Source of the DNA: Bradyrhizobium sp. NP1
Lineage (GTDB): Bacteria > Pseudomonadota > Alphaproteobacteria > Rhizobiales > Xanthobacteraceae
Reading direction: 5' to 3'
Length of the DNA: 64,000 nt
Assembly (NCBI RefSeq): GCF_030378205.1
Contig: NZ_CP127385.1
Coordinates: 2,210,001-2,274,000 of the forward strand
Part shown: piece by piece, positions 1-64,000 of the stretch
Layout of the letters: each line of letters starts with the position of its first letter
Numbering within the stretch: position 1 is the stretch's first letter
Position numbers and translations under genes: made by a program
Notes under the pieces: model-generated
Databases searched by the model: none
What the model was told of the DNA's origin: nothing
Seen by the model: the letters and a program-made list of their open reading frames with translations, nothing else

Positions 1-1
1 C

Positions 2-88
2 AGCGCGGGCTTTGCCAGACCTCCGATCGCCACATCGGCAGGCGCAGGGGCCCTTGTGGAGCTTGGCCCGGCCGCCAAATTCCGCTGA
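2..88 (+). CDS. 3' end of an unidentified gene (partial)
   Basis: An open frame enters from the left edge and ends at the TGA at 86-88, giving 28 residues ending in AAKFR. The family cannot be identified from this tail, which is rich in Ala, Gly and Pro. It is transcribed toward the FixK-box region. The stop codon lies in the first unit of a degenerate TTGACC repeat. The piece is short enough that the open frame could be chance. Confidence 0.3.
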   Translation, partial: SAGFARPPIATSAGAGALVELGPAAKFR

Positions 89-143
89 CCCAAGTTCTCT
101 TGACCCAAGTCTCTTGACCCAGGTTCTGTTTGACCTAGGTCAA
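85..143. repeat. Degenerate 14-16 bp repeat ending in a FixK box
   Basis: Four units of the form (C/T)TGACC(C/T)A(A/G)G begin at 85, 100, 114 and 130. The last unit is completed into a palindrome, TTGACCTAGGTCAA. Each unit therefore carries a FixK half-site, but only the fourth has both halves. Confidence 0.6.
130..143 (+). promoter_or_regulatory. FixK/FNR-type box upstream of the small gene at 213
   Basis: TTGACCTAGGTCAA is a perfect 14-bp palindrome that fits the rhizobial FixK consensus TTG-N8-CAA. Its centre is at 136.5. A class II activator site centred at -41.5 predicts transcription from about position 178, just before the ATGs at 201 and 213. Confidence 0.8.
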
Positions 144-212
144 CGCGCGCCAGTTGCCGGCCGCCTAGCCTGAATGTCTTTACGAACTGGCGAAAGCGGC
201 ATGCGAGACGGC

Positions 213-410
213 ATGAATGATCAGGCGATATGGCAACCGATCTCGACGGCTCCGTTCGGGCCGGATCTCGAGGTCGCCGTGATCGAAGGGGATCTCATCC
301 ATGCGCTGGTGTTTGCCTGCCGGCGCGCGCCGGACGGCTGGGTCAAGGTCGCGACCCGTGAACGGATTGTGGTCAGCCCGACGCATTGGCGCCCCTGGGC
401 GTCCCAATAG
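213..410 (+). CDS. Small conserved protein, paralog of 15387-15647
   Basis: A 65-residue soluble protein of unknown function. Its core reads W-x-x-I-x-TAP, then LE-x-AVI, F-x-C-x-R, DGW and THWR. The same series of motifs occurs in the minus-strand gene at 15387-15647, so the two are paralogs. Both lie behind FixK boxes, which implies microaerobic expression. In-frame ATGs occur at 174, 201 and 213. The one at 174 would precede the transcription start predicted from the box, so 213 (or 201) is preferred. No membrane segment or signal peptide is seen. The function is unknown; the single Cys and the conserved Trp and His residues are the only hints. Confidence 0.7.
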   Translation: MNDQAIWQPISTAPFGPDLEVAVIEGDLIHALVFACRRAPDGWVKVATRERIVVSPTHWRPWASQ

Positions 411-422
411 CCAGCGATCAGA

Positions 423-584
423 TTAGCGCTGCTTGTCCTGCGGAGGGGTCGCGCGCGGCTGCGCCAGCTTGGCTTCTTCCTCTGCAAGAAGTCGCTGGAT
501 CGTCTCCCGCTTGGCCGCATCCGTCTCGGTTTCGAGCAGCTTCCTGAAGTGCGCGATATTCAGATCCGCCACAGTCTTGTCCAT
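423..584 (-). CDS. Small conserved helical protein
   Basis: A 53-residue charged protein beginning [17 protein letters not shown]. Its middle, rich in Lys, Arg and Glu, looks like one long amphipathic helix, and the tail is polar. Short proteins of this appearance are frequent in Bradyrhizobium, but no function is known to me. It is convergent with the gene ending at 410 and divergent from fixL. The ATG at 584 is preferred because the upstream extension is low-complexity. Confidence 0.6.
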
Positions 585-747
585 GGCCACGCCTTCGCAT
601 CTGAGACAACTGGTGCTATCTGGCACAATTCCAAAAGCGACAAAAGGGGACAACCGGCCGCGCCGCCGATTGGCCCAAACTATTGATTTCCGGCGCTTGA
701 TCGGGTCGTCTGCGACAGAGTCCCATGATGCGCGGCGGATTAGGGAA

Positions 748-2187
748 ATGACGGAGCAGGGTCGCGTCTGGTTTCGCTACGGTTCGGCCGCGGGGGCGGC
801 CGCGCTCGCTTTCCTGTTTCGCCTGATGCTGCAGCCCTATTTCGAAGGGCGGGCCTTCACGGTCATTTTCGTTCCGGTCGTCGCCTTTGCCGCGTTCGCG
901 GGCGGCCGGGGTCCCGCGATTCTGGCGAGCGTGCTGTGCCTCGGCATTACGGCCTTCTTCCTGGGCGGCAGCCTCGGCGAGCCCGCCAACCTGATCGATG
1001 TCGCCTTCTTTGCCGTGCTCGGGCCGATCCTGGGCTTCATCGGCGACCGGCTTTTGCGGGAGACGGAGGAATCGCGTTACCGCCAGGTGCATCTGCAGTC
1101 GATCCTCGACACCGTGCCGGAAGCGGTCATCGTGATCGACGATCGCGGCATCATGCGCTCCTTCAGCGTCACCGCCGAACGGCTGTTCGGCTGGTCGGCG
1201 GAGGAGGTGATCGGAAAGAATGTGTCGATCCTGATGCCGACCCCCTACCGCGACGAGCATGACAGCTACCTCGATCGGTACCACAAGACCGGGGAACGGC
1301 GGATCATCGGCATCGGACGCATCGTCGTCGGCGAGCGCAAGGACGGCTCGACCTTCCCGATGGAATTGGCGGTCGGCGAGGCTCGCGTCGGCACCGAGCG
1401 GTTCTTCACGGGCTTCGTCCGCGACCTGACGGAGCGGCGGACGCAGGAGCGGCGCATGCAGGAGCTGCAGTCGGAGCTCGTCCATGTGTCCCGGCTGACC
1501 GCGATGGGGGAAATGGCCTCTTCCCTCGCGCATGAGCTGAACCAGCCGTTGTCGGCCATCACCAGCTATCTGCGCGGCGCCGCGACGCTGCTGAAGGCCG
1601 ATCAACCCGACAAGGCCCGCGTCCGCGAGGCGATCGAGCGAAGCGCCGATCAGGCGCTGCGTGCCGGCGACATCATCAAGCGGCTGCGCGAGTTCGTCGC
1701 CAAGGGCGAAACCCAGCACAGCCTGGAAGATCCCGCCGTGCTCGTCGAGGAGGCGGCGGCGCTCGCTCTGGTCGGCGCCAGGGAGCAGGGCGTGCGTGTG
1801 GTGTTGCGCTGCGACCACGATCTTCCCGAGGTCGTGGTCGACAAGATCCAGATCCAGCAGGTCGCGCTCAACCTGATCAGGAATGCGGTGGAGGCGATGG
1901 AAACCACGCGCCGCAGGGAGCTCACCGTGGTGGTGTCGCGCCAGGGCGCCTTCGCGTGCGTCTCGGTTGCCGACACGGGCACCGGAATCAGTCCCGAGAT
2001 CGCCAAGCACCTGTTCCAGCCCTTCGTGACCAGCAAGCCCAACGGAATGGGCGTCGGCCTCTCAATCTGCCGCACCATCATCGAGGCCCACGGCGGACGG
2101 ATTTCCGCCGGCCCGAACGGGGGCGGCGGAACGATCTTCGAATTCACCGTACCCTTCGCCGAGCCGGAGGCAGGCCATGAGCGATAA
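748..2187 (+). CDS. fixL: Oxygen-sensing histidine kinase FixL
   Basis: Membrane-bound haem kinase of 479 residues that phosphorylates FixJ when oxygen is low. Hydrophobic segments cover roughly residues 11-100 and a PAS domain about 113-230. H171 of the EHDSY motif aligns with the proximal haem ligand (His200) of B. japonicum FixL, and R191 of IIGIGR with the signalling Arg220. The phosphoacceptor is H262 in AHELNQP, and an HATPase domain with DTGTGIS and GVGLS motifs follows. Arg replaces the residue equivalent to His214. The start at 748 is the first Met before the hydrophobic region, but its ribosome site is poorly spaced, so an upstream TTG is possible. It overlaps fixJ by 11 bp. Confidence 0.93.
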
Positions 2188-2785
2188 GACCGTCATCCAT
2201 ATTGTCGACGACGATGCGGCGATGCGCGACTCGCTGGCGTTCCTGCTCGACGTCAACGGCTTCAAACCGCAGGTCTACGATTCCGCGGACGCCTTCGTGG
2301 CGCGCTCGGCGCCCGGCGCGCTCGATTGCATCGTCTCGGATATCCGCATGCCGGGCATGAACGGCATCGAGCTGGTGCGCAAGCTCAGGAGCGAAGGGGC
2401 GACCTGTGCGGTGATCCTGATCACCGGACACGGCGACGTCGCACTCGCGGTCGAGGCGATGAAGGCGGGCGCCGCCGATTTCATCGAGAAGCCGTTCGAT
2501 GACGAGGCCCTGCTCGGCGCGATCCGTGCCGCGCTGGAGGCGCGTCCCGTCGCGCAGGGCGACAGCAATGCGCGCAAGGAAGCCGAGGCGCGTCTGGCCG
2601 AGCTGTCGCCACGAGAGCGCGATGTGCTGCAGGGCCTGGTTGCCGGAAAGATCAACAAGGTGATCGCGCATGACCTCAACATCAGCCCGCGTACCGTGGA
2701 AGTCTATCGCGCCAACCTGATGGCCAAGACCGGCGTGCGCAGCATGTCCGAGCTGATGCGGATCGCGCTGGCGGCGGGCCTGTGA
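2177..2785 (+). CDS. fixJ: Response regulator FixJ
   Basis: Two-component activator of 202 residues. The receiver domain (about 1-120) has the acidic DDD cluster at 11-13, phosphoacceptor D55 in the IVSDIRMPG motif, and Lys in EKPF. A LuxR-type helix-turn-helix follows at about 140-200, with LSPRERDVL and the SPRTVEVY recognition helix. The start codon lies inside fixL, so the pair is translationally coupled. FixJ of this family activates fixK; a candidate site lies upstream of the fixK gene at 15853. Confidence 0.95.
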
Positions 2786-2833
2786 GCGGCATCCTTCCCT
2801 GGCCGCACCCTGTGGCCGCCGGCGCGCTCGCGG

Positions 2834-2847
2834 TTGACCAGGATCAA
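2834..2847 (+). promoter_or_regulatory. FixK box upstream of the DUF2892 gene
   Basis: TTGACCAGGATCAA matches TTGA-N6-TCAA. Its centre at 2840.5 predicts a start of transcription near 2882, 23 nt before the ATG at 2905. Confidence 0.8.
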
Positions 2848-2904
2848 GGCAGGCTTGCCCGCGGTGTCGCAGGATGCCTGCACGATCAACCGGGAGACGT
2901 CACC

Positions 2905-3120
2905 ATGTCCCGCAATATCGGAATTCTCGACCAGGCGATCCGCACACTGCTCGGCTTCGCGCTGTTCGCCTTCCTGGTGAAGGATGGCGCGCTGATGCCG
3001 GCCTCCGCCTTGACCGCCCTGATCGCGATCTATCTATTCGTGACCGGCCTGTTGCGGTACTGCCCGCTCTACGCTCTGCTCGGCATGAACACGGCCGGGC
3101 GACTGGACCGCTCGGCTTAG
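2905..3120 (+). CDS. DUF2892-type inner membrane protein
   Basis: A 71-residue protein starting MSRNIGILDQAIR, with two hydrophobic stretches and the motif LLRYCPLYALLG. This matches the short DUF2892 / YgaP-like membrane family, whose members often accompany sulfur or respiratory genes. The ATG is preceded by GGGAG. The FixK box at 2834 should make it microaerobically induced, independently of fixLJ just upstream. The exact function is unknown. Confidence 0.85.
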   Translation: MSRNIGILDQAIRTLLGFALFAFLVKDGALMPASALTALIAIYLFVTGLLRYCPLYALLGMNTAGRLDRSA

Positions 3121-3156
3121 GAAGCAGGCTGCGATCGTCCAAGGGTGGAGTCTTCC

Positions 3157-4377
3157 GTGTTTCGCCTTCGTCGGCTGGCCCGGCTTCGGCAGCGACTATA
3201 CGGCATTCTTGATCCCGGCCCGGGCGCGGGCCGGCTCGGCGTGGGCGTCAATCTGACGCTGATCGGGCTGATCGTGGTGACGCTGGCGGCGACCATCCTG
3301 GAGAGCGTGCCGCGGCTCGCGGCGACCTATGGCGGCCTGTTCGAGGCGATCGAATATCTCGCACTCGCCGTCTTTTCCATCGAATACCTGGCGCGGCTAT
3401 GGACCGCGATCGAGCAGCCGCCGTGGCGCCGTCTCGGCGCGATCCGGGCTCGCCTCGCTTTCGTCGTGAGCCCGGCCGGGCTGATCGATCTGGCCGCGGT
3501 GCTGCCGTTCTGGCTGTCCTTCGTCATTGCAGCCGATTTCAAGGTGCTGCTGGTGCTGCGGCTCGCGCGCTTCTTCAAGCTCACGCGCTATTCGCCGGCG
3601 ATGCGCTCGCTGCTCGAGGCGCTCTACACCGAGCGGCGCGCCCTGGTCGGCTGTTTCGTGATCCTGTTCGGCGCGACGCTGGTCGCGGCGGCGCTGATGC
3701 ACCTCGTCGAAGGCACGGCGCAGCCTGACAAGTTCGGCACCATCCCCGATGCCATGTGGTGGGCGATCGTGACGCTCGGCACCGTCGGCTATGGCGATGT
3801 CGTCCCGGTGACGCCGGCCGGCCGGCTGCTGGCAGGCGCGACCATCTTCGTCGGGATACTGATGGTCGCCTTGCCCGTCGGCATCGTGGCGACGGCCTTC
3901 GCCAACGAGGTTCATCGCAGGGAGTTTGTCGTCACCTGGAGCCTGGTGGCGCGGATTCCGCTGTTCAGCGAGCTGAACGCGACCCAGATCGCCGACGTGA
4001 TGAAGCTGTTGCGCGCGCAGAAGGCGGAGAAGGGAACGATCATCGCCCGCCGTGGCGAGGCGGCCCATTCGATGTACCTGATCGTGGACGGCGCGGTCGA
4101 AATCAAGCTTCGCCACGGTCACGTGCAGCTCGGCGAGGGCGATTTCTTCGGGGAAGTCGCAGCGCTGCGTCAGTCGCGGCGTTCGGCAACCGTGATCGCG
4201 CTGCGGCCGACCCGCCTGCTCGCGCTCGATGCCTCCGATCTGCGCAGCCTGATGGACCGGGAGCCCCAGATTGCGGCCCGCGTCTGGGATGCGGCGCGCA
4301 CGCGCCTGGGCAGTGACTTCGAAAAGGCGGCGGGCGACATTCTCGCCACGGAACTGCCCGCAAACCCGGCCGCCTGA
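3157..4377 (+). CDS. Cyclic-nucleotide-gated K+ channel (MlotiK1 family)
   Basis: Six-transmembrane voltage-gated-type potassium channel with a C-terminal cyclic-nucleotide-binding domain, about 406 residues. The S4-like helix carries regularly spaced Arg (VLRLARFFKLTRYS). The selectivity filter is TVGYGD (209-214). The binding domain from about residue 270 has the FGEVAALRQSRRSATV phosphate-binding cassette. This layout matches MlotiK1, with a slightly longer tail. GTG 3157 is preceded by GGTGGAG at good spacing; GTG 3145 is the alternative. It follows the DUF2892 gene by 36 bp and may be co-transcribed from the FixK box at 2834. Confidence 0.88.
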   Translation: MFRLRRLARLRQRLYGILDPGPGAGRLGVGVNLTLIGLIVVTLAATILESVPRLAATYGGLFEAIEYLALAVFSIEYLARLWTAIEQPPWRRLGAIRARLAFVVSPAGLIDLAAVLPFWLSFVIAADFKVLLVLRLARFFKLTRYSPAMRSLLEALYTERRALVGCFVILFGATLVAAALMHLVEGTAQPDKFGTIPDAMWWAIVTLGTVGYGDVVPVTPAGRLLAGATIFVGILMVALPVGIVATAFANEVHRREFVVTWSLVARIPLFSELNATQIADVMKLLRAQKAEKGTIIARRGEAAHSMYLIVDGAVEIKLRHGHVQLGEGDFFGEVAALRQSRRSATVIALRPTRLLALDASDLRSLMDREPQIAARVWDAARTRLGSDFEKAAGDILATELPANPAA

Positions 4378-4393
4378 CGGCGGCTCGGGACGC

Positions 4394-4549
4394 TCAGAGC
4401 GACCGCCGCTTCGGCGGATCGGTGAAATCGGCCGGCGCCGGGCCGGTCGTGAGGTTGCGCGTTTGCGCCTCCGCCCAGGCCAGCGCGCCGGCGAAGACCG
4501 CGAACATCGCGACCACACCGGCAAGCAGGATCATTGTTGAAACGGGCAT
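4394..4549 (-). CDS. Small single-span membrane protein
   Basis: A 51-residue protein beginning MPVSTMILLAGVV. One hydrophobic helix (about 5-27) is followed by a polar, Pro-rich tail. CAGGAGAT precedes the ATG. It is divergent from the CBS-BON gene, and the single FixK box at 4604-4617 lies at the right distance (predicted start about 4569) to drive it. The function is unknown. Confidence 0.65.
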   Translation of the reverse strand: MPVSTMILLAGVVAMFAVFAGALAWAEAQTRNLTTGPAPADFTDPPKRRSL

Positions 4550-4603
4550 GGCTGATCTCCTGTCTGGATGAAACCACACTCGCCGAATCGACGCGGTCGC
4601 GCC

Positions 4604-4617
4604 TTGACGTGGATCAA
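4604..4617. promoter_or_regulatory. Central FixK box between divergent genes
   Basis: TTGACGTGGATCAA. The centre at 4610.5 is about 62 nt from both the ATG at 4549 (minus strand) and the ATG at 4673 (plus strand). One box could thus serve both promoters at -41.5, with predicted starts at about 4569 and 4652. Confidence 0.8.
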
Positions 4618-4672
4618 ACAGGTTCGATGCCTGCGGCGTAGGATCGTCTCATCAGCAGATCAGGAGATTGTC

Positions 4673-5395
4673 ATGCGCGCGCATCAGATCATGACCCGGA
4701 ACGTGATCACGGTCGGGCCCGAGGCCAGGATCGTGGAGGCAGCGAAGCTGATGCTCGAGAATCACGTCAGCGGCCTTCCGGTCATCGACAACACCGGCAA
4801 GCTGGTCGGTATCGTCACCGAGGGCGATTTCCTGCGGCGCGCCGAGATCGGTACGCAGCGCAAGCGCCCGCGCTGGCTGCAGTTTTTTGTCGGGCCGTCG
4901 CGCGCGGCGAGCGAGTTCGTCCACGCCAGCGGCCGCAAGGTCGAGGAGGTCATGACCGGGGAGCCGCTGACCGTGACCGAGCAGACCAGCCTCGACGAGA
5001 TCGTGCGGCTGATGGAGAAGAACGGCGTCAAGCGCCTGCCGGTCGTGAGCGGCGACCGCCTGGTCGGCATCGTCTCACGCGCGAACCTCGTTCAGGCGGT
5101 GGCGAGCCTGGCGCGCGACGTGCCGGACCCGACTGCCGATGACGACCATATCCGCGAGCGTTGCACGCACGCGATCCTCGATACCGACTGGCGGCCGATC
5201 GGGTTGCAGGTGACGGTGCGCGACGGCGTCGTCCATCTGCACGGCATCATCATCAACGCCGACGCACGGCAGGCCGCGATCGTGGCGGCGGAAAACGTCG
5301 CCGGTGTCAAGGAGGTGCACGATCACCTCGCCTTCGTCGACACCTATTCGGGCTTCTACGTCGAATCGCCCGAGGACATCAAGGCAACGGGCTGA
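4673..5395 (+). CDS. CBS-domain pair with C-terminal BON domain
   Basis: A 240-residue protein. Two CBS domains (about 1-60 and 90-150) carry SGLPVIDNTGKLVGIVTEGDFL and KRLPVVSGDRLVGIVSR-like cores, which bind adenine nucleotides in this family. A BON domain (about 165-235) contains VTVRDGVVHLHGII. CBS-BON proteins are common in rhizobia and are thought to act as nucleotide-responsive or envelope-associated regulators, but the partner is unknown. AGGAG precedes the ATG, and a FixK box lies upstream at 4604. Confidence 0.88.
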   Translation: MRAHQIMTRNVITVGPEARIVEAAKLMLENHVSGLPVIDNTGKLVGIVTEGDFLRRAEIGTQRKRPRWLQFFVGPSRAASEFVHASGRKVEEVMTGEPLTVTEQTSLDEIVRLMEKNGVKRLPVVSGDRLVGIVSRANLVQAVASLARDVPDPTADDDHIRERCTHAILDTDWRPIGLQVTVRDGVVHLHGIIINADARQAAIVAAENVAGVKEVHDHLAFVDTYSGFYVESPEDIKATG

Positions 5396-5409
5396 CGGAG
5401 CGCGAATCG

Positions 5410-5568
5410 ATGTTTCGCCTCATCATGATGTTGCTGACGTCGATCGCGGGGCTGTTCGTTGCGAACGAAGCCTTGAATCTCAGCCTGGTCGAAACAGTAG
5501 TGGCCGTCATCCTGATCCTCGGCTTCCTGGTATTGGCGACCGGCTGGACGCTCCGCCGCTCCGTCTGA
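5410..5568 (+). CDS. Small hydrophobic membrane protein
   Basis: A 52-residue protein (MFRLIMMLLTSIAGLF start) with two hydrophobic helices and a basic C-terminus WTLRRSV. It starts 14 nt after the CBS-BON stop with GGAG upstream, so it is probably in the same transcript. No family was recognised. Confidence 0.6.
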   Translation: MFRLIMMLLTSIAGLFVANEALNLSLVETVVAVILILGFLVLATGWTLRRSV

Positions 5569-5582
5569 TTGACCCCGATCAA
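5569..5582 (+). promoter_or_regulatory. FixK box upstream of the 79-aa gene and hemN
   Basis: TTGACCCCGATCAA starts directly after the preceding stop codon. The centre at 5575.5 predicts transcription from about 5617, 18 nt before the GTG at 5635. Confidence 0.8.
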
Positions 5583-5634
5583 GGCGCCGGTTGCGAAAAT
5601 GTCGGATCGTCGTTCAAGACAAGGGAGGACCGCC

Positions 5635-5874
5635 GTGCTTACATTCGACGTACGTTTCATCAAGACGGTCTGCGACGATACCGGTCACGAGCACCGCGCC
5701 TGCCAGGCCGCGTTTGCGATTGAGGCCACTTCGCTGAGTGATGCCGTGCGGCGCGCCGAAACCGAGTTCTGCCGGCAGAAGCACGTCCATGACTGGACCA
5801 TCTTCGCCGATGCGGTGGAATTCCGCTCGCCGACCGGCGTGTCGCGGGCGTGGCTCGCCGACGCCGCGAACTGA
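5635..5874 (+). CDS. Small conserved protein upstream of hemN
   Basis: A 79-residue soluble protein starting at GTG 5635 with GGGAGG eight bases upstream. It has three Cys (in TVCDD, RACQ and EFCRQ) and several His, so a redox or metal role is possible but unproven. It is the first gene after a FixK box and lies 21 bp before hemN, suggesting a two-gene microaerobic operon. I do not recognise a family. Confidence 0.65.
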   Translation: MLTFDVRFIKTVCDDTGHEHRACQAAFAIEATSLSDAVRRAETEFCRQKHVHDWTIFADAVEFRSPTGVSRAWLADAAN

Positions 5875-5895
5875 AGGACGCGCACGAGGCAAGCC

Positions 5896-7230
5896 GTGGA
5901 CAGCACCGCCCGACGATACGCCGAGCGCAACGTGCCTCGTTACACTTCCTATCCGACCGCGGCCGATTTTACCGCGCAGGTCGGACCAGGCGATCATGCC
6001 GCCTGGCTTGGCGCGCTTGATCCGCAGGAGAGCATTTCGGTTTACCTGCATGTGCCCTATTGCCGCGAGATCTGTCTCTATTGCGGCTGCAATACCAAGA
6101 AGGCGATCCGCGACGACGTGATTGCGGACTATCGCCGGGCGCTGGAGGCAGAGATCGCCCACGCGAGCCGCCTTGCGAAACGGCGGCTGTGTGTCGCGCG
6201 GCTGCATTGGGGCGGGGGCACGCCGAGCATTCTCGGGGCCGCCGGGCTGGAATCGGTTCTGGCCGTGATTGAGGAGCGTTTTTCCCTTGCGAATGGACTG
6301 GAGCATGCGATCGAGCTCGATCCGCGCCATGTAACCGAGACGCTCGCGAAGCATCTGGCGACGCTCGGCGTGACGCGCGCGAGCCTCGGCATCCAGGACA
6401 CTAATCCGCTGGTGCAGGCGGCGATCGGCAGGCTGCAGCCCCTTGCCATGGTGCAGGCGGCGGTCGATCGCCTGCGATCCGCCGGCATCGACAATCTGAG
6501 CTTCGATTTGATGTACGGCCTGCCGCTGCAGTCGGTCGAATCGATCCGCAGGACCTGCATCGAGGCGCTGTCGCTGTCGCCGCGGCGGATCGCCTGTTTC
6601 GGCTATGCCCACCTGCCGCGGCTGAAGGCGAACCAGCGCCGGATCGATGCGGCCGCGCTGCCGTCGCAGGATCAGCGCATCCTGCAGGCCGAAGCCATGG
6701 CCGAAGCGCTCGCGGGTGCGGGCTATGTGCCGATCGGCATCGATCACTTCGCGCGGCCGGACGATCCGCTCGCGCGGGCTACCGTTTCGGGGAAGCTGCA
6801 CCGCAATTTCCAGGGCTATACCGACGACGACCGCAAGGTGCTGCTCGGTTTTGGCGCGTCGTCGATCTCGACCTTTGCCAACGGCTTCGTCCAGAACATT
6901 GCCGATGTGCCGAGTTATGTCCGCAGGATCGGGAGTGGCGCGCTCGCTTCAGTGCGGGGCTGCCGGATCTCGCCGGAGGATCGCGCGCGCGGGCGGATCA
7001 TCGAGCGGCTGATGTGCGACTTCGAGGCCGATCTGGATGCGCTCGCGCCTGGTCTTGATCTAACCGGAGAGCTTGCGCAGCTCGATCCGATGCGAAGGGA
7101 CGGGCTCATCGAGACCGTGGCCGGCAGGCTTGTCGTGACCGATGCGGGGCGCGCCGTGGTCCGGGTGATCGCCGCAACCTTCGACGCCTTCAGGCGCAGC
7201 GAAGCGCTGCAGTTCAGCCGCGCTGTCTGA
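5896..7230 (+). CDS. hemN: Oxygen-independent coproporphyrinogen III oxidase HemN
   Basis: Radical SAM enzyme of 444 residues that decarboxylates coproporphyrinogen III to protoporphyrinogen IX without oxygen. It keeps haem supply going for the cbb3 oxidase at low oxygen. The cluster motif is C56-x3-C60-x2-C63, followed by Cys65. The N-terminal VPRYTSYPTA, the HWGGGTP motif and a C-terminal HemN domain are present. Length is near that of E. coli HemN (457 aa). The start is GTG 5896. It shares the FixK promoter at 5569 through the 79-aa gene. Confidence 0.95.
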   Translation: MDSTARRYAERNVPRYTSYPTAADFTAQVGPGDHAAWLGALDPQESISVYLHVPYCREICLYCGCNTKKAIRDDVIADYRRALEAEIAHASRLAKRRLCVARLHWGGGTPSILGAAGLESVLAVIEERFSLANGLEHAIELDPRHVTETLAKHLATLGVTRASLGIQDTNPLVQAAIGRLQPLAMVQAAVDRLRSAGIDNLSFDLMYGLPLQSVESIRRTCIEALSLSPRRIACFGYAHLPRLKANQRRIDAAALPSQDQRILQAEAMAEALAGAGYVPIGIDHFARPDDPLARATVSGKLHRNFQGYTDDDRKVLLGFGASSISTFANGFVQNIADVPSYVRRIGSGALASVRGCRISPEDRARGRIIERLMCDFEADLDALAPGLDLTGELAQLDPMRRDGLIETVAGRLVVTDAGRAVVRVIAATFDAFRRSEALQFSRAV

Positions 7231-7375
7231 GCGCCGCATCGACCGGAAATCAAATTAATCCGATTCGTTCGCTGCGGCTGCCTCGCAGAAGGGCCTGACC
7301 TTGGCGCTGGCGCGTCCCGGCGCCACCGGGATTCCACGGATATCGGCATCGATTTGGCGCTCAACCTCGCATCGC

Positions 7376-7389
7376 TTGATCTCGATCAA
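7376..7389 (+). promoter_or_regulatory. FixK box of the fixNOQP operon
   Basis: TTGATCTCGATCAA, the closest of the window to the textbook FNR/FixK box. The centre at 7382.5 predicts transcription from about 7424, 25 nt before fixN. Confidence 0.88.
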
Positions 7390-7448
7390 ATCGCCGGTGC
7401 GTCCGCTGTGGTTCCTAGACGGCGCAGATCCACAAAGAAAGTCGCGCC

Positions 7449-9104
7449 ATGGCAAACGCGTCCATCAGTTCGAAATCGATGACATCAGGCGAAGCGATTC
7501 TTGCGCCGCTGTTCGTCGTGCTTGCATTCCTTTGCCTGGTCGGGGCGGCGATGGCGCAGGATGCGCCGTTTGCCTTTCATGCTTCGCTTGGCTGCGTGGC
7601 GAGCCTGTTCGCCGCCTTCATGATCCTGAACCGCTACTACGACCGGCCGGCCGAGTTGCCGCCACAGGAGATCGGCGGGCGGCCGAACTACAATTTCGGG
7701 CCGATCAAGTTCGCAGCCGGCGCGGCCATGTTCTGGGGCATTGCCGGCTTCGCGGTCGGGCTGATCATCGCCTGCCAGCTCGCATGGCCGGCGCTCAATC
7801 TCGATCTGCCGTGGACCACGTTCGGCCGGTTGCGGCCGCTGCACACCTCGGCGGTGATTTTCGCCTTCGGCGGCAACGTGCTGATCGCAACCTCGTTCTA
7901 CGTCGTCCAGAAGACCTGTCGGGTGCGCATGGCCGGCGACATCGCGCCGTGGTTCGTCGTGCTCGGCTACAATTTCTTCATCGTCATCGCCGGTACCGGC
8001 TATCTGCTCGGCGTGACGCAGTCCAAGGAATATGCCGAACCGGAGTGGTACGCCGACCTCTGGCTGACCATCGTGTGGGTGACTTATCTGCTGGTGTTCC
8101 TGATGACGCTGGTCAAGCGCAAGGAACCGCACATCTTCGTCGCCAACTGGTTCTATCTCGCCTTCATCATCACGATTGCGGTCCTGCATCTCGGCAACAA
8201 CCCGGCGCTGCCGGTGTCGTTGCTCGGGTCGAAATCCTACATCGCCTGGGGCGGCGTGCAGGATGCGATGTTCCAGTGGTGGTACGGCCACAATGCGGTC
8301 GGCTTCTTCCTCACCGCCGGCTTCCTCGCCATCATGTACTACTTCATCCCGAAGCGGGCGGAGCGGCCGATCTATTCCTACCGGCTTTCGATCATCCACT
8401 TCTGGGCGCTGATCTTCCTCTACATCTGGGCCGGCCCGCACCATCTCCATTATACCGCGCTGCCCGACTGGGCGCAGACGCTCGGCATGACCTTCTCGAT
8501 CATGCTGTGGATGCCTTCCTGGGGCGGCATGATCAACGGCCTGATGACGCTCTCGGGCGCCTGGGACAAGCTGCGCACCGATCCGGTGCTGCGCATGATG
8601 GTGGTTTCGGTCGCCTTCTACGGCATGTCGACCTTCGAAGGGCCGATGATGTCGATCAAGGTGGTCAATTCGCTCAGCCACTACACCGACTGGACCATCG
8701 GTCACGTGCATTCCGGCGCGCTTGGCTGGGTCGGCTTCGTCTCGTTCGGCGCGCTGTATTGCCTGGTGCCATGGCTGTGGGGCCGCAAGAGCCTCTACAG
8801 CATGAAGCTCGTCAACTGGCACTTCTGGATCTCGACGCTGGGCATCGTGCTCTACATCTCCGCGATGTGGGTGTCGGGAATCCTGCAGGGCCTGATGTGG
8901 CGCGCCTACACCTCGCTCGGCTTCCTCGAATACTCCTTCATCGAATCCGTCGAAGCCATGCATCCCTTCTACATCATCCGCGCGGCCGGCGGCGCGCTGT
9001 TCCTGATCGGAGCGCTGGTCATGGCCTTCAATCTCTGGATGACGGTCAACGCAGGTGAAGTCGATCAAACGCAGGGCGCAGGCCTGCTGCAACCCGCCGA
9101 ATAG
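7449..9104 (+). CDS. fixN: cbb3-type cytochrome oxidase subunit I FixN
   Basis: Catalytic subunit (551 aa) of the high-affinity cbb3 terminal oxidase, a haem-copper enzyme that reduces O2 and pumps protons in the inner membrane. About twelve hydrophobic helices can be traced. Haem and copper ligand regions include [26 protein letters not shown], and [15 protein letters not shown] near the high-spin haem. It starts the fixNOQP operon behind the FixK box at 7376, and fixO follows after 8 bp. Confidence 0.97.
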
Positions 9105-9112
9105 GTCATCGC

Positions 9113-9847
9113 ATGTCTCTCTGGAACCGACACGCCATTTTCGAGAAGAACTCGATCATCCTGATCGTGGGCATCCTCGCCGTCATCGCGATCGGTGGCC
9201 TCGTCGAGATCACCCCGCTGTTCTACCTGAAGAGCACGATCGAGGTGGTCGACGGCGTCAGGCCCTATACGCCATTGGAGCTGGCCGGCCGCAACATCTA
9301 TGTCCGTGAGGGCTGCTATCTCTGCCACTCGCAGATGATCCGCCCGCTGCGCGACGAGGCCGAGCGCTATGGCCATTATTCGCTCGCGGCGGAGAGCATG
9401 TACGATCACCCGTTCCAGTGGGGATCGAAGCGCACGGGCCCGGATCTGGCGCGGGTCGGCGCCAAGTACTCCGACGACTGGCACGTCCGCCACCTGATCG
9501 ATCCGCGCTCGATCGTGCCGCAGTCGATCATGCCGGGCTATCCGGCGCTGGCGACGACGGAGGTCGACCTCGGCAACGTCGCCGCGCACCTGCGCACCAA
9601 CCGCGCGGTCGGCGTTCCCTATACCGACGACCAGATCGCCAATGCCGCGGCCGACCTGAAGGCGCAGACCGATCCCGACAGCCCCGGTCTCGACGGCTTC
9701 CAGAAGCGCTATCCGAAAGCGGTCGTGCGAAATTTCGATGGCAAGAGCGGCAATCCGACCGAGCTCGACGCGCTGGTCGCCTACCTGCAGATGCTGGGTA
9801 CGCTGGTCGACTTTAAGCTCTACGACGAAAAAGCCAACCTGCGCTGA
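9113..9847 (+). CDS. fixO: cbb3 oxidase monohaem cytochrome c subunit FixO
   Basis: Membrane-anchored cytochrome c subunit of 244 residues. An N-terminal anchor (about 14-32) precedes the haem site C68-YL-C71-H72. The distal Met ligand is probably in the SIMPGY segment. FixO passes electrons from FixP to FixN on the periplasmic side. Its position between fixN and fixQ is the standard order. Confidence 0.96.
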
Positions 9848-9857
9848 GGGGGCCGAC

Positions 9858-10022
9858 ATGAAAGCGATCGTTTCAATCGAGAACCTGGCATCGAGCTTCG
9901 TGCTGACCTTCTGGACGCCGATCTTCGTCGCCATTTTCGTCGCCATCGTCATCTACGCGCTGCGTCCCCGCAACAAGGCGCTGTTCGATGACGCGGCCAG
10001 GATGCCGCTGCGGGAGGATTGA
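9858..10022 (+). CDS. fixQ: cbb3 oxidase small subunit FixQ
   Basis: A 54-residue protein with one transmembrane helix (about 13-35) and a basic segment ALRPRNKALF after it, as usual for FixQ/CcoQ. It stabilises the interaction of FixP with the core complex in studied rhizobia. GGGGG lies upstream of the ATG; fixP begins 6 bp after the stop. Confidence 0.93.
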   Translation: MKAIVSIENLASSFVLTFWTPIFVAIFVAIVIYALRPRNKALFDDAARMPLRED

Positions 10023-10028
10023 CAGATC

Positions 10029-10901
10029 ATGAGCGAGCATCACGAAGTCGACAGCGTTTCCGGCCGCACCACCACCGGCCACGAATGGGACGGCATCAAG
10101 GAACTGAACACGCCGCTGCCGCGCTGGTGGATCCTGACGTTCTACGCCACCATCGTCTGGGCGATCGGCTACTGGGTCGTCTATCCGGCCTGGCCGCTGG
10201 TGACGGGCTACACCACGGGCCTGTTCCACTATTCGACGCGCGCGAGCGTCACCGAGGAGCTGGCGAACCTCGAGGCCATGCGCGGCGAGAAGATGAAGGT
10301 GCTCGGCAACGCCTCGCTCGCCGAGATCGAGAAGGACCCGGCGCTGCTGGCGCTGGCGCGGGCGCGCGGCAAGACGGTGTTTGCCGACAACTGCGCGCCG
10401 TGCCACGGCAGCGGCGGCGCCGGCGCCAAGGGCTTCCCGAACCTCAACGACGACGACTGGCTGTGGGGCGGCTCGCTCGACCAGATCATGCAGACCATTC
10501 AGTACGGCGCGCGGTCCGGCAATGCCAAGGCGCATGAAGGCCAGATGCTGGCGTTCGGCCGCGACGGCATCCTCAAGCCGGACCAGATCGTGACGGTGGC
10601 GAATTATGTCCGGTCGCTGTCGGGGCTTTCCACTGCGCCCGGCTACGATGCAGCAGCCGGCAAGAAGATCTTTGCCGAGAACTGCGTGAGCTGCCATGGC
10701 GAGAACGGCAAGGGTAACCAGGAGTTCGGCGCGCCCGACCTGACCGACCATATCTGGCTGTACGGGGCCGACGAGGCGACGCTGGTGGAGACCATCACCA
10801 ACGGCCGCGCCGGCGTCATGCCGGCCTGGAGCGGACGCCTCGATCCCGTCACCATCAAGGCGCTCACGGTCTTCGTGCATTCGCTTGGCGGCGGCAAATA
10901 G
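10029..10901 (+). CDS. fixP: cbb3 oxidase dihaem cytochrome c subunit FixP
   Basis: Dihaem cytochrome c of 290 residues with an N-terminal membrane anchor (about 34-54). The haem c sites are C122-AP-C125-H126 and C219-VS-C222-H223. FixP receives electrons from the bc1 complex and passes them to FixO. Its length matches CcoP of rhizobia. It closes the operon and is followed by a strong terminator at 10932. Confidence 0.96.
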   Translation: MSEHHEVDSVSGRTTTGHEWDGIKELNTPLPRWWILTFYATIVWAIGYWVVYPAWPLVTGYTTGLFHYSTRASVTEELANLEAMRGEKMKVLGNASLAEIEKDPALLALARARGKTVFADNCAPCHGSGGAGAKGFPNLNDDDWLWGGSLDQIMQTIQYGARSGNAKAHEGQMLAFGRDGILKPDQIVTVANYVRSLSGLSTAPGYDAAAGKKIFAENCVSCHGENGKGNQEFGAPDLTDHIWLYGADEATLVETITNGRAGVMPAWSGRLDPVTIKALTVFVHSLGGGK

Positions 10902-10931
10902 GCCGGGAAAGCAACGCGAGGCTGGGGTGCG

Positions 10932-10961
10932 GCGGGCCGGTTTTTTCCGGCCCGCTTTTAT
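10932..10961 (+). terminator. Rho-independent terminator of fixNOQP
   Basis: Arms GCGGGCCGG and CCGGCCCGC form a perfect 9-bp stem around a TTTTTT loop. TTTTAT follows. Confidence 0.85.
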
Positions 10962-10963
10962 CG

Positions 10964-10977
10964 TTGATGTAGGTCAA
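10964..10977 (+). promoter_or_regulatory. FixK box of the fixGHIS operon
   Basis: TTGATGTAGGTCAA. The centre at 10970.5 predicts transcription from about 11012, 21 nt before fixG. It lies 3 bp after the fixNOQP terminator. Confidence 0.85.
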
Positions 10978-11032
10978 GCTCATCGGCGCGATCGCGCCTT
11001 AGGTTCAGGCCAGGATCACCCGAGCCTCCGGT

Positions 11033-12490
11033 ATGAACAAGACCGTGTCCACCGACGAACTCCTTGCTGACGATGACGGTCCGCTCTATGTGGCCCACAA
11101 GAAGGTGTATCCGCAGAAGGTGTCCGGCACCTTCCGCAGGATCAAATGGGGGCTGATGGCGGTTTGCCTCGGCGTCTACTACCTGCTGCCGTTCGTGCGC
11201 TGGAATCGCGGGCTCGGCGCGCCGGACCAGGCGGTGCTGATCGACTTTCCGAATCGGCGGTTCTATTTCTTCTTCATCGAGCTGTGGCCGCAGGAGATCT
11301 ACTACTTCACGGGGCTACTGATCCTGGCCGCGATCGCGCTGTTCCTGATGAACGCGCTGGGCGGACGGGTGTGGTGCGGCTATCTCTGTCCGCAGACGGT
11401 GTGGACCGACCTGTTCTACGCGGTCGAGCGCTGGATCGAGGGCGATCGCCGGCAGCGGATGAAGGCGGACGCCGCGGGCATGACGGTCAACCGCGCGGCG
11501 CGGCTTGTCGCCAAGCATGCGATCTGGCTGATGATCGCCTGGTGGACCGGCGGCGCCTGGGTGCTCTACTTCTCCGATGCGCCGACGCTGGTGAAGGATC
11601 TCGCCACCTTCCAGGCTCCGGCCATCGCCTATGTCTGGATCGGCATCCTGACGGCCACCACCTATCTGCTCGCGGGCTACATGCGCGAGCAGGTCTGCGT
11701 CTACATGTGCCCGTGGCCGCGCATCCAGGCCGCGCTCACCGACGAATGGGCGCTGAACGTCACCTACAAATATGATCGCGGCGAGCCGCGCTGCTCGGTG
11801 AAGAAGGCGATCGATCTGCGCGCGCTCGGGGAAAAGGTCGGCGACTGCATCGACTGCTACCAGTGCGTCGCGGTCTGCCCCACCGGAATCGACATCCGCG
11901 ACGGCGCGCAGCTCGGCTGCATCCAGTGCGGGCTCTGCATCGACGCCTGCGATTCCGTGATGCGCAAGATTGGTCGTCCGGCCCGCCTGATCGGCTATGA
12001 CAACGACATCAACGTCCAGCGGCGGATCGCGGGCAAGGCGGAGGTCTTCAAGCCCGTGCGCGCCCGCACCGTGGTCTATGCCTCGCTGATCGTCGCGGTC
12101 TGCGCGGTGATGCTCTACGCGCTGCTGACGCGGACGCTGCTCGATGTCAACGTGCTGCACGACCGCAATCCGGTCGCTGTCAAGCTCAGCGACGGCTCGA
12201 TCCGCAACGGCTACACCCTGCGCTTCCTGAACAAGCGCGGCTTCGACCGCGTGATCGCGGTCGATGTCGACGGCCCCGCCAACGCGTCCGTGCATGTCGT
12301 CGGCCTGGACTCGGTGACGCCGGATCGCCCGATGATCATTATCGGCCGCGACCAGACCACCGAGTTGCGCGTGCTGGTCACGGCACCCTTCGACGAGAAG
12401 GCCGAGAAGAGCGTGCCGGTGACGTTCCGCGTCACCGACATCGGGCTCGGCGAGGTCGCGACCGCGACCGACCATTTTGTCACGCCTTAA
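11033..12490 (+). CDS. fixG: Membrane ferredoxin-like assembly protein FixG (CcoG)
   Basis: Polytopic membrane protein of 485 residues with two [4Fe-4S] motifs, CIDCYQCVAVCP and CIQCGLCIDAC. The upstream WCGYLCPQTVW and CPWPRIQ segments are typical of CcoG. It is a cupric reductase or electron-transfer factor for copper delivery to the cbb3 oxidase in studied homologs. A C-terminal Ig-like domain (about 370-485) is present. It is the first gene of fixGHIS, 27 bp before fixH. Confidence 0.95.
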   Translation: MNKTVSTDELLADDDGPLYVAHKKVYPQKVSGTFRRIKWGLMAVCLGVYYLLPFVRWNRGLGAPDQAVLIDFPNRRFYFFFIELWPQEIYYFTGLLILAAIALFLMNALGGRVWCGYLCPQTVWTDLFYAVERWIEGDRRQRMKADAAGMTVNRAARLVAKHAIWLMIAWWTGGAWVLYFSDAPTLVKDLATFQAPAIAYVWIGILTATTYLLAGYMREQVCVYMCPWPRIQAALTDEWALNVTYKYDRGEPRCSVKKAIDLRALGEKVGDCIDCYQCVAVCPTGIDIRDGAQLGCIQCGLCIDACDSVMRKIGRPARLIGYDNDINVQRRIAGKAEVFKPVRARTVVYASLIVAVCAVMLYALLTRTLLDVNVLHDRNPVAVKLSDGSIRNGYTLRFLNKRGFDRVIAVDVDGPANASVHVVGLDSVTPDRPMIIIGRDQTTELRVLVTAPFDEKAEKSVPVTFRVTDIGLGEVATATDHFVTP

Positions 12491-12517
12491 AATCCGGGAC
12501 GACGAGGAGCGAGAGCC

Positions 12518-13015
12518 ATGAACACCCCCGCTTCGACCATGCGGCCAATTACCGGGCGCTTCGTTCTCATTGCCGTCGTCGCCTTCTTCGCCGTCGTGAT
12601 CAGCGTCAACGTGGTGATGATGCGGCTTGCCATCGCGACGCTCCCGGGCACCGAGGTCGACAGCGCCTACGCGGCGAGCCTGGCCTATCAGAAGGAAATC
12701 CAGGCCGCCCAGCAGCAGGCCATGCGCAACTGGAAGGTCGACGCGCATATCGAGCGCGGCGCCGACGGCGTCGCGACGCTGAATATCGATGCGCGTGACG
12801 GGGATGGTGCGCCGCTCACCGGGCTTGCCGTCTTTGCCCGGCTTGAACGGCCGACCGACCGGCGCGCCGACCAGGCTTTCGAGCTTGCCGCGAGCGGCTC
12901 CGCCTATCGCGGCACGGCGCGCGGCGTCGCCGCGGGTCAGTGGGAACTCGTCATCGAGGCGGACGCGAACGGGCAGCGCCTGTTCCGGTCGCGCAATCGC
13001 ATCGTCCTGAAGTGA
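12518..13015 (+). CDS. fixH: cbb3 oxidase assembly protein FixH
   Basis: A 165-residue protein with one N-terminal membrane helix (about 14-36) and a periplasmic domain of FixH type (LARLERPTDRRADQ, QWELVIEAD). FixH homologs assist copper insertion or assembly of cbb3. It lies between fixG and fixI, with fixI 12 bp downstream. Confidence 0.93.
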   Translation: MNTPASTMRPITGRFVLIAVVAFFAVVISVNVVMMRLAIATLPGTEVDSAYAASLAYQKEIQAAQQQAMRNWKVDAHIERGADGVATLNIDARDGDGAPLTGLAVFARLERPTDRRADQAFELAASGSAYRGTARGVAAGQWELVIEADANGQRLFRSRNRIVLK

Positions 13016-13027
13016 GGGGGCGGTCTG

Positions 13028-15220
13028 ATGCAGGCGACCATGGACTTTTCCCACTACCTCAGGAGCGCGGGCAGCGGCGTGCTGCACCTCGACCTCGCGG
13101 TTGAGGGCATCAACTGCGCCGGCTGCATGGCCAGGATCGAGCGCAGCCTTGCGAAGATTCCCGATGTGACGCTGGCGCGCGTCAACCTGACCGACCATCG
13201 CCTGGCGGTGGAGTGGAAGGCGGGATCGATCGACCCGGCGATGTTCGTCGACCGGCTCGCCGCGCTCGGCTACAAGGCCTATCCATTCGAGCGGGCAGGG
13301 GCCGAGACGCAGGAGGCCGAGCGCGCCAGTGCGCTGCTGCGCCGGCTCGGCGTTGCCGCCTTCGCTGCCATGAACGTGATGATGCTGTCGGTGCCGGTCT
13401 GGTCCGGCAACCTCAGCGACATGCTGCCCGAGCAGCGCGACTTCTTCCACTGGCTGTCGGCGCTGATCGTGCTGCCGGCCGCGGCCTATTCCGCGCAGCC
13501 GTTCTTCGCGTCCGCCTGGTCGGCGCTCAGGGTGCGCAGCGTCAACATGGACGTGCCGATCTCGATCGGCATCGTGCTGGCGCTCGCGATGTCGCTGGTC
13601 GAGACCGCCTTCCACGCCGAGCACGCCTATTTCGACGCCGCGATCATGCTGATCGCCTTCCTGCTCGCGGGCCGCTATCTCGACCAGAACATGCGGCGGC
13701 GGACGCGCGCGTTCGCCGGCAATCTCGCAGCGCTGAAGGCGGAAACCGCCACCAAATTCATCAACGACGACGAGATCCGCACCGTCCCGGTCGCGGCGAT
13801 CGAGCCGGGCGATATCGTCCTGCTGCGGCCGGGCGAGCGCTCGACCGTCGACGGCACCGTGGTCAGCGGCCGCTCCGAGATCGACCAGAGCCTGATCACG
13901 GGAGAAACGCTCCCCGTGACCGCCACGGCCGGCAGCGCGGTGTTCGCCGGCACGCTGGTGCGGTCCGGCACCTTGCGCGTCCGCGTGTCGGCGGCTTCGG
14001 AAGGCACGTTGCTCTCCGAGATCTCGCGGCTGCTCGACAATGCGCTGCAGGCCCGCTCGCGTTATCTGCGGCTCGCCGAACGCGCCTCGCGGCTTTACGC
14101 GCCGGTCGTGCATGCGGCGGCGCTCCTGACCATGCTGGGCTGGCTTGTCGCCGGCGCGACGCTGCATGACTCGATCGTCACCGCGATCGCCGTCCTCATC
14201 ATCACCTGTCCCTGCGCGCTCGGGCTTGCCATTCCAGCGGTGCAGACGGTCGCCTCCGGCGCGCTGTTCGGCTCCGGCGTGCTGCTCAACGCGGGCGACG
14301 CCATCGAGCGCATGGCCGAGGTCGATCGCGTCATCTTCGACAAGACGGGAACGCTGACCTTGCCTGAGCTTGATGTCGCGAACCTCGCCAACATTCCGGC
14401 CGATGTCGTCGCGCTTGCCGGGCGCCTTGCGCTGTCGAGCCGTCATCCGGTGGCCGTCGCAATCGCGCGCGCGGCTTCTGCCACCGCGCCGCTATCGGGT
14501 GTTGAGGAGGAGCCGGGGCAGGGCGTCCATGGCCTGCTCGATGGCGTCGAGATCAGGCTCGGCCGGCCGTCTTATTGCGGCGCCGACCGGCTGGCCAATG
14601 CGATCCTGAGCCGCGATCCGGAAGCCTCGGTCGTGGCGTTCAGGCATGGCGAGGTCTGTCACGTTTTTGCGGTGAGACAACGCCTGCGGGGCGACGCCCC
14701 GGAGGTCGTGGCACGGCTCCAGCGCTTGGGCATCGCGGTTGAAATCATCTCCGGCGATCGCGAGCCGGCGGTGCGCGCGGCGGCGGAAGCGCTTGGAATC
14801 AGCGAGTGGCGCGCGGAAATGACGCCGGTCGACAAGATCGCGCGGATCACCGACGTCGCGCAGCGCGGCTCCAAGGTGCTGATGGTCGGCGATGGGCTCA
14901 ACGACGCGCCGGCGCTCGCGGCCGCGCACGCTTCGATGTCCCCGATCACCGCGACCCATATGAGCCAGGCGGTCGCGGACGCGGTGTTTCTGGGCGATCG
15001 GCTGACGCCGGTGGTGTCGGCGGTTGCAATCTCGCGCAGGGCGCTGCGCTTGATGCGCGAAAATCTCTGGCTTGCGGTGGTCTACAACGCGTTTGCGGTG
15101 CCGATCGCGGTTGCCGGCGTGGTCACGCCGCTGATCGCGGCGGCCGCGATGTCCGGCTCCTCGCTGCTCGTCATGCTCAATGCGCTGCGCGCACGGTCCG
15201 CAAGGAAGGAGGCCGTCTGA
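13028..15220 (+). CDS. fixI: Copper-transporting P1B-type ATPase FixI (CcoI)
   Basis: Copper ATPase of 730 residues needed for cbb3 assembly. It has an N-terminal heavy-metal-binding domain with C30-AG-C33, the membrane metal site C394-P-C396, phosphorylation motif DKTGTLT from D438, and the hinge GDGLNDAPAL. This is the CopA2/FixI subgroup, which exports Cu slowly to feed oxidase maturation. Its stop overlaps the fixS start (TGATG). Confidence 0.95.
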   Translation: MQATMDFSHYLRSAGSGVLHLDLAVEGINCAGCMARIERSLAKIPDVTLARVNLTDHRLAVEWKAGSIDPAMFVDRLAALGYKAYPFERAGAETQEAERASALLRRLGVAAFAAMNVMMLSVPVWSGNLSDMLPEQRDFFHWLSALIVLPAAAYSAQPFFASAWSALRVRSVNMDVPISIGIVLALAMSLVETAFHAEHAYFDAAIMLIAFLLAGRYLDQNMRRRTRAFAGNLAALKAETATKFINDDEIRTVPVAAIEPGDIVLLRPGERSTVDGTVVSGRSEIDQSLITGETLPVTATAGSAVFAGTLVRSGTLRVRVSAASEGTLLSEISRLLDNALQARSRYLRLAERASRLYAPVVHAAALLTMLGWLVAGATLHDSIVTAIAVLIITCPCALGLAIPAVQTVASGALFGSGVLLNAGDAIERMAEVDRVIFDKTGTLTLPELDVANLANIPADVVALAGRLALSSRHPVAVAIARAASATAPLSGVEEEPGQGVHGLLDGVEIRLGRPSYCGADRLANAILSRDPEASVVAFRHGEVCHVFAVRQRLRGDAPEVVARLQRLGIAVEIISGDREPAVRAAAEALGISEWRAEMTPVDKIARITDVAQRGSKVLMVGDGLNDAPALAAAHASMSPITATHMSQAVADAVFLGDRLTPVVSAVAISRRALRLMRENLWLAVVYNAFAVPIAVAGVVTPLIAAAAMSGSSLLVMLNALRARSARKEAV

Positions 15221-15426
15221 TGGAAGTCCTGGTGTTTCTCGTCCCGCTCGCCATCACGCTCGGCTTTCTCGGCCTGATGGGCTTTTTGTGGTCGCTGCGC
15301 AGTGGCCAGTATGAGGACCTCGATGGCGCGGCGTGGCGCGCCATCGCCGATGACGAACCGGCTGAGGCGGTGGTGGAAGTGCAATCTCAGCAGCAGCAAA
15401 AAGGCAGCACGGCCGGTTGCCGGTAG
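15220..15426 (+). CDS. fixS: cbb3 oxidase assembly protein FixS
   Basis: A 68-residue protein with one N-terminal transmembrane helix (about 3-25) and the family motif FLWSLRSGQYEDLDGAAWRA. The start overlaps the fixI stop and GGAGG lies upstream. Its C-terminal polar tail (VQSQQQQKGSTAGCR) extends past the usual end. The last 40 bp overlap, in the opposite direction, the 3' end of the FixK-boxed gene at 15387-15647. Confidence 0.92.
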   Translation: MEVLVFLVPLAITLGFLGLMGFLWSLRSGQYEDLDGAAWRAIADDEPAEAVVEVQSQQQQKGSTAGCR

Positions 15427-15647
15427 CGCCAGTGCGTCGCGGTCACCGCGACCGGCCGCAGCGTCTCGGCGTCGAGCCAGCCGTCGGCGCAACGCAGACA
15501 GGAAAAGCCGAGCACGCTGATCTCGTCGCCGATCACGGCGAGTTCGAGCTCGCGATGAAGCGGCGCGGTCGCGATCTCGCGCCATTCCGGAGTCGCGGTG
15601 AACTTCGCAACAAGCGCCTTGAGCCAGGACATCATGAGCCAGGACAT
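15387..15647 (-). CDS. Small conserved protein, paralog of 213-410
   Basis: About 86 residues on the minus strand. The core repeats the motif series of the gene at 213-410: W-x-x-I-x-TAP, LE-x-AVI, F-x-C-x-R, DGW and THWR. The N-terminus (MSWLMMSWLKALVAKF) adds a short amphipathic helix. Start ATG is at 15647, with nearby alternatives at 15635 and 15632. The FixK box at 15703-15716 predicts transcription from about 15668, which fits this start. The tail ends PFCCC and overlaps fixS. The function is unknown. Confidence 0.72.
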   Translation of the reverse strand: MSWLMMSWLKALVAKFTATPEWREIATAPLHRELELAVIGDEISVLGFSCLRCADGWLDAETLRPVAVTATHWRYRQPAVLPFCCC

Positions 15648-15702
15648 CGGCAGTCCCCGTGGATGATGGAATCCAGTATCGCGGCAGGCGCGCGTTCTCG
15701 CC

Positions 15703-15716
15703 TTGACCTGCCTCAA
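15703..15716. promoter_or_regulatory. FixK box, best fit to the minus-strand small gene
   Basis: TTGACCTGCCTCAA. The centre at 15709.5 minus 41.5 gives about 15668, 21 nt before the minus-strand ATG at 15647. On the plus strand it would leave a leader of about 100 nt for fixK, so it fits that gene less well. Confidence 0.72.
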
Positions 15717-15740
15717 CGGGGGGCCGGCGCTGCGCCAAAG

Positions 15741-15765
15741 CCGTAAAATTACGGAGACCTACGGG
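15741..15765 (+). promoter_or_regulatory. Candidate FixJ-responsive site upstream of fixK
   Basis: CCGTAA-AA-TTACGG is an inverted repeat (15741-15754), followed by CCTACGGG at 15758-15765. FixJ targets contain TACG/CGTA-type half-sites, and fixK is the classical FixJ target, so this is the likeliest site. The assignment is inference; a simple FixK site at good spacing is absent here. Confidence 0.4.
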
Positions 15766-15852
15766 ATTATACCTAGGGGGAATATCCAAATTTCGGAATT
15801 TTGGGAAACCGGCAAACTCCCGGCCATGAACGATTGAACCGGGAGTTGCACC

Positions 15853-16536
15853 ATGCTCGCCACCGCCGCTGTCACCACCGCCAAGTCGCCGATTTACGCC
15901 CGCCCGCCGGTGTCGGTTCGCAGCAACTCGTTGCCCGAGGGGCCGCTGGCGCTGATGGGCGCGCCGATGCGCTTTGCCCGAAACGCCGAAGTCTATGGCG
16001 AGGACGAGCCCGCGGAATATCTCTATCAGGTGATTTCCGGCGCCGTGCGCACCTACCGGATGCTCGACGACGGCCGCCGCCAGATCAGCGCGTTCTATCT
16101 TCCCGGCGACATCTTCGGCATCGAGGCCGGCGACGTTCACCTGTCGTCCGCCGAAGCGGTGGCCGAATCGCAGGTCCTGGTCGTCAAGCGCGCGAGCGTG
16201 ATGGCGCGCGCCGAACACGAGAAGGATCTCGCCAGGCAGCTCTGGAAGCTGACCGTGCAGGAGCTGCGGCGGGTGCAGCAGCACTCGCTGATCCTGATCA
16301 AGAATGCCGAAGAGCGCGTCGCCGGGTTCCTGCTGGAGATGGCCGGCCGCGGCTCGTCCGGAACGGCGATCGAATTGCCGATGTCGCGCCAGGACATCGC
16401 CGACTATCTCGGGCTGACCATCGAGACGGTTTCCCGCACCTTCACCCAGTTCGTGCAGTCCGGCATGATCGCGCTGGAGACCTCGCGGCGCGTCCAGTTC
16501 CGCAACCGCGCGGCGCTCAATCACCTCAACGGCTGA
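15853..16536 (+). CDS. fixK: Crp/Fnr-family regulator FixK
   Basis: A 227-residue Crp/Fnr activator. The cyclic-nucleotide-like domain spans about 30-140 and the winged helix about 150-220. The recognition helix T189-I-E191-T-V-S-R195 has the E-x3-R pattern that reads TTG-N8-CAA boxes. No Cys occurs in the protein, so there is no FNR-type iron-sulfur cluster, as expected for FixK rather than FnrN. S178 stands where B. japonicum FixK2 has redox-active Cys183. The gene closes the fix region; a FixJ-like palindrome precedes it. FixK1 versus FixK2 orthology cannot be decided here. Confidence 0.9.
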   Translation: MLATAAVTTAKSPIYARPPVSVRSNSLPEGPLALMGAPMRFARNAEVYGEDEPAEYLYQVISGAVRTYRMLDDGRRQISAFYLPGDIFGIEAGDVHLSSAEAVAESQVLVVKRASVMARAEHEKDLARQLWKLTVQELRRVQQHSLILIKNAEERVAGFLLEMAGRGSSGTAIELPMSRQDIADYLGLTIETVSRTFTQFVQSGMIALETSRRVQFRNRAALNHLNG

Positions 16537-16551
16537 ATCGATTCGAGGATT

Positions 16552-16586
16552 GCGGCCGCGGCGCACTGCGCGGCGGCCGCTTTTCT
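16552..16586 (+). terminator. Terminator downstream of fixK
   Basis: Two copies of the self-complementary GCGGCCGC (16552-16559 and 16573-16580) form a stem around a 13-nt loop. TTTTCTT follows. Confidence 0.75.
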
Positions 16587-16805
16587 TTGCCTGCCAGCGA
16601 CCGTCCACGGCCATCGGCCGAATCCAGTTTGGAATTCTGCGTAAATCGAACCAAAAACATTAATTTCTGTCGCAATATGGCGTGAACGATCGAGATTCGC
16701 AGGAAAGCAAAGCCAACTTCCTGATAAAAGCCATCATCTGCCGGTGCGCGCTGCCGTTGACGGCTCAAATGCGCCCGGGAATGAGGTTCAGGAGGTGTCT
16801 GATCG

Positions 16806-18065
16806 ATGTCCCGCATTGCCATCATAGGGGCCGGCGTGACCGGCGTGACCACGGCCTATGCGCTGCAGGATCTCGGCCACACCGTCACGGTGTTCGACCG
16901 TCACCGCTATCCGGCGATGGAAACATCCTTCGCCAATGGCGGCCAGCTTTCGGCCTGTAACGCCGAGGTCTGGACCTCCTGGGCCACGATGCTCAAGGGG
17001 GTGCGCTGGATGTTCCGCCGCCAGGCGCCGCTGCTGTTCAATCCGGCGCCGAGCTGGCACAAATATTCCTGGCTCGCCGAATTCGCCGGCAACGTGTTCA
17101 ACTATCGGCGCAACACCATCGAGACCACGCGGCTTGCGATCGAGGCACGGCGGCATCTTTGCGAGATTGCCGAGCGCGAAGCCATTTCGTTCGACTATGC
17201 CACCAAGGGCATCCTGCATCTCTATCGTGAGAGGAGCGCGTTCGAAAGCGGACTGAAGGTCAACGAACTCCTGCGCGCCGGCGGCCTGGACCGGTTTCCG
17301 GTGACGCCGGAGGAGATCCGTGCCCTGGACCCGGCTCTAAGCGGCAACTATTTTGCCGGGCTCTACACGCCGTCGGACACGACCGGCGATATCCACAAAT
17401 TCACCCGGGGTCTTGCCAAGGCCTGCATGCGGCGCGGCGCGTCCTTCGTGCAGGACGCCGACGTCGAGCGCATCAAGCCTGTGGGAAGCGAATTCGAGAT
17501 CGAGTGGCGCAGCGCGCCGTTGTCGCCGGACGCCACCGGCGCCCCGACCACGGCGAACTTCGACCAGGTGGTGATCTGCGCCGGCGTTGCGAGCCGCCGT
17601 TTCGCCGCGATGCTGGGCGATCGGATCAACATCTATCCGGTGAAGGGCTATTCGATCACGGTGCCGCTGACCTCGGCCACCGCGCGGCGTGCCGCGCCCC
17701 AGGTCAGCCTGCTCGATGACAGCGCCAAGATCGCCACCAGCCGGCTGGGCGAGAACCGTTTCCGCATCGCCGGCACCGCTGAGTTCAACGGCTTCAATCG
17801 CGATATCAGGGTGGACCGGGTTCGGCCGCTGGTGGACTGGGTGAGGGCGAACTTCCCCGATGTCGACACGTCGCTGGCCGAGCCGTGGGCGGGGCTGCGT
17901 CCGATGACGCCGAGCATGATGCCGTTCGTCGGGCCGGGGCGGCGCGCGGGCGTCTTCTACAATACCGGGCACGGCCATCTGGGCTGGACGCTTGCGGGCG
18001 CAACCGCGCGCACGGTCGCCGATCTCATCGGACCGCATTCTCTCCCGCTGGCGGCGGCGGCCTGA
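16806..18065 (+). CDS. dadA: D-amino-acid dehydrogenase (DadA type)
   Basis: FAD-dependent oxidoreductase of 419 residues that oxidatively deaminates D-amino acids and passes electrons to the respiratory chain. The N-terminal dinucleotide fold [15 protein letters not shown] starts at residue 5. [19 protein letters not shown] and the C-terminal [10 protein letters not shown] and TGHGHLGWT motifs match DadA closely, as does the length. GGAGG lies 12 bases before the ATG. No alr/dadX racemase is adjacent. The exact D-amino acid is not predictable. Confidence 0.88.
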
Positions 18066-18300
18066 CCGGCGACCGGCTCGCGGCCGCTCGCGACGTCGAG
18101 GATCACGCGGAACAGCTCCCAGCCCGTTTCCTCGACCGTCATTTCGCCGGGCGCAATGCGCCCGGCGTCGAAATCGATCAAGATCGTTGCAGCGCCGCGC
18201 CAGCTTACTGCGGGCCGCGGGGTTTGGCCGCGTGCGGATCGGCGCCAAGCCGAAGCCGGCGTGGACCGATCGGCGGCCGTCGCCCCGGTCGAAGCGGCGG
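18066..18300 (-). pseudogene. Decayed C-terminus of an altronate/galactarate dehydratase (UxaA family)
   Basis: On the minus strand one frame reads [19 protein letters not shown], then a segment resembling [13 protein letters not shown]. This is the characteristic end of UxaA-family dehydratases (DMDINAG...ILEVASG). In another frame just upstream, [14 protein letters not shown] resembles the family's TGRGSV-GSALAPVIKV segment. The two halves are in different frames, so at least one frameshift separates them. No start or N-terminal domain is seen. It fills the gap between dadA and the M24 gene. Confidence 0.55.
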
Positions 18301-18387
18301 CGCAGGCGGTAAACCTTGTTGGCGTCGGCTTTGTGGGCTTTGATGGATGGCCGCGCAATGACGGCGCCAGGGGGGAGCCAGGCCAGC

Positions 18388-19560
18388 ATGCTGCTGTTCG
18401 ATCGCACCGAATATCAGGCGCGCGTCAGGCGCGCCAAAGACGCCATGTCCGAGCGCGGCATCGATCTGTTGCTGGTCGCCTCGCCCGCCAACCAGTTCTG
18501 GCTCACCGGCTATGACGGCTGGTCGTTCTATACGCCGCAGATGGTCGCGGTCAGCCTGCACCATGACGAGCCGATCTGGATCGGCCGCAAGATGGACGCG
18601 GTCGGTGCAAAATTCACCGCCTTCCTCGACGAGAGCAACGTCGTTCCCTATCCCGACCATTATGTCGGATCGAGCGAGCTGCATCCGATGCAGTTCGTCG
18701 CCGAGGAGATCAGCCGCCGCGGCTGGGACATCGGACGGGTCGGCGTCGAGAGCGATGACTATTATTATACGGCGAAGTGGGACGCGATCCTGCGCGAGGG
18801 CCTGCCGAACTGCAGCTTCGTTGATGCCTTCCTGCTGGTGAACCGCTGCCGCATGGTCAAGTCGGCGCGCGAGCTCGACTATATGCGCCAGGCCGGGAAG
18901 ATCGCAGCCGCCGCGCAGCAGGCCGCGTTCGATGCCGCGCGCCCCGGCGTGCGGCAATGCGACGTGATGGCCGAGGTCTATCGCGTCACCACGGCCGGCT
19001 TGCCCGGATTCGGCGGCACCTTCCCCTGCAAGCCGCCGAACGCGATGGTCGGCGAATATTGCTCGGCGCCGCATCTGTCGTGGACCGACGCGCCGCTCGC
19101 CGCAAACGACATCTTCTATATCGAGCTCGGCGGCGTGCGGCATCGCTATCATTCGCCGCTGTCGCGCTGCATCTATCTGGGACGGCCGACCGAGCGGATG
19201 GATTTCGTCGCCAAGGTGATCGCGGAGGGGCTGGCCGCGGTGCTCGACAAGGTGCGGCCGGGCGTCGTGTGCGAGGAGCTTGCTGCGGTCTGGAAATCTG
19301 TCATCGCCAGGCATGGGATCGAGAAGGACAGCCGCATCGGCTATCCCGTCGGCATCGGTTATCCGCCGACCTGGGGCGAGCTCACCGCCAGCATTCGCGC
19401 CGGCGACCGCACGGAGCTTGCGCCCAACATGACCTTCCACTGCATTCCCGCGATCTGGATGGACCACTACGGGCTGGTGATCTCGGAGACCTTCGCGGTC
19501 ACCGAGCGCGGCGCCGAATGCTTTGCGGATTTTCCGCGCGTCCTGCTGTCGAAAAGCTGA
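18388..19560 (+). CDS. M24-family hydrolase resembling ectoine hydrolase DoeA
   Basis: A 390-residue creatinase/aminopeptidase-P-fold enzyme. Segments such as [52 protein letters not shown] and [14 protein letters not shown] resemble DoeA, which opens the ectoine ring to N-acetyl-diaminobutyrate. A general Xaa-Pro-like peptidase is the alternative. GGGGGAG precedes ATG 18388; ATG 18358 is possible. No doeB or ectoine transporter lies beside it. It converges on the IclR gene. Confidence 0.75.
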
Positions 19561-19586
19561 CGATCGATCGCTTTCGAAGAACGGTC

Positions 19587-20405
19587 CTATCGCGAGCGCA
19601 ACCGTTCCGGCCGCAACGGCTGCGCCGCCGCGCCGCCTGCGGGCTGGCGTTCGCTGAGCGCCTTGGTCAGCGGCTCGATCGCCGAGCGCAGCACTTTCAG
19701 CGAACGTGCGATCGGCCTGCGGGTCAGCCGGTCGATCAGGCCTGCGGTACCGAGACTGTAGACGATGCCGACATCCGCCAGCGGTATCGGCACGGCGATC
19801 GCGCCCAGTCCCAGCTCCATCTCGTTCCAGCAGGTCGCAAAGCCGTTCTCGCGCACGGCCTCATAATCGGCGTCGATCTCCTTGCGCGAAATCTTGGTTT
19901 CCGGCGTGAGCTTCGGCAGCGGTCCCTTCAGCGCGCGGTCGATCAGCTCCTGCGACTGGAAGGCGAGGATCGCCTTCGCCGACGCTGCGACATGCGGCGC
20001 CAGCGTATGGCCGGGAATGACGTTGGCGCGAAGCCCGTCATTCGGCACAGCCCATGCCACCGAGATCACCTCGTGTCCGGTGAGCCGCGCGAGATAGCAG
20101 GTGTCGCCGAATTCCCCGACCAGGCGGTCGAGGATCGGCTGCACCGAAATCGCAAGCCATGCGGAGTCGGAGCCCGCGTGCAATAGTCGCAGCAGGCGCT
20201 GCCCGAGCTGGTAGTCCTTGCGCTTTCCGCCGGCGCTGCCGATCAGGTCGGTGCCTTGCAGGTTCTGCAGCAGGCGATGCGCGGTCGCGAGCGGCAGGTC
20301 GCAGCGCTCGGCGATGTCGGAGACGCCGAGGCCTGCTTTTGAAACGGCAATCGTCTCGAGAATCCTGAAATAGCGCTCGAGCGGCAGGTCGTTTTTCACA
20401 GTCAC
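19587..20405 (-). CDS. IclR-family transcriptional regulator
   Basis: A 272-residue regulator. The N-terminal winged helix (about 8-70) has GLGVSDIAERCDLPLATAHRLLQ, and the C-terminal effector domain (about 80-250) has the IclR-type GFATCWNEMELGLGAIAVPI. GTG 20405 is the favoured start because TGGAG lies just upstream. It is divergent from the LIV-type operon at 20516, with about 110 bp between them, and is the likely local regulator of that operon. Confidence 0.88.
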   Translation of the reverse strand: MTVKNDLPLERYFRILETIAVSKAGLGVSDIAERCDLPLATAHRLLQNLQGTDLIGSAGGKRKDYQLGQRLLRLLHAGSDSAWLAISVQPILDRLVGEFGDTCYLARLTGHEVISVAWAVPNDGLRANVIPGHTLAPHVAASAKAILAFQSQELIDRALKGPLPKLTPETKISRKEIDADYEAVRENGFATCWNEMELGLGAIAVPIPLADVGIVYSLGTAGLIDRLTRRPIARSLKVLRSAIEPLTKALSERQPAGGAAAQPLRPERLRSR

Positions 20406-20515
20406 GTGGAACTCCACAGCGCCAAAGGCCGCCTTGACAGCGAATACGCTTAACCCTAGCCTTTTCAATAATCAAGAAAACTTTCCGATTTTCGAGATTT
20501 ATTGGGAGAGCGGCG

Positions 20516-21754
20516 ATGAGAGCGGAACGAGCGTGTGGTCCTTTCGTGAGGCTGAGACAGGCGGCCTTTATCCTGCTGTCGGCGGCTTCGGTCGCGCTGG
20601 CGCTGCCGGCGCGCGGCGTCGCGGCGGAGCCGGGCGTGAGCGACAAGGAGATCAAGATCGGCGTCCTCGGCAGCCTGACCGGGCCGTTCGCGATCTTCGG
20701 AACCGGCAATCTCGCGGGCGCCACCATCGCCTTCGAGGAGGCGAACGCCGCCGGCGGCATCAACGGCCGCAAGCTCGAATGGATTTCGCTCGACGATGAA
20801 TCCTCGCCGCCAAAGGGGATTGCGGCCTACAAGCGGCTGGTCGAGCAGGAGAAGGTGTTCGCGGTGTTCGGGCCGGCGTCGAGCGCGATCGGGCAGGCGC
20901 TGGTGCCGACCTTGAAGAGCTCCACCACGCCGACCTTCGTATCGGTGTTCTCGACGCCCGCCGTCACCGAGCCGCCGATTCCGATCCTGTTCCGCACCGG
21001 CCCGATGAACGACCGCCAGCAGGGCACGGCGATCGCCAACTATGTGGTCGATCACCTCGGCGCCAAGAAGATCGCGTTGATCAGCCAGTCTGACGAATAC
21101 GGCAAGCGCGGCGGCGAGAGCATCACGAGCCGGCTTAGCGAGCGCAAGATCGAGCTTGCGAGCAGCGAGGTCTTCAACATCTCCGACACCGATTTCACCG
21201 CGCAGCTCAGCCGCACGATTGCGGCCAATCCCGACGTGCTGATCGTCTACGGCTATCCCAACCCGTCGGCCATCATCACGCGCCAGGCCAAGCAGCTCGG
21301 GCTGAAGGCCAAGATCATGGGCGCCAATTCCGCCGGCAGCCGCGCCTATCCGAAGATCGTCGGCGAAGCCGCCGCCGGCACCCAGAACATCCTGACCCTG
21401 AAGGTGCTGCCCGAGGGCGACGATCCGGCCGCGGTGAAGTTCGCAAAGACTTTCGAGCAGCGTTTCCCCGATCTCGCGCGCCAGGGACGGCCCGATCTCG
21501 GCGACGTGCTCGGCTATGGCGGCGGGCAGGTCTTTATCGAGGCGTTGCGGCGGGCCGGACCCGAGCTCACCCAGCAGGGCTTCATCAAGGCGCTGGAGTC
21601 GCTGAAGAACTTCGAGAACCCGCTGATCCTGCCGACGACGTTCAGCGCCACCGAGCGCGAAGGCAACCAGTCGGCCAAGGTCGTCGAGATCCAGAGCGAT
21701 CTGTCCCGCAAGATCCTGCCGGTGGTGGTGCGGGCCGAAGGCGCGGGCAAGTGA
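20516..21754 (+). CDS. LIV-type ABC transporter substrate-binding protein
   Basis: Periplasmic binding protein (Peripla_BP_6 family, 412 aa) with a signal peptide ending near residue 37 (GVAA-EPG). The start of the mature fold, IKIGVLGSLTGPFAIFG, is typical of branched-chain amino acid or carboxylate binders. It opens an eight-gene operon with MaoC, acyl-CoA synthetase, Rid protein and LivHMGF-like genes. The partner CoA ligase suggests an organic acid substrate rather than an amino acid. Confidence 0.9.
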   Translation: MRAERACGPFVRLRQAAFILLSAASVALALPARGVAAEPGVSDKEIKIGVLGSLTGPFAIFGTGNLAGATIAFEEANAAGGINGRKLEWISLDDESSPPKGIAAYKRLVEQEKVFAVFGPASSAIGQALVPTLKSSTTPTFVSVFSTPAVTEPPIPILFRTGPMNDRQQGTAIANYVVDHLGAKKIALISQSDEYGKRGGESITSRLSERKIELASSEVFNISDTDFTAQLSRTIAANPDVLIVYGYPNPSAIITRQAKQLGLKAKIMGANSAGSRAYPKIVGEAAAGTQNILTLKVLPEGDDPAAVKFAKTFEQRFPDLARQGRPDLGDVLGYGGGQVFIEALRRAGPELTQQGFIKALESLKNFENPLILPTTFSATEREGNQSAKVVEIQSDLSRKILPVVVRAEGAGK

Positions 21755-22233
21755 GCGCGCTGCCGCAAATCTTCGCCGACGATCTGCGGATAGGGCAGAC
21801 CTTCTCCGGCGAGCCGCGCGTGATCGGCGACGAGCAGTTCGCCGATTTCGCCCGGATGACCGGGGACGATCATCCGATCCATTACGATGACGCCTATGCG
21901 AAGAAGACGCGCTACGGCAAGCGGCTTGCGCATGGCCTGCTGGTGACGTCGATGACTGCGCTCGGGGCGACCGCGATGTCGCATCAGATCGAGGATGCCA
22001 TGGTCGCCTTCGTCGAGCACGGCATGCGCTTTCTCAAGCCGGTCTTCGTCGGCGATACCGTGAAAAGCGAGTTCGAGGTCGCATCGATCGCGCGCAAGGA
22101 AGGCCGCGACAAGGCGCTGGTGCGCTTCAACGTCCGTCTCGTGAATGGCCGCGGCGAAACCGTCCTTGAAGGTTTCCACGTCTACCTGCTTGCGCTGCGG
22201 CCACCAGCCGCCGGACCGTCCCATGCCGCCTGA
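21751..22233 (+). CDS. MaoC-like (R)-hydratase/dehydratase
   Basis: A 160-residue hot-dog-fold protein. The hydratase motif appears as FARMTGDDHPIHYDDAYA, followed by HGLLVTSM. Such enzymes hydrate enoyl-CoA. It overlaps the preceding stop by 4 bp and the acyl-CoA synthetase start by 11 bp. This tight coupling suggests it acts on the CoA thioester made by the ligase next to it. Confidence 0.85.
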   Translation: MSALPQIFADDLRIGQTFSGEPRVIGDEQFADFARMTGDDHPIHYDDAYAKKTRYGKRLAHGLLVTSMTALGATAMSHQIEDAMVAFVEHGMRFLKPVFVGDTVKSEFEVASIARKEGRDKALVRFNVRLVNGRGETVLEGFHVYLLALRPPAAGPSHAA

Positions 22234-23848
22234 TGCTTACGCCGACGCCGTGCAGTCGTTCCGCTGGAGCGCCATCCACGAGGCGCTCGGTTGGAAGCCG
22301 GGCGAGAAGGTTTCGCTCGGCCATTCCATCGTTGATCGCCACGCGCAAAGCGGGCGTGTCGCGCTGATCGCGGTCGGCAGGGGCGGGCGCGAGCGGCGTT
22401 TCACGTACCAGGACCTTTCGGAAGCGAGCAACCGCTTCGCCAATCTCTTGACGCGGCTTGGCGTCAGGGCCGGCGATCGCGTCGCTGGATTGATGCCGCG
22501 TGGCGTCGACGTGCTGGTCACGATCATCGGCACGCTGAAGGTCGGCGCGATCTACGTGCCCGTCTTCACCGGCTTCGGCTCGGACGCGATCCGCTTCCGT
22601 CTCGATCATTGCGCGGCGAAAGTCCTCGTCACGCACCACGCGGTGAAGGGACACCTGCCTGATGGCATCACGGCGCAGGTGATTTGTGTCGCTGGCGAGG
22701 ACGCGGCGCTGCCTTCGGGCTGGATCGATTTTCATCGCGCGCTGCGGGCGGAGGCTGCGGAATTCGCCGCGGTGCCTTGCGACCGCGGCGACATCGCCGC
22801 GCTGATCTACACCTCCGGTTCGACCGGTCCGCCGAAGGGTGGCGCGATCGCGGTGAATTTTCTCGGCGCGATCTGGCCCTACATGGTCTATGGCCTCGAC
22901 TTCCGTCCCGATGACGTGTTCTGGCCGACCGGCGATCCCGGCTGGGGTTATGGCTTCGTGTGCTATCTCGGCGCACTGGCGGCAGGCGGCACCGTGGTCT
23001 CGGTCGAGGAGAATCCGTCCGCGGAGCTCTGTCTCGCCATCCTCGAGCGCTATCGCGTCACCAACCTCGCCACCACGCCGACGCTGTTGCGCAGCCTGCT
23101 GGTGCTGGACGAGGACGCGCTCAGCCGCGCGTCGATCGCCTTGCGGGCGATATCGAGCTGCGGCGAGCCGCTCAATGCCAAGGTCGTCGACGCCTTCCAC
23201 CGGCTCTGGAATCTGACACCGATGGATCATTTCGGCGCCACCGAATTCGCGATCCCGATCGGCAATTTCAACGCCATCGCGATGCCGGTGAAGGCGGGCT
23301 CGATGGGCCGGCCGTTTCCCGGCTTCCGCATGGCCATCATCGACGAGACCGGCCGCGAGCTGCCGGCCGGCGAGGTCGGCCTGATCGGCAAGAAACCCGA
23401 TCCGGATTGCCTTTATTGGTCGAACTACTGGAACGATCCGGCGGCCACGCGCGAGCTGGTCCACAACGGCTGGATTGCGACCGGCGATCTCGGCCGCAAG
23501 GACGGCGAGGGCTATTTCTGGTTCGAGGGCCGCGCCGGCGACATGATCAAGAGCGCCGGCTATCGCATCGGCCCGTTCGAGATCGAGAGCGCGCTGCTGA
23601 AGCACCCGGCCGTGGCGGAGGCCGCCGTCGTCGGCAAGCCGGACGAGCTGCGCGGCGAGATCGTGAAGGCCTTCGTGGTGCTGCGGCCGGGCATCTCCGG
23701 CAGCGATGAATTGTCCGAAGCGCTGGTCCGCCTCGTCAAGGATATGGTGGGCCGCCACCAATATCCGCGCCTGATCGAATATGTCGATGCCTTGCCGAAG
23801 ACCGAGACCGGCAAGATCCAGCGTTTTGCCTTGCGTGCACGCCCTTGA
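22223..23848 (+). CDS. Acyl-CoA synthetase (AMP-forming)
   Basis: ANL-superfamily ligase of 541 residues that activates a carboxylic acid with ATP and CoA. Motifs include YTSGSTGPPKGG (P-loop-like), DHFGATE, the hinge region ATGDLGRKDGEGYFWFEGR, and the C-terminal catalytic Lys in KTETGKIQR. The overall look (PGWGYG, FWPTGDPGW) is that of short or medium chain acyl-CoA synthetases. The substrate is unknown. Confidence 0.9.
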   Translation: MPPDAYADAVQSFRWSAIHEALGWKPGEKVSLGHSIVDRHAQSGRVALIAVGRGGRERRFTYQDLSEASNRFANLLTRLGVRAGDRVAGLMPRGVDVLVTIIGTLKVGAIYVPVFTGFGSDAIRFRLDHCAAKVLVTHHAVKGHLPDGITAQVICVAGEDAALPSGWIDFHRALRAEAAEFAAVPCDRGDIAALIYTSGSTGPPKGGAIAVNFLGAIWPYMVYGLDFRPDDVFWPTGDPGWGYGFVCYLGALAAGGTVVSVEENPSAELCLAILERYRVTNLATTPTLLRSLLVLDEDALSRASIALRAISSCGEPLNAKVVDAFHRLWNLTPMDHFGATEFAIPIGNFNAIAMPVKAGSMGRPFPGFRMAIIDETGRELPAGEVGLIGKKPDPDCLYWSNYWNDPAATRELVHNGWIATGDLGRKDGEGYFWFEGRAGDMIKSAGYRIGPFEIESALLKHPAVAEAAVVGKPDELRGEIVKAFVVLRPGISGSDELSEALVRLVKDMVGRHQYPRLIEYVDALPKTETGKIQRFALRARP

Positions 23849-23859
23849 AGGAGACAGCG

Positions 23860-24249
23860 ATGGCGACCTATCAGCCGATTTTCCCGAACGACAAATGGCC
23901 CGCGCGGTATACGTTCTCACCGGCGGTGCGCGTCGGCAACCTGATCTTCCTGTCGGGCACCACCGGCACCGACGATGCCGGCAATATCGTCGGCCCCGGC
24001 GACATCGTGGCGCAGACGAGGCGCATCTTCGAGAAATTCGAGTTGATCCTGAAAAGCGCCGGCGCAAGCCTTGCCAACATCGTCGAGACCACGGACTACT
24101 TTCTGTCGCTCGAGGACTACAACAAGACCGCGGCGCTGCGCCGCGAGCTGTTCAAGGGACCGCCGTGGCCCGCCGCGACCGGCGTCGTCGTCAGCGGCCT
24201 CATTCGCGAGGGCGCCCTGATCGAGATCAAGGGCATCGCGGCGGTGTAG
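23860..24249 (+). CDS. Rid-family protein lacking the catalytic Arg
   Basis: A 129-residue YjgF/RidA-fold protein with FLSGTTGTDDAGNIVG and a C-terminal IEIKGIAAV. The site where RidA has its catalytic Arg (PARS) reads PAAT (residues 104-107), so A106 replaces Arg. Known Rid subfamilies without this Arg do not hydrolyse imines. Its place between the CoA ligase and the permeases suggests a pathway-specific role. GAAGGAG precedes ATG 23860. Confidence 0.85.
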   Translation: MATYQPIFPNDKWPARYTFSPAVRVGNLIFLSGTTGTDDAGNIVGPGDIVAQTRRIFEKFELILKSAGASLANIVETTDYFLSLEDYNKTAALRRELFKGPPWPAATGVVVSGLIREGALIEIKGIAAV

Positions 24250-24255
24250 GGCGAA

Positions 24256-25122
24256 ATGCTTGCGCAGGTCCTGGTCAGTTCGGCGACGGCGGGCGCGGTC
24301 TACGCGCTGATCGCGCTCGGCTTCGTGCTGATCCACAAGGGCACCGGCGTTGTTCACTTCGGCTATGGCGACCAGGTGACGTTCGGCGCCTATCTCGCGC
24401 TGATGGCGCAGGTCCTGATCGGCCTGCCGTTCTGGGCTTCGGTGATTGCGGCGCTGCTGCTGTCGGTGCTGATGGGCGCGGTGATCTATGGCGGCTTCAT
24501 GTGGCCGCTGCGCAATGCATCGCTGTTGTCGCGGATCATCGCGAGTCTGGCGCTCGGCACCGTGATGCGCGAATTCCTGCGCGCCTATATGGGGCCGAAC
24601 GCCTGGCCGTTCCCGTTCCTGCTATCGCAGACCTCGGTCCCGGTCGGCGGAATCCTGGTGGTGCCGGCCAATCTCGCGATTGTCGGCGTCTCGGTGCTCG
24701 TGCTTGGCCTGCTGTTCCTGCTGTTCGAGAAGACCGTCTACGGTAAGGCGATCATGGCGGCCTGCGACAACCAGGTCGGAGCCAGCATCGTCGGCATCCG
24801 CGTGTCCCAGGTGTTCCTGATGATCTGGGTGATCGCCTCGGTGCTCGCGACCGTGGCAGGCATCTTGGTCGCGCCGGTGCTCACGCTGTCGCCCGACATG
24901 GGCCTGATCGGCATCAAGGGTTTTACGGCGGCGGTGCTCGGCGGCTTCAACAGCCTGGCCGGCGCGGTCTGCGGCGGCATCCTGCTCGGCGTTCTCGAAG
25001 CACTCGGCGGCACCTATGTGTCGACCGCGCTGAAGGACATGATCAGCTACGGCATCCTGATCGCGATCATCCTGGCGCGTCCGCAAGGTCTGCTCGGTGT
25101 GCTCGCGATCAAGAAGGTGTAA
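24256..25122 (+). CDS. LivH-type ABC permease
   Basis: Inner-membrane permease of 288 residues with about eight hydrophobic helices and the LivH loop motif GGFNSLAGAVCGGILLGVLEALGG. It pairs with the LivM-type gene that starts 4 bp after its stop codon. Confidence 0.9.
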   Translation: MLAQVLVSSATAGAVYALIALGFVLIHKGTGVVHFGYGDQVTFGAYLALMAQVLIGLPFWASVIAALLLSVLMGAVIYGGFMWPLRNASLLSRIIASLALGTVMREFLRAYMGPNAWPFPFLLSQTSVPVGGILVVPANLAIVGVSVLVLGLLFLLFEKTVYGKAIMAACDNQVGASIVGIRVSQVFLMIWVIASVLATVAGILVAPVLTLSPDMGLIGIKGFTAAVLGGFNSLAGAVCGGILLGVLEALGGTYVSTALKDMISYGILIAIILARPQGLLGVLAIKKV

Positions 25123-25126
25123 CGCG

Positions 25127-26077
25127 ATGACCGTGCGCATCGTCCTCGGCGCGGCAGGGCTGGTGCTGTTCCTCGCGGCGCCGCATGTTCTGCCGGAATT
25201 CCGCCTGTTCCAGATCTGCCTGATCGCCGCGACAGCACTGGTCGTGCTCGGCCAGATCGTGGTGACCGGGTTCGCCGGGCAGATCTCGCTCGCGCAATCG
25301 GCCTTCGTCGGGCTCGGCGGATATGGTCCGGCGATCCTTGCCGCCGCCTGGGGACTGCCGCTCTGGCTCGGCATTCCCGCAACCGCTGCGGTCGTCGGCG
25401 CCGGCGGCTTTGTGCTCGGCCAGATGACGCTGCGGGTGTCCGGCCATTATCTCGCGCTCGCGACGCTGGCGTTCACCGCGATCGTGCAGCTCGCGCTTGT
25501 TCATTCCGACCTCCTCACCGGCGGCGCCGCCGGCATGGCGGTGCCGGCATTCCAGATCTTCGGTATCATCTTGAGCAAGGGCGGCGAGCTCTATTATCTG
25601 GTGCTGCCGGTCACGGTCGTGCTGTTCCTGGCGACCGGCAACGTCATGCGCTCGCGGTTCGGCCGCGGGCTCGCGGCGCTGCGGCAGAGCGAGACCGCGG
25701 CGGAAGCGATGGGGCTCAACGTGCGCCGCTACAAGGCCGCGGCCTTCGCGGCGAGCGGCTTTCTCGGCGCGATCGGCGGCGCGCTGCTGGCGCTATTGTC
25801 GACCTATCTCGATCCCTCGCAATTCGGCATCACGCAGTCGATCTATTATCTTGCGATCGCGGTCGTCGGCGGCATGCTGTCGCCGCTCGGCATCATCGTC
25901 GCGAGCGCGATTTTCGTCTTCATTCCGGAATGGCTGCAGGCCTTCCAGTCCTATCTCGGCCTCGTCTTTGCGCTGCTTCTGCTCGGCTTCATCGTGTTGC
26001 GGCCCGAGGGGCTTGCCAGCCTGCGCCCGTCCGCGCTCCGCCTCAACCTGACGCGATCGGGTGAGGGGCCGCGATGA
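25127..26077 (+). CDS. LivM-type ABC permease
   Basis: Permease of 316 residues. The family motifs GQISLAQSAFVGLGGY near the N-terminus and GGMLSPLG near the C-terminus are present. Its stop overlaps the LivG-type start by 4 bp. Confidence 0.9.
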   Translation: MTVRIVLGAAGLVLFLAAPHVLPEFRLFQICLIAATALVVLGQIVVTGFAGQISLAQSAFVGLGGYGPAILAAAWGLPLWLGIPATAAVVGAGGFVLGQMTLRVSGHYLALATLAFTAIVQLALVHSDLLTGGAAGMAVPAFQIFGIILSKGGELYYLVLPVTVVLFLATGNVMRSRFGRGLAALRQSETAAEAMGLNVRRYKAAAFAASGFLGAIGGALLALLSTYLDPSQFGITQSIYYLAIAVVGGMLSPLGIIVASAIFVFIPEWLQAFQSYLGLVFALLLLGFIVLRPEGLASLRPSALRLNLTRSGEGPR

Positions 26078-26862
26078 GCGAACCGCTGCTCAGCGTCACC
26101 GACGTCACTGTCCGGTTCGGCGGCATCGTTGCGCTGAATGGCGTCTCGCTCGACGTCGCACCCGGCGCGATCCAGGCCGTGATCGGGCCGAACGGCGCGG
26201 GCAAGAGCACGCTGCTCAATGTCATCACCGGACTTTATCGTGCGAGCGCCGGTGCGATCTCCTTCGCAGGGTTGCGCATCGACGGCTCCCCGCCCCATCT
26301 CGTGTCGTGCAGGGGCATTGCCCGCACCTTCCAGAACACCGAGCTGTTCGGCGAGATGAGCGCGGCGGAGAACGTCATGGTGGGGTCGGACCGCCACCAT
26401 GCCTATGGGCTGGAGAGTGCCGCGGCGCATGGCGGCGCTTATCGGCGGCGCGAGACCGAAGCGCGGCGCGAAGCGGAAGATCTGCTGGCGCTGGTGGGCC
26501 TGCGGGATCAGGCCGACACGGCCGCCTCGGCGTTGCCGTTCGGCAGCCAGCGGCGGCTCGAAATCGCCCGCGCACTCGCCACCCGTCCAAGGCTGCTGCT
26601 GCTCGACGAGCCTGCGGCAGGCCTGCGCGCGGCGGAGGTCGAGGACCTCATCCGTATTCTGCTCAAGCTGCGCGCCGAGCGCGGGCTGACCATCCTCGTG
26701 ATCGATCACGTGATGGCGCTGGTGATGGCGATCTCGGACCGTATCAGCGTGCTCAATTTCGGCCGCAAGATCGCTGACGGCGATCCGGCTTCCGTGCGCA
26801 AGTCGCCCGAGGTGATCCGGGCGTATCTCGGGGAGAAGGCGGCGCATGCTTTCGGTGCGTGA
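26074..26862 (+). CDS. LivG-type ABC ATPase
   Basis: A 262-residue ATPase with Walker A GPNGAGKST, signature region LPFGSQRRLEIARAL (the usual SGGQ is FGSQ, as in many LivG), and Walker B LLLLDEPAAGL. It overlaps LivF by 17 bp. Confidence 0.92.
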   Translation: MSEPLLSVTDVTVRFGGIVALNGVSLDVAPGAIQAVIGPNGAGKSTLLNVITGLYRASAGAISFAGLRIDGSPPHLVSCRGIARTFQNTELFGEMSAAENVMVGSDRHHAYGLESAAAHGGAYRRRETEARREAEDLLALVGLRDQADTAASALPFGSQRRLEIARALATRPRLLLLDEPAAGLRAAEVEDLIRILLKLRAERGLTILVIDHVMALVMAISDRISVLNFGRKIADGDPASVRKSPEVIRAYLGEKAAHAFGA

Positions 26863-27544
26863 CCTCCACGCCGGCTACGGCAAGAAGAGCGTGCTGCATG
26901 GCGTTTCCATTCAGGTGCCGCGCGGCGCCATCGTCGCGTTGCTGGGCGCCAATGGCGCCGGCAAATCCACGCTCTTGAAGACGATGGTCGGCCTGCTGCC
27001 GCGGTCGGCGGGCACGATCGAGCTCGACGGCGCTCCGCTTGCCAATGCGACGCCGGACCGGGCGCTGAAGGCGGGCGTGGCGCTCGTCCCCGAGCAGCGC
27101 GAGCTGTTCCGAAGCTTGAGCGTGGCAGACAATCTCCGGCTCGGCGCCTTCCTGCGCAGCGACAGCAAGGCAATCCAGGCGGATCAGGCGCGTCTGCTCG
27201 ACGCGTTTCCGATCCTGCGCGAACGCGCCGCGCAGCCGGTGCGCAGCCTGTCGGGCGGCGAACAGCAGATGCTGGCGATCGCGCGCGCGTTGATGGGGCG
27301 GCCGTCCATTCTGCTGCTGGACGAGCCGTCGCTCGGGCTGGCACCGAAGATCGTCGAGGAGATCTTCGCGATCATCGGACGGATCAGCGCCGACGGCACC
27401 GCGGTGCTCGTCGTCGAGCAGAACGCCGCGCTCGCGCTCGACGTCGCGCAATATGGCTATGTGCTCGATCTCGGCCGGATCACGCTGGAGGGCAGCGCCG
27501 AGATGCTGCGGCAGTCGCCGGTCGTGCAATCGTCTTATCTCTAG
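26846..27544 (+). CDS. LivF-type ABC ATPase
   Basis: A 232-residue ATPase with Walker A GANGAGKST, signature LSGGEQQMLAIARALM and Walker B ILLLDEPSLGLAP. It is the last gene of the operon. The following roughly 250 bp up to 27797 hold no recognisable gene. Confidence 0.92.
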   Translation: MLSVRDLHAGYGKKSVLHGVSIQVPRGAIVALLGANGAGKSTLLKTMVGLLPRSAGTIELDGAPLANATPDRALKAGVALVPEQRELFRSLSVADNLRLGAFLRSDSKAIQADQARLLDAFPILRERAAQPVRSLSGGEQQMLAIARALMGRPSILLLDEPSLGLAPKIVEEIFAIIGRISADGTAVLVVEQNAALALDVAQYGYVLDLGRITLEGSAEMLRQSPVVQSSYL

Positions 27545-27797
27545 ATCATGTCCGCCTTGCACTGAAAGCGAGGCGGTTGCTGCGTAGCAGCGAAGCGGAG
27601 CGAAGGGCCGGAAGCGGGCACTGCATGGCGGCCGGCAAACGGCCTTAAGCCCCTCCGCTACGGCATGCGCTTTCGACCCGTGTCCTTCGGCTAAGCGTGT
27701 CGGAACGGCGACCTGCGGCATCAGGGGAGGTAGAAACGGCCGTCAATGGCATGTAGCTTGCTTGAAAAACCAAAGGGCAGGTCACGGGGAGGTCGCA

Positions 27798-28586
27798 ATG
27801 GTGCCGGACCCAAAAACAATCGTCGGCAGTCGGGACCGCATTGCGGTGCTCAATCTCGAGGGGGACGTCGTCGAGCACGCTCATCCGCAGGCTCAAGTTA
27901 TGATCAAGATCGACGGTCCCGATCGCCTCATCGTCGTCGCGGGTCGGCGATATGTGCTGGCCGAGGATACGATGATCATTTTGCCGCCATGGGTTGCCCA
28001 CGCGGGCATGGCAACCGCGGCCCAAAGCTCGAGCGTGCTTTCGATCAACGCCGGCGTTCCGGCCCGGGCGACGGGCGCGGCGAGCCGTGACACTGTTGTT
28101 TGCAAGGCGCTCGATCCCCGGCAGCGCCGAACGGCCAACGAAATCAGGGATCGCCTCGTGCGCGGACATTCTTCGGTCGGGGACGCAGATGAAATGCTGG
28201 AGTCGTTTTCCGAGGCATGTTCTTGCGGCTATGACCCGAGCCCGAACGGCACAATCGACTTCCGCATCCGCAAGGTCGTCGACCATATCAGCAGGGCACC
28301 GGCAGATGCGCAAAGCGTTGCGGCCTGGATCGATGTCGCCGGGCTATCGAGACAACATTTCTTTCAGCTGTTTCGCGAGTACATCGGCGTCACGCCCCGC
28401 CTGTATGCCAACTCGATCAGGCTCGAGCGGGCCCTGGATCGGCTGAGCCGAAGCACGACCCCGATTCACCAGCTCTCGCAGTCCCTCGGCTTCCGGGCAC
28501 CAAGCCATTTCACGCGCTTCTTCGTCGACAATTTCGGCAGTACGCCGCGTGCCTACCGCCGCGGGTCGTACGTCGTTGCGGACTGA
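27798..28586 (+). CDS. AraC-family transcriptional regulator
   Basis: A 262-residue regulator with an N-terminal cupin-like domain (about 1-110, with EHAHPQAQVMI and ILPPWVAHAG) and a C-terminal double helix-turn-helix (about 160-255, with GLSRQHFFQLFREYIGVTPR and SLGFRAPSHFTRFF). GGGAGG precedes ATG 27798. It converges on the aldolase gene and is the likely regulator of the transport and catabolic cluster to its right. Confidence 0.85.
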   Translation: MVPDPKTIVGSRDRIAVLNLEGDVVEHAHPQAQVMIKIDGPDRLIVVAGRRYVLAEDTMIILPPWVAHAGMATAAQSSSVLSINAGVPARATGAASRDTVVCKALDPRQRRTANEIRDRLVRGHSSVGDADEMLESFSEACSCGYDPSPNGTIDFRIRKVVDHISRAPADAQSVAAWIDVAGLSRQHFFQLFREYIGVTPRLYANSIRLERALDRLSRSTTPIHQLSQSLGFRAPSHFTRFFVDNFGSTPRAYRRGSYVVAD

Positions 28587-28611
28587 GCAGTCGCTGCCGG
28601 GTGACGGGAAG

Positions 28612-29385
28612 TCATACCCGGTAGGATGGATCGTCCCTGTCCATCTTCCGCAACATCGCGCGGAAGCCAACATCACCGAAGCTGCGATCACCGACGCCTT
28701 GCGCGGTCGCCACGGTCGTATCGATGATGTCCTGGCGTGGCAGGGCGAGCTCGGCACCACCGGACTGGGCCATGATCTGAATTTCGCAGGTACGCTCCAG
28801 ATAATGCATGAGCGTAAAGGCCTCGGCGATGCTGCGGCCGAGCGCAAGTGTGCCGTGGTTGCGCAGGAACATCATCGGCCTGTCGCCGAGATCAGCGATA
28901 AATTGCTTCTGCTCTTCCGGACGGAGACCCGGACCATCGTAGTCGTGATAGCCGATCTTCCCGCTGTAGGTGACGGCGAACTGATTGATTGGCAGCAGTC
29001 CAGCCTTCTGCGCCGACACAGCGGTGCCGCAGATCGTGTGCAGATGCATGACGGATTGCGCTGCGGGGACCGCCTCGTAGACGACACGGTGCACGATCCA
29101 TCCGGCCGGATTCACGGCCTGCCCGCTATTGGCCACGTCGTTTCCCTCGAGATCGACCTCCATCAGATTGGAGGCCGTGACCTCCTCGAACAACATTCCG
29201 AACGGGATGAACAGGAACCGGTTCTCCCGGCCGGGAAGACGGGCCGAAAGGTGCGTATAGATCAGATCGTCCATGTTGCGCCGTGCAAACATCCGGTAAC
29301 AGGCGGCCAGTTGCCTGCGCGCCTCAAGTTCGGCTGCCCCCGGAATGGCTTGGGCTGGAGTCCGCTGCTTGGTGGCAATGTTCAT
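28612..29385 (-). CDS. Class II aldolase/adducin-family protein
   Basis: A 257-residue metal-dependent aldolase-fold enzyme. Zinc-ligand motifs MHLHT (two His) and RNHGTLALG (third His) are present. It lies 22 bp after the binding-protein gene on the same strand. Members include sugar-phosphate aldolases and also a decarboxylase of vitamin B6 catabolism. With an alpha/beta hydrolase and VOC protein opposite, a role in breakdown of a small heterocyclic or aromatic acid is possible but unproven. Confidence 0.82.
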   Translation of the reverse strand: MNIATKQRTPAQAIPGAAELEARRQLAACYRMFARRNMDDLIYTHLSARLPGRENRFLFIPFGMLFEEVTASNLMEVDLEGNDVANSGQAVNPAGWIVHRVVYEAVPAAQSVMHLHTICGTAVSAQKAGLLPINQFAVTYSGKIGYHDYDGPGLRPEEQKQFIADLGDRPMMFLRNHGTLALGRSIAEAFTLMHYLERTCEIQIMAQSGGAELALPRQDIIDTTVATAQGVGDRSFGDVGFRAMLRKMDRDDPSYRV

Positions 29386-29407
29386 CGTGGGAGCTTCCCG
29401 TGAGTGC

Positions 29408-30406
29408 TCAGTTGGAGATCTCGATCATCTTGATCGAGGAATCGAGAAAGCGGTTCGTGAACATCGTGTTCACTTCAAAGGGCGATGCAACGCCGAGATA
29501 TTTTGCCACCAGGTCGTAGTCCGACTGCATGCGGGCAGGATCCAGATAGCCGAGGGCCCTGGAGCGCGAAATCTCGTCGCTCATCAATTGCATCGTCAGC
29601 TTCCAGTTGACCAGCTCATTGTCGGGTTTCAGGCCGCTCACGGAATCGATGAGCGCACTGACGCATGGTTCCGGTGAGGACACGCAAGCCCCATAAGCGC
29701 GCTGCGTCACCTTGACGAAACGCGCAACTGCGTCCTCGTTTGTCTTCAGGAAATCCTCGTTGACGAAGATCGTAAGTCCGTACGGATTGATGCCGGCCTT
29801 GGCCCAGGACAGATAGCCCATGTCGGAACCAAGCTCGCGCGACATGATGTGGTGCAGATTGTAGAAATTCGTCGTGATATCGATCGCGTGCGCCTTCAGC
29901 GCCGGCAGCTTTCCGTTCGGATCGATGTTCACCCATGTGACGGTGTTGGGATCGATACCGTTCCTGGCGGCGAGTGCAGGCCAGAGCGCTCGCTGCGCGT
30001 CGCCGGGCGGCACGCCGATCTTCTTGCCAGCGAAATCCCTGACATCGCTGATCCCGCTGCTCCTGAGCCAGTACATGCCAAGCGCCGTATTTGCGTAGAT
30101 GTTCATGATGGCCACGACCTTGGCGCCCTTGCCGCGCGCCCCGATCGCCACGCCCATGTCGGCGAGACCGATCTGCGACAGGCCGGTGGAGACGCTCTGC
30201 AAGACGCCGACCGAGCCCTTGCCAGGCTCGAGGCTGACCTCGAGATTTGCGTCGCTGTACCAGCCCAGTTTCTTTGCGTAATACATCGCGGCGTGATCGC
30301 CTGCCGGGACCCAATTCAAGGCGACCGAAATTTTGTCCGCCGCGAAAAGCGGCTGCTGAAACAGGACGAGCAATCCCAAACCAGCCAGCAATTTAAGCCC
30401 GCGCAT
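29408..30406 (-). CDS. NMT1/SsuA-like ABC substrate-binding protein
   Basis: A 332-residue periplasmic binding protein with a signal peptide (MRGLKLLAGLGLLVLFQQPLF, cut near FAA-DK). The mature part starts SVALNWVPAGDHAAMYYAKK, the NMT1/THI5-like pattern for pyrimidine-, sulfonate- or nitrate-type ligands. The matching permease and ATPase are at 31856 and 32652 on the opposite strand. ATG 30406 follows an upstream non-conserved extension. Confidence 0.85.
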   Translation of the reverse strand: MRGLKLLAGLGLLVLFQQPLFAADKISVALNWVPAGDHAAMYYAKKLGWYSDANLEVSLEPGKGSVGVLQSVSTGLSQIGLADMGVAIGARGKGAKVVAIMNIYANTALGMYWLRSSGISDVRDFAGKKIGVPPGDAQRALWPALAARNGIDPNTVTWVNIDPNGKLPALKAHAIDITTNFYNLHHIMSRELGSDMGYLSWAKAGINPYGLTIFVNEDFLKTNEDAVARFVKVTQRAYGACVSSPEPCVSALIDSVSGLKPDNELVNWKLTMQLMSDEISRSRALGYLDPARMQSDYDLVAKYLGVASPFEVNTMFTNRFLDSSIKMIEISN

Positions 30407-30633
30407 CGCACCTGCTTCCACAATTGCCTGTATTGATCGCCGCTCAAGACGAGCGTCGTGTCCCGATCGTAGTCGACGCCCGTTGCCATACAAGAAGTCG
30501 AGCCGCTCATGCCGCGATCAGGATTGGATTTTCCGACTGCACGGTAATTTCCCGCCGTGCGGCCCGAAGACGCTCGTGAGGGGCGCGGATATATTTGCGG
30601 CCGATCGTCGGCTTGAAGTCACGGAGGCGGTTC

Positions 30634-31404
30634 TTGCAAATAAACGGTGCGTCGTTGGCTGTTGACATACGCGGGACCGGACAGCCGATCATCTTCCTTC
30701 ATGGACTTGGCAGTACGCACACCGTCTGGGAACCGCAGATTCGCGCGCTGTCGGCCTCGTACCAGGTCATTCGCTACGACCTTCGCGGCGCCGGGCGCTC
30801 GCCGCTGACCGGCACTCTGTCGATCGAGGGCTGGGTCTCCGATCTCGTTGCTTTGATGGACGCGCAAAAGCTTCGTAAAGCGCGCTTTGTCGGGCACTCG
30901 CTGGGCACGCTCATTCTGCAGCATTTCGCCTGCCAGTTTCCCGAGAAGGTCATCAGCCTCGCGTTGATCGGGGTAAATCGAGCGCCGACCGAGCAGCGGC
31001 GTCAGGCCGTCCGCGAGCGCGTCGCCAAGGTCCGCGCCGAGGGCATCACAGCGATTGCCGATGCGGTCGTCAGAGGCGGGCTCTCGCCGCATACCTATGA
31101 GCACAGGCCCGAAATCGTCGGCTTCGTGCGAGAGCTTCTGCTCGGCCAAAGCCGCGACGGCTATGCGGCCTGCTGCGAGGCCATGGCGGCCGCGAACGCG
31201 GCCGATATCGCCAGAATCGAATGTCCCGTCCTGGTGCTCTCGGGGAGCGACGACGCCGTGAGCCCGCCGGCGAACGGCGAGGGCTTCGCGCGCGAACTCC
31301 GCAATGCCGAATTCCTGCTCGTCGATCAATGCGGGCACTGGCAACCGATCGAGCAGCCGGCAGCCGTCAATTCCGCTCTGAATGCGTTCTTCACCAGAAG
31401 CTGA
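30634..31404 (+). CDS. Alpha/beta-fold hydrolase
   Basis: A 256-residue hydrolase. The oxyanion region is FLHGLGSTHTVWEPQ, the nucleophile elbow GHSLG (Ser), the acid D in LSGSDDAVSPP and the His in DQCGHWQPIEQP. TTG 30634 is chosen as start because GGAGG lies six bases upstream; no ATG is in frame nearby. It is the first gene of a four-gene operon and is divergent from the binding protein, with 227 bp between them. Substrate unknown; ring-cleavage product hydrolases look like this. Confidence 0.83.
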   Translation: MQINGASLAVDIRGTGQPIIFLHGLGSTHTVWEPQIRALSASYQVIRYDLRGAGRSPLTGTLSIEGWVSDLVALMDAQKLRKARFVGHSLGTLILQHFACQFPEKVISLALIGVNRAPTEQRRQAVRERVAKVRAEGITAIADAVVRGGLSPHTYEHRPEIVGFVRELLLGQSRDGYAACCEAMAAANAADIARIECPVLVLSGSDDAVSPPANGEGFARELRNAEFLLVDQCGHWQPIEQPAAVNSALNAFFTRS

Positions 31405-31415
31405 TGAGGTCAACG

Positions 31416-31817
31416 ATGAGTCGTATCCGGCATATCGCGCTTTCCGTGCCAGACCCCGAAAAGACAGCCGATTTCTATGTGAAAACCTTCGGCCTCCGCA
31501 GGGTCGGCAAGACCGAATCTGTCCTGGCCAGCGGCGTCTATCTATCGGACGGCTACATCAACCTCGCGCTCCTGAGATATCACAATGACGAAGTAGCCGG
31601 CGTGAGCGGCGGCAAGGATTTTGTCGGCGTGCATCACTTCGGTTTTCAGGTTGAGAGCGCAGAAGCGGCGAAAGGCAGCGTCGAGAGCAATGGCGGCAGC
31701 TTCTTCATGGACCTGCCGGCGCTGAAGGACACGCTCTATTACGAAGAGAAATATCGCGATCCGGACGGGATCATTTTCGATGTTTCACAGAACGGGTGGG
31801 CCACAAAGCCCGAGTAG
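31416..31817 (+). CDS. VOC-family (glyoxalase/dioxygenase fold) protein
   Basis: A 133-residue single vicinal-oxygen-chelate domain with IRHIALSVPDPEKTADFY at the start, HHFGFQV in the middle and YRDPDGIIFDV at the end. The two metal-binding half-sites of the fold can be seen. It may be a lyase or isomerase of the local pathway rather than a dioxygenase, since extradiol enzymes carry two such domains. It follows the hydrolase by 11 bp. Confidence 0.82.
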   Translation: MSRIRHIALSVPDPEKTADFYVKTFGLRRVGKTESVLASGVYLSDGYINLALLRYHNDEVAGVSGGKDFVGVHHFGFQVESAEAAKGSVESNGGSFFMDLPALKDTLYYEEKYRDPDGIIFDVSQNGWATKPE

Positions 31818-31855
31818 AGCGCAGTTTCCCGATCAAGCGGAGGGGCAGGGCAGCG

Positions 31856-32668
31856 ATGAGTGACGCGCCGATCTCACATCGGAGCATCTCGGAAAGCGGA
31901 CTGCTATCATCGCGCGGGCTCGCGAGGCGCTACGGCTACTTCATCGCCAGCCATCTTCTGATACTCGTCATGTGGCAGTTGGCGGTCGTGTTCGGAAAGA
32001 TACCGGCCTACATCCTGCCGCCGCCGCTGGCCACGCTGGCCACGCTTGCCGACGGAACTTACCACTGGTTCGCGAATACGATGACGACCGCAGCGGAGGT
32101 CTATGGAGGCTATCTGCTTGGTGTTACGACCGCCGTCGCTCTGGCTCTGCTCTTTTCCTGGACGGCTTCGTTGGAAAGATTGGCGATGCCGGCGCTCGTC
32201 AGCTTCAACATGATCCCGAAGGTCGCCCTTGGACCCTTGATGATCGTCTGGTTCAAGTATGGGGTCGGGCCCAACATGCTGATTGCATTCTCGATATGCT
32301 TTTTCCCCATGCTGCTCACGACATTGCGTGGCCTTCGCGAGGTCGACCCGGACCTGCTCGATCTGGTCCATAGTCTGAAAGGATCGAAATGGCAGCTCTT
32401 CATCAAGATCCAGTTTCCGAGCGCGTTGCCCTATCTGCTCTCGGGGATGAAGGTAGGCGCGATCCTGGCCGTTGCCGGAGCCGTCGTCGGTGAATTCCTG
32501 GGCTCCGAAAGGGGGCTCGGCTATTTGATGATGCAGGTCCAGGTCAGCCTCGATACGCCGGCAATGTTCATGGCGCTTCTTCTGATCACGCTCGTCGGCA
32601 TGAGCCTCTACGGCCTTGTGCTGTTGCTCGAACGCATGCTGGTAACCCGCGATGCCCGCCTTGGCTGA
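31856..32668 (+). CDS. SsuC-like ABC permease
   Basis: A 270-residue permease with six hydrophobic helices and the EAA loop LVHSLKGSKWQLFIKIQFPSALP. It belongs to the NitT/TauT/SsuC family, matching the NMT1-like binding protein at 29408. The ATPase starts 17 bp before its end. Confidence 0.88.
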   Translation: MSDAPISHRSISESGLLSSRGLARRYGYFIASHLLILVMWQLAVVFGKIPAYILPPPLATLATLADGTYHWFANTMTTAAEVYGGYLLGVTTAVALALLFSWTASLERLAMPALVSFNMIPKVALGPLMIVWFKYGVGPNMLIAFSICFFPMLLTTLRGLREVDPDLLDLVHSLKGSKWQLFIKIQFPSALPYLLSGMKVGAILAVAGAVVGEFLGSERGLGYLMMQVQVSLDTPAMFMALLLITLVGMSLYGLVLLLERMLVTRDARLG

Positions 32669-33452
32669 GCGACCGATCGAGCGGAGCAGCGCTCCACCCT
32701 TCATTCGCATGTCGAAAGTCGGGAAGACCTATGTCAAGGACGACACCGAATTCGTCGCAGTCTCAGACGTGAGCTTCGAGATTGCTTCCGGCGAGTTGGT
32801 ATCTCTGGTCGGTCCTTCGGGGTGTGGCAAGACGACGGTCCTCAAGATTTTGGCCGGGCTCCACGGGCGCAGCCAAGGTGAAATCTCAATCGGCACGCCG
32901 GAAGACCCCTTCACCCCCGGACGCGATGTTGGCATGGTCTTCCAGCAAGCGCTGCTTCTGAAGTGGCGTACGATTTTGGACAACGTTCTGCTCCCTGCGG
33001 AGATTCTCGGTCTGCCTCGCGCCGAAAGCGTAGAGCGGGCGCGGGACCTGCTGGCGATGGTGGGCCTGCAGGGGTTCGAATCGCAATTTCCCAACCAGCT
33101 TTCGGGTGGCATGCAGCAGCGGGCAGCGATTGCCCGCGCTCTGATTCACAATCCGAAGCTTCTTCTGATGGACGAACCGTTTGGCGCCCTCGACGCTTTG
33201 ACGCGCGACAAGATGAATCTTGAGCTGCTGAACATTTGGCACAAGAGCGGAAGCACCATTGTGTTCGTCACACATGACATTACCGAAGCCGTATTCCTGG
33301 GCACGCGCGCGATCGTGCTCACTGCAAGGCCGGCGCGGATGGCGGAAAACATTCCCATCAGTTTGCCGGGCGAGCGCAATCTCGAGCTGCGCACGCATGA
33401 GGTCTTCGGCTCATACACGCGGCGGATTTATCGCCTTCTGGGTGTTGGATAG
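32652..33452 (+). CDS. SsuB-like ABC ATPase
   Basis: A 266-residue ATPase with Walker A GPSGCGKTT, signature LSGGMQQRAAIARAL and Walker B LLLMDEPFGALD. It completes the importer with the permease at 31856 and the binding protein at 29408. The 245 bp downstream contain no recognisable gene. Confidence 0.9.
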   Translation: MPALAERPIERSSAPPFIRMSKVGKTYVKDDTEFVAVSDVSFEIASGELVSLVGPSGCGKTTVLKILAGLHGRSQGEISIGTPEDPFTPGRDVGMVFQQALLLKWRTILDNVLLPAEILGLPRAESVERARDLLAMVGLQGFESQFPNQLSGGMQQRAAIARALIHNPKLLLMDEPFGALDALTRDKMNLELLNIWHKSGSTIVFVTHDITEAVFLGTRAIVLTARPARMAENIPISLPGERNLELRTHEVFGSYTRRIYRLLGVG

Positions 33453-33697
33453 GGGACTTGCAAAACGGCAAGCCGATCGCCGAATGGCTGACGGGTCGAG
33501 CGGCCGCTGTCTGTAGCCGTATCATGGACGCACTCGCTGTCGCGGCGACGCCAACGACCTCGCGTTCGTCGGCGGCAGAAGCGGACATTGCACGAGGTCC
33601 GAGAACGGCCAGAAATGGACTCGCGCATTTGCGACGAAAGAAGCCTGTTCGATCACCGCGTCGGCACCGCCGAGCATGCCCGCGATGGCGCGACTGG

Positions 33698-36295
33698 TCA
33701 GCTTCTGCGCAAAACGTCAGTCGTGCTTGACGCCATAGGTACGCCGGATGATCTCATCGACCTCGGAGGCGCAAGATCCTGGATAAAATCTCTTAGTGCC
33801 TCGGTATCAAACGGCTTACGGAGTATTCTTAGATTTGGGGGAGCTGCTTTTGCAGCATCGCTGTAGCCGGTTGTAAGGGCTATGGGCAACCTGGGATACC
33901 GCGACCGGATTTCTCTCGCGAGCCCGACGCCATCGATGGTCCCCGGCATGACGATATCGCTGAAGACGAGATCGATCCTTGTACCGGCTTCGAGCAGTTT
34001 CAATGCCGCTTCGGCCGAATCTCGATAGATGGTCTCATAACCCAGATGCTCGAACAGCGAGGATGTCACATCCGCCACCTCGGGGCTGTCGTCGACAACG
34101 AGAACCGTCTGCCGCTGCGCATGTCTTGTTCTGGCAGCGGCGAGGTCTTTGCTGGTGATTTGCTCGTCTGCACAGGACGGCAAATAGATCGTAATCGTTG
34201 TTCCTTGTCCAACCTTGCTGTCTGCCGTCACCGTTCCGCCCGCCTGGTGCGCAAAACCATAAACCTGGGACAAACCGAGCCCGGTCCCTTTGCCGACCTC
34301 TTTGGTCGTGAAAAATGGATCGAACATCTTGGACAGAAGGTTTGGCGGAATACCGGTGCCCGTATCGCCAAGCGTTATCGCAAAGAAGCCCTTCCCACGG
34401 CGATCGCCGCCGGTTTCCTGATCTGCGGTCACCGCGTTGACGGATAATGTGAACGTGCCGCCGCTTGGCATTGCATCGCGCGCATTGACGGCGATGTTGA
34501 CGATTGCAAGTTCCAGTTCGGCGAGGTCCACCTTGACCGGTGAAACACCGTCGCCAACGTTCTCGTTGTACACGATGTTCCCGCGCAGTGAGCTCTCAAT
34601 CATGGTCCGCATGTTCTTTATGGACGCATTCAGATCAACGACCGTCGGGCTGAGATGCTGATGACGAGAGAATGTCAACAATTGGCGCGTGAGACTCTCG
34701 CCGCGTTTGGCCGCGGTCTGTATAGCTTCGATTGCTCTTGGCAGTTTTGGATCAAGCAGGCGTGCAAAGATCTGAGCGCTGCCTCCAATAATCATCAATA
34801 GATTGTTGAAGTCGTGTGCAATACCGCCGGTCAGTTTGCCGATTGCCTCCATTTTCTGCGACATCGCGAGCTGTTCGCGTGCCTGGACCAGTTTCTCCTC
34901 CGCGTCGCGTCGCTCCGTCGCGTCCCGCAATATGCTGATAAAACCGATCAGGTTTCCTGCGTCATCATGACTCGAAGAGACTGAGCCGGTGATGAAAAAC
35001 GGCGTACCATTTTTTCTGATGCGCCAACCCTCTACTTCATGCTTGCCTCTTTCGATTGCCGACTCCAATGCGTGTGTTGGTGAACCCGCGCGGCGTTCAT
35101 CCGGCCGATAAAATATCCCAAAATGCTTGCCTATGATTTCTTCCGGGGTGTAGCCGATGATTTTTTGAGCGGTGCTGTTCCAACTCGTAACGTGTCCTTC
35201 TCTATCAAGCGCAAAAATTGCATAGTCGACAACACCTTCGATAAGGGTTTGGAAGTGGCGTCTAATGCTGTCGAGCGCCAAGGTTTTCCGTTCGAGCTGG
35301 CTGTCCAGCTGGTCTTGAACATAAAGCAGATGGGCTTCGGTGGTCTGGCGCGTCGCAGTTGCCGCAGCCAAGGCAAGAGGGGGGGCCGATACGCTGACCG
35401 AAAGCACGAGCAATGATAATAGTGCTCCATTCGGATCCATTTTCGGAAATGGATCATTCCCCACCGAGAATCCCCACACGGCCATTCCGATGAAAATGAG
35501 CGCAGCCGTAGCCACGGTGCATCGATTGCCGCGCAGACCAGCCCAGATCAAGGGTAGTAAAACCAGAAAGCCCAGAAGGCTCCGATGCGGCAGCAGCACG
35601 TTGAGATCGTTGCTGATGAGGTCACTACCGATGAGCGGGCTGTAAGCAACGATCCCGATGATACTCGCGAGAACAGGGACTGCGATCAATTCCAATAGAT
35701 TCCATTTGGAAGACATGCGTGAGGGCATCGTCGCCCAGAGCACGATGACCGGAGCAATCACCAGGGCCGCCGCAGCGTCTGCAAGCCACCAAGTTAACCC
35801 GGCGACGACGGAATCGGAAAAGCCCGGTTCGTTGGCGAGCATGAATCCGGCCAAGACGATGGTTGAACTAATCATCGTGGTCGGCGCAAAGGAAATGATT
35901 GCAAATTTTGCGACACCGGAAGGGGTGGCAAATGTCCGGCAACCGTTCGACCAGCGGCCAATCAGCCATGTCCCGGCAAATGCAGCAAGGACGGTGCCGA
36001 TCCCGACGGCGCCAAGCTCCAGGAGCGATCGGTCGGCCATAAGGTAAGGAGAGACGGCCCCCACCAAGATCGCGGGCCAGATTCGGTAGCCGCGCAGCAG
36101 GACCAGCGCGAGCGCAAGCCCGGTTGGTGGCCACAGCGGTGTCGCGGCTGGATTTATTGCCGGAAGGAATCGCGCGGATTCGACAAGGCCAGCGTAAATC
36201 GCAGCGACTATTAAAATTTCGACCGAGTAGGTCGCAGCGCTCCGAGCGTCGCCAAAAGCGAAATTCTTGGCCTTATCAAATCTTGCCCTTTCCAT
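33698..36295 (-). CDS. MASE1-PAS hybrid histidine kinase with receiver domain
   Basis: About 865 residues. A MASE1-type membrane sensor (about 20-310, with LPAINPAATPLWPPTGLAL) is followed by a PAS domain (about 340-460), HisKA (KMEAIGKLTGGIAHDFNNLL, phosphoacceptor His), HATPase (DTGTGIPP, GTGLGLSQVYG) and a C-terminal receiver (DLVFSDIVMPG phosphoacceptor Asp). No separate output regulator is adjacent. ATG 36295 with AAAGG upstream is preferred over 36322. Codon use looks less G+C-biased than most of the window. Confidence 0.88.
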   Translation of the reverse strand: MERARFDKAKNFAFGDARSAATYSVEILIVAAIYAGLVESARFLPAINPAATPLWPPTGLALALVLLRGYRIWPAILVGAVSPYLMADRSLLELGAVGIGTVLAAFAGTWLIGRWSNGCRTFATPSGVAKFAIISFAPTTMISSTIVLAGFMLANEPGFSDSVVAGLTWWLADAAAALVIAPVIVLWATMPSRMSSKWNLLELIAVPVLASIIGIVAYSPLIGSDLISNDLNVLLPHRSLLGFLVLLPLIWAGLRGNRCTVATAALIFIGMAVWGFSVGNDPFPKMDPNGALLSLLVLSVSVSAPPLALAAATATRQTTEAHLLYVQDQLDSQLERKTLALDSIRRHFQTLIEGVVDYAIFALDREGHVTSWNSTAQKIIGYTPEEIIGKHFGIFYRPDERRAGSPTHALESAIERGKHEVEGWRIRKNGTPFFITGSVSSSHDDAGNLIGFISILRDATERRDAEEKLVQAREQLAMSQKMEAIGKLTGGIAHDFNNLLMIIGGSAQIFARLLDPKLPRAIEAIQTAAKRGESLTRQLLTFSRHQHLSPTVVDLNASIKNMRTMIESSLRGNIVYNENVGDGVSPVKVDLAELELAIVNIAVNARDAMPSGGTFTLSVNAVTADQETGGDRRGKGFFAITLGDTGTGIPPNLLSKMFDPFFTTKEVGKGTGLGLSQVYGFAHQAGGTVTADSKVGQGTTITIYLPSCADEQITSKDLAAARTRHAQRQTVLVVDDSPEVADVTSSLFEHLGYETIYRDSAEAALKLLEAGTRIDLVFSDIVMPGTIDGVGLAREIRSRYPRLPIALTTGYSDAAKAAPPNLRILRKPFDTEALRDFIQDLAPPRSMRSSGVPMASSTTDVLRRS

Positions 36296-36881
36296 CACAA
36301 GCCTTTGCGGTGGGCATCTCAAGAATGCGACCGGGGCACGACCTGGCTCCCCGGTCCAACGTCACCCGAAAGAGGGCGATCGCATTTCCACTACGTCGAC
36401 GACCCTGCCAAACACTCAATGCAGTTTTGACCAAAGCATGGCCGCACGATCGTGAGTAGAGGGACGCCAGCAACTTCGGTGCGAGGGGCCATTGGGCAGC
36501 ACCATTGACCTAATAGAGGTATACCAGGAGACGAAAGGGGCACGGCGGCATCGGGAACACAAATAGGTCCGATCCCGCCGGGTGTCGGTGAGGTCATCAG
36601 CAATCATTTTCTCTGCTGACGCAAAGGATCAGTTCTCGCGGACGTTCCAATGACCGTTTCGGGTCAAAAGCGCCGTTTTGGACGACGGCCAGTCACTTCG
36701 CGTCTTACCCGATAAGCGGACTATTTCGCGCTTCACCCGCACTTATCATTAGGGCCGGTTCCGGGCCAATGTAGCGAAGCAACAGGGGTCCCATTCAATC
36801 ACCTCGTCGGCGCGGGCAGGCAGCGTGGGCGACACGGTCAGCCCCCACGCGACTCGATCAAGGCTTGACTCGCACCGCATC
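36296..36881. other. 586-bp intergenic region with no recognised gene
   Basis: Between the hybrid kinase and the Rrf2 gene. Both strands were examined; the short open frames have no recognisable motif, ribosome site or neighbour logic. The segment looks AT-richer than its surroundings. No hairpin of terminator type stood out. Confidence 0.5.
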
Positions 36882-36902
36882 ATGTAACATATGAAGTTTC
36901 AT
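36882..36902 (+). promoter_or_regulatory. Imperfect palindrome over the Rrf2 start codon
   Basis: The arms read ATGtAACaT and AaGTTtCAT around a 3-nt centre, giving ATG-AAC-T...A-GTT-CAT symmetry. It ends on the first bases of the Rrf2 start codon. Position and symmetry fit an autoregulatory Rrf2 operator. Confidence 0.5.
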
Positions 36903-37365
36903 GAGACGCGACAGCCGATTGTCGGGCGTGCTCCATGTGCTGCTGCACATGGCGGCGCAGAAGGGCCCGGTGACATCAGAGATCCTCGCCAAGGCGATGG
37001 ACACCAATCCCGTGGTGATCCGCCGCATCATGGCGGGCCTGCGCGAGCAGGGCTATGTGCAATCGGAGAAGGGCCATGGCGGCGGATGGATGCTCGCCTG
37101 CGATCTGTCGAAGGTGACGCTTCGCGAAATCTACGCGGCGCTCGGCAGTCCCGCGCTGCTTGCCATCGGCAATCGAACCGAGGCGCCCGGCTGCCTGGTC
37201 GAGCAGGCCGTCAATGCCGCGCTCGGTAAGGCATTCGATCAGGCCGAGGCGCTCTTGCTGGCGCGCCTTGGCGAGGTGACGCTCGCCATGCTCGGCGCCG
37301 ACATTCACCGCCGTCTCGCGAGAAGCGGCAAATCCAGCGACATCGAGCGTGCCCATGCGTCATGA
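36901..37365 (+). CDS. Rrf2-family transcriptional regulator
   Basis: A 154-residue regulator. The winged helix (about 1-75) includes [24 protein letters not shown] and the wing GHGGGWML. Rrf2 proteins with an iron-sulfur cluster carry three clustered Cys; here only C67 or so (LACDL) and one Cys in APGCLV are seen, so a cluster is doubtful and thiol sensing is possible. It overlaps the flavoprotein gene by 11 bp, a pairing common in Proteobacteria. Confidence 0.88.
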
Positions 37366-38248
37366 CGCCATCATCATCGGCGGCAGCTTTGCCGGCCTGT
37401 CGGCTGCGATCTATCTCGCGCGGGCGCGGCGAAAGGTCTGCATTGTCGACGCCGGCGAGCCGCGCAACCGCTTTGCGTCGCATTCCCACGGCTTCTTCGC
37501 GCAGGACGGCAGCGCGCCGGGCGCGATGCTCGCCGCCGCCCGCGCGCAGGTCGGCGCCTATCCCGCGACCACGTTCGTCGCGGGCAAGGCGGCCGCTGCC
37601 GAGAAGCAGGCGGATGGTTTTTCCGTCAGGCTCGCCACCGGGGAGATGCTTGAAGGCGACAGGCTGGTGCTTGCTTTCGGCATCTCTGACGAGCTGCCGG
37701 AGATCCCGGGGCTTGCCGCGCATTGGGGCCGCGCGGTGCTGCATTGCCCTTATTGTCACGGCTACGAGTTCAGCGGGAAGCGGCTCGGTGTATTGAACGT
37801 CTCGCCGATGTCGACGCACCAGGCGATGCTGATCGCCGAATGGGGACCGACGACGTTTTATCTGAACGGCGCCGCGGCGCCTGACGAGGCCGTGCTGGCG
37901 GGGCTTGCCGGGCGCGGTGTCGCGATCGAGGAAGCTCGGCTCCGCGCCGTCCATGGTGACGGGACACGGTTGTCGTCCGTCGAGCTCGACGACGGCAGGC
38001 GGGTGGAGGCGGACGCGCTCTTTCTCGGCCCGCGCACGCGGCTGAACAGCGACATTGCCGCCGGGCTCGGTTGCGCATCGGAGGAAGGGCCGCTCGGCCA
38101 GATCATCCGGACCGACGACACCAGGGCGACCACGGTCGCGGGCGTGTTCGCGGCCGGCGACATTACGCGTGGCGCCCATAATGTAACCTGGGCCAGCGCC
38201 GATGGTGTCACCGCTGGCATAGCCGCGCACCGTTCGCTGGTTTTCTGA
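37355..38248 (+). CDS. Thioredoxin-reductase-like FAD/NAD(P) oxidoreductase
   Basis: A 297-residue flavoprotein with N-terminal FAD fold [19 protein letters not shown], redox pair C131-PY-C134 (HCPYCHGYE) and C-terminal FAD motif [11 protein letters not shown]. It resembles thioredoxin reductase without a dedicated thioredoxin nearby. GTG 37349 is an alternative start. Co-transcribed with and probably controlled by the Rrf2 protein. Confidence 0.88.
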
Positions 38249-38282
38249 TCCGCAGTCTGGCGACTTTCCGCCCGAGCGTCGT

Positions 38283-38495
38283 TCAGCGCTTCTTCCCGGG
38301 AGGCTGCGGGGGCGGCGGGGCCGGCGTTGGGGCCGGCCGCGGGGGCACGACCAGCGACTTCTGGGGCGTCGGCCCGCCGACGGCGGTCGGCTTCTTGGCG
38401 GTGGGCCCGCCGATCGCGCTTTGCGCCGCCACGGGTCCCGTCGCCAGCGCGCCGGCCCCGAGCAGTGCGCCGGCCAGAAAGAGGGCTCTCATCAT
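38283..38495 (-). CDS. Small exported Pro-rich protein
   Basis: A 70-residue protein with a signal peptide (MMRALFLAGALLGAGALA, cut near VAA-QS). The mature part has two GGPT repeats (AIGGPT, AVGGPT), then a Pro-rich tail ending PPGKKR. AAGGGA precedes ATG 38495. Short exported proteins with such GGPT repeats are familiar in Bradyrhizobium; function unknown. Confidence 0.65.
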   Translation of the reverse strand: MMRALFLAGALLGAGALATGPVAAQSAIGGPTAKKPTAVGGPTPQKSLVVPPRPAPTPAPPPPQPPGKKR

Positions 38496-38710
38496 CGGCG
38501 TTCCCTTCGGCATGTTCCAGCGATCGTAACCGGCTTCGCTGACGTCAGGCTTACACGAGGAAACGCGCGCGAGCCAACGCGGGAATGGCCGCATTAGGTG
38601 GCTGTTCACTACATCCAGCGAGAGCCGGAAACCGCGTTCGCGATGCCGCGTTGCGCTCCCCGGGAGGGAGGGATCTTCGATGCATTGGGGGATTTTCGCG
38701 GCGCGAAACC

Positions 38711-38908
38711 GTGCTGTTCGCCGTCTGTCTCGCTCTCGCCAGCCTGCTGGTGATCTGGGGCGTGCAGGCCTGCTTCGATGCCTGTCGCTCCGGTGCGGGT
38801 GCTGCAGCCGTCGGTGCGGCCGGTTCCGCAAACAGCGACGTCACGCGTGAGCCGTTGACGCCGACGCGGCGTATCCGGCTGACGGGGCGCGCCACGCCGC
38901 GCGACTAG
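38711..38908 (+). CDS. Possible small membrane protein
   Basis: An open frame with GTG 38711 encodes one hydrophobic helix (VLFAVCLALASLLVIWGVQ), a Cys pair (ACFDAC) and a polar tail ending RATPRD. The helix-plus-tail layout looks real, but no good ribosome site precedes the GTG and the frame extends upstream without a motif. Low confidence. Confidence 0.3.
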   Translation: MLFAVCLALASLLVIWGVQACFDACRSGAGAAAVGAAGSANSDVTREPLTPTRRIRLTGRATPRD

Positions 38909-38999
38909 CCCAGCTTTTCGTGGTCGGCTTGACGGCTTGCTTCGCGCAAGCGCGCTAGCTGCGAAAACCGGCCTGCTTGCCAAAGCCGAAACGAATCGA

Positions 39000-39023
39000 T
39001 AACGTGTTAATGATAACACGTTA
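39000..39023 (+). promoter_or_regulatory. Double TAAC-NN-GTTA operator upstream of the TRAP gene
   Basis: TAACGTGTTA (39000-39009) and TAACACGTTA (39014-39023) are exact reverse complements separated by ATGA. Each half is itself nearly palindromic as TAAC-NN-GTTA. The same motif occurs at 42534-42545 before the dioxygenase gene. A MarR-type site, with the HpaR-like protein at 43646 as candidate binder, is inferred. Confidence 0.7.
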
Positions 39024-39068
39024 ATGAAGGCTCGAAGAAGCCTCGCACAATCGCTTGGAGGAACACCG

Positions 39069-40085
39069 ATGCGGAAGGCATTGCTTGCGCTGACGACTGC
39101 TGCCGGGCTTTTTGCTTCGCCCGCGACAGCCCAGGACAAGACCGTTACCCTGAAGATCTCGCTGTGGGTGCCTCCGGCGCATCCGCTGGTTCCGGCGACG
39201 CAGGCCTGGGCCGCCGACATCGAGAAGGCTTCCGGCGGTACCATCAAGGCCACCGTGTTTCCCTCCGAGCAGCTCGGCAAGGCGTTCGACCATTACGACA
39301 TGGCGCGCGACGGCATCGCCGACGTGACCTACGTCAACCCGGGCTACCAGCCGGGCCGTTTCCCGATCATCGCCGCCGGACAGCTGCCCTTCACCTTCAC
39401 CGATGGCAAGAAGGGCACGCTCGCGATCAACGAGTGGTACCGGAAATACGCCAAGACCGAGATGAAGGACACCAAGCTGTGTTTCGTCTTCATCCATGAT
39501 CCCGGTGCGCTGCATGGCCGCAAGAAGATCGTGGCGCCCGCCGATCTTGCCGGCATGAAGGTGCGCCCCGCGCAGAGCACGATCGGCGAGATGGTCAAGC
39601 TGCTCGGCGGCACCAATGTGCAGGCGTCGGCGCCGGAGTCGCGCGATGCGCTGGAGCGCGGCGTGGCCGACGAGATCACCTTTCCCTGGGGCTCGATCTT
39701 CCTGTTCGGCATCGACAAGGTGACCAAATATCACATGGACGTGCCGCTCTATACGACCGTGTTCACCTACAACATCAACCCGGCGGCCTATCAGGCGATG
39801 TCGCCGGCGCAGCAGAAAGTGATGGACGATCATTGCACGCCGGAGTGGGCCGCCAAGGTCTCCGATCCCTGGAACGATTTCGAGGCCAATGGGCGCACCA
39901 AGATGAAGGCGCTCGCCGGCCATGAGGTCTATGCGCTCGGCGCCGACGAGCTTGCGCAGTGGAAGAAGGCTGTCGAGCCGTTGAGGGCGAGCTGGGTCGA
40001 AGGCGTGAAGAAGGCAGGCGGCGACGCGGACAAGATCGAAAACGAGCTCAAGGCCGAGCTTGCCAAATACGGCGCGGGCTTCTGA
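39069..40085 (+). CDS. TRAP transporter substrate-binding protein (DctP family)
   Basis: A 338-residue exported binding protein (signal peptide MRKALLALTTAAGLFASPATA-QD). Family signs are VPPAHPLV near the mature N-terminus, MKVRPAQSTIGEMVKLLGG, and the Arg that binds the carboxylate of the ligand. The membrane subunits DctQ and DctM are not adjacent. TTGGAGG precedes the ATG. The operator at 39000 links it to the HpaD-like gene, so an aromatic acid is a plausible ligand. Confidence 0.9.
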   Translation: MRKALLALTTAAGLFASPATAQDKTVTLKISLWVPPAHPLVPATQAWAADIEKASGGTIKATVFPSEQLGKAFDHYDMARDGIADVTYVNPGYQPGRFPIIAAGQLPFTFTDGKKGTLAINEWYRKYAKTEMKDTKLCFVFIHDPGALHGRKKIVAPADLAGMKVRPAQSTIGEMVKLLGGTNVQASAPESRDALERGVADEITFPWGSIFLFGIDKVTKYHMDVPLYTTVFTYNINPAAYQAMSPAQQKVMDDHCTPEWAAKVSDPWNDFEANGRTKMKALAGHEVYALGADELAQWKKAVEPLRASWVEGVKKAGGDADKIENELKAELAKYGAGF

Positions 40086-40286
40086 GGCGGCATTCGGCGA
40101 CGCGGTCGCGCGGGCTTGCCGGTCGGGCGTTATCCTCATTGCTCTTTATCCGCGAGCAATGCGGCTACCACAACGCGTGCTAGAATGACGCGAGAATCGG
40201 CGTGAGGAAACGGGGACGATCGCGGTTGTTTTGACGCAAGGCTGCCTGGTTGAACTTCATCGGAGGAGCGCGTGCAGGGGCTATCG

Positions 40287-42359
40287 ATGAGCGAACCGAC
40301 GGAGGCGGGCGGGCTGGCCGATGCGGCGCGCGCCGGGCGGCCTTCGCAGGCTGCGGTCGGCCCCGGGCGCAGGCGCTGGATCGCCTCGGTGCGCATGCGC
40401 ATCGTCCTGCTCGCCGTCATCCCGGTGATCGGCTTTTTCGCCAATGGCGCCAGCTTCGACCTCAACGAGCGGCAGGTCGGCAAGGCTTTCGACAATTCCG
40501 CGGAGTCGCGCCGGCTGATCGAGGCCGGTCTCGAGCTGAAGGGTGCGCTGGCGACACTGCTCGATACGGTGAGGGAATTTTCCGCGCAGCCGAGCGCTGA
40601 TCTGATCGAGGCGTTCGACAAGGCCTACGGGATCGCCGAGAACGACATCGCGACGCTGGCCTCGCATTCGGCCGCCGAGGACCGCGGCCTGATCGGCGGG
40701 CTTGGCGACCAGCTCGGGGCGCTGCGCACCAAGTTTGCCTCGCTCGCGGACGAGCAGACCCGGTTCGGCCTCACCAATGCCGACGGCATCCGCGGCCGGC
40801 TGCAGGCTGCGGGTGCCGCGATCGATCGCGCCTCGACCGGCGCGGCCGGCGGCCTCGACGACAAGAGCCTGATGCTGTCGCTGCTGACGCTGCGCCGGCT
40901 CGATTTCGAGTACCGCATTGCGCGCACCGGCTTCATCCCGCAGCTTTTCCGCAGCGAGATCGAGCATGCGGCGGCGCTGCTGCAGCGCGCAGGCCTGCCG
41001 GGCGATGATCGCGACGAGCTCGCCGCGGCGCTCGCCGAATATGGCGAGGCGTTCGAGGGATGGATGCGCAATGCCGCGACGGTCGCGCCGCTGTTCAGCG
41101 CCATCAAGTCCGATATCCAGCTCATGCTGCCGCAAGCTTCCGAGCTGGTCGGCGCCGCGCGCGAACGGGCCGCAAGGGCTGCGATCGCGCAGCAGGACTC
41201 GCAGGCCCTGGCGCGCAGCATGGTGATGGGCATCGGCATTGCGACCGCCGGTATCGGCCTGCTGCTGAGCTGGCTGATCGGCCGCAGCATCTCGACGCCG
41301 CTGAAGCGGCTGACCGAGGCGATGGAGCACCTCGCGGGCGGCCGCACCGACATCGAAATCCCCGGCACGGCGCTGAAAAGCGAGATCGGCTCGATGGCGC
41401 GCACCGTCGAGGTGTTCAAGCGCAATGCCGAGGAGATGCGCGAGCTGACGGCGCAGCAGCTGGAGGCGCGCAAGAAGCTCAACGCCGAGCGCCGCCAGCT
41501 CCTGGTCGAGGCCGCGCATCGTTTCGAGGATTCGGTCGCTCACCTGCTGGACGAGGCCTCGCACGCCACCGGCCGGGTCGAGACCTGCGTCGGCGACATG
41601 AAGACGCGGATCGACGACGTGGCGCGCCACGCCGACAGCGTGCGCTCGGCGACCGGGCAGACGCTCAGCAATGCCAGGGCGGTGTCGAGCGCGATCGACG
41701 ACATGACGCGCTCGGTCGAGCAGATTTCGCAGCGCACGACGCAGAGCGCGAATTTCTGCGCCAACACTTCCACCGCCGCGAACGAGGCCTGCGCCGCGAT
41801 CGAAAACCTCGCCGAGCAGTGCCTGGAGATTTCCAGCATCGTCAACGTGATCCGCCAGATCGCCGAGCAGACCAACCTGCTGGCGCTCAATGCCACGATC
41901 GAGGCGGCGCGCGCCGGCGACAGCGGCCGCGGCTTCGCGGTCGTCGCCGAGGAGGTGAAGAATCTCGCCGGGCAGACCGCCAAGGAGATCGAGGGCATCG
42001 AGAGCAAGATCGAAAGCATTCAAAGCGCGACCGCAAGCTCGGTCGAGACGGTCAAGCACATTTCCGGGCTTGCGGTGAAGTCGCGCGAGGCGACGGCGGA
42101 GATCGCGGTCGCAGTCGAGCGCCAGAGCGCAACCGCGCGCCAGATCTCGAGCAATGTCGGCGAGGCCGGCAAGACGACCCAGGCGGTCGCCGACATCCTC
42201 GACCTGGTGACGGGCGACGTGTCGGCGGCGGAACGTGCAACCGGAGACGTGCTGGCCGATGTCGGGCTCCTGAAGCAGAAATTCGACCTTTTGGTCCGCC
42301 AGATCAAGGAGTTCCTCACCTCGATGAAGGAGGCCGAACTCGATCGATTGGCGGGTTGA
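40287..42359 (+). CDS. Methyl-accepting chemotaxis protein
   Basis: Chemoreceptor of about 690 residues. One membrane helix (about 38-55) precedes a helical periplasmic sensor (about 60-310); a second (about 315-335) leads to HAMP ([18 protein letters not shown]). The signalling domain has the hairpin tip [20 protein letters not shown] and [13 protein letters not shown]. No C-terminal CheR pentapeptide is seen. ATG 40287 with AGGGG upstream is chosen; GTG 40272 is possible. It may sense the ligand taken up by the neighbouring TRAP system. Confidence 0.9.
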
Positions 42360-42381
42360 GCGGGCCGTCCGCTCAACCCGC
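42351..42381 (+). repeat. 13-bp perfect hairpin over the chemoreceptor stop codon
   Basis: GCGGGTTGAGCGG pairs exactly with CCGCTCAACCCGC around GCCGT. The stop codon TGA lies within the left arm. No T-run follows, so it is not a classical terminator; it may stabilise the transcript end. Confidence 0.6.
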
Positions 42382-42433
42382 GTGCAAATCGCCGGACTGG
42401 CGCCTGCCGTCCGGCCTCGGGCTCTCCCGAACT

Positions 42434-42478
42434 GATCGGCCGCACGGGCCTTAAAAACCTGTGCGACCGATCTTTTTT
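42434..42478 (+). terminator. Terminator downstream of the chemoreceptor gene
   Basis: GATCGG-CGCAC-GG pairs with CC-GTGCG-CCGATC with two single mismatches, followed by a TTTTTT run at 42472-42477. Confidence 0.75.
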
Positions 42479-42533
42479 GTCGGCGGGCAGGCGCTAAAAT
42501 CCGTTTTTCGTTGACGCGGCGGCCGGATTGTTG

Positions 42534-42545
42534 TTAACATGTTAA
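42534..42545 (+). promoter_or_regulatory. TTAACATGTTAA palindrome upstream of the dioxygenase gene
   Basis: A perfect 12-bp palindrome containing TAAC-NN-GTTA, the same motif as at 39000-39023. It lies 71 bp before the start of the HpaD-like gene. Confidence 0.7.
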
Positions 42546-42616
42546 TTAAATCGGCCGGTTGCGGGCGGCGGCCTGGCAATGCTGGCGGACCACTAGCGAC
42601 TAGCGAGGCAGTGCGA

Positions 42617-43597
42617 ATGGCGATCCCGACCTCAAACCACAATCCGCCCTTCAACATCGTCCGTCTCAGCCACATCGTGCTCACGGTCACCGATCTTGCG
42701 GCGTCCCGGAAGTTCTATGCCGACCTGCTCGGCCTGCAGGTCACCGACGAGAACGACAAGCGCATCTATTTGCGCGCGATGGAGGAGCGCGGCCATCACT
42801 GCATCGTGCTCCAGCAGGGCGATGTCGCGGTTGCGGGCGATCTCGGCTTCAAGGTGCAGGACGACGAGCATCTCGAGCGCGCGAAGGCGTTCTTCGACAG
42901 AAGCGGGCTCGCCACCCAATGGGTCGAGGAGCCGCATCAGGGCCGCACCTTCAGGACGCGGGATCCCCAGGGCATTCCGCTCGAATTCTATTCGCGGATG
43001 GACCGCCTGCCGGCGATCCATCAGCAATACGCCCTGTACAAGGGCATCAAGCCGCTGCGCATCGACCATTTCAACTGCTTTTCGCCCGATGTCGGCGCGG
43101 CCGTGCATTTCTACAATTCGATCGGCTTCCGGCTCACAGAGTACACCGACACGCAGGAGACCGGCGACCTCTGGGCGGCCTGGATGCACCGCAAGGGCGG
43201 CGTGCACGATATCGCCTTCACCAACGGCATCGGGCCGCGGCTGCATCACGTGGCGTTCTGGGTGCCGACGCCGCTCAACATCATCGACCTGCTCGACGTG
43301 ATGTCGACCTCGGGCTACCTCGCCAATATCGAGCGCGGCCCCGGCCGCCACGGCATCTCGAACGCGTTCTTCCTCTACATCCGCGATCCCGACGGCCATC
43401 GCATCGAGTTCTATTGCTCGGATTACCAGACCGTCGATCCCGACCACGAGCCGATCCGTTGGGACCTCAAGGATCCGCAGCGCCAGACGCTGTGGGGCGC
43501 GGCCGCGCCGCGCTCATGGTTCGAGGAGGGCAGCGTGTTTGCCGGCACCGAGCCGAGAAAGCCGAAGCTGCTCGCGACCCCGATCGTCGCGCCATAA
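42617..43597 (+). CDS. hpaD: Extradiol dioxygenase, homoprotocatechuate 2,3-dioxygenase type
   Basis: A 326-residue two-domain VOC dioxygenase. The C-terminal domain carries the metal triad H151 (RIDHFN), H210 or H211 (LHHVAFW) and E264 (HRIEFY). Sequence style (LSHIVLTVTDLAASRKFYADLLGL, HQGRTFRTRDPQGIPLEFYS) matches MndD/HPCD, which cleave 3,4-dihydroxyphenylacetate. Other hpa pathway genes are not in the window. The TAAC-NN-GTTA palindrome and the convergent HpaR-like gene support an aromatic-acid regulon. Confidence 0.88.
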   Translation: MAIPTSNHNPPFNIVRLSHIVLTVTDLAASRKFYADLLGLQVTDENDKRIYLRAMEERGHHCIVLQQGDVAVAGDLGFKVQDDEHLERAKAFFDRSGLATQWVEEPHQGRTFRTRDPQGIPLEFYSRMDRLPAIHQQYALYKGIKPLRIDHFNCFSPDVGAAVHFYNSIGFRLTEYTDTQETGDLWAAWMHRKGGVHDIAFTNGIGPRLHHVAFWVPTPLNIIDLLDVMSTSGYLANIERGPGRHGISNAFFLYIRDPDGHRIEFYCSDYQTVDPDHEPIRWDLKDPQRQTLWGAAAPRSWFEEGSVFAGTEPRKPKLLATPIVAP

Positions 43598-43645
43598 CCG
43601 CGGGCGCCGCCGGCGCGGCCTCGTCCGGCGGGCCGCAGGGAGCGT

Positions 43646-44182
43646 TCAATTCGATGCCGAGCGCGAACCGGCCTTGAGGCGACCGCTGGTCTTGCTTTCG
43701 TTGCCCGACGGCTGCGCGATCAACTCCCCCGACAGCGCCAGTTCGAGATCCTTCAGCATCGCCTGCAGGGTCGCGAGCTTCTTCAGGCCGTAGCGGGAGG
43801 AGATCTGCGCATAGATGAATTCGGAATGCGGCGCGACCTTCTCGATCAGCCGCAGGCCGGCGGCCGTGATGGAGACGTTGATCTTGCGCAGGTCCTCGTC
43901 GGTGGTGCGCCGCACGATCAGCTTGCGGCTCTCCAGCTCCTTCAGGATGCGCGACATGCTGGGCGCGAGCAGGAAGGTCATCTCGACCAGCTCGGAAAAT
44001 TCCACCGTCCGCTTCGAGGCCAGCGCCCGCAGCACCCGCCATTGCTGCTCGGTGATTCCGAAGCTGCGCAGCATGGCCCGGAAATGCTGCATCACCGCCT
44101 CGCGGGCGCGCAACAGCGCCATCGGCAGCGACATCGAGAAGCCCCGAAGTCGGGCGCCGGCGGAGGAGGTATCGTCGATCAT
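43646..44182 (-). CDS. hpaR: MarR-family regulator, HpaR type
   Basis: A 178-residue MarR protein. The winged helix includes FGITEQQWRVLRALAS, TVEFSELVEMTFLLAPSMSRILKELESRKLIVR and the wing RTTDEDLRKINVSIT. This matches HpaR, repressor of homoprotocatechuate genes. It converges on the HpaD-like gene and carries a polar, Ser/Gly-rich tail longer than usual. The likely sites are TAAC-NN-GTTA at 39000 and 42534. Confidence 0.83.
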   Translation of the reverse strand: MIDDTSSAGARLRGFSMSLPMALLRAREAVMQHFRAMLRSFGITEQQWRVLRALASKRTVEFSELVEMTFLLAPSMSRILKELESRKLIVRRTTDEDLRKINVSITAAGLRLIEKVAPHSEFIYAQISSRYGLKKLATLQAMLKDLELALSGELIAQPSGNESKTSGRLKAGSRSASN

Positions 44183-44369
44183 GGCAGGCTTTCGCTGGGT
44201 GGGGTCTTTAGCTACCTCTTTTAGCCAATGTTTACCAGCCGTCGGCGGCGCGGCCCGCCATGCAAGCTTAGGGCAGCGTTAAGCCTGTCGGAGCCGCGCC
44301 AGCGGCCTTCACCGAATATTTCCCACGTGATGCAACGCTGGCGGCGGGTCCCTTCGAGGAGCGGCAATC

Positions 44370-44969
44370 GTGGATTTCGAGAGTGCAGGTCCGTCGGTCG
44401 TGAAGTCCATCCGGCAGCGCGTGCTGCTGAATGCCTGGCTGCGCCTGTTCGTGAAGTCCGGACTGGTGCCTGCCATCGCCGATTTCGAGCCGGAGCGGGC
44501 CGCGGACGAACTGCGCAATCTGGCCTTGCTCAGGGTCGATTCGTCGGTTTCGCCGCCTCAGATCACCTTCATGCGGGAAAGCGCGATCATGGCGGCGGCC
44601 TATGGCGAGGCGAGCGAGGGGCGCTCGCTGGATGAATATATGGGGCCGCATCACGGGCCGGTCGTGCTGCCGGTCTATTTCGAATGCATCCGGCGGGCGC
44701 GGCCCACCTACACCATCTTCATGTATCGCGACCTCGTCGGGCGCTCGGTGGCCTATGAACGCCTGCTGCTTCCGTTTGCGACCGCGGGCCGGGTCACCGA
44801 TATCTTCGCCTCGCACAACAACATCAGCGAGGACGGCAAGTTCGAGGCCAACAACCTGATCCGCGCCGCCGAGCCGCTGCCAGAGCCGGCGCTGCGCGCG
44901 GTCATCGATCGCGACCTCGTCCATCGGCCGCAGACGAATACGCCGGCCGGCGACATCGTCGAAATCTGA
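44370..44969 (+). CDS. PAS_5-like single-domain protein
   Basis: A 199-residue protein starting at GTG 44370 with GAGGAG upstream. The core (ARPTYTIFMYRDLVGRSVAYERLLLPFA) resembles the PAS_5 family abundant in Rhizobiales and Rhodospirillales, generally one PAS-like domain without an output module. Ligand and role unknown. It is divergent from the HpaR-like gene. Confidence 0.7.
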   Translation: MDFESAGPSVVKSIRQRVLLNAWLRLFVKSGLVPAIADFEPERAADELRNLALLRVDSSVSPPQITFMRESAIMAAAYGEASEGRSLDEYMGPHHGPVVLPVYFECIRRARPTYTIFMYRDLVGRSVAYERLLLPFATAGRVTDIFASHNNISEDGKFEANNLIRAAEPLPEPALRAVIDRDLVHRPQTNTPAGDIVEI

Positions 44970-45090
44970 CGAAGGCCGGCCGCGACTGCGCGGTATCCGG
45001 CCGCCTCAAATCGCGCTTTTTCCGGTCGCAAGGCGGTTTGCGCGGCGCGCGCCATGATCTATCCTGGCATGATCAGCCGAGGTGGAAAGC

Positions 45091-46068
45091 GTGACGCCGC
45101 GTGCCGTGATCGTGATCGCTTGGCTTGCAGCCACCACGCCCGCGCTGGCCGGGGACGAGCTTGCGGCGGCCCCGGCCGCGCTGAGCCTGCTGGCGACCAC
45201 CGATCCGCTCGATCAAAGCTGCCGCCGCATCGCGGCCGCCGGCATGCGGACGTTCGAAACCGTCCCGCTGTACCGGACTTTTCACGACGATTTCGACCAG
45301 CATCCGCTCGCCAGCGGAAGGTGGGTGCCGCACTACGCGGGCGGGGCGTCCTGGCCGGAGGCCAACTACTGGGGCGGCGCCGGCTCCGACTTCAAGCGCA
45401 AGGACGCCTGGAACGGCGAGCAGCAGATCTATGTCGATCCGCGCTATGGCGGGCGCTCGACCACGCCGCTCGGGCTCGATCCCTTCAAGGTGCGGGACGG
45501 CGTGCTCTCGATCGAGGCGAGGCGCACGCCGGCTGCGCTCAAGGATGTGCTGTTCGACAATGAATTCATCTCGGGCATCCTGACGACGCAGGCTTCGTTT
45601 TCGCAGAAATACGGCTATTTCGAAATCCGGGCGAAAATCCCCGTCGGCACCGGCGTCTGGCCGGCGTTCTGGATGCTCGCCAATGACGGCGGCTGGCCGC
45701 CGGAGATCGACGTCATGGAAGGGCGCGGGCAGCGGCCGGGCGACCTCGTGATGACCACGCATTGGCGGATTCGGCAAAGCGGCCGGGTAGAATCCTGCGG
45801 CTTCGACTTCGTGCAGCCCGATGCGTCCACGGCCTTTCACGATTACGGCGTGCTGTGGGAACGCGACCGCATCGTCTATTTCATCGACCGCAAGCCGGTC
45901 TCCGACATCCGTACCCCCATAGGATTCGACGATCCCATGTACATGATCGTCAATCTGGCGATGGGTGCGAAGAACTTTCAGGGCGTCGGATTCGTCGACG
46001 GCGAAACGCCCAACACTGTCGCGTTCGAGATCGACCGGATTTCCGCCTATCAGATCGACCAGCGCTGA
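45091..46068 (+). CDS. Exported glycoside hydrolase family 16 enzyme
   Basis: A 325-residue beta-glucanase-type enzyme. A signal peptide (TPRAVIVIAWLAATTPALA) precedes the GH16 fold. The catalytic motif E205-I-D207-V-M-E210 is intact, giving nucleophile E205 and acid/base E210. Aromatic cleft residues (NYWGGAGSDF, GVWPAFWML) are present. GTG 45091 is favoured with GAGG upstream. Probable action on beta-1,3- or beta-1,3-1,4-glucan, or on its own exopolysaccharide (ExoK-like). Confidence 0.85.
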   Translation: MTPRAVIVIAWLAATTPALAGDELAAAPAALSLLATTDPLDQSCRRIAAAGMRTFETVPLYRTFHDDFDQHPLASGRWVPHYAGGASWPEANYWGGAGSDFKRKDAWNGEQQIYVDPRYGGRSTTPLGLDPFKVRDGVLSIEARRTPAALKDVLFDNEFISGILTTQASFSQKYGYFEIRAKIPVGTGVWPAFWMLANDGGWPPEIDVMEGRGQRPGDLVMTTHWRIRQSGRVESCGFDFVQPDASTAFHDYGVLWERDRIVYFIDRKPVSDIRTPIGFDDPMYMIVNLAMGAKNFQGVGFVDGETPNTVAFEIDRISAYQIDQR

Positions 46069-46073
46069 TGGGA

Positions 46074-46540
46074 GGTGGTCCGATTCTAACATTCGCATCC
46101 CATCTGGGAGGCACGTTTGCGAATGTTAGAATCGCAGGACCACCAGCAAGTTATTGATGCTGGTGGAGCTTTGGATTTGACGTTCGCATGAGGAGCCGCG
46201 GCAGATGGCAGCGAACGTCAAATCCGCTCCACCAGGTGGTCCGATTCTGACATTCGCATCCCATCTGGGAGGCACGTTTGCGAATGTTAGAATCGCAGGA
46301 CCACCAGCAAGTTATTGATGCTGGTGGAGCTTTGGATTTGACGTTCGCATGAGGAGCCGCGGCAGATGCTAGCGAACGTCAAATTCGGTGGTCATCCATT
46401 CGCATCCCATCTGGGAGGCACGTTTGCGAATGTTAAATCGCAGGACCACCAGCAAGTTATTGATGCTGGTGGAGCTTTGGATTTGACGTTCGCATGAGGA
46501 GCCGCGGCAGATGCTAGCGAACGTCAAATCCGCTCCACCA
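46074..46540. repeat. Three tandem copies of a bipartite hairpin element
   Basis: Copies span 46074-46234, 46235-46386 and 46387-46540. Each full unit holds hairpin 1 (outer arms GGTGGTCC/GGACCACC; inner arm ends TTCGCA/TGCGAA; 20-nt loop), the linker AGCAAGTTAT, and hairpin 2 (outer arms TGGTGGAG/CTCCACCA; inner GGATTTGACGTTCGC/GCGAACGTCAAATCC). In copy 1 both stems are nearly perfect. Copy 2 lacks the 3' outer arm of hairpin 2, and copy 3 has lost part of the hairpin 1 left arm. A variant lies at 55637-55801. No coding frame is preserved. Confidence 0.92.
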
Positions 46541-46562
46541 GTGGCGGCACGGGAGAATCGGC

Positions 46563-48023
46563 ATGGCTGAAAAATTCTCGCGCAGGCAATTTGCGAGCCT
46601 TGCCGGGCTGTCGGTCGCGGCGCTGGCGGCAGGACCGCTGAGGGCGCAGGACAGTGGGGGGCTGTCGCGCGGGGCGGCCAGCTTTCCCTCCGGCTTCATC
46701 TGGGGCACGGCCACCTCGGCCTATCAGATCGAAGGCGCGGTCAAGGAGGACGGCCGCGGTCCGTCGATCTGGGACGTTTTCAGCCACACCCCCGGCAAGA
46801 TCGCCGACCGCAGCAATGCCGATCGCGCCAACGACCACTACCACCGCTACAAGGAGGACGTCGGCCTGATCCGCGACCTCGGCGCCAGGGCCTATCGCTT
46901 CTCGATCGCCTGGCCGCGGGTGTTTCCGGAAGGCAAGGGCAAGCCGAACCCCAAGGGGCTCGACTTCTACAACCGCCTGCTCGACGAGCTGCTGGCAAGC
47001 GGCATCGAGCCCTTCGCCACCCTTTATCACTGGGACCTGCCGCAGGCGCTGCAGGACCGCGTCGGCGGCTGGCAGTCGGTCGAGACCTCGAAAGCCTTCG
47101 CCGATTATGCCGGCTATGTGGCCGAACGGTTGAGCGATCGCGTCAAATCCTTCTTCACCGTCAACGAGGCGGGCCGCTTCGTGAATTTCGGCTATGGCTG
47201 GGGCATCGATGCGCCGGGGCTGAAGCTCGCGCCGGCACTGCTCAACCAGGTCCGTCACAACGTCGCGCTGGGCCATGGGCTTGCCGTGCAGGCGATCCGT
47301 GCCAAAGCGCGCCCGGGCACCCGCGTCGGGCTGGCCGAGAACATCGCGGCCTGCCTGCCTGCGATCGACACGCCCGAGAACATTGCCGCGACCGAGATCG
47401 CGACGCGCGAGCTCAATGCCGGGCTGCTCAACGTCATCCTGACCGGCCAATATACCGAGCATTTCCTCGCCTATGCCGGCAAGGACGCGCCGAAATACAC
47501 CGCCGACGAGCTGCGGATCATCGGCTCGCCGATCGATTTCGTCGGCCTCAATATCTACGCGCCGCAATATTACATCGTCGCGTCCGACAAGGTGCCGGGT
47601 TTCACCGTGCTGCCGTTTCCCTCCTCCTTTCCCCGCATGAATTCGGATTGGCTGCGCATCGGCCCGGAAACCGCCTATTGGGTGCCGCGGATCGCCGCCA
47701 AGATCTGGAACACCGGCACGATCTACATCAGCGAGAACGGCGCCTCCGCCGACGACAAGGTCTCGCCCGACGGCCACATCTACGATCTCGACCGCATCAT
47801 GTTCCTGCGCAACTATCTCGTGCAGTTGCAGCGCGCGATCACCGACGGCGCGCCGGTGCGCGGCTATTTCCTCTGGAGCCTGATGGACAATTTCGAGTGG
47901 ATCTACGGTTTCGGCAAGCGGTTCGGCGTCTACCGGGTCGACTTCGACACGCTGGTCCGCACCCCCAAGCTCAGCGTCGCCTTTTACCGCAACGTGATCG
48001 CGCGCAACGCGGTCGAGGCGTAG
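46563..48023 (+). CDS. Exported GH1 beta-glucosidase
   Basis: A 486-residue GH1 enzyme with a Tat signal peptide (SRRQFASLAGLSVAALAAGPLRA). Catalytic residues are E202 (TVNEAG; the usual NEP has Ala in place of Pro) and nucleophile E391 (YISENGA). GFIWGTATSAYQIEGA and YHWDLPQAL are typical. The ATG lies 22 bp after the hairpin repeat. Together with the GH16 enzyme it could degrade beta-glucan outside the cytoplasm. Confidence 0.9.
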   Translation: MAEKFSRRQFASLAGLSVAALAAGPLRAQDSGGLSRGAASFPSGFIWGTATSAYQIEGAVKEDGRGPSIWDVFSHTPGKIADRSNADRANDHYHRYKEDVGLIRDLGARAYRFSIAWPRVFPEGKGKPNPKGLDFYNRLLDELLASGIEPFATLYHWDLPQALQDRVGGWQSVETSKAFADYAGYVAERLSDRVKSFFTVNEAGRFVNFGYGWGIDAPGLKLAPALLNQVRHNVALGHGLAVQAIRAKARPGTRVGLAENIAACLPAIDTPENIAATEIATRELNAGLLNVILTGQYTEHFLAYAGKDAPKYTADELRIIGSPIDFVGLNIYAPQYYIVASDKVPGFTVLPFPSSFPRMNSDWLRIGPETAYWVPRIAAKIWNTGTIYISENGASADDKVSPDGHIYDLDRIMFLRNYLVQLQRAITDGAPVRGYFLWSLMDNFEWIYGFGKRFGVYRVDFDTLVRTPKLSVAFYRNVIARNAVEA

Positions 48024-48187
48024 GCTTCGCGTCGGCAGGTTTGCGCCAGCCCAAGGCGTGCCGTCCGGTCGAGGTGAGCAGATTGCGCGATCAGATCGCA
48101 AAAAGTGCCAGATTTGGGGTAAACCTCGTCCGGCAAACGATCGCGGCGGCTCCGTTGGGCCGGCCGATAGTTGAGTGAGGCCGATCG

Positions 48188-49438
48188 ATGCCCAAACCCG
48201 ACAAGACCAGCAAGAAGAACAGCATCAAGGCGCTGCTCCCGGCGCTCATCATCATGGCCGGCTCGGTTCTGTCCGGCGCACCGGCCACGGCCGAGGACCA
48301 GGCCGAATCCGCCGACGAGATCCGCATCGGCAATGTGATGCCCTATACCGGGCCCCTGGCGGCGTTTTCGAGCATCGGAAAGGCCGAAGCGGCCTATTTC
48401 GACATGGTCAACGAGCATGGCGGCATCAATGGCCGCAAGGTCAGGTTCGTTTCCTATGACGACAGCTCCGATCCGGAGGCGGCACGCGAGAAGACGCGCA
48501 AGCTGGTCGAGGCCGACCAGGTGCTGCTGGTGTTCGGTTCGTTCGGCACGCCGGGCAACCTGGCCGTGCGGCCCTACCTGAACGAGCACAAGGTCCCGCA
48601 GCTTTTCCTCGCTTCCGGCGACGAGGAATGGAGCAAGCCGAAGGCGTTCCCCTACACCATGGGCTGGCAGCCGGCATTCCGCGCCGAGGGCCGGATCTAC
48701 GCCAATTACATCCAGGCCTCCTATCCTGAGCGCAAGATCGCGGTGCTCTGGCAGAACGATCAGTTCGGCCGTGATCTGTTCCGCGGATTGCAGGAGGGGC
48801 TCGGCGACTGGGCGCGGATGATCGTTTCCGATATCGCCTTCGACCTCTCCGACAAGTCGATCGATACCCAGATCGACCTGCTCAAGGACTCCGGCGCGGA
48901 AATCCTGCTGTTCGATGGCGCCCCGGCGGTCGCGGCGCTGGCGATCCGCCGGATGGCGGAGATCGACTGGCACCCGGTATTCCTGCTCGACAACACCTCG
49001 GCCTCGATTGCGAACGCGCTGCGCCCGGCCGGGCTGGAGAATTCGATCGGCGTGATCTCGACCAGCTTTCTCAAGAATCCCGGCGATCCCGCCTGGAACG
49101 ACGATGCCGGCATGAAGCAATGGTCCGACTTCATGGACAAATACTTTCCCGACGGGAACAAGGAGGACGGCAACGCGCTGTTCGGCTATGCCGCCGCCGA
49201 GACGCTGCATCAGGTGCTGAAGCAGTGCGGCAACGACCTCTCGCGCGAGAATGTGATGCGGCAGGCCGCCTCGCTGAAGGAGTTCCGCAGCGCGATCCTG
49301 CTGCCGGGCATTGCCATCAACACCGGGCCGGAGGATTTCCGCCCCATCCAGCAGATGCGGCTGGTGCAATTCGACGGCAGCACCTGGCAGCCGATCGGCG
49401 ACACGCTCGAGAGCGCCTTCGTCGACGCCCCGAAGTAG
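48188..49438 (+). CDS. LIV-type ABC substrate-binding protein (orphan)
   Basis: A 416-residue Peripla_BP_6 protein with an N-terminal signal (SIKALLPALIIMAGSVLSGAPATA) preceded by a Lys-rich start. The mature fold begins IRIGNVMPYTGPLAAFS. No permease or ATPase gene is next to it, so it must use a distant transporter or act as a sensor. Substrate unknown. Confidence 0.87.
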   Translation: MPKPDKTSKKNSIKALLPALIIMAGSVLSGAPATAEDQAESADEIRIGNVMPYTGPLAAFSSIGKAEAAYFDMVNEHGGINGRKVRFVSYDDSSDPEAAREKTRKLVEADQVLLVFGSFGTPGNLAVRPYLNEHKVPQLFLASGDEEWSKPKAFPYTMGWQPAFRAEGRIYANYIQASYPERKIAVLWQNDQFGRDLFRGLQEGLGDWARMIVSDIAFDLSDKSIDTQIDLLKDSGAEILLFDGAPAVAALAIRRMAEIDWHPVFLLDNTSASIANALRPAGLENSIGVISTSFLKNPGDPAWNDDAGMKQWSDFMDKYFPDGNKEDGNALFGYAAAETLHQVLKQCGNDLSRENVMRQAASLKEFRSAILLPGIAINTGPEDFRPIQQMRLVQFDGSTWQPIGDTLESAFVDAPK

Positions 49439-49485
49439 CGCTGCGACGTAACACACCGCAGCGCTGCTCTGGCACTGTCCGGCCT

Positions 49486-50706
49486 TCACTGCGATGCGAG
49501 CGCGCAGCCGCCTTCGCTCAAGGCCCGGAACGCCTGTTCGCCGGGGGTCGACGCAAGCACCTTGTAAAGGTCCCAGGGGCCCTTGGACTCGCTGCGCGAC
49601 TTCACCTGAAACAGGTAGGCGGGCGGCAGGTTGCGGCCGTCGACGCGGATTTTTCCCTTGCCGAACAGTTTGTCGTCGGTCGGGATTTCCTTCATTTTGG
49701 CAACGACCTTGGCGCCGTCCTTGACGTCGCCGTTGAGCGCGACCACAGCCTTCAGATAATGCAGCACGACGGCGTAGACGCCGGCCTGCGGCATGGTGGG
49801 AACGGCCGCGTTCTTCATGCGTTGGGCGAACCGCGCGGAGAAAGCCCGCGTGTCGTCATTGAGATCCCAGTAGAAGGTTTCGGTGAGGTTCAATCCTTGC
49901 CCGGCCTCGAGCCCGAGCGCGCGCACGTCGGGCAGGAACATCAGGAGCGCCGCGATCTTCTGGCCCGACCGGGTGAGGCCGAATTCGGCTGCCTGCTTGA
50001 TCGCATTGGTGGCATCGCCCCCGGCATTGGCGAAGCCGATCACCTTGGCGCCCGAGGATTGCGCCTGCAGCAGGTAAGACGAGAAGTCCGACGTGTTGAG
50101 CGGATGGCGGACGTGGCCGATCACCTTGCCGCCGGCCTTTTCCACCGCCGCCGTCGTGTCGCGCTCCAGCGCAGCACCGAAGGCGTAGTCGGCCGTGATG
50201 AAGAACCAGCTGTCGCCTCCCGCCTTGGTGATCGCGGTCCCCGTGCTGTTGGCAAGCGCGTAGGTGTCGTAGGTCCAGTGGACGGTATTGGGCGTGCAGG
50301 CGCTGCCGGTGAGGTCGGAGGTGCCGCCGCTCGCGACCAGCGCCAGCTTGTTCTTGGCTTTCATGAGCTGGTTGACGGCGAGCGCGACGCCCGAACTGCC
50401 GAGGCCCGTGATCGCGTCGACCCCGTCCTCGTCAACCCACTTGCGCGCGATGTTGACGCCGACGTCGGGCTTGTTCTGATGATCGGCGGCGACGATCTCG
50501 ATCTTCCAGCCTTTCGCTGCAAGTCCGGAATCCTCGACCGCCATTTGCGCCGCCAGCGTCGAGCCGGCGCCGGTGGCGTCGGCGTAGAGGCCCGACTGGT
50601 CCTCCAGCACGCCGATCTTGATGGCCCTGGTTTGCGCGCCGGCCCCGGTCGCGCCGAAGCCGACCGCGCAGGCGACAAGATACGCCGAGATCCTGTTGAT
50701 CCTCAT
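49486..50706 (-). CDS. LIV-type ABC substrate-binding protein
   Basis: A 406-residue Peripla_BP_6 protein (signal MRINRISAYLVACAVGFGATGAGA, then IKIGVLEDQSGLYAD). It overlaps by 4 bp the DHDPS-family gene read before it, placing it in an operon with a DHDPS-family protein and an enolase-superfamily enzyme, which points to a sugar-acid-like ligand. GGAGG precedes the ATG. Permease genes are not present here. Confidence 0.87.
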   Translation of the reverse strand: MRINRISAYLVACAVGFGATGAGAQTRAIKIGVLEDQSGLYADATGAGSTLAAQMAVEDSGLAAKGWKIEIVAADHQNKPDVGVNIARKWVDEDGVDAITGLGSSGVALAVNQLMKAKNKLALVASGGTSDLTGSACTPNTVHWTYDTYALANSTGTAITKAGGDSWFFITADYAFGAALERDTTAAVEKAGGKVIGHVRHPLNTSDFSSYLLQAQSSGAKVIGFANAGGDATNAIKQAAEFGLTRSGQKIAALLMFLPDVRALGLEAGQGLNLTETFYWDLNDDTRAFSARFAQRMKNAAVPTMPQAGVYAVVLHYLKAVVALNGDVKDGAKVVAKMKEIPTDDKLFGKGKIRVDGRNLPPAYLFQVKSRSESKGPWDLYKVLASTPGEQAFRALSEGGCALASQ

Positions 50707-51650
50707 CGCCGTCCTCCAGCGCTGGCGCGTGCCGTCGCCGCCTGCTCTTGCGGGGCCGCCCCGGCGAGCCCGTCGAGAATGGCCGTGAGGGCGACGCGGT
50801 CCTGCTCGCCAAGTAGGCGCATCGGCCGCCGCGGCGGGCCGACCGGCCGGCCCATGAGGCCGAGGCCGGTATGGGCGACGCGGATATGGGATTTGGCGCA
50901 GATGAATTCGCAAATCGGGAACAGCTCGTCCCACAGCGTTTGCGCCGCAGCCGCGTCACGCCTCCTGGTCGCGGTCTCGAAGAACGCCATCGCCTTCCTT
51001 GGCGCGAAATTGCTGCAGACCGGCGCCCATCCGCGTGCGCCGGCGCTGAAGGCCTGCAGGCTGGTCGATTCCCAGCCGGCGATCAGGGTGACCTTGTCGT
51101 CCGTCAGCGCCCGGATGGCGCTGATCCGGGAGAGGTCGCCGGTGCTTTCCTTGATGCAGTTGACATTGTCGAGCTGTGCCAGCCTCGCCAGGAAATCCGG
51201 CTTCATGTCGACGCCGGTCGTCCACGGGTTGTTGTAGACGCAGATCGGAATGTTCACGGCGCGAGCGACCTGCTCGTAATGGGCGAACACTTCGTCCACC
51301 GTGAGCGGCCAGTAGGAGACCGGCAGCACCATGATGCCGTCGCAGCCCACGTCCTGCGCGTGGCGGGAGAGGGCGATGCAGCCACTCGTGGTTCGCGCGC
51401 CCGTGCCCGCGATGACCGAAAGCCGTCCGGCGGCATGCTTGACCGCAAGCCTGGTCGCAGCCTTCATCTCCTCGTCGGTGAACGAACCGTTGCCGCCGGT
51501 GCTGCCGAACACGCAGATGCCGTCGACGCCGTGCTCGGCCTGATAGTCGATCTCCTCGCACAGGCGCTTCTCGTCGATCCGCTCGCCATCCTCGCTTGTC
51601 GGCGTCGGAAGAAAGGTGAAAACGCGCGCCCAGAAGTTTTCCTTGTTCAT
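50703..51650 (-). CDS. DHDPS/N-acetylneuraminate lyase family protein
   Basis: A 315-residue TIM-barrel lyase or dehydratase. Signs are GSTGGNGSFTDEE, the Tyr in YNNPWTTG and the Schiff-base Lys in NCIKESTGD. Possible roles include 5-dehydro-4-deoxyglucarate dehydratase or a 2-keto-3-deoxy acid aldolase, as suggested by the enolase-superfamily neighbour. GAGGAGC precedes the ATG. It is 23 bp downstream of the enolase-family gene. Confidence 0.85.
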   Translation of the reverse strand: MNKENFWARVFTFLPTPTSEDGERIDEKRLCEEIDYQAEHGVDGICVFGSTGGNGSFTDEEMKAATRLAVKHAAGRLSVIAGTGARTTSGCIALSRHAQDVGCDGIMVLPVSYWPLTVDEVFAHYEQVARAVNIPICVYNNPWTTGVDMKPDFLARLAQLDNVNCIKESTGDLSRISAIRALTDDKVTLIAGWESTSLQAFSAGARGWAPVCSNFAPRKAMAFFETATRRRDAAAAQTLWDELFPICEFICAKSHIRVAHTGLGLMGRPVGPPRRPMRLLGEQDRVALTAILDGLAGAAPQEQAATARASAGGRR

Positions 51651-51673
51651 TGTGCTCCTCCCAATGTTGATCT

Positions 51674-52858
51674 TCATTGCAGCGGCAAACGCCGGTACTG
51701 GCCAGGATTGTCCGGATCGCGGAAGTAGTTGTAGGGACCCTCTCGCAGGAACCGCTCGTGGCAGCGCGCCAGGCGCGACTGCGACAGCGTGACGCCGAGC
51801 CCATGTCCTTCCGGCACCGCGACCATATTGTTCTTCGGATTGAACGGGCCTTCCTCGATCACGTCGTCGGACTGCCAGTGCAGGATGCATTGGCCGGGCT
51901 CGGTGACCGATGGCGTCGCCGCCATCAGGTGCAGATAGGCCGATATGCCGATGCCGGTCTCGCCGCTGAAGCACCACCAGCCGATGTTCATCCGCTCGCA
52001 CGCCGCGATGAATTTCACCGCGCGCGCAATGCCGCCAAGCACCGCGAGGTTGGTGACGAAGAAATCGGGCACGCCGAGCCGCACCGCCTTCTGCACGTCG
52101 ACGGTGTGAGTCGAGAACGAGATCCCGCTGTGCTGGCGCAGCTTCGCCATGTTCTCCAGCGTCGCGACCGGGTCTTCGTAATTGCGCACGTTATAGGGCG
52201 CGATCTCGGCCAGGATCCGCCGCGCCGTCGGCACCGACCACGACATGTTGCCGTCGAGCCGGAGCAACGCGTCGTCGCCGATCGCGGCGCGAATGGCCTT
52301 CACCGAGCGGATTTCGAGCGCTGGATCGCCGAGCTGCAGCTTGCCTTCGAACATCGTCGATCCGTGCTCGCTCTTCATCCGCGCGCAGTAGTCGGCGATT
52401 TCGCCTGCGGTTCGCTCGCCGCCGATCTCGCCGCGGCGCTGGCGGAAGGCAAAATATTCGGCGAAGGCGATCTGCTTGCGGAAGGCGCCGCCGAGCAGCA
52501 TGTAGAGCGGCTGACGGAACGCCTTGCCCTTGATGTCCCAGAGCGCGATCTCGATGCCGCCGAACGCGCGCAGCAGCGTGCTGTCGCCGGTGTTCGGCAT
52601 CACCTGCAGATCGGGGACGCAGGCGCGCTCGCAGGCCAAAAGGTCGAGCGGATCGCGTCCGGCCAGCGCCGGACCGAGCACCTCGTTGATGACGGGGGCG
52701 CATTCGGGGGAGGGTGCTTCGCCCAGCCCCGAGATGCCTTCGTCGGTTGAGACCTCGACGATGACCTTGGTGTCGCCCGGATAGACGCCCACGCCGAACA
52801 GGAAGGGGACCTGGAGCGGAATATTCACGGGCGTCGCCTTAACCCCCGTAATTTTCAT
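51674..52858 (-). CDS. Enolase-superfamily (mandelate racemase/glucarate dehydratase-like) protein
   Basis: A 394-residue protein with the N-terminal capping domain (MKITGVKATPVNIPLQ) and a modified barrel. Metal-ligand motifs RLDGNMSW and YEDP are present. The K-x-K catalytic motif reads KLQ, and the segment aligned with the His of glucarate dehydratase (CHSN) reads CFSGE. Thus the usual acid/base residues look altered. It is the first gene of the three-gene operon ending at 49486 and is divergent from the GntR gene. Confidence 0.82.
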   Translation of the reverse strand: MKITGVKATPVNIPLQVPFLFGVGVYPGDTKVIVEVSTDEGISGLGEAPSPECAPVINEVLGPALAGRDPLDLLACERACVPDLQVMPNTGDSTLLRAFGGIEIALWDIKGKAFRQPLYMLLGGAFRKQIAFAEYFAFRQRRGEIGGERTAGEIADYCARMKSEHGSTMFEGKLQLGDPALEIRSVKAIRAAIGDDALLRLDGNMSWSVPTARRILAEIAPYNVRNYEDPVATLENMAKLRQHSGISFSTHTVDVQKAVRLGVPDFFVTNLAVLGGIARAVKFIAACERMNIGWWCFSGETGIGISAYLHLMAATPSVTEPGQCILHWQSDDVIEEGPFNPKNNMVAVPEGHGLGVTLSQSRLARCHERFLREGPYNYFRDPDNPGQYRRLPLQ

Positions 52859-52903
52859 CCGTTTCCGCTCCCCGGCTCCTCAATCGAGCGGATCAAAGCA
52901 CAA

Positions 52904-52936
52904 GTCAGGCTGTCTGACAAGCAGATAGCATGCTAT
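52904..52936. promoter_or_regulatory. Two palindromes between divergent enolase-family and GntR genes
   Basis: GTCAG-GCTGT-CTGAC (52904-52918) and the perfect ATAGCATGCTAT (52925-52936) lie about 50-60 bp from both starts. They are candidate operators of the adjacent GntR-family regulator; the first resembles the GT-x-AC style of FadR-type sites. Confidence 0.45.
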
Positions 52937-52993
52937 GAGATAGCCGGACCGTTGCCAGAATCGCCGGGGCTTCGTAGTGCTCGGGAGGCGGAT

Positions 52994-53731
52994 TTGAACG
53001 AGATGCCGAAATTACTGTCGCCGAACGCCTCCCTGCCGCGCGTGGCCAAGACGTCCCTGGTGGATGAAGTGATCGCCGCGATGCGCGGCATGCTCGGCAA
53101 GGAGGCCTGGGCTCCCGGCAGCAAGCTGCCCTCGGAGCAGGAACTGAGCCGGCAACTTGGCGTCGGCCGCTCCACCGTGCGCGAGGCCCTGCGTGTGCTC
53201 GGTCATCTCGGGCTTGTGGAGTCGCGCAGCGGCCTTGGGACCTATGTGATCGACCGCGGCATGCCGCAGGGCCGCATCGCGGCGACCCAGAGCGCGGATG
53301 CGCTGATCGAGCTCTACGAATTCCGCAAGGCGATCGAGATTCCCGCCGCCCGGCAGGCGGCCGAGCGGCACAGCGCGGCCCAGATGGCGCGCATCAAGTC
53401 GGCCTGGACCGATTGCGAGCGCGCGGTGAAGCGGAACAGCGCCGACGAGTTCGCGCAGCTCGACTATCAGTTCCATTTCGCGATCGTGCTTGCCGGCGGC
53501 AACCGCTTCGCGATCGAGGCCTATCGCGGCATCGAGGAGTCCTTTGCGCGCAACGTGACCATGATCCTGGGCCAGGGACAGTTGCGCAGCATGCTGCATT
53601 TTCACGACGATCTGATCGACGCGATCGACCGGCGCGACGCCGAGGCTGCCGAGCGCGAGGCAAGAGAAAATTTCGTCGAAACCGACGTGCGGCTGAAGCT
53701 CTTGCTTCAGGGCGATGCGAACGCGCGGTAG
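52994..53731 (+). CDS. GntR-family regulator (FadR/FCD subfamily)
   Basis: A regulator of about 245 residues. Winged helix (about 15-85): SKLPSEQELSRQLGVGRSTVREALRVL. FCD domain (about 105-235) with metal-type His residues (YQFHFAIV, MLHFHDDLIDAI). TTG 52994 lies five bases after GGGAGG; ATG 53003 is the alternative. It is divergent from the enolase-family operon and is probably its repressor. Confidence 0.86.
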   Translation: MNEMPKLLSPNASLPRVAKTSLVDEVIAAMRGMLGKEAWAPGSKLPSEQELSRQLGVGRSTVREALRVLGHLGLVESRSGLGTYVIDRGMPQGRIAATQSADALIELYEFRKAIEIPAARQAAERHSAAQMARIKSAWTDCERAVKRNSADEFAQLDYQFHFAIVLAGGNRFAIEAYRGIEESFARNVTMILGQGQLRSMLHFHDDLIDAIDRRDAEAAEREARENFVETDVRLKLLLQGDANAR

Positions 53732-53903
53732 ATCCGCCGCGGTTTAGGCCCGCCGCCGACGCGCAGGCATTTGTTGCGCTGCGATAGTCGTCGCATGATG
53801 TCCGATTGCAACCCCATGCCGTCGATCGCGATTTATCTGGCGGGACGTTCGATCCCGTATCAAGATAGTTGCCCGCGTTTGCATCGATCGTTTGGAGGCT
53901 CAT

Positions 53904-55640
53904 ATGGAAAGCACCCCCCTGCCGAACGATCCGTCCGCCTATCTTCAGCACCTGATGGAGGTCGGCGAGCAGTCGATGAAACAGTTCGACGATGCCGTGG
54001 CCGCGGCGATGGGTGTCGCCAACGGCGAGCCGACCAACGGGAAGGGGTTTTCGCCGGTCGCCTTCATGGCCGACATGCAGCGCGACTACTTCACCCAGGT
54101 CTGGCGCTTCTGGAACGCGGCTTTCGTGAGGGCGCTGACGTTCGGCGCGGACGCCAGGGTTCAGCCTGCGCGCAGCGACAAGCGCTTCAAGGACGAGGCC
54201 TGGGCCGAGACGCCCTATTACGACCTGCTCAAGCAGTCCTATCTGCTCGCGTCAAAGCAGCTGTCGGAGTATGTCGAGAACGCCCAGGTCGACGAGCGCT
54301 CCAAGCTGCAGCTTCGCTTCTATGCCCGGCAGTTCATCGACGCGATGAGCCCGTCGAATTTTCCCGCCACCAACCCCGACGTCATCCGCACCGCGATCAA
54401 GACCCGCGCCGCGAGCCTCGCCACCGGCATGCAGAATTTCATCGACGATGTCCGCAAGGGACGGATCACGCGCGTCGACGAATCCGCCTTCGAGGTCGGC
54501 GGCAATCTCGCCAACACGCCGGGCGCGGTGATCTACGAGAACGAGCTGATCCAGCTCATCGAGTACACGCCGCAGACCGCGGAGGTGGAGAAGACGCCGC
54601 TTCTGATCGTGCCGCCCTGCATCAACAAGTATTACCTGCTCGATCTCGGCAAGGGAAACTCGTTGGTCGAATATGCCGTCGCCCAGGGCCATCACGTGTT
54701 CCTGATCTCCTGGCGCAGCGCGGTGCCGGAGATCGGCCATCTCAGCTGGGACGACTACCTGACGCTCGGGCCGATCAAGGCCATCGACGTCGTGCGCGAC
54801 ATCGCAGGCGTCGATCGCGTTCATGCGCTCGGCTTCTGCGTCGGCGGCACGATCCTGAGCTGCGCGGCCGCGGTGCTCGCGGCGCGCGGGGAGGACAAAT
54901 TCGTCACCATGACGCTTCTGACCACCATGCTCGATTTTTCCGATCCCGGCGAGATCGGCCTCCTGATCGACGACGCCTCGATCGCGCTGCGCGAAGCGAC
55001 GATCGGGCGCGGCGGCATCCTGCCCGGCAAGGAGCTCGCCTTCACCTTCGGCACGCTGCGCGCCAACGACCTGATCTGGCGCTATGTGGTCGACAGCTAT
55101 TTGAAGGGCGCATCGCCCGACGCCTTCGATCTGCTGTATTGGGATTCCGACAGCGTCAGCCTGCCGGGGCCGATGTATTGCTGGTACACCCGCAACGCGT
55201 ACTTGCGGAACATCCTGCGCGAGCCCGGCAAGACCACGCAATGCGGGGTGCCGGTCGATCTTTCCGCGGTGAAGGTGCCGCTCTACGTGCTGGCCTCGCG
55301 CGAGGACCATATCGTGCCCTGGAGGAGCGCGTTCCGCTCCAAGGACCTCATGGGCAAGGAGCCGCGTTTCGTGCTGGCGGCGAGCGGCCATGTCGCCGGC
55401 GTCATCAATCCGCCCGCCAAGAAGAAACGCAGCCACTGGCTCAACGACGATCTCAGCAGTGACGCCGAGGGCTGGCTCGCGAAAGCGCAGGAAAGGCCGG
55501 GAAGCTGGTGGCCGGACTGGGATGCCTGGATGAAGCGCCATTCTGCCGGCACCATTCCAGCGCCGACGCAGCCCGGCAATGCGAGCTACCGGACCATCGA
55601 GCCGGCGCCGGGCCGCTACGTCAAGCAGAAATCGAACTAG
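53904..55640 (+). CDS. phaC: Class I poly(3-hydroxyalkanoate) synthase PhaC
   Basis: A 578-residue synthase that polymerises (R)-3-hydroxyacyl-CoA into storage granules. The lipase-like box G-F-C312-V-G-G carries the catalytic Cys, with Asp in SREDHIVP and His in SGHVAGV. The N-terminal PhaC domain (about 90-260) is intact and length is typical. GGAGG precedes ATG 53904. No phaR, phaA or phaB gene is adjacent. The hairpin element at 55637 begins on the stop codon. Confidence 0.94.
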   Translation: MESTPLPNDPSAYLQHLMEVGEQSMKQFDDAVAAAMGVANGEPTNGKGFSPVAFMADMQRDYFTQVWRFWNAAFVRALTFGADARVQPARSDKRFKDEAWAETPYYDLLKQSYLLASKQLSEYVENAQVDERSKLQLRFYARQFIDAMSPSNFPATNPDVIRTAIKTRAASLATGMQNFIDDVRKGRITRVDESAFEVGGNLANTPGAVIYENELIQLIEYTPQTAEVEKTPLLIVPPCINKYYLLDLGKGNSLVEYAVAQGHHVFLISWRSAVPEIGHLSWDDYLTLGPIKAIDVVRDIAGVDRVHALGFCVGGTILSCAAAVLAARGEDKFVTMTLLTTMLDFSDPGEIGLLIDDASIALREATIGRGGILPGKELAFTFGTLRANDLIWRYVVDSYLKGASPDAFDLLYWDSDSVSLPGPMYCWYTRNAYLRNILREPGKTTQCGVPVDLSAVKVPLYVLASREDHIVPWRSAFRSKDLMGKEPRFVLAASGHVAGVINPPAKKKRSHWLNDDLSSDAEGWLAKAQERPGSWWPDWDAWMKRHSAGTIPAPTQPGNASYRTIEPAPGRYVKQKSN

Positions 55641-55801
55641 TGTCTCGATTCCGAAGTTCGCATCATTCTGCGGGTCCCTCGTTTGCGAACTTCGGAATCG
55701 AAGGACACTAGCAACTTATCACACTAGTGTGGCTTTGGTTCAGAAGTCCGCATGACGAACTCGCAGCGACAATGATGCGGACTTCTGAACCGCCACACTA
55801 G
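55637..55801. repeat. Variant copy of the bipartite hairpin element
   Basis: Hairpin 1 (55637-55711): outer CTAGTGTC/GACACTAG and 17-bp inner stem ending TTCGCA/TGCGAA. Linker CAACTTATCA. Hairpin 2 (55724-55801): outer CTAGTGTGGC/GCCACACTAG and 17-bp inner stem GGTTCAGAAGTCCGCAT with its exact complement. Layout, linker (AGCAA-TTAT) and loop borders match the copies at 46074-46540, but about half the stem bases differ, each with a matching change on the partner arm. The phaC stop codon is inside the first outer arm. Confidence 0.9.
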
Positions 55802-55852
55802 CGTTCCGGCGAGTCCCCGAGGCGGAAAAATTTCCGTGTGTGGAAGCCCGCC

Positions 55853-56701
55853 TCAAGAGGCCCCGAATTCTCCCCTGTGTTCTTCTGAGAACACGTGGGC
55901 ATAGAGGTTGGCGATCCACTGCTTGCCTTCCTGCGTGACCCGCAGATAGCGGAGTGCGTCGCCGATATAGGGGCGGACGGCGTGCCAGAAGAAAGCCGGA
56001 TACGCTGCCCGCAAATCATCGGGAGTTTGGTACCCGAGCCTCTTGTTCGCGCCGGTTTCCCGAAATTCGGCAAACAACGCCGACGTCTTCCGCAGATAGT
56101 CAATGTCGGCCAATTGACCGATCAGATCCGCGGCACGAAGCAAGCCTGGATAATCTGCCGAGCTGGTATGCTGCTCGTCCTCCGGCACCGGGAAGCGCGT
56201 GTGCTCGATGTTTGCCTCGATTTCTCGCGTATCGATGTTGGTCAAGCTCCCTTTGCCGAAACGCTCGCGGACAAAGAGTTTCGAACGCGTGACATGATAT
56301 GGGGTCAAGGATGCGTCCGTGGCTCCCGCCGGTATGGGCACGAGATCACCTTGTTCGCTACAGACATATTGCCCTTCGCGATCGCCCCGGCAGACCCCCC
56401 GTACATAGCCGATATCGTGGCATAGAAGCGAAATCATAAAATGGAGCCAGTCGCGCGGGCTGACGCCGCCCTCGCTGGTGTGTTTTCCAAGCAAAATCTC
56501 CTGGCCGACCAACGTAACCATGATGGTGTGATTCATGTCGTGGTAGGCCGCATCACTATTGGCAATATTCTCCAAAGCGAGGCGTCCAACAAAACCAATG
56601 ATGTCCGGATAGGCTGGATCCAGGACTCCATAGATCAGGCGGTACTTGCCTTTTAGCTCCTCGACAAACGCTTGGATCACAATCTGAGTGGGATTGAACA
56701 T
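55853..56701 (-). CDS. HD-domain metal-dependent phosphohydrolase
   Basis: A 282-residue protein with the HD superfamily pattern: AAYHDMNHTI, then LLCHDIGYVRG (HD pair), and a later Asp in LRAADLIGQL. Such proteins hydrolyse phosphate esters of nucleotides or unknown metabolites. The ATG at 56701 is favoured; sequence further upstream is low in conservation and lies opposite the amine oxidase leader. Its 3' end is about 50 bp from the hairpin element. Confidence 0.8.
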   Translation of the reverse strand: MFNPTQIVIQAFVEELKGKYRLIYGVLDPAYPDIIGFVGRLALENIANSDAAYHDMNHTIMVTLVGQEILLGKHTSEGGVSPRDWLHFMISLLCHDIGYVRGVCRGDREGQYVCSEQGDLVPIPAGATDASLTPYHVTRSKLFVRERFGKGSLTNIDTREIEANIEHTRFPVPEDEQHTSSADYPGLLRAADLIGQLADIDYLRKTSALFAEFRETGANKRLGYQTPDDLRAAYPAFFWHAVRPYIGDALRYLRVTQEGKQWIANLYAHVFSEEHRGEFGAS

Positions 56702-57044
56702 AACTATCTCCGATCCGCGAATGCTATTCGGTTCGAGCCGCCCATCCTGCACCCTAATCGCTGCTATGAGATAGGAGCTTTTGGCCCCCGAACGGTCACG
56801 CCGGTGTCCGCATCCGTTGTCGGCTTGCAGGGGTGGAGCGGACAATACCGTGCGTGAAGCGCCAGATTTATGAGGACACCCCTTGGATGGCGCGCATCTC
56901 CTCGTCCTTCTGCCGCGCGCCTCGCCCGACGCATCAAAAGCGCGTGTGGCGCGGCCCCGCACACGATGCGTTTTCTTGACAGTGCGAGCGTTGGCGGCTT
57001 CTTCTCTCATCCCGCGGCGTGGGCCGTGCGGTGGGCGAACCGTC
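56702..57044. other. 343-bp divergent intergenic region
   Basis: It separates the HD-domain gene (minus) from the amine oxidase gene (plus). Open frames extend into it from both genes, but they lack motifs. No clear operator or hairpin was recognised; promoters for both directions must lie here. Confidence 0.45.
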
Positions 57045-58640
57045 ATGCAAGGCGAAGCTGCAGTCGTCAGGCGACGTGATCTGTTGTCGCTGATCGGGGC
57101 GATGGCCGGCAGCGCTGCGATGTATCACGCGATGACGAGCCTCGGATTCGCGTCGGAATCGCCTTACAGCGGCCCGGTCAGGCTCGATGGCGACCCGAAG
57201 GGCGCTTCGGTGCTCGTGCTCGGCGCCGGCCTCGCCGGCATGACCGCGGCGCTCGAACTGCGCAAGGCCGGCTACAAGGTCCAGATCCTCGAATTCAACG
57301 ACCGTGCCGGCGGACGAAACTGGACGCTGCGCGGCGGCGACCGCTACACCGAGCTCGGCGGGTTCAAGCAAACTTGCGAGTTCGAGGAAGGGCTCTACAT
57401 CAACCCCGGTCCGTGGCGGATTCCCTATCACCACACCGCGCTGCTCGACTATTGCCGCCGCTTCGGCGTCGCGCTCGAGGCCTTCATCCAGCTCAACCAT
57501 AACGCCTATCTGCATGCCACGCGCGCCTTCGGCGGCGCGCCGCAACGCATCCGCGCGGTGCGCGCGGACTTTCAGGGCTCTGTCGCCGAGCTGCTCGCCA
57601 AGGTGACGCAGCAGGGGCGGCTCGATGAGGCTGTCTCCCGCGAAGACAAGCAGATGCTTTTGGAGGCGCTGCGCTCCTGGGGCGCGCTCGATCGTGATTT
57701 CCGTTACAGGTCGAACCTGGCGTCGGCGGAGTTCCGCGGCTATGCCAGGGATCCCGGCGGCGGGCTGTCGGCGCCGCCGCTGCCCGGCGAGACGCTCGAT
57801 CTGTCGGAGATCCTGCAATCGCGGCTCTGGCGCTATTTGCAGAGTTTCGCCAACTACAATTTCCAGACCACGATGTTCCAGCCGGTCGGCGGCATGGACG
57901 CGATCGGCAAGGCCTTTGCGCGGGAGGTCTCTGACCTGATCCGCTATAACGCCAAGGTGACGCGGATCCAGCAGGATGACCGCGGCGTCGTCGTAAGCTT
58001 CATCGACACCAAGAGCCCTGCCACCGTGCAGCAGGCGAAGGCCGACTGGTGCGTCTGCACCATTCCGCTGTCGATCCTCAGCCAATTGCCGGTCGAGGTG
58101 AATGCGGCGATGAAGGCGGCGATCGACGCGGTGCCCTATGCCGGCTCGGTCAAGATCGGCCTGCAGTTCAGGCGGCGGTTCTGGGAGGAGGACGAGGCGA
58201 TCTATGGCGGCATCTCCTATACCGACCTGCCGATCCGGCAGATCGCCTATCCCAACACCGGCTTTAACCGGCAGGGCCGCGGCGTGCTGCTCGGGGCTTA
58301 CCTGTTCGGCGGCGCCAATGCCTACGAGTTCACCGCGATGACGCCGGCCGAGCGCGTCGCGCGCGCGGTCGAGTTCGGCGCCGCCATCCATCCACAGTAC
58401 AGAAACGAATTCGAGACCGGCGTCGCGGTCGCCTGGCATCGCGTGCCCTTCGTGCTCGGTTGCAGCGGCGACTGGAGCGACGAGGCGCGGGCCAAGCACT
58501 ACCGCAATCTGTGCGAGATCGACGGCCGCATCGTGCTGGCGGGCGAGCATGCGTCCGCACTGCCGGCCTGGCAGGAAGGCGCGATCCTGTCCGCGCTCGA
58601 CGCGATCACCCGCCTGCACCAGCGCGTGATGAGGGCGTGA
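57045..58640 (+). CDS. Exported FAD-dependent amine oxidase family protein
   Basis: A 531-residue flavin amine oxidase. The N-terminus holds a Tat-like signal (VVRRRDLLSLIGAMAGSAAM), then the FAD fold VLVLGAGLAGMTAALELRKAG and a GGRNWTLRGG motif. The C-terminal FAD site is RIVLAGEHASALPAWQEGA. Folding with FAD in the cytoplasm fits Tat export. The stop overlaps the start of a cytochrome c gene (TGATG), and an exported RidA gene follows. Substrate unknown; L-amino acid or polyamine oxidation is plausible. Confidence 0.87.
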   Translation: MQGEAAVVRRRDLLSLIGAMAGSAAMYHAMTSLGFASESPYSGPVRLDGDPKGASVLVLGAGLAGMTAALELRKAGYKVQILEFNDRAGGRNWTLRGGDRYTELGGFKQTCEFEEGLYINPGPWRIPYHHTALLDYCRRFGVALEAFIQLNHNAYLHATRAFGGAPQRIRAVRADFQGSVAELLAKVTQQGRLDEAVSREDKQMLLEALRSWGALDRDFRYRSNLASAEFRGYARDPGGGLSAPPLPGETLDLSEILQSRLWRYLQSFANYNFQTTMFQPVGGMDAIGKAFAREVSDLIRYNAKVTRIQQDDRGVVVSFIDTKSPATVQQAKADWCVCTIPLSILSQLPVEVNAAMKAAIDAVPYAGSVKIGLQFRRRFWEEDEAIYGGISYTDLPIRQIAYPNTGFNRQGRGVLLGAYLFGGANAYEFTAMTPAERVARAVEFGAAIHPQYRNEFETGVAVAWHRVPFVLGCSGDWSDEARAKHYRNLCEIDGRIVLAGEHASALPAWQEGAILSALDAITRLHQRVMRA

Positions 58641-59038
58641 TGGCGAGTCCTGCCTGGAACCTGCTTTTCGCCACCTCGCTGGTGCTGTCAGGCACGACGG
58701 CGGCACAAGACAACGACCGCACTTTCTCGTCCGGCTACAAATTCGTCGAGATGACCGGCGAGGAGCTGTTCGCCAATGTCTGCCAGGGCTGCCACATGCC
58801 CGATGCCGCGGGCGCGGCCGGCGCCGGCAGCTATCCGTCGCTGGTCGCGAACCGCAATCTCGGGGTGAGCGGCTATCCGATCTATCTCGTGATCAACGGC
58901 CGCCGCGCCATGCCGCCGTTCGGCGACATGATGACGGACGGCCAGATCGCCGCGGTGGTGAATTATCTGCGGACGCATTTCGGCAACAGCTACCAGGACG
59001 TGGTGACGTCGAAGGACGTCGCCGACGCCCGCCATTGA
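58640..59038 (+). CDS. Exported class I cytochrome c
   Basis: A 132-residue monohaem cytochrome with a signal peptide (ending near TTA-AQ) and haem site CQGCH. The Met ligand is probably in AMPPFGDM. It starts within the amine oxidase stop codon, so it is the likely electron acceptor of that flavoenzyme. The exported RidA gene follows 14 bp downstream. Confidence 0.87.
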   Translation: MASPAWNLLFATSLVLSGTTAAQDNDRTFSSGYKFVEMTGEELFANVCQGCHMPDAAGAAGAGSYPSLVANRNLGVSGYPIYLVINGRRAMPPFGDMMTDGQIAAVVNYLRTHFGNSYQDVVTSKDVADARH

Positions 59039-59052
59039 AGGGGAGGGGTTTT

Positions 59053-59547
59053 ATGAAATGGACGATGATCGGGCTGGCCGGCGCGCTTGCAGCGGCGAGC
59101 CTCGCTGCACCGGCTGCGGCCGAGATTGTCAGGCATCCGATCCCGAACTCGAGCTTTCCGATCGCGCAGGCCGTGCAGGTCCCGCCGGGCGCCACGGTCA
59201 CCTATGTCAGCGGCCAGGTGCCCCCGCTCGTCAGCAAGGACGCCGATCCTTCGTCGGTGCAGGCGTATGGCGACACCAGGACCCAGACCGTGGGCGTGCT
59301 CAACCGGATCAAGGCGATCCTCGAAAGCCTCGGGCTCTCGATGGCCGACGTCGTCAAGATGCAGGTGTTTCTGGTGCACAGCGCGGCGGCGCCGATGGAT
59401 TTCAAGGCCTTCATGGAAGGCTACACGCAATTCTTTGGCGGTAGCCAGCCCAACCTGCCGGCGCGCTCGGTCGTCGGCGTGGCGTCGCTCGCCAATCCCG
59501 GCTTCCTGGTCGAGATCGAGGTGGTCGCCGCCAAGGAGACGAAATAG
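59053..59547 (+). CDS. Exported RidA-family protein with catalytic Arg
   Basis: A 164-residue RidA-fold protein with a clear signal peptide (MIGLAGALAAASLAAPAAA-EI), which is unusual for this mostly cytosolic family. R138 in PARS matches the catalytic Arg of imine-hydrolysing RidA, and VEIEVVA follows. GGGGAGG precedes the ATG. As third gene of the amine oxidase operon it would hydrolyse imines formed by the oxidase in the periplasm (inference). Confidence 0.85.
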   Translation: MKWTMIGLAGALAAASLAAPAAAEIVRHPIPNSSFPIAQAVQVPPGATVTYVSGQVPPLVSKDADPSSVQAYGDTRTQTVGVLNRIKAILESLGLSMADVVKMQVFLVHSAAAPMDFKAFMEGYTQFFGGSQPNLPARSVVGVASLANPGFLVEIEVVAAKETK

Positions 59548-59684
59548 GCAAGCAAGGAAGCGAAGCAAGCGGGCAGCGAAATCGGCGACGATGCCCTGCA
59601 AAATTGACAGGGTCTTGCACCTTGCCAAGCGGTTTCATCCGGTCTGAAATCCCTTCATCAAAAGCCGGCACCATGGAGGGCGCG

Positions 59685-61115
59685 ATGCAACGACGAGAGC
59701 GGCGAAGGCTTCCCACGATCTCCCTTGTCTGCGCACTTGCGTCGTTTCCGTTCGCAGCAGGTGGCGCGCTCGCCGAAGATCTGACCCCGCAACAGCAGCT
59801 CGCGCACGACATCTACAAGGAGCTGCTCGAGATCGACACCACGACCGCGACCGGCGACACCAACCGCGCCGCGCAGGCGGTCGCCGCGCGCCTGAAGGCG
59901 GCTGGCTTCCCCGACGCCGACGTGCAGGCGTTCTCGCCGGCGCCGCGCAAAGGCAACCTGGTGGCGCGGCTGCATGGCAGCGGTGCACGCAAGCCGATCC
60001 TGCTCGTCGCCCATCTCGACGTCGTGCCGGCCAACCGCGAGGACTGGTCGGTCGATCCGTTCAAGCTGATCGAGAAGGACGGCTATTTCTACGCGCGCGG
60101 CTCCGGCGACGACAAGTACATGGCGGCGGCCTTCGTCTCCAACCTGATCCGCTACAGGCAGGAGGGCTACAAGCCCGATCGCGACATCATCGTGGCGCTG
60201 GAGACCGACGAGGAGATCCTTGACCGCGACGGCCTCGGCATCCAGTGGCTGATCAAGAACCACCGCGACCTGATCGACGCCGAATTCGCGCTCAACGAGG
60301 GCGGCGGCGTCGGCCTGAAGGACGGCAAGGCGATCCGCAACAGCATCCAGACCAGCGAGAAGGTCTCGGTCTCCTTCCAGCTCGAGGTCAGGAATTCCGG
60401 CGGCCACAGCTCGGTGCCGCGCAAGGACAACGCGATCTATCATCTCGCCGACGGGCTGGCGCGGCTCGCGAAGTTCGATTTCCCGCTGCATCTCAACAGC
60501 ACGACGCGCGCCTTCTTCACCCGCTCCGCGCAGTTCGAGAACGCGCAGACGGGTGCCGACATGCGCGCGGTCGCCGCCGACAAGCCGGATCCCGAAGCCG
60601 CCGCGCGGTTGTCGGCGAACGCCGGCTACAACGCGCAGCTCCGCACCACCTGCGTCGCGACCATGCTGCAGGGCGGCCACGCGGTGAACGCGCTGCCGCA
60701 GTTGGCGACCGCCCAGGTCAATTGCCGCATCATGCCGGGCGAGCCGGTCGACGAGATCAAGGCGACCATCGAGCGGGTGCTCGCCGACGACCAGATCAAG
60801 GTCAGCCAGATCGACAAGGCGGTCCTGAGCGAGCCTTCGGCGCTGAACGAGGAGATCATCGGTCCGATCGAGAAGCTGTCGCGCGAATTCTGGCCCGATG
60901 CGGTGGTGGTTCCGGTCATGAGCTCGGGCGCCACCGATGGCAGCTACCTGCGCAACGCCGGCATCCCGACCTACGGTCATTCGGGCCTGGCCAACGACAT
61001 CAACGACATCCGCGCCCATGGCAAGGACGAGCGGGTTCCCGTGACGTCGTTCTACCAGGGCAACGACTATCTCTATCGGCTGGTGAAGCTCTTGGCCGGC
61101 GGGGGAACCAAATAG
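59685..61115 (+). CDS. Exported M20-family metallopeptidase
   Basis: A 476-residue zinc peptidase or deacylase. A signal peptide (LPTISLVCALASFPFAAGGALA) precedes the catalytic domain with HLDVVP, GSGDDKYMAA, DEEILD and NEGGG metal-site motifs. A dimerisation domain (about 220-340, NSGGHSSVP) follows. Family members hydrolyse dipeptides or N-acyl amino acids. ATG 59685 has GGAGGG upstream. It follows the RidA gene by 137 bp and may have its own promoter. Confidence 0.86.
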   Translation: MQRRERRRLPTISLVCALASFPFAAGGALAEDLTPQQQLAHDIYKELLEIDTTTATGDTNRAAQAVAARLKAAGFPDADVQAFSPAPRKGNLVARLHGSGARKPILLVAHLDVVPANREDWSVDPFKLIEKDGYFYARGSGDDKYMAAAFVSNLIRYRQEGYKPDRDIIVALETDEEILDRDGLGIQWLIKNHRDLIDAEFALNEGGGVGLKDGKAIRNSIQTSEKVSVSFQLEVRNSGGHSSVPRKDNAIYHLADGLARLAKFDFPLHLNSTTRAFFTRSAQFENAQTGADMRAVAADKPDPEAAARLSANAGYNAQLRTTCVATMLQGGHAVNALPQLATAQVNCRIMPGEPVDEIKATIERVLADDQIKVSQIDKAVLSEPSALNEEIIGPIEKLSREFWPDAVVVPVMSSGATDGSYLRNAGIPTYGHSGLANDINDIRAHGKDERVPVTSFYQGNDYLYRLVKLLAGGGTK

Positions 61116-61178
61116 GATATTCGCGAGCGTTTGACGACCGCGATCGCTGGAAACGCCACCGGCACTGCCTAGATAAAG

Positions 61179-61204
61179 GCTAGTGGAAACCACTAGCTTT
61201 TCTT
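61179..61204 (+). terminator. Terminator after the M20 peptidase gene
   Basis: GCTAGTGG-AAA-CCACTAGC, a perfect 8-bp stem with a 3-nt loop, followed by TTTTCTT. Confidence 0.85.
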
Positions 61205-61230
61205 GATGCCGTGTTTCAGGAGGCGCTTTC

Positions 61231-61698
61231 ATGATCCTGAAAGCCATTTCCGCATGTCTGGTCGGCGCGGCCCTGCTGGCGGCGGCGAGCCCGTCGCGGG
61301 CCGAGGACTACCGCGCGGACGAGTATCTCAGCCTCGATCCGTCGCAGGCGCTGCTGTCGCCGAAGCCGCTCGGGCCGCCGAGCGAGTTCGCGCCGGTGCC
61401 GGTAGAGGCGAAGGCCGACCACGCGGCCGAAGCCGCGCAGGCACCGGCGCAGCTGGCTGTCGCGCCGAAGGTCGTCGTCCGCAAGACGACGAGGCCCGTG
61501 CATGTCGCGCGCGAGAAGCCCGCCCGTCCTGCCCGCGATAAGCCTGTGCGCCTCGCCCGGGAGAAGCCGCGCGCGCCGGCGACAAGCCATGTCGCGCGGC
61601 GCCACACCAACCCGCTGGATGCGCAGGCCTTCGACACCCGCATCCAGACCTGGCCTTGCCGGAGCGGCGGCATCTGCAACTGGAAGCCGGCCGAATAG
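61231..61698 (+). CDS. Exported basic protein of unknown function
   Basis: A 155-residue protein with a signal peptide (ISACLVGAALLAAASPSRA-ED). The middle part is low in complexity, with Arg-Glu-Lys-Pro repeats (AREKPARPARDKPVRLAREKP). The conserved-looking end WPCRSGGICNWKPAE holds two Cys that could form a disulfide. No enzyme family was recognised. Confidence 0.65.
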   Translation: MILKAISACLVGAALLAAASPSRAEDYRADEYLSLDPSQALLSPKPLGPPSEFAPVPVEAKADHAAEAAQAPAQLAVAPKVVVRKTTRPVHVAREKPARPARDKPVRLAREKPRAPATSHVARRHTNPLDAQAFDTRIQTWPCRSGGICNWKPAE

Positions 61699-61715
61699 CG
61701 TGATGGTCGCGACAT

Positions 61716-61757
61716 CTTGATGGCGCAAGTCTTGATCTTGATGGCGCAAGTCTTGAT
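61716..61757 (+). repeat. Tandem direct repeat, 2 x 21 bp
   Basis: Two exact 21-bp copies start at 61716 and 61737; the core is TTGATGGCGCAAGTC. They lie between the basic protein gene and the aldo/keto reductase gene, about 130 bp upstream of the latter. Confidence 0.85.
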
Positions 61758-61882
61758 CGCCGCCATGCCGGGCGGGCAAACTGCTGGTGGCGATTCCGCC
61801 ACCCCCTTCATTTCATCCCACCTTTGCTTGAGATGATGTCGCCGGCGTGCGTTTCGGCGTCGGAAAGCTTTCAGGAGTATTC

Positions 61883-62701
61883 ATGGACAATCTGCAAACG
61901 CAGGGCATCAGCCTGCCGCGGCTCGGGCTCGGCACCTTTCGCATGCAGGGCGACACCTGCCGCGCCGCGGTCGAGAGCGCGCTCGCGCTCGGCTACCGCC
62001 ATATCGATACCGCCGAGATGTATGCCAATGAGGAGCCGATCGGCGCCGCGATCGCCGCGTCCGGCCTCGCGCGGAGGGAGCTGCATGTCACCACGAAAGT
62101 CTGGCACGAGAATCTCGCGCCCGACGCGATCCGCCGTGCCTTCGATGCCAGCCTCGACAAGCTGAAGCTCGATCATGTCGATCTCTATCTCGTGCATTGG
62201 CCGTCGAAGGGCATGAACCTGCCCGCGATCTTCGAGACGCTCATGAAGCTAAGGGAGCAGGGGCGCACCCGCGCCATCGGCGTTGCCAATTTCACCACCG
62301 CGCTGCTCAAGACCGTGGTCGAGGAGATCAGGGCGCCGATCGCGTGCAACCAGGTCGAGTATCACGTCATGCTCGACCAGACCAAACTGCGCCACTATCT
62401 CACCGCCCATGCGATTCCGCTGGTCGCGTATTGTCCGCTGGCGCAGGGCCGCGTCGCCTCCGACGAGACGTTGATTGCGATCGGCAAAAAGCACAATGCG
62501 AGCGCGGCGCAGGTCGCATTGAAATGGCTGCTCGACCAGGACGGCGTCGCCGCGATCCCGAAGGCCTCGCGCCGCGAGAGCCAGCAAGCCAATCTCGACG
62601 CGCTGAAGGTCAAGCTCGACGACGATGACCGGAAGAAGATCGCCGGCCTCCCGAAGGACCGGCGCTGCGTCAATCCCGCCTTCGTGCCGGCGTGGGACTA
62701 A
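61883..62701 (+). CDS. Aldo/keto reductase
   Basis: A 272-residue NADPH-dependent reductase of the 2,5-diketogluconate reductase type. The catalytic tetrad is visible as D (HIDTAEMY, with Tyr), Lys in VTTKVWHENL and His in YLVHWPSKG. The cofactor loop has IPKASRRES. TTCAGGAG precedes the ATG. The following hairpin at 62771 ends the transcript. Confidence 0.9.
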   Translation: MDNLQTQGISLPRLGLGTFRMQGDTCRAAVESALALGYRHIDTAEMYANEEPIGAAIAASGLARRELHVTTKVWHENLAPDAIRRAFDASLDKLKLDHVDLYLVHWPSKGMNLPAIFETLMKLREQGRTRAIGVANFTTALLKTVVEEIRAPIACNQVEYHVMLDQTKLRHYLTAHAIPLVAYCPLAQGRVASDETLIAIGKKHNASAAQVALKWLLDQDGVAAIPKASRRESQQANLDALKVKLDDDDRKKIAGLPKDRRCVNPAFVPAWD

Positions 62702-62770
62702 ATGGAGCGTGATACGGCCAGCGTGTCATCGCGAGGAGCGACCTAGCACCAAAGAAGACCTGGCACCAAA

Positions 62771-62798
62771 GAAAATGGCTCCGCGAGGAGCCATTTTC
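62771..62798. terminator. Bidirectional terminator between convergent genes
   Basis: GAAAATGGCTCC and GGAGCCATTTTC form a perfect 12-bp stem around GCGA. Each side carries A/T runs, so it can serve both the aldo/keto reductase (plus) and the small gene at 62826 (minus). Confidence 0.8.
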
Positions 62799-62825
62799 CC
62801 GTTGTGTCGGCCTTGGTAGTCGATC

Positions 62826-63038
62826 TTAGTACCGATGCTCCCTGATCACAACCCGATCGCCACGATGCCGCCAGCCTTCATGCCAGCCGTGGTCGCGGTG
62901 GACGCGCATTTCGGCACGCGAGCGATCCCAGTCGTGGTGATGACCGCGCTTGATGACGACGGTCTCGGCGCTCGCCATCGACGGCACCGCAACCGCAATC
63001 GCGCCGAGCGCGGCAACGATGTAGCCAAACTTCCTCAT
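62826..63038 (-). CDS. Small exported His/Arg-rich protein
   Basis: A 70-residue protein. A signal peptide (YIVAALGAIAVAVPSMASA-ET) precedes a mature part rich in His, Trp and Arg (KRGHHHDWDRSR, HRDHGWHEGW). Such short exported proteins are common in Bradyrhizobium. Metal or acidic-ligand binding is possible but unproven. GGAGGAG lies upstream of the ATG. Confidence 0.72.
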   Translation of the reverse strand: MRKFGYIVAALGAIAVAVPSMASAETVVIKRGHHHDWDRSRAEMRVHRDHGWHEGWRHRGDRVVIREHRY

Positions 63039-63204
63039 GATGTTCTCCTCCTCATGCGGAGATTAAACTTCACATCGCAAGGAACGTTCCGCGGGAACTT
63101 CAGGAGAATTCTGAACGGATATTCAGCTACGAGCCCTGAAGGCAAAACGCCCGGGGCAGTGCAGAAACTGACGACGGAGTAGACGCGGCTCCGACAGATC
63201 GAGC

Positions 63205-63843
63205 TCAGTCTGCCGCAGCAAAATGCGCCATCTGGTCTGCGTGCGCCTTCACGAAGCACGGGCGGGCCGTGGCGCGCGCGACATAGTCACGACAGGCGGG
63301 ATGGTGCGCCAGCCCGTCGAAACGATCGACCAGCCGCAGCACATCGGCCATGAGTATGTCGGCGACGGAGAACGACCCGGCCAGCCATTCGCGTCCTGCC
63401 AGGACCGGCTCCATGTGCCCGAGCCGCGCCTTGAGGAAGTCGTCCAGGCGCTTCCATGCCGGCGTATCACCGGTGTCGCCGGAGAACACCAATATGGACC
63501 AGGGCAGGCTCGCCATCTCGACTGAGTTGAGCGCCGCGAACAGCCATTCCAACGCCTTGCTGCGACCGCGCGGATCGGCCGGCATCAGCGCGTCGCTGCG
63601 CTCGCCCAGATGAAGCAGGATCGCGCCGCTCTCGAAGATCGAGATGTCTCCATCGGTCAACCACGGCACCTGCCCGAAGGGCTGGTGCGCGAAGTGCTCG
63701 GCATCCCGTGCGCGAAATGGCACGCCCTTGACGCGATAGGGCAATCCGGCCTCTTCCAATGCCCAACGCACACGCAGGTCGCGCACATAACCCCGCGGCG
63801 TCTTAGGAACCCAATCGAAAGTGTGCAGAGTCAGGTCGCCCAT
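63205..63843 (-). CDS. Glutathione S-transferase family protein
   Basis: A 212-residue GST. The thioredoxin-like N-terminal domain has PFGQVPWLTDGDISIFESGAIL (cis-Pro and the glutathione-binding E-S pair). The all-helical C-terminal domain contains FSVADILMADVL with the N-capping Asp. The ATG at 63843 is the best start; the longer frame to 63912 lacks conservation. The 150 bp to the window end show nothing secure. Confidence 0.87.
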   Translation of the reverse strand: MGDLTLHTFDWVPKTPRGYVRDLRVRWALEEAGLPYRVKGVPFRARDAEHFAHQPFGQVPWLTDGDISIFESGAILLHLGERSDALMPADPRGRSKALEWLFAALNSVEMASLPWSILVFSGDTGDTPAWKRLDDFLKARLGHMEPVLAGREWLAGSFSVADILMADVLRLVDRFDGLAHHPACRDYVARATARPCFVKAHADQMAHFAAAD

Positions 63844-64000
63844 TCGGCCTCTCCATTTCCTGGTCCAATGCAAAGGACGGACGAACCGCTCGCGCGCCGA
63901 CATCACCGACAATTTTTTTCGTCACCGCAGCAAGAGGGCTGAGTGACCGACACTGGTCGCGAACCGAGCGGCAGCTTCCCAGCGCGTCAGATTCGGTGCC

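Follow-up and report, generated by a model that had tools for sequence, protein, structure and literature searches.

What kind of repeat recurs at two loci of the window (the whole 64,000-nt stretch of Bradyrhizobium sp. NP1 DNA analysed here) as two hairpins joined by a linker, and what keeps its stems paired where their sequences differ? We conclude that the element is very probably a non-autonomous MITE of an insertion sequence (IS) of the IS630 family (Tc1/mariner superfamily); the direct support comes from the homology of its ends, its insertion at CTAG with one empty site, its copy number, its patchy distribution, and the covariation of its stems.

Copy B (55637-55801) is a non-coding element of 165 nt made of two hairpins in inverse orientation. 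Hairpin X (55637-55711, plus strand, 75 nt; inverted repeat I2; 84.1 bits with R1, the covariance model used to find hairpins) has GATTC/GAATC (GANTC) on both arms and an AA bulge in its inner arm; a 12-nt linker, CAACTTATCACA (55712-55723), lies between X and Y; and hairpin Y (55724-55801, inverse orientation on the minus strand, 78 nt; inverted repeat I3; 91.0 bits) lacks GANTC and has a TTT bulge in its inner arm. One terminal CTAG (55637-55640, plus strand) contributes its TAG as the stop codon of the ORF at 53892-55640, the other lies at 55798-55801, and the longest stop-free stretch of 38 codons, against the 366 residues of the IS630 protein P0001, leaves no room for a transposase gene inside. 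Hairpins are mostly 74-79 nt long, and the linker measures 12-14 nt in 78 of the 86 X/Y pairs that have both hairpins among the rows of alignments A3 and A4.

The two loci do have one layout, as the original prediction had it, of hairpin X, a linker, and hairpin Y; Y is an inverted relative of X. The first locus (46072-46541) comprises three tandem diverged copies spaced 161 and 145 nt apart, the second and third 97% and 71% identical to the first. Specifically, i) copy A1 has X at 46072-46146 (plus strand, 58.0 bits), its outermost arm changed, and Y at 46160-46235 (minus strand, 80.5 bits) with the outer arm CTGGTGG/CCACCAG; ii) copy A2 has X at 46233-46307 (plus strand, 63.0 bits) and a Y without its outer end at 46321-46390 (minus strand, 39.8 bits for model positions 10-67, at 46330-46387); and iii) copy A3 has an X with a broken 5' arm at 46379-46452 (plus strand), placed by alignment with no separate R1 match there and overlapping the A2 Y remnant, and Y at 46466-46541 (minus strand, 78.3 bits). 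The outer arms CTGGTGG/CCACCAG ascribed to this locus are accordingly present in A1 hairpin Y, but the left X arm is intact in none of the three copies (GAGGTGG, CAGGTGG, and the broken arm of copy 3). The different five nucleotides between CGATTC and TTCGCA (TAACA versus CGAAG) are real, and so, by alignment, is the re-matching of partner arms between the loci.

The inverted repeats are near-perfect (55645-55662 with 55684-55701, 18/18 nt; 55737-55753 with 55775-55791, 17/17 nt). The folding z-scores are -11.0 and -10.4, none of 200 shuffles each being equally stable. In alignment A2 (53 hairpins from the NP1 genome, out of a set of 66, aligned with MAFFT and not fitted to structure), 94.9% of stem cells are paired compared with 83.9% after shuffling. 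Alignment A3 consists of the best 150 of 437 R1 matches from 79 loci fitted to the structure, and because of that selection is biased toward well-paired hairpins; in both alignments, two-sided changes partly reflect the difference between the X and Y classes, and the way gaps fall next to the bulge makes a pair or two indistinct (non-standard cells number 38 at 8-85 in A3 and 17 at 9-75 in A2). Compensated stem differences are far commoner than in shuffles and further copies exist, so the outcome that would have spoken against the original prediction did not occur, though within the NP1 genome one-sided changes are the more numerous (83 cells, compared with 28 for two-sided paired changes). 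The view that the hairpins form a genome-wide family of mobile repeats with covarying stems, whose fold was selected or copied at some step, is supported.

A search with the covariance model found further copies in the NP1 genome and in related genomes, so that the family is not confined to the two loci. A 400-kb sample of the NP1 genome holds 18 places, which extrapolates to about 350 genome-wide; copies probably number in the hundreds. The match counts are lower bounds: 40 of 134 and later 150 of 4748 candidates were scored, and the latter gave at least 150 matches, one hairpin being listed on both strands. The locus listing contains at least 120 stretches, of which 113 (100 + 13) were searched with R1 and L105, L111, L112, L133, L192, L204, and L212 were left out. 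Within the genus, at least 23 of 195 genomes, NP1 included, have an element among the matches listed, and the distribution is patchy: with 150 candidates scored per genome and both strands counted, there are 149 matches in G189, 136 in G168, 13 in G074, and none in G114, G024, or G007. Across the class, elements occur in 15 of 240 sampled alphaproteobacterial genomes, again including NP1, with 20 candidates scored per genome under strict filters and both strands of a hairpin possibly counted. A blastn search for copies on plasmids or phages gave no match at 1e-5, near relatives possibly being excluded from it.

CTAG is rare in the window (21 in 64 kb versus 210 expected), and 6 of the 21 lie within elements. 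At the one clean empty site, that of copy L010, 24 of 29 relatives align over the joined flanks with zero net length change, and 22 of the 29 have CTAG (13) or TTAG or CTAA (9) in register; of the exceptions, 5 differ in length and 2 more lack any of these tetranucleotides in register. This single site is compatible with duplication of TA or of CTAG alike. IS630 prefers the TA in CTAG, to judge from the title of Tenzen and Ohtsubo 1991 as cited in PMC2170065. Stop codons adjoin 42 of 175 CTAG element ends tested (232 ends, minus 43 not starting with CTAG and 14 with short flanks) compared with 93 of 772 ends at other CTAGs, and in relatives the gene beside copy B ends in AACTAG in one and AATTAG in another.

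Could the folded RNA instead be what is selected at each site, as in a 3'-UTR stabiliser, a terminator, or an sRNA? The strong folds and the ends that abut stop codons would fit, as would the 3'-UTR repeats Br-REP1 and Br-REP2, which are published for Bradyrhizobium in the available part of PMC5082802. We nevertheless consider this very unlikely: the stop-codon excess is only twofold; one-sided stem changes in 60 NP1 hairpins are without G-U bias (28 G-T, 29 A-C, 26 other) and fall equally on outer and inner arms (40 and 43); no Rfam family matches at gathering score within the window; and at seven further loci the sole Rfam family overlapping an element is mir-276, an animal miRNA, whose 27 bits at L107 fall short of the required 62.

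What argues for the IS630-type MITE is the sequence of the ends together with the CTAG target. The terminal arm was sought in 88 transposase loci, many of them truncated at contig ends and some repeating one IS, and turned up in three: at an IS630 end (L298), in whole elements beside an IS5 remnant (L351), and in a locus with a DUF4096 gene (L380). From this came the link to IS630-family ISs on Bradyrhizobium and Roseomonas plasmids, whose ends resemble CTAGTGTCCYGA..AAGTTCGC and share as many as 24 of 26 positions with the 26-nt X arm: 24 for the right end, the one end located, in R. mucosa, 23 and 22 in Bradyrhizobium sp. CB82, 22 and 21 in B. guangxiense, and 22 for the left end in B. barranii, whose right end (CTAGTGTGGTGGACCAGAAGTTCGCG) agrees with the Y arm at 21 of 26. 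Over the 16 IS ends compared, matches range from 17 to 24 for X and from 13 to 21 for Y, whereas none of 305 control CTAG-anchored 26-mers, drawn from the window and 400 kb of the NP1 genome outside detected elements, exceeds 15 for either arm (maximum 15, median 9); an earlier control of 435 26-mers still contained elements and IS ends, and 24 of these reached at least 18 for X. The arms of the first locus match IS ends at only 10-17 of 26. In G261, which carries elements as well as an IS630, the end of the resident IS agrees with two resident MITEs at 20 of 26 positions on their left side but at 15 on their right, not above the control maximum. The 366-residue protein P0001 matches the IS630 model NF033545 (259 bits) and DDE_3, and the terminal TAG serves as the stop codon of its gene.

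The hairpin ends belong to the element and not to the IS630-family ISs examined: an inner inverted copy matches at 12-16 of 26 in 16 IS ends compared with 24-26 in three MITE ends. Such hairpin ends are not predicted from the IS ends alone, and titles and the openings of abstracts yielded no description of an IS630 MITE with them. DDE_3 is present in two of the six element-rich genomes tested; the other four, NP1, G189, G317, and G208, have no match to it and so lack a resident copy of the proposed mobiliser. Because no IS630 gene was found in the NP1 genome, we infer the role of an IS630 transposase. In the eight regions between closely spaced elements, ORFs of at least 100 codons were judged by eye for transposase genes; seven regions gave coding-like frames, apparently of ordinary genes.

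We therefore envisage the following for the IS630-type MITE. The outer arms would be transposon terminal inverted repeats, X-like at the left end and Y-like at the right; a transposase from an IS630 element, perhaps on a plasmid, would act in trans, cutting the ends and inserting the element into CTAG so as to leave CTAG on either side; and an insertion at a stop codon would preserve both adjacent stops because CTAG has TAG on both strands. Each end would also have gained its own sequence in inverted form, interrupted by a bulge of 2-3 nt, and so would fold as a hairpin. An IS630 transposase as the actual mobiliser would have arrived in the host lineage and left again, and the inner arms may be kept matched by arm-to-arm templating or by a need for the hairpin in mobilisation.

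The IS5 and IS701 families duplicate CTAG or YTAR. A MITE mobilised by such a transposase, with ends CTAGTGTSSCGNTTC, would share this duplication with them and with MITEPsy1, which targets CTAG or YTAA and probably derives from an IS5-group element according to the available part of PMC3189936. We regard such an origin as highly improbable: of ten element-carrying genomes tested, all lack IS701 (DDE_5), six lack DUF772 (IS5/IS1182 group), and four lack DUF4096 (IS5/IS427 group); only 3 of the 88 transposase loci have the terminal arm; and the IS5 remnant adjoining one element is truncated.

The original prediction looked instead to REP/BIME-like elements and a RAYT/IS200-like partner, and neither expectation is borne out. 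If the element were of REP/BIME type and a RAYT (Y1 HUH) transposase mobilised its hairpins in single-stranded form, this would account for paired inverse hairpins, bulged stems, and many copies, and NP1 does have two RAYT-like genes. Yet both Y1_Tnp genes are flanked by a different repeat that starts with GTAG (GTAGGGTGGGCAAAGC and GTGGGCACGCTTCGC on opposite sides), and neither of their 3.3-kb loci has an element by R1 or arm scan. Among 13 genomes searched besides NP1, 10 carry elements; 4 of these have Y1_Tnp and 6 lack it (G189, G074, G208, G334, G290, and G341, hence 6 of 11 carriers with NP1 included), whereas 2 of the 3 genomes without an R1 element have it (G114 and G007). The available part of PMC3733652 ties GTAG-class REPs to tyrosine transposases and CGTC repeats not, and the element lacks the GTAG or CGTC tag of the REP families described there. 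Its CTAG-ended units of 75-78 nt also exceed the 20-40 nt of REP. The GTAG/CGTC REPs and Br-REP1/Br-REP2 are likewise many-copy palindromic repeats in Bradyrhizobium, but as described in parts of PMC3733652 and PMC5082802 they have short units and other sequences and tags. We take a REP/RAYT origin to be extremely improbable. An attC/integron reading was considered and set aside.

An IS630 origin would give a patchy alphaproteobacterial repeat its likely mobiliser, a rule for its target site (CTAG, which is rare and at times a stop codon), and an account of its bursts. Its many long palindromes with compensated changes also form a natural set for asking whether arms are matched by selection or by arm-to-arm copying.

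IS630-family ISs are among the closest known systems, an example being the 1.21-kb element on Bradyrhizobium barranii pBb1S5a (NZ_CP096256.1, about 23769-24982). Like our element, it has terminal repeats with CTAG at their ends (the IS left end has CTAA), equal spacing of the AAGTTCGC block, an X-like left and a Y-like right end, and GANTC at one end (both ends were required to have TA at positions 2-3); unlike our element, it encodes a transposase and its ends are not hairpins. In 77 of 86 element pairs, exactly one hairpin carries GANTC, the CcrM site, on both arms within the stem. Dam sites time the mobility of IS10 and IS50 to replication. As described in part of PMC2229807, RUP of Streptococcus pneumoniae, an IS630-Spn1 MITE, is likewise small and resembles an IS630-type element in its terminal repeats and its TA-containing target, but it is 107 bp long with a 9-bp terminal repeat, and a two-hairpin design is not seen in that part. 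The same source describes the CIR elements of Caulobacter, Brucella, and other alphaproteobacteria, compared here by description only: they are intergenic with 5'-TA-3' termini and, like our element, have two inverted-repeat arms, a linker, and GANTC in one arm, but they measure about 110 bp rather than 165 nt and have GANTC at or near the terminal loop rather than in the stem. It is conceivable, though we think it rather unlikely, that CIR, perhaps RIME and Bru-RS, and our element form one class of IS630-derived MITEs with hairpin ends, in which a CcrM site at one end times mobility to replication. The mechanism of CIR mobility and the role of GANTC, which the available part of PMC2229807 describes as open, become testable with our element.

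Copy B, a lone element at 55637-55801 of the window, and the three tandem, diverged copies A1-A3 (46072-46541) each comprise a hairpin X, a short linker, and a hairpin Y, the two-hairpin layout originally noted for both loci. Aligned with the reverse complement of Y, X reads CTAGTGT-CC-CGATTC-CGAAG-TTCGCA versus CTAGTGT-GG-CGGTTC-AGAAG-TCCGCA, and the inner arm of each hairpin contains a bulge of AA or AAA; judged by sequence, X and Y are relatives in inverse order. R1, a covariance model of one hairpin, recovered both loci and gave no other match in the window with E < 0.7. At 61180-61196, CTAGTGGAAACCACTAG resembles a collapsed copy with just the outer arms and the AAA bulge.

Blastn with copy B places the element at 40 or more sites in its own genome at 127 bits or above, including two partial ones, with 40 candidates scored out of 134, and R1 gives at least 150 matches there (150 of 4748 candidates scored); an even 400-kb sample, with hairpins tallied on the best strand, holds 31 hairpins spread over 18 places, of which 13 have an X-Y pair and 5 a single hairpin; this scales up to roughly 350 places in the whole 7.71 Mb genome. 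The further copies expected in related genomes were found both within the genus and across the class: with 150 candidates scored by R1 in each, the same-genus genomes G189, G168, and G074 yielded 149, 136, and 13 matches and G114, G024, and G007 none, and class-wide the elements occur in at least 15 of 240 genomes (own counted) and at least 12 of 203 genera. Among the matches listed, the arm pattern appears in Caulobacter ginsengisoli, Phenylobacterium, Hyphomicrobium, Terasakiella, Nitrobacter, Bradyrhizobium pachyrhizi, and many Xanthobacteraceae MAGs. Copies are very dense, with ordinary-looking genes adjoining, on WHTP01 contigs of the Hyphomicrobiales MAG Dino_bin40 (for example L162, L179, and L208), three elements lying within about 2.4 kb of L162. 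Variant forms include 52-64-nt near-palindromic relatives of the hairpin in one genome (L224 of G250), where both strands score alike; a 96-nt form with two outer arms, no inner arms, and CTAG kept at both ends (L100:5767-5862); and the hairpin Y of L027, which keeps an intact stem but has its loop turned round with respect to other family members, the outcome predicted for a hairpin that extrudes and is resolved.

The stem differences are compensated far more often than in shuffled alignments. In a MAFFT alignment of 53 own-genome hairpins, 94.9% of cells are paired versus 83.9% after shuffling, and two-sided changes occupy 143 cells versus 48; in an alignment from other taxa that was fitted to the structure and takes the best 150 of 437 matches (142 distinct), the values are 97.1% versus 85.4% and 393 versus 123, and two-sided change reaches 20 of the 25 pairs; none of 500 shuffles reached the observed values in either alignment. 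Part of the two-sided change is the class difference between X and Y; within-class changes (C-G to A-T or T-A, T-A to A-T) are also present, and intermediates are few. Relative to the X and Y consensus, own-genome copies show 28 two-sided paired cells in 15 distinct states and 83 one-sided changes. The latter are spread evenly (28 G-T, 29 A-C, 26 other) and equally between outer (40) and inner (43) arms. Taken together, these results indicate that inserted copies decay without RNA-type wobble bias while source lineages keep the arms matched. We read this as a hairpin needed for, or copied through at, mobilisation, acting at the DNA level; template copying from arm to arm, a possible alternative, would produce an identical pattern.

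For copy L010, 265 genomes were searched for an empty site and the loci of the 29 best-matching relatives were read; same-genus relatives have the site without the element. The joined flanks align without net length change in 24 relatives and differ in length in 5; the 24 carry in register CTAG (13), TTAG or CTAA (9), or neither (2). In the own genome, the forward and reverse open frames flanking L010 are 240 and 283 codons long, have high GC3, and stop at the element's terminal TAGs, and the terminal TAG of copy B is the stop of ORF 53892-55640; the gene beside copy B ends in AACTAG in one relative and AATTAG in another, with no element after either. CTAG is about tenfold rarer in the window than base composition predicts (21 versus 210). 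Of 175 element ends with CTAG, 42 terminate a coding-like frame whose register matches the TAG, versus 93 of 772 other CTAGs; with an excess of just twofold, much of the association with stop codons is accounted for by CTAG targeting.

The RAYT/IS200-like partner of the original prediction does not track the element across the genomes searched. The two RAYT-like Y1_Tnp genes of the own genome (L031, 1466708-1467004; L032, 5441865-5442161) each have GTAGGGTGGGCAAAGC to one side and GTGGGCACGCTTCGC to the other; with this separate repeat they apparently make up a REP-RAYT pair unrelated to the twin-hairpin element. The IS701, DUF772, and DUF4096 families were also considered as mobilisers, and none tracks the element. 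The element is very probably a MITE, a transposon without its own transposase gene, of IS630, a known kind: i) genes for the IS630 domain DDE_3 occur in two element-rich genomes, and in one of these, G261, an IS630 transposase gene runs into the arm sequence itself and its stop codon is the terminal TAG; ii) relatives of this IS DNA are found on plasmids in 608 records, and 15 of 20 plasmid IS loci have both ends at 16/24 matching positions or better, a level not obtained for L385, L412, L417, L418, and L420; iii) the ends of the Bradyrhizobium sp. CB82 IS copy are CTAGTGTCCCGAGTCACAAGTTCGCA/CTAGTGTCCTGAACCAGAAGTTCGCA, and those of the B. barranii copy are X-like on the left and Y-like on the right; and iv) the right end of the R. 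mucosa IS, CTAGTGTCCCGAATCCGAAGTTCGCG, is 25/26 identical to the X arm of L025-type copies, the best match of control CTAG 26-mers to element arms being 15. Element ends have an inner inverted copy, whereas 16 IS630 IS ends lack one. Ends of CTAGTGTCC type also occur in Streptomyces, Corynebacterium, Pseudomonas, and Cupriavidus IS copies, so this end type is probably old. In Acidobacteria MAG contigs (L201:6173-6304 and L111), an CTAGTGTCCCGAGTC end adjoins a different repeat, CTGTCATCCTGAGCGAAG; this may be an element in its own right within the IS630 group concerned. Counting against IS630, the G261 IS end fits the two MITEs compared with it from that genome only at their left ends (20/26 positions, versus 15/26 on the right), and DDE_3 has no match in the own genome or in three other element-rich genomes, where one has to suppose that the IS was once present and was then lost.

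In 77 of 86 X-Y pairs a single hairpin has GANTC, the CcrM methylation site, and has it in both arms; no pair has it in both hairpins, and 9 have it in neither. Of the 15 IS copies whose ends are clear, 7 of 9 alphaproteobacterial ones and 0 of 6 others have it at exactly one end, a count made post hoc and on sequences that are related to one another. CcrM control of the element is a lead, with Dam and IS10 as a parallel for methylation control. The literature searched gave no description of an IS630 MITE with hairpin ends, and none of one spread across alphaproteobacteria. CIR elements, likewise described as two-armed and carrying GANTC (PMC2229807), may be kin of the twin-hairpin element.
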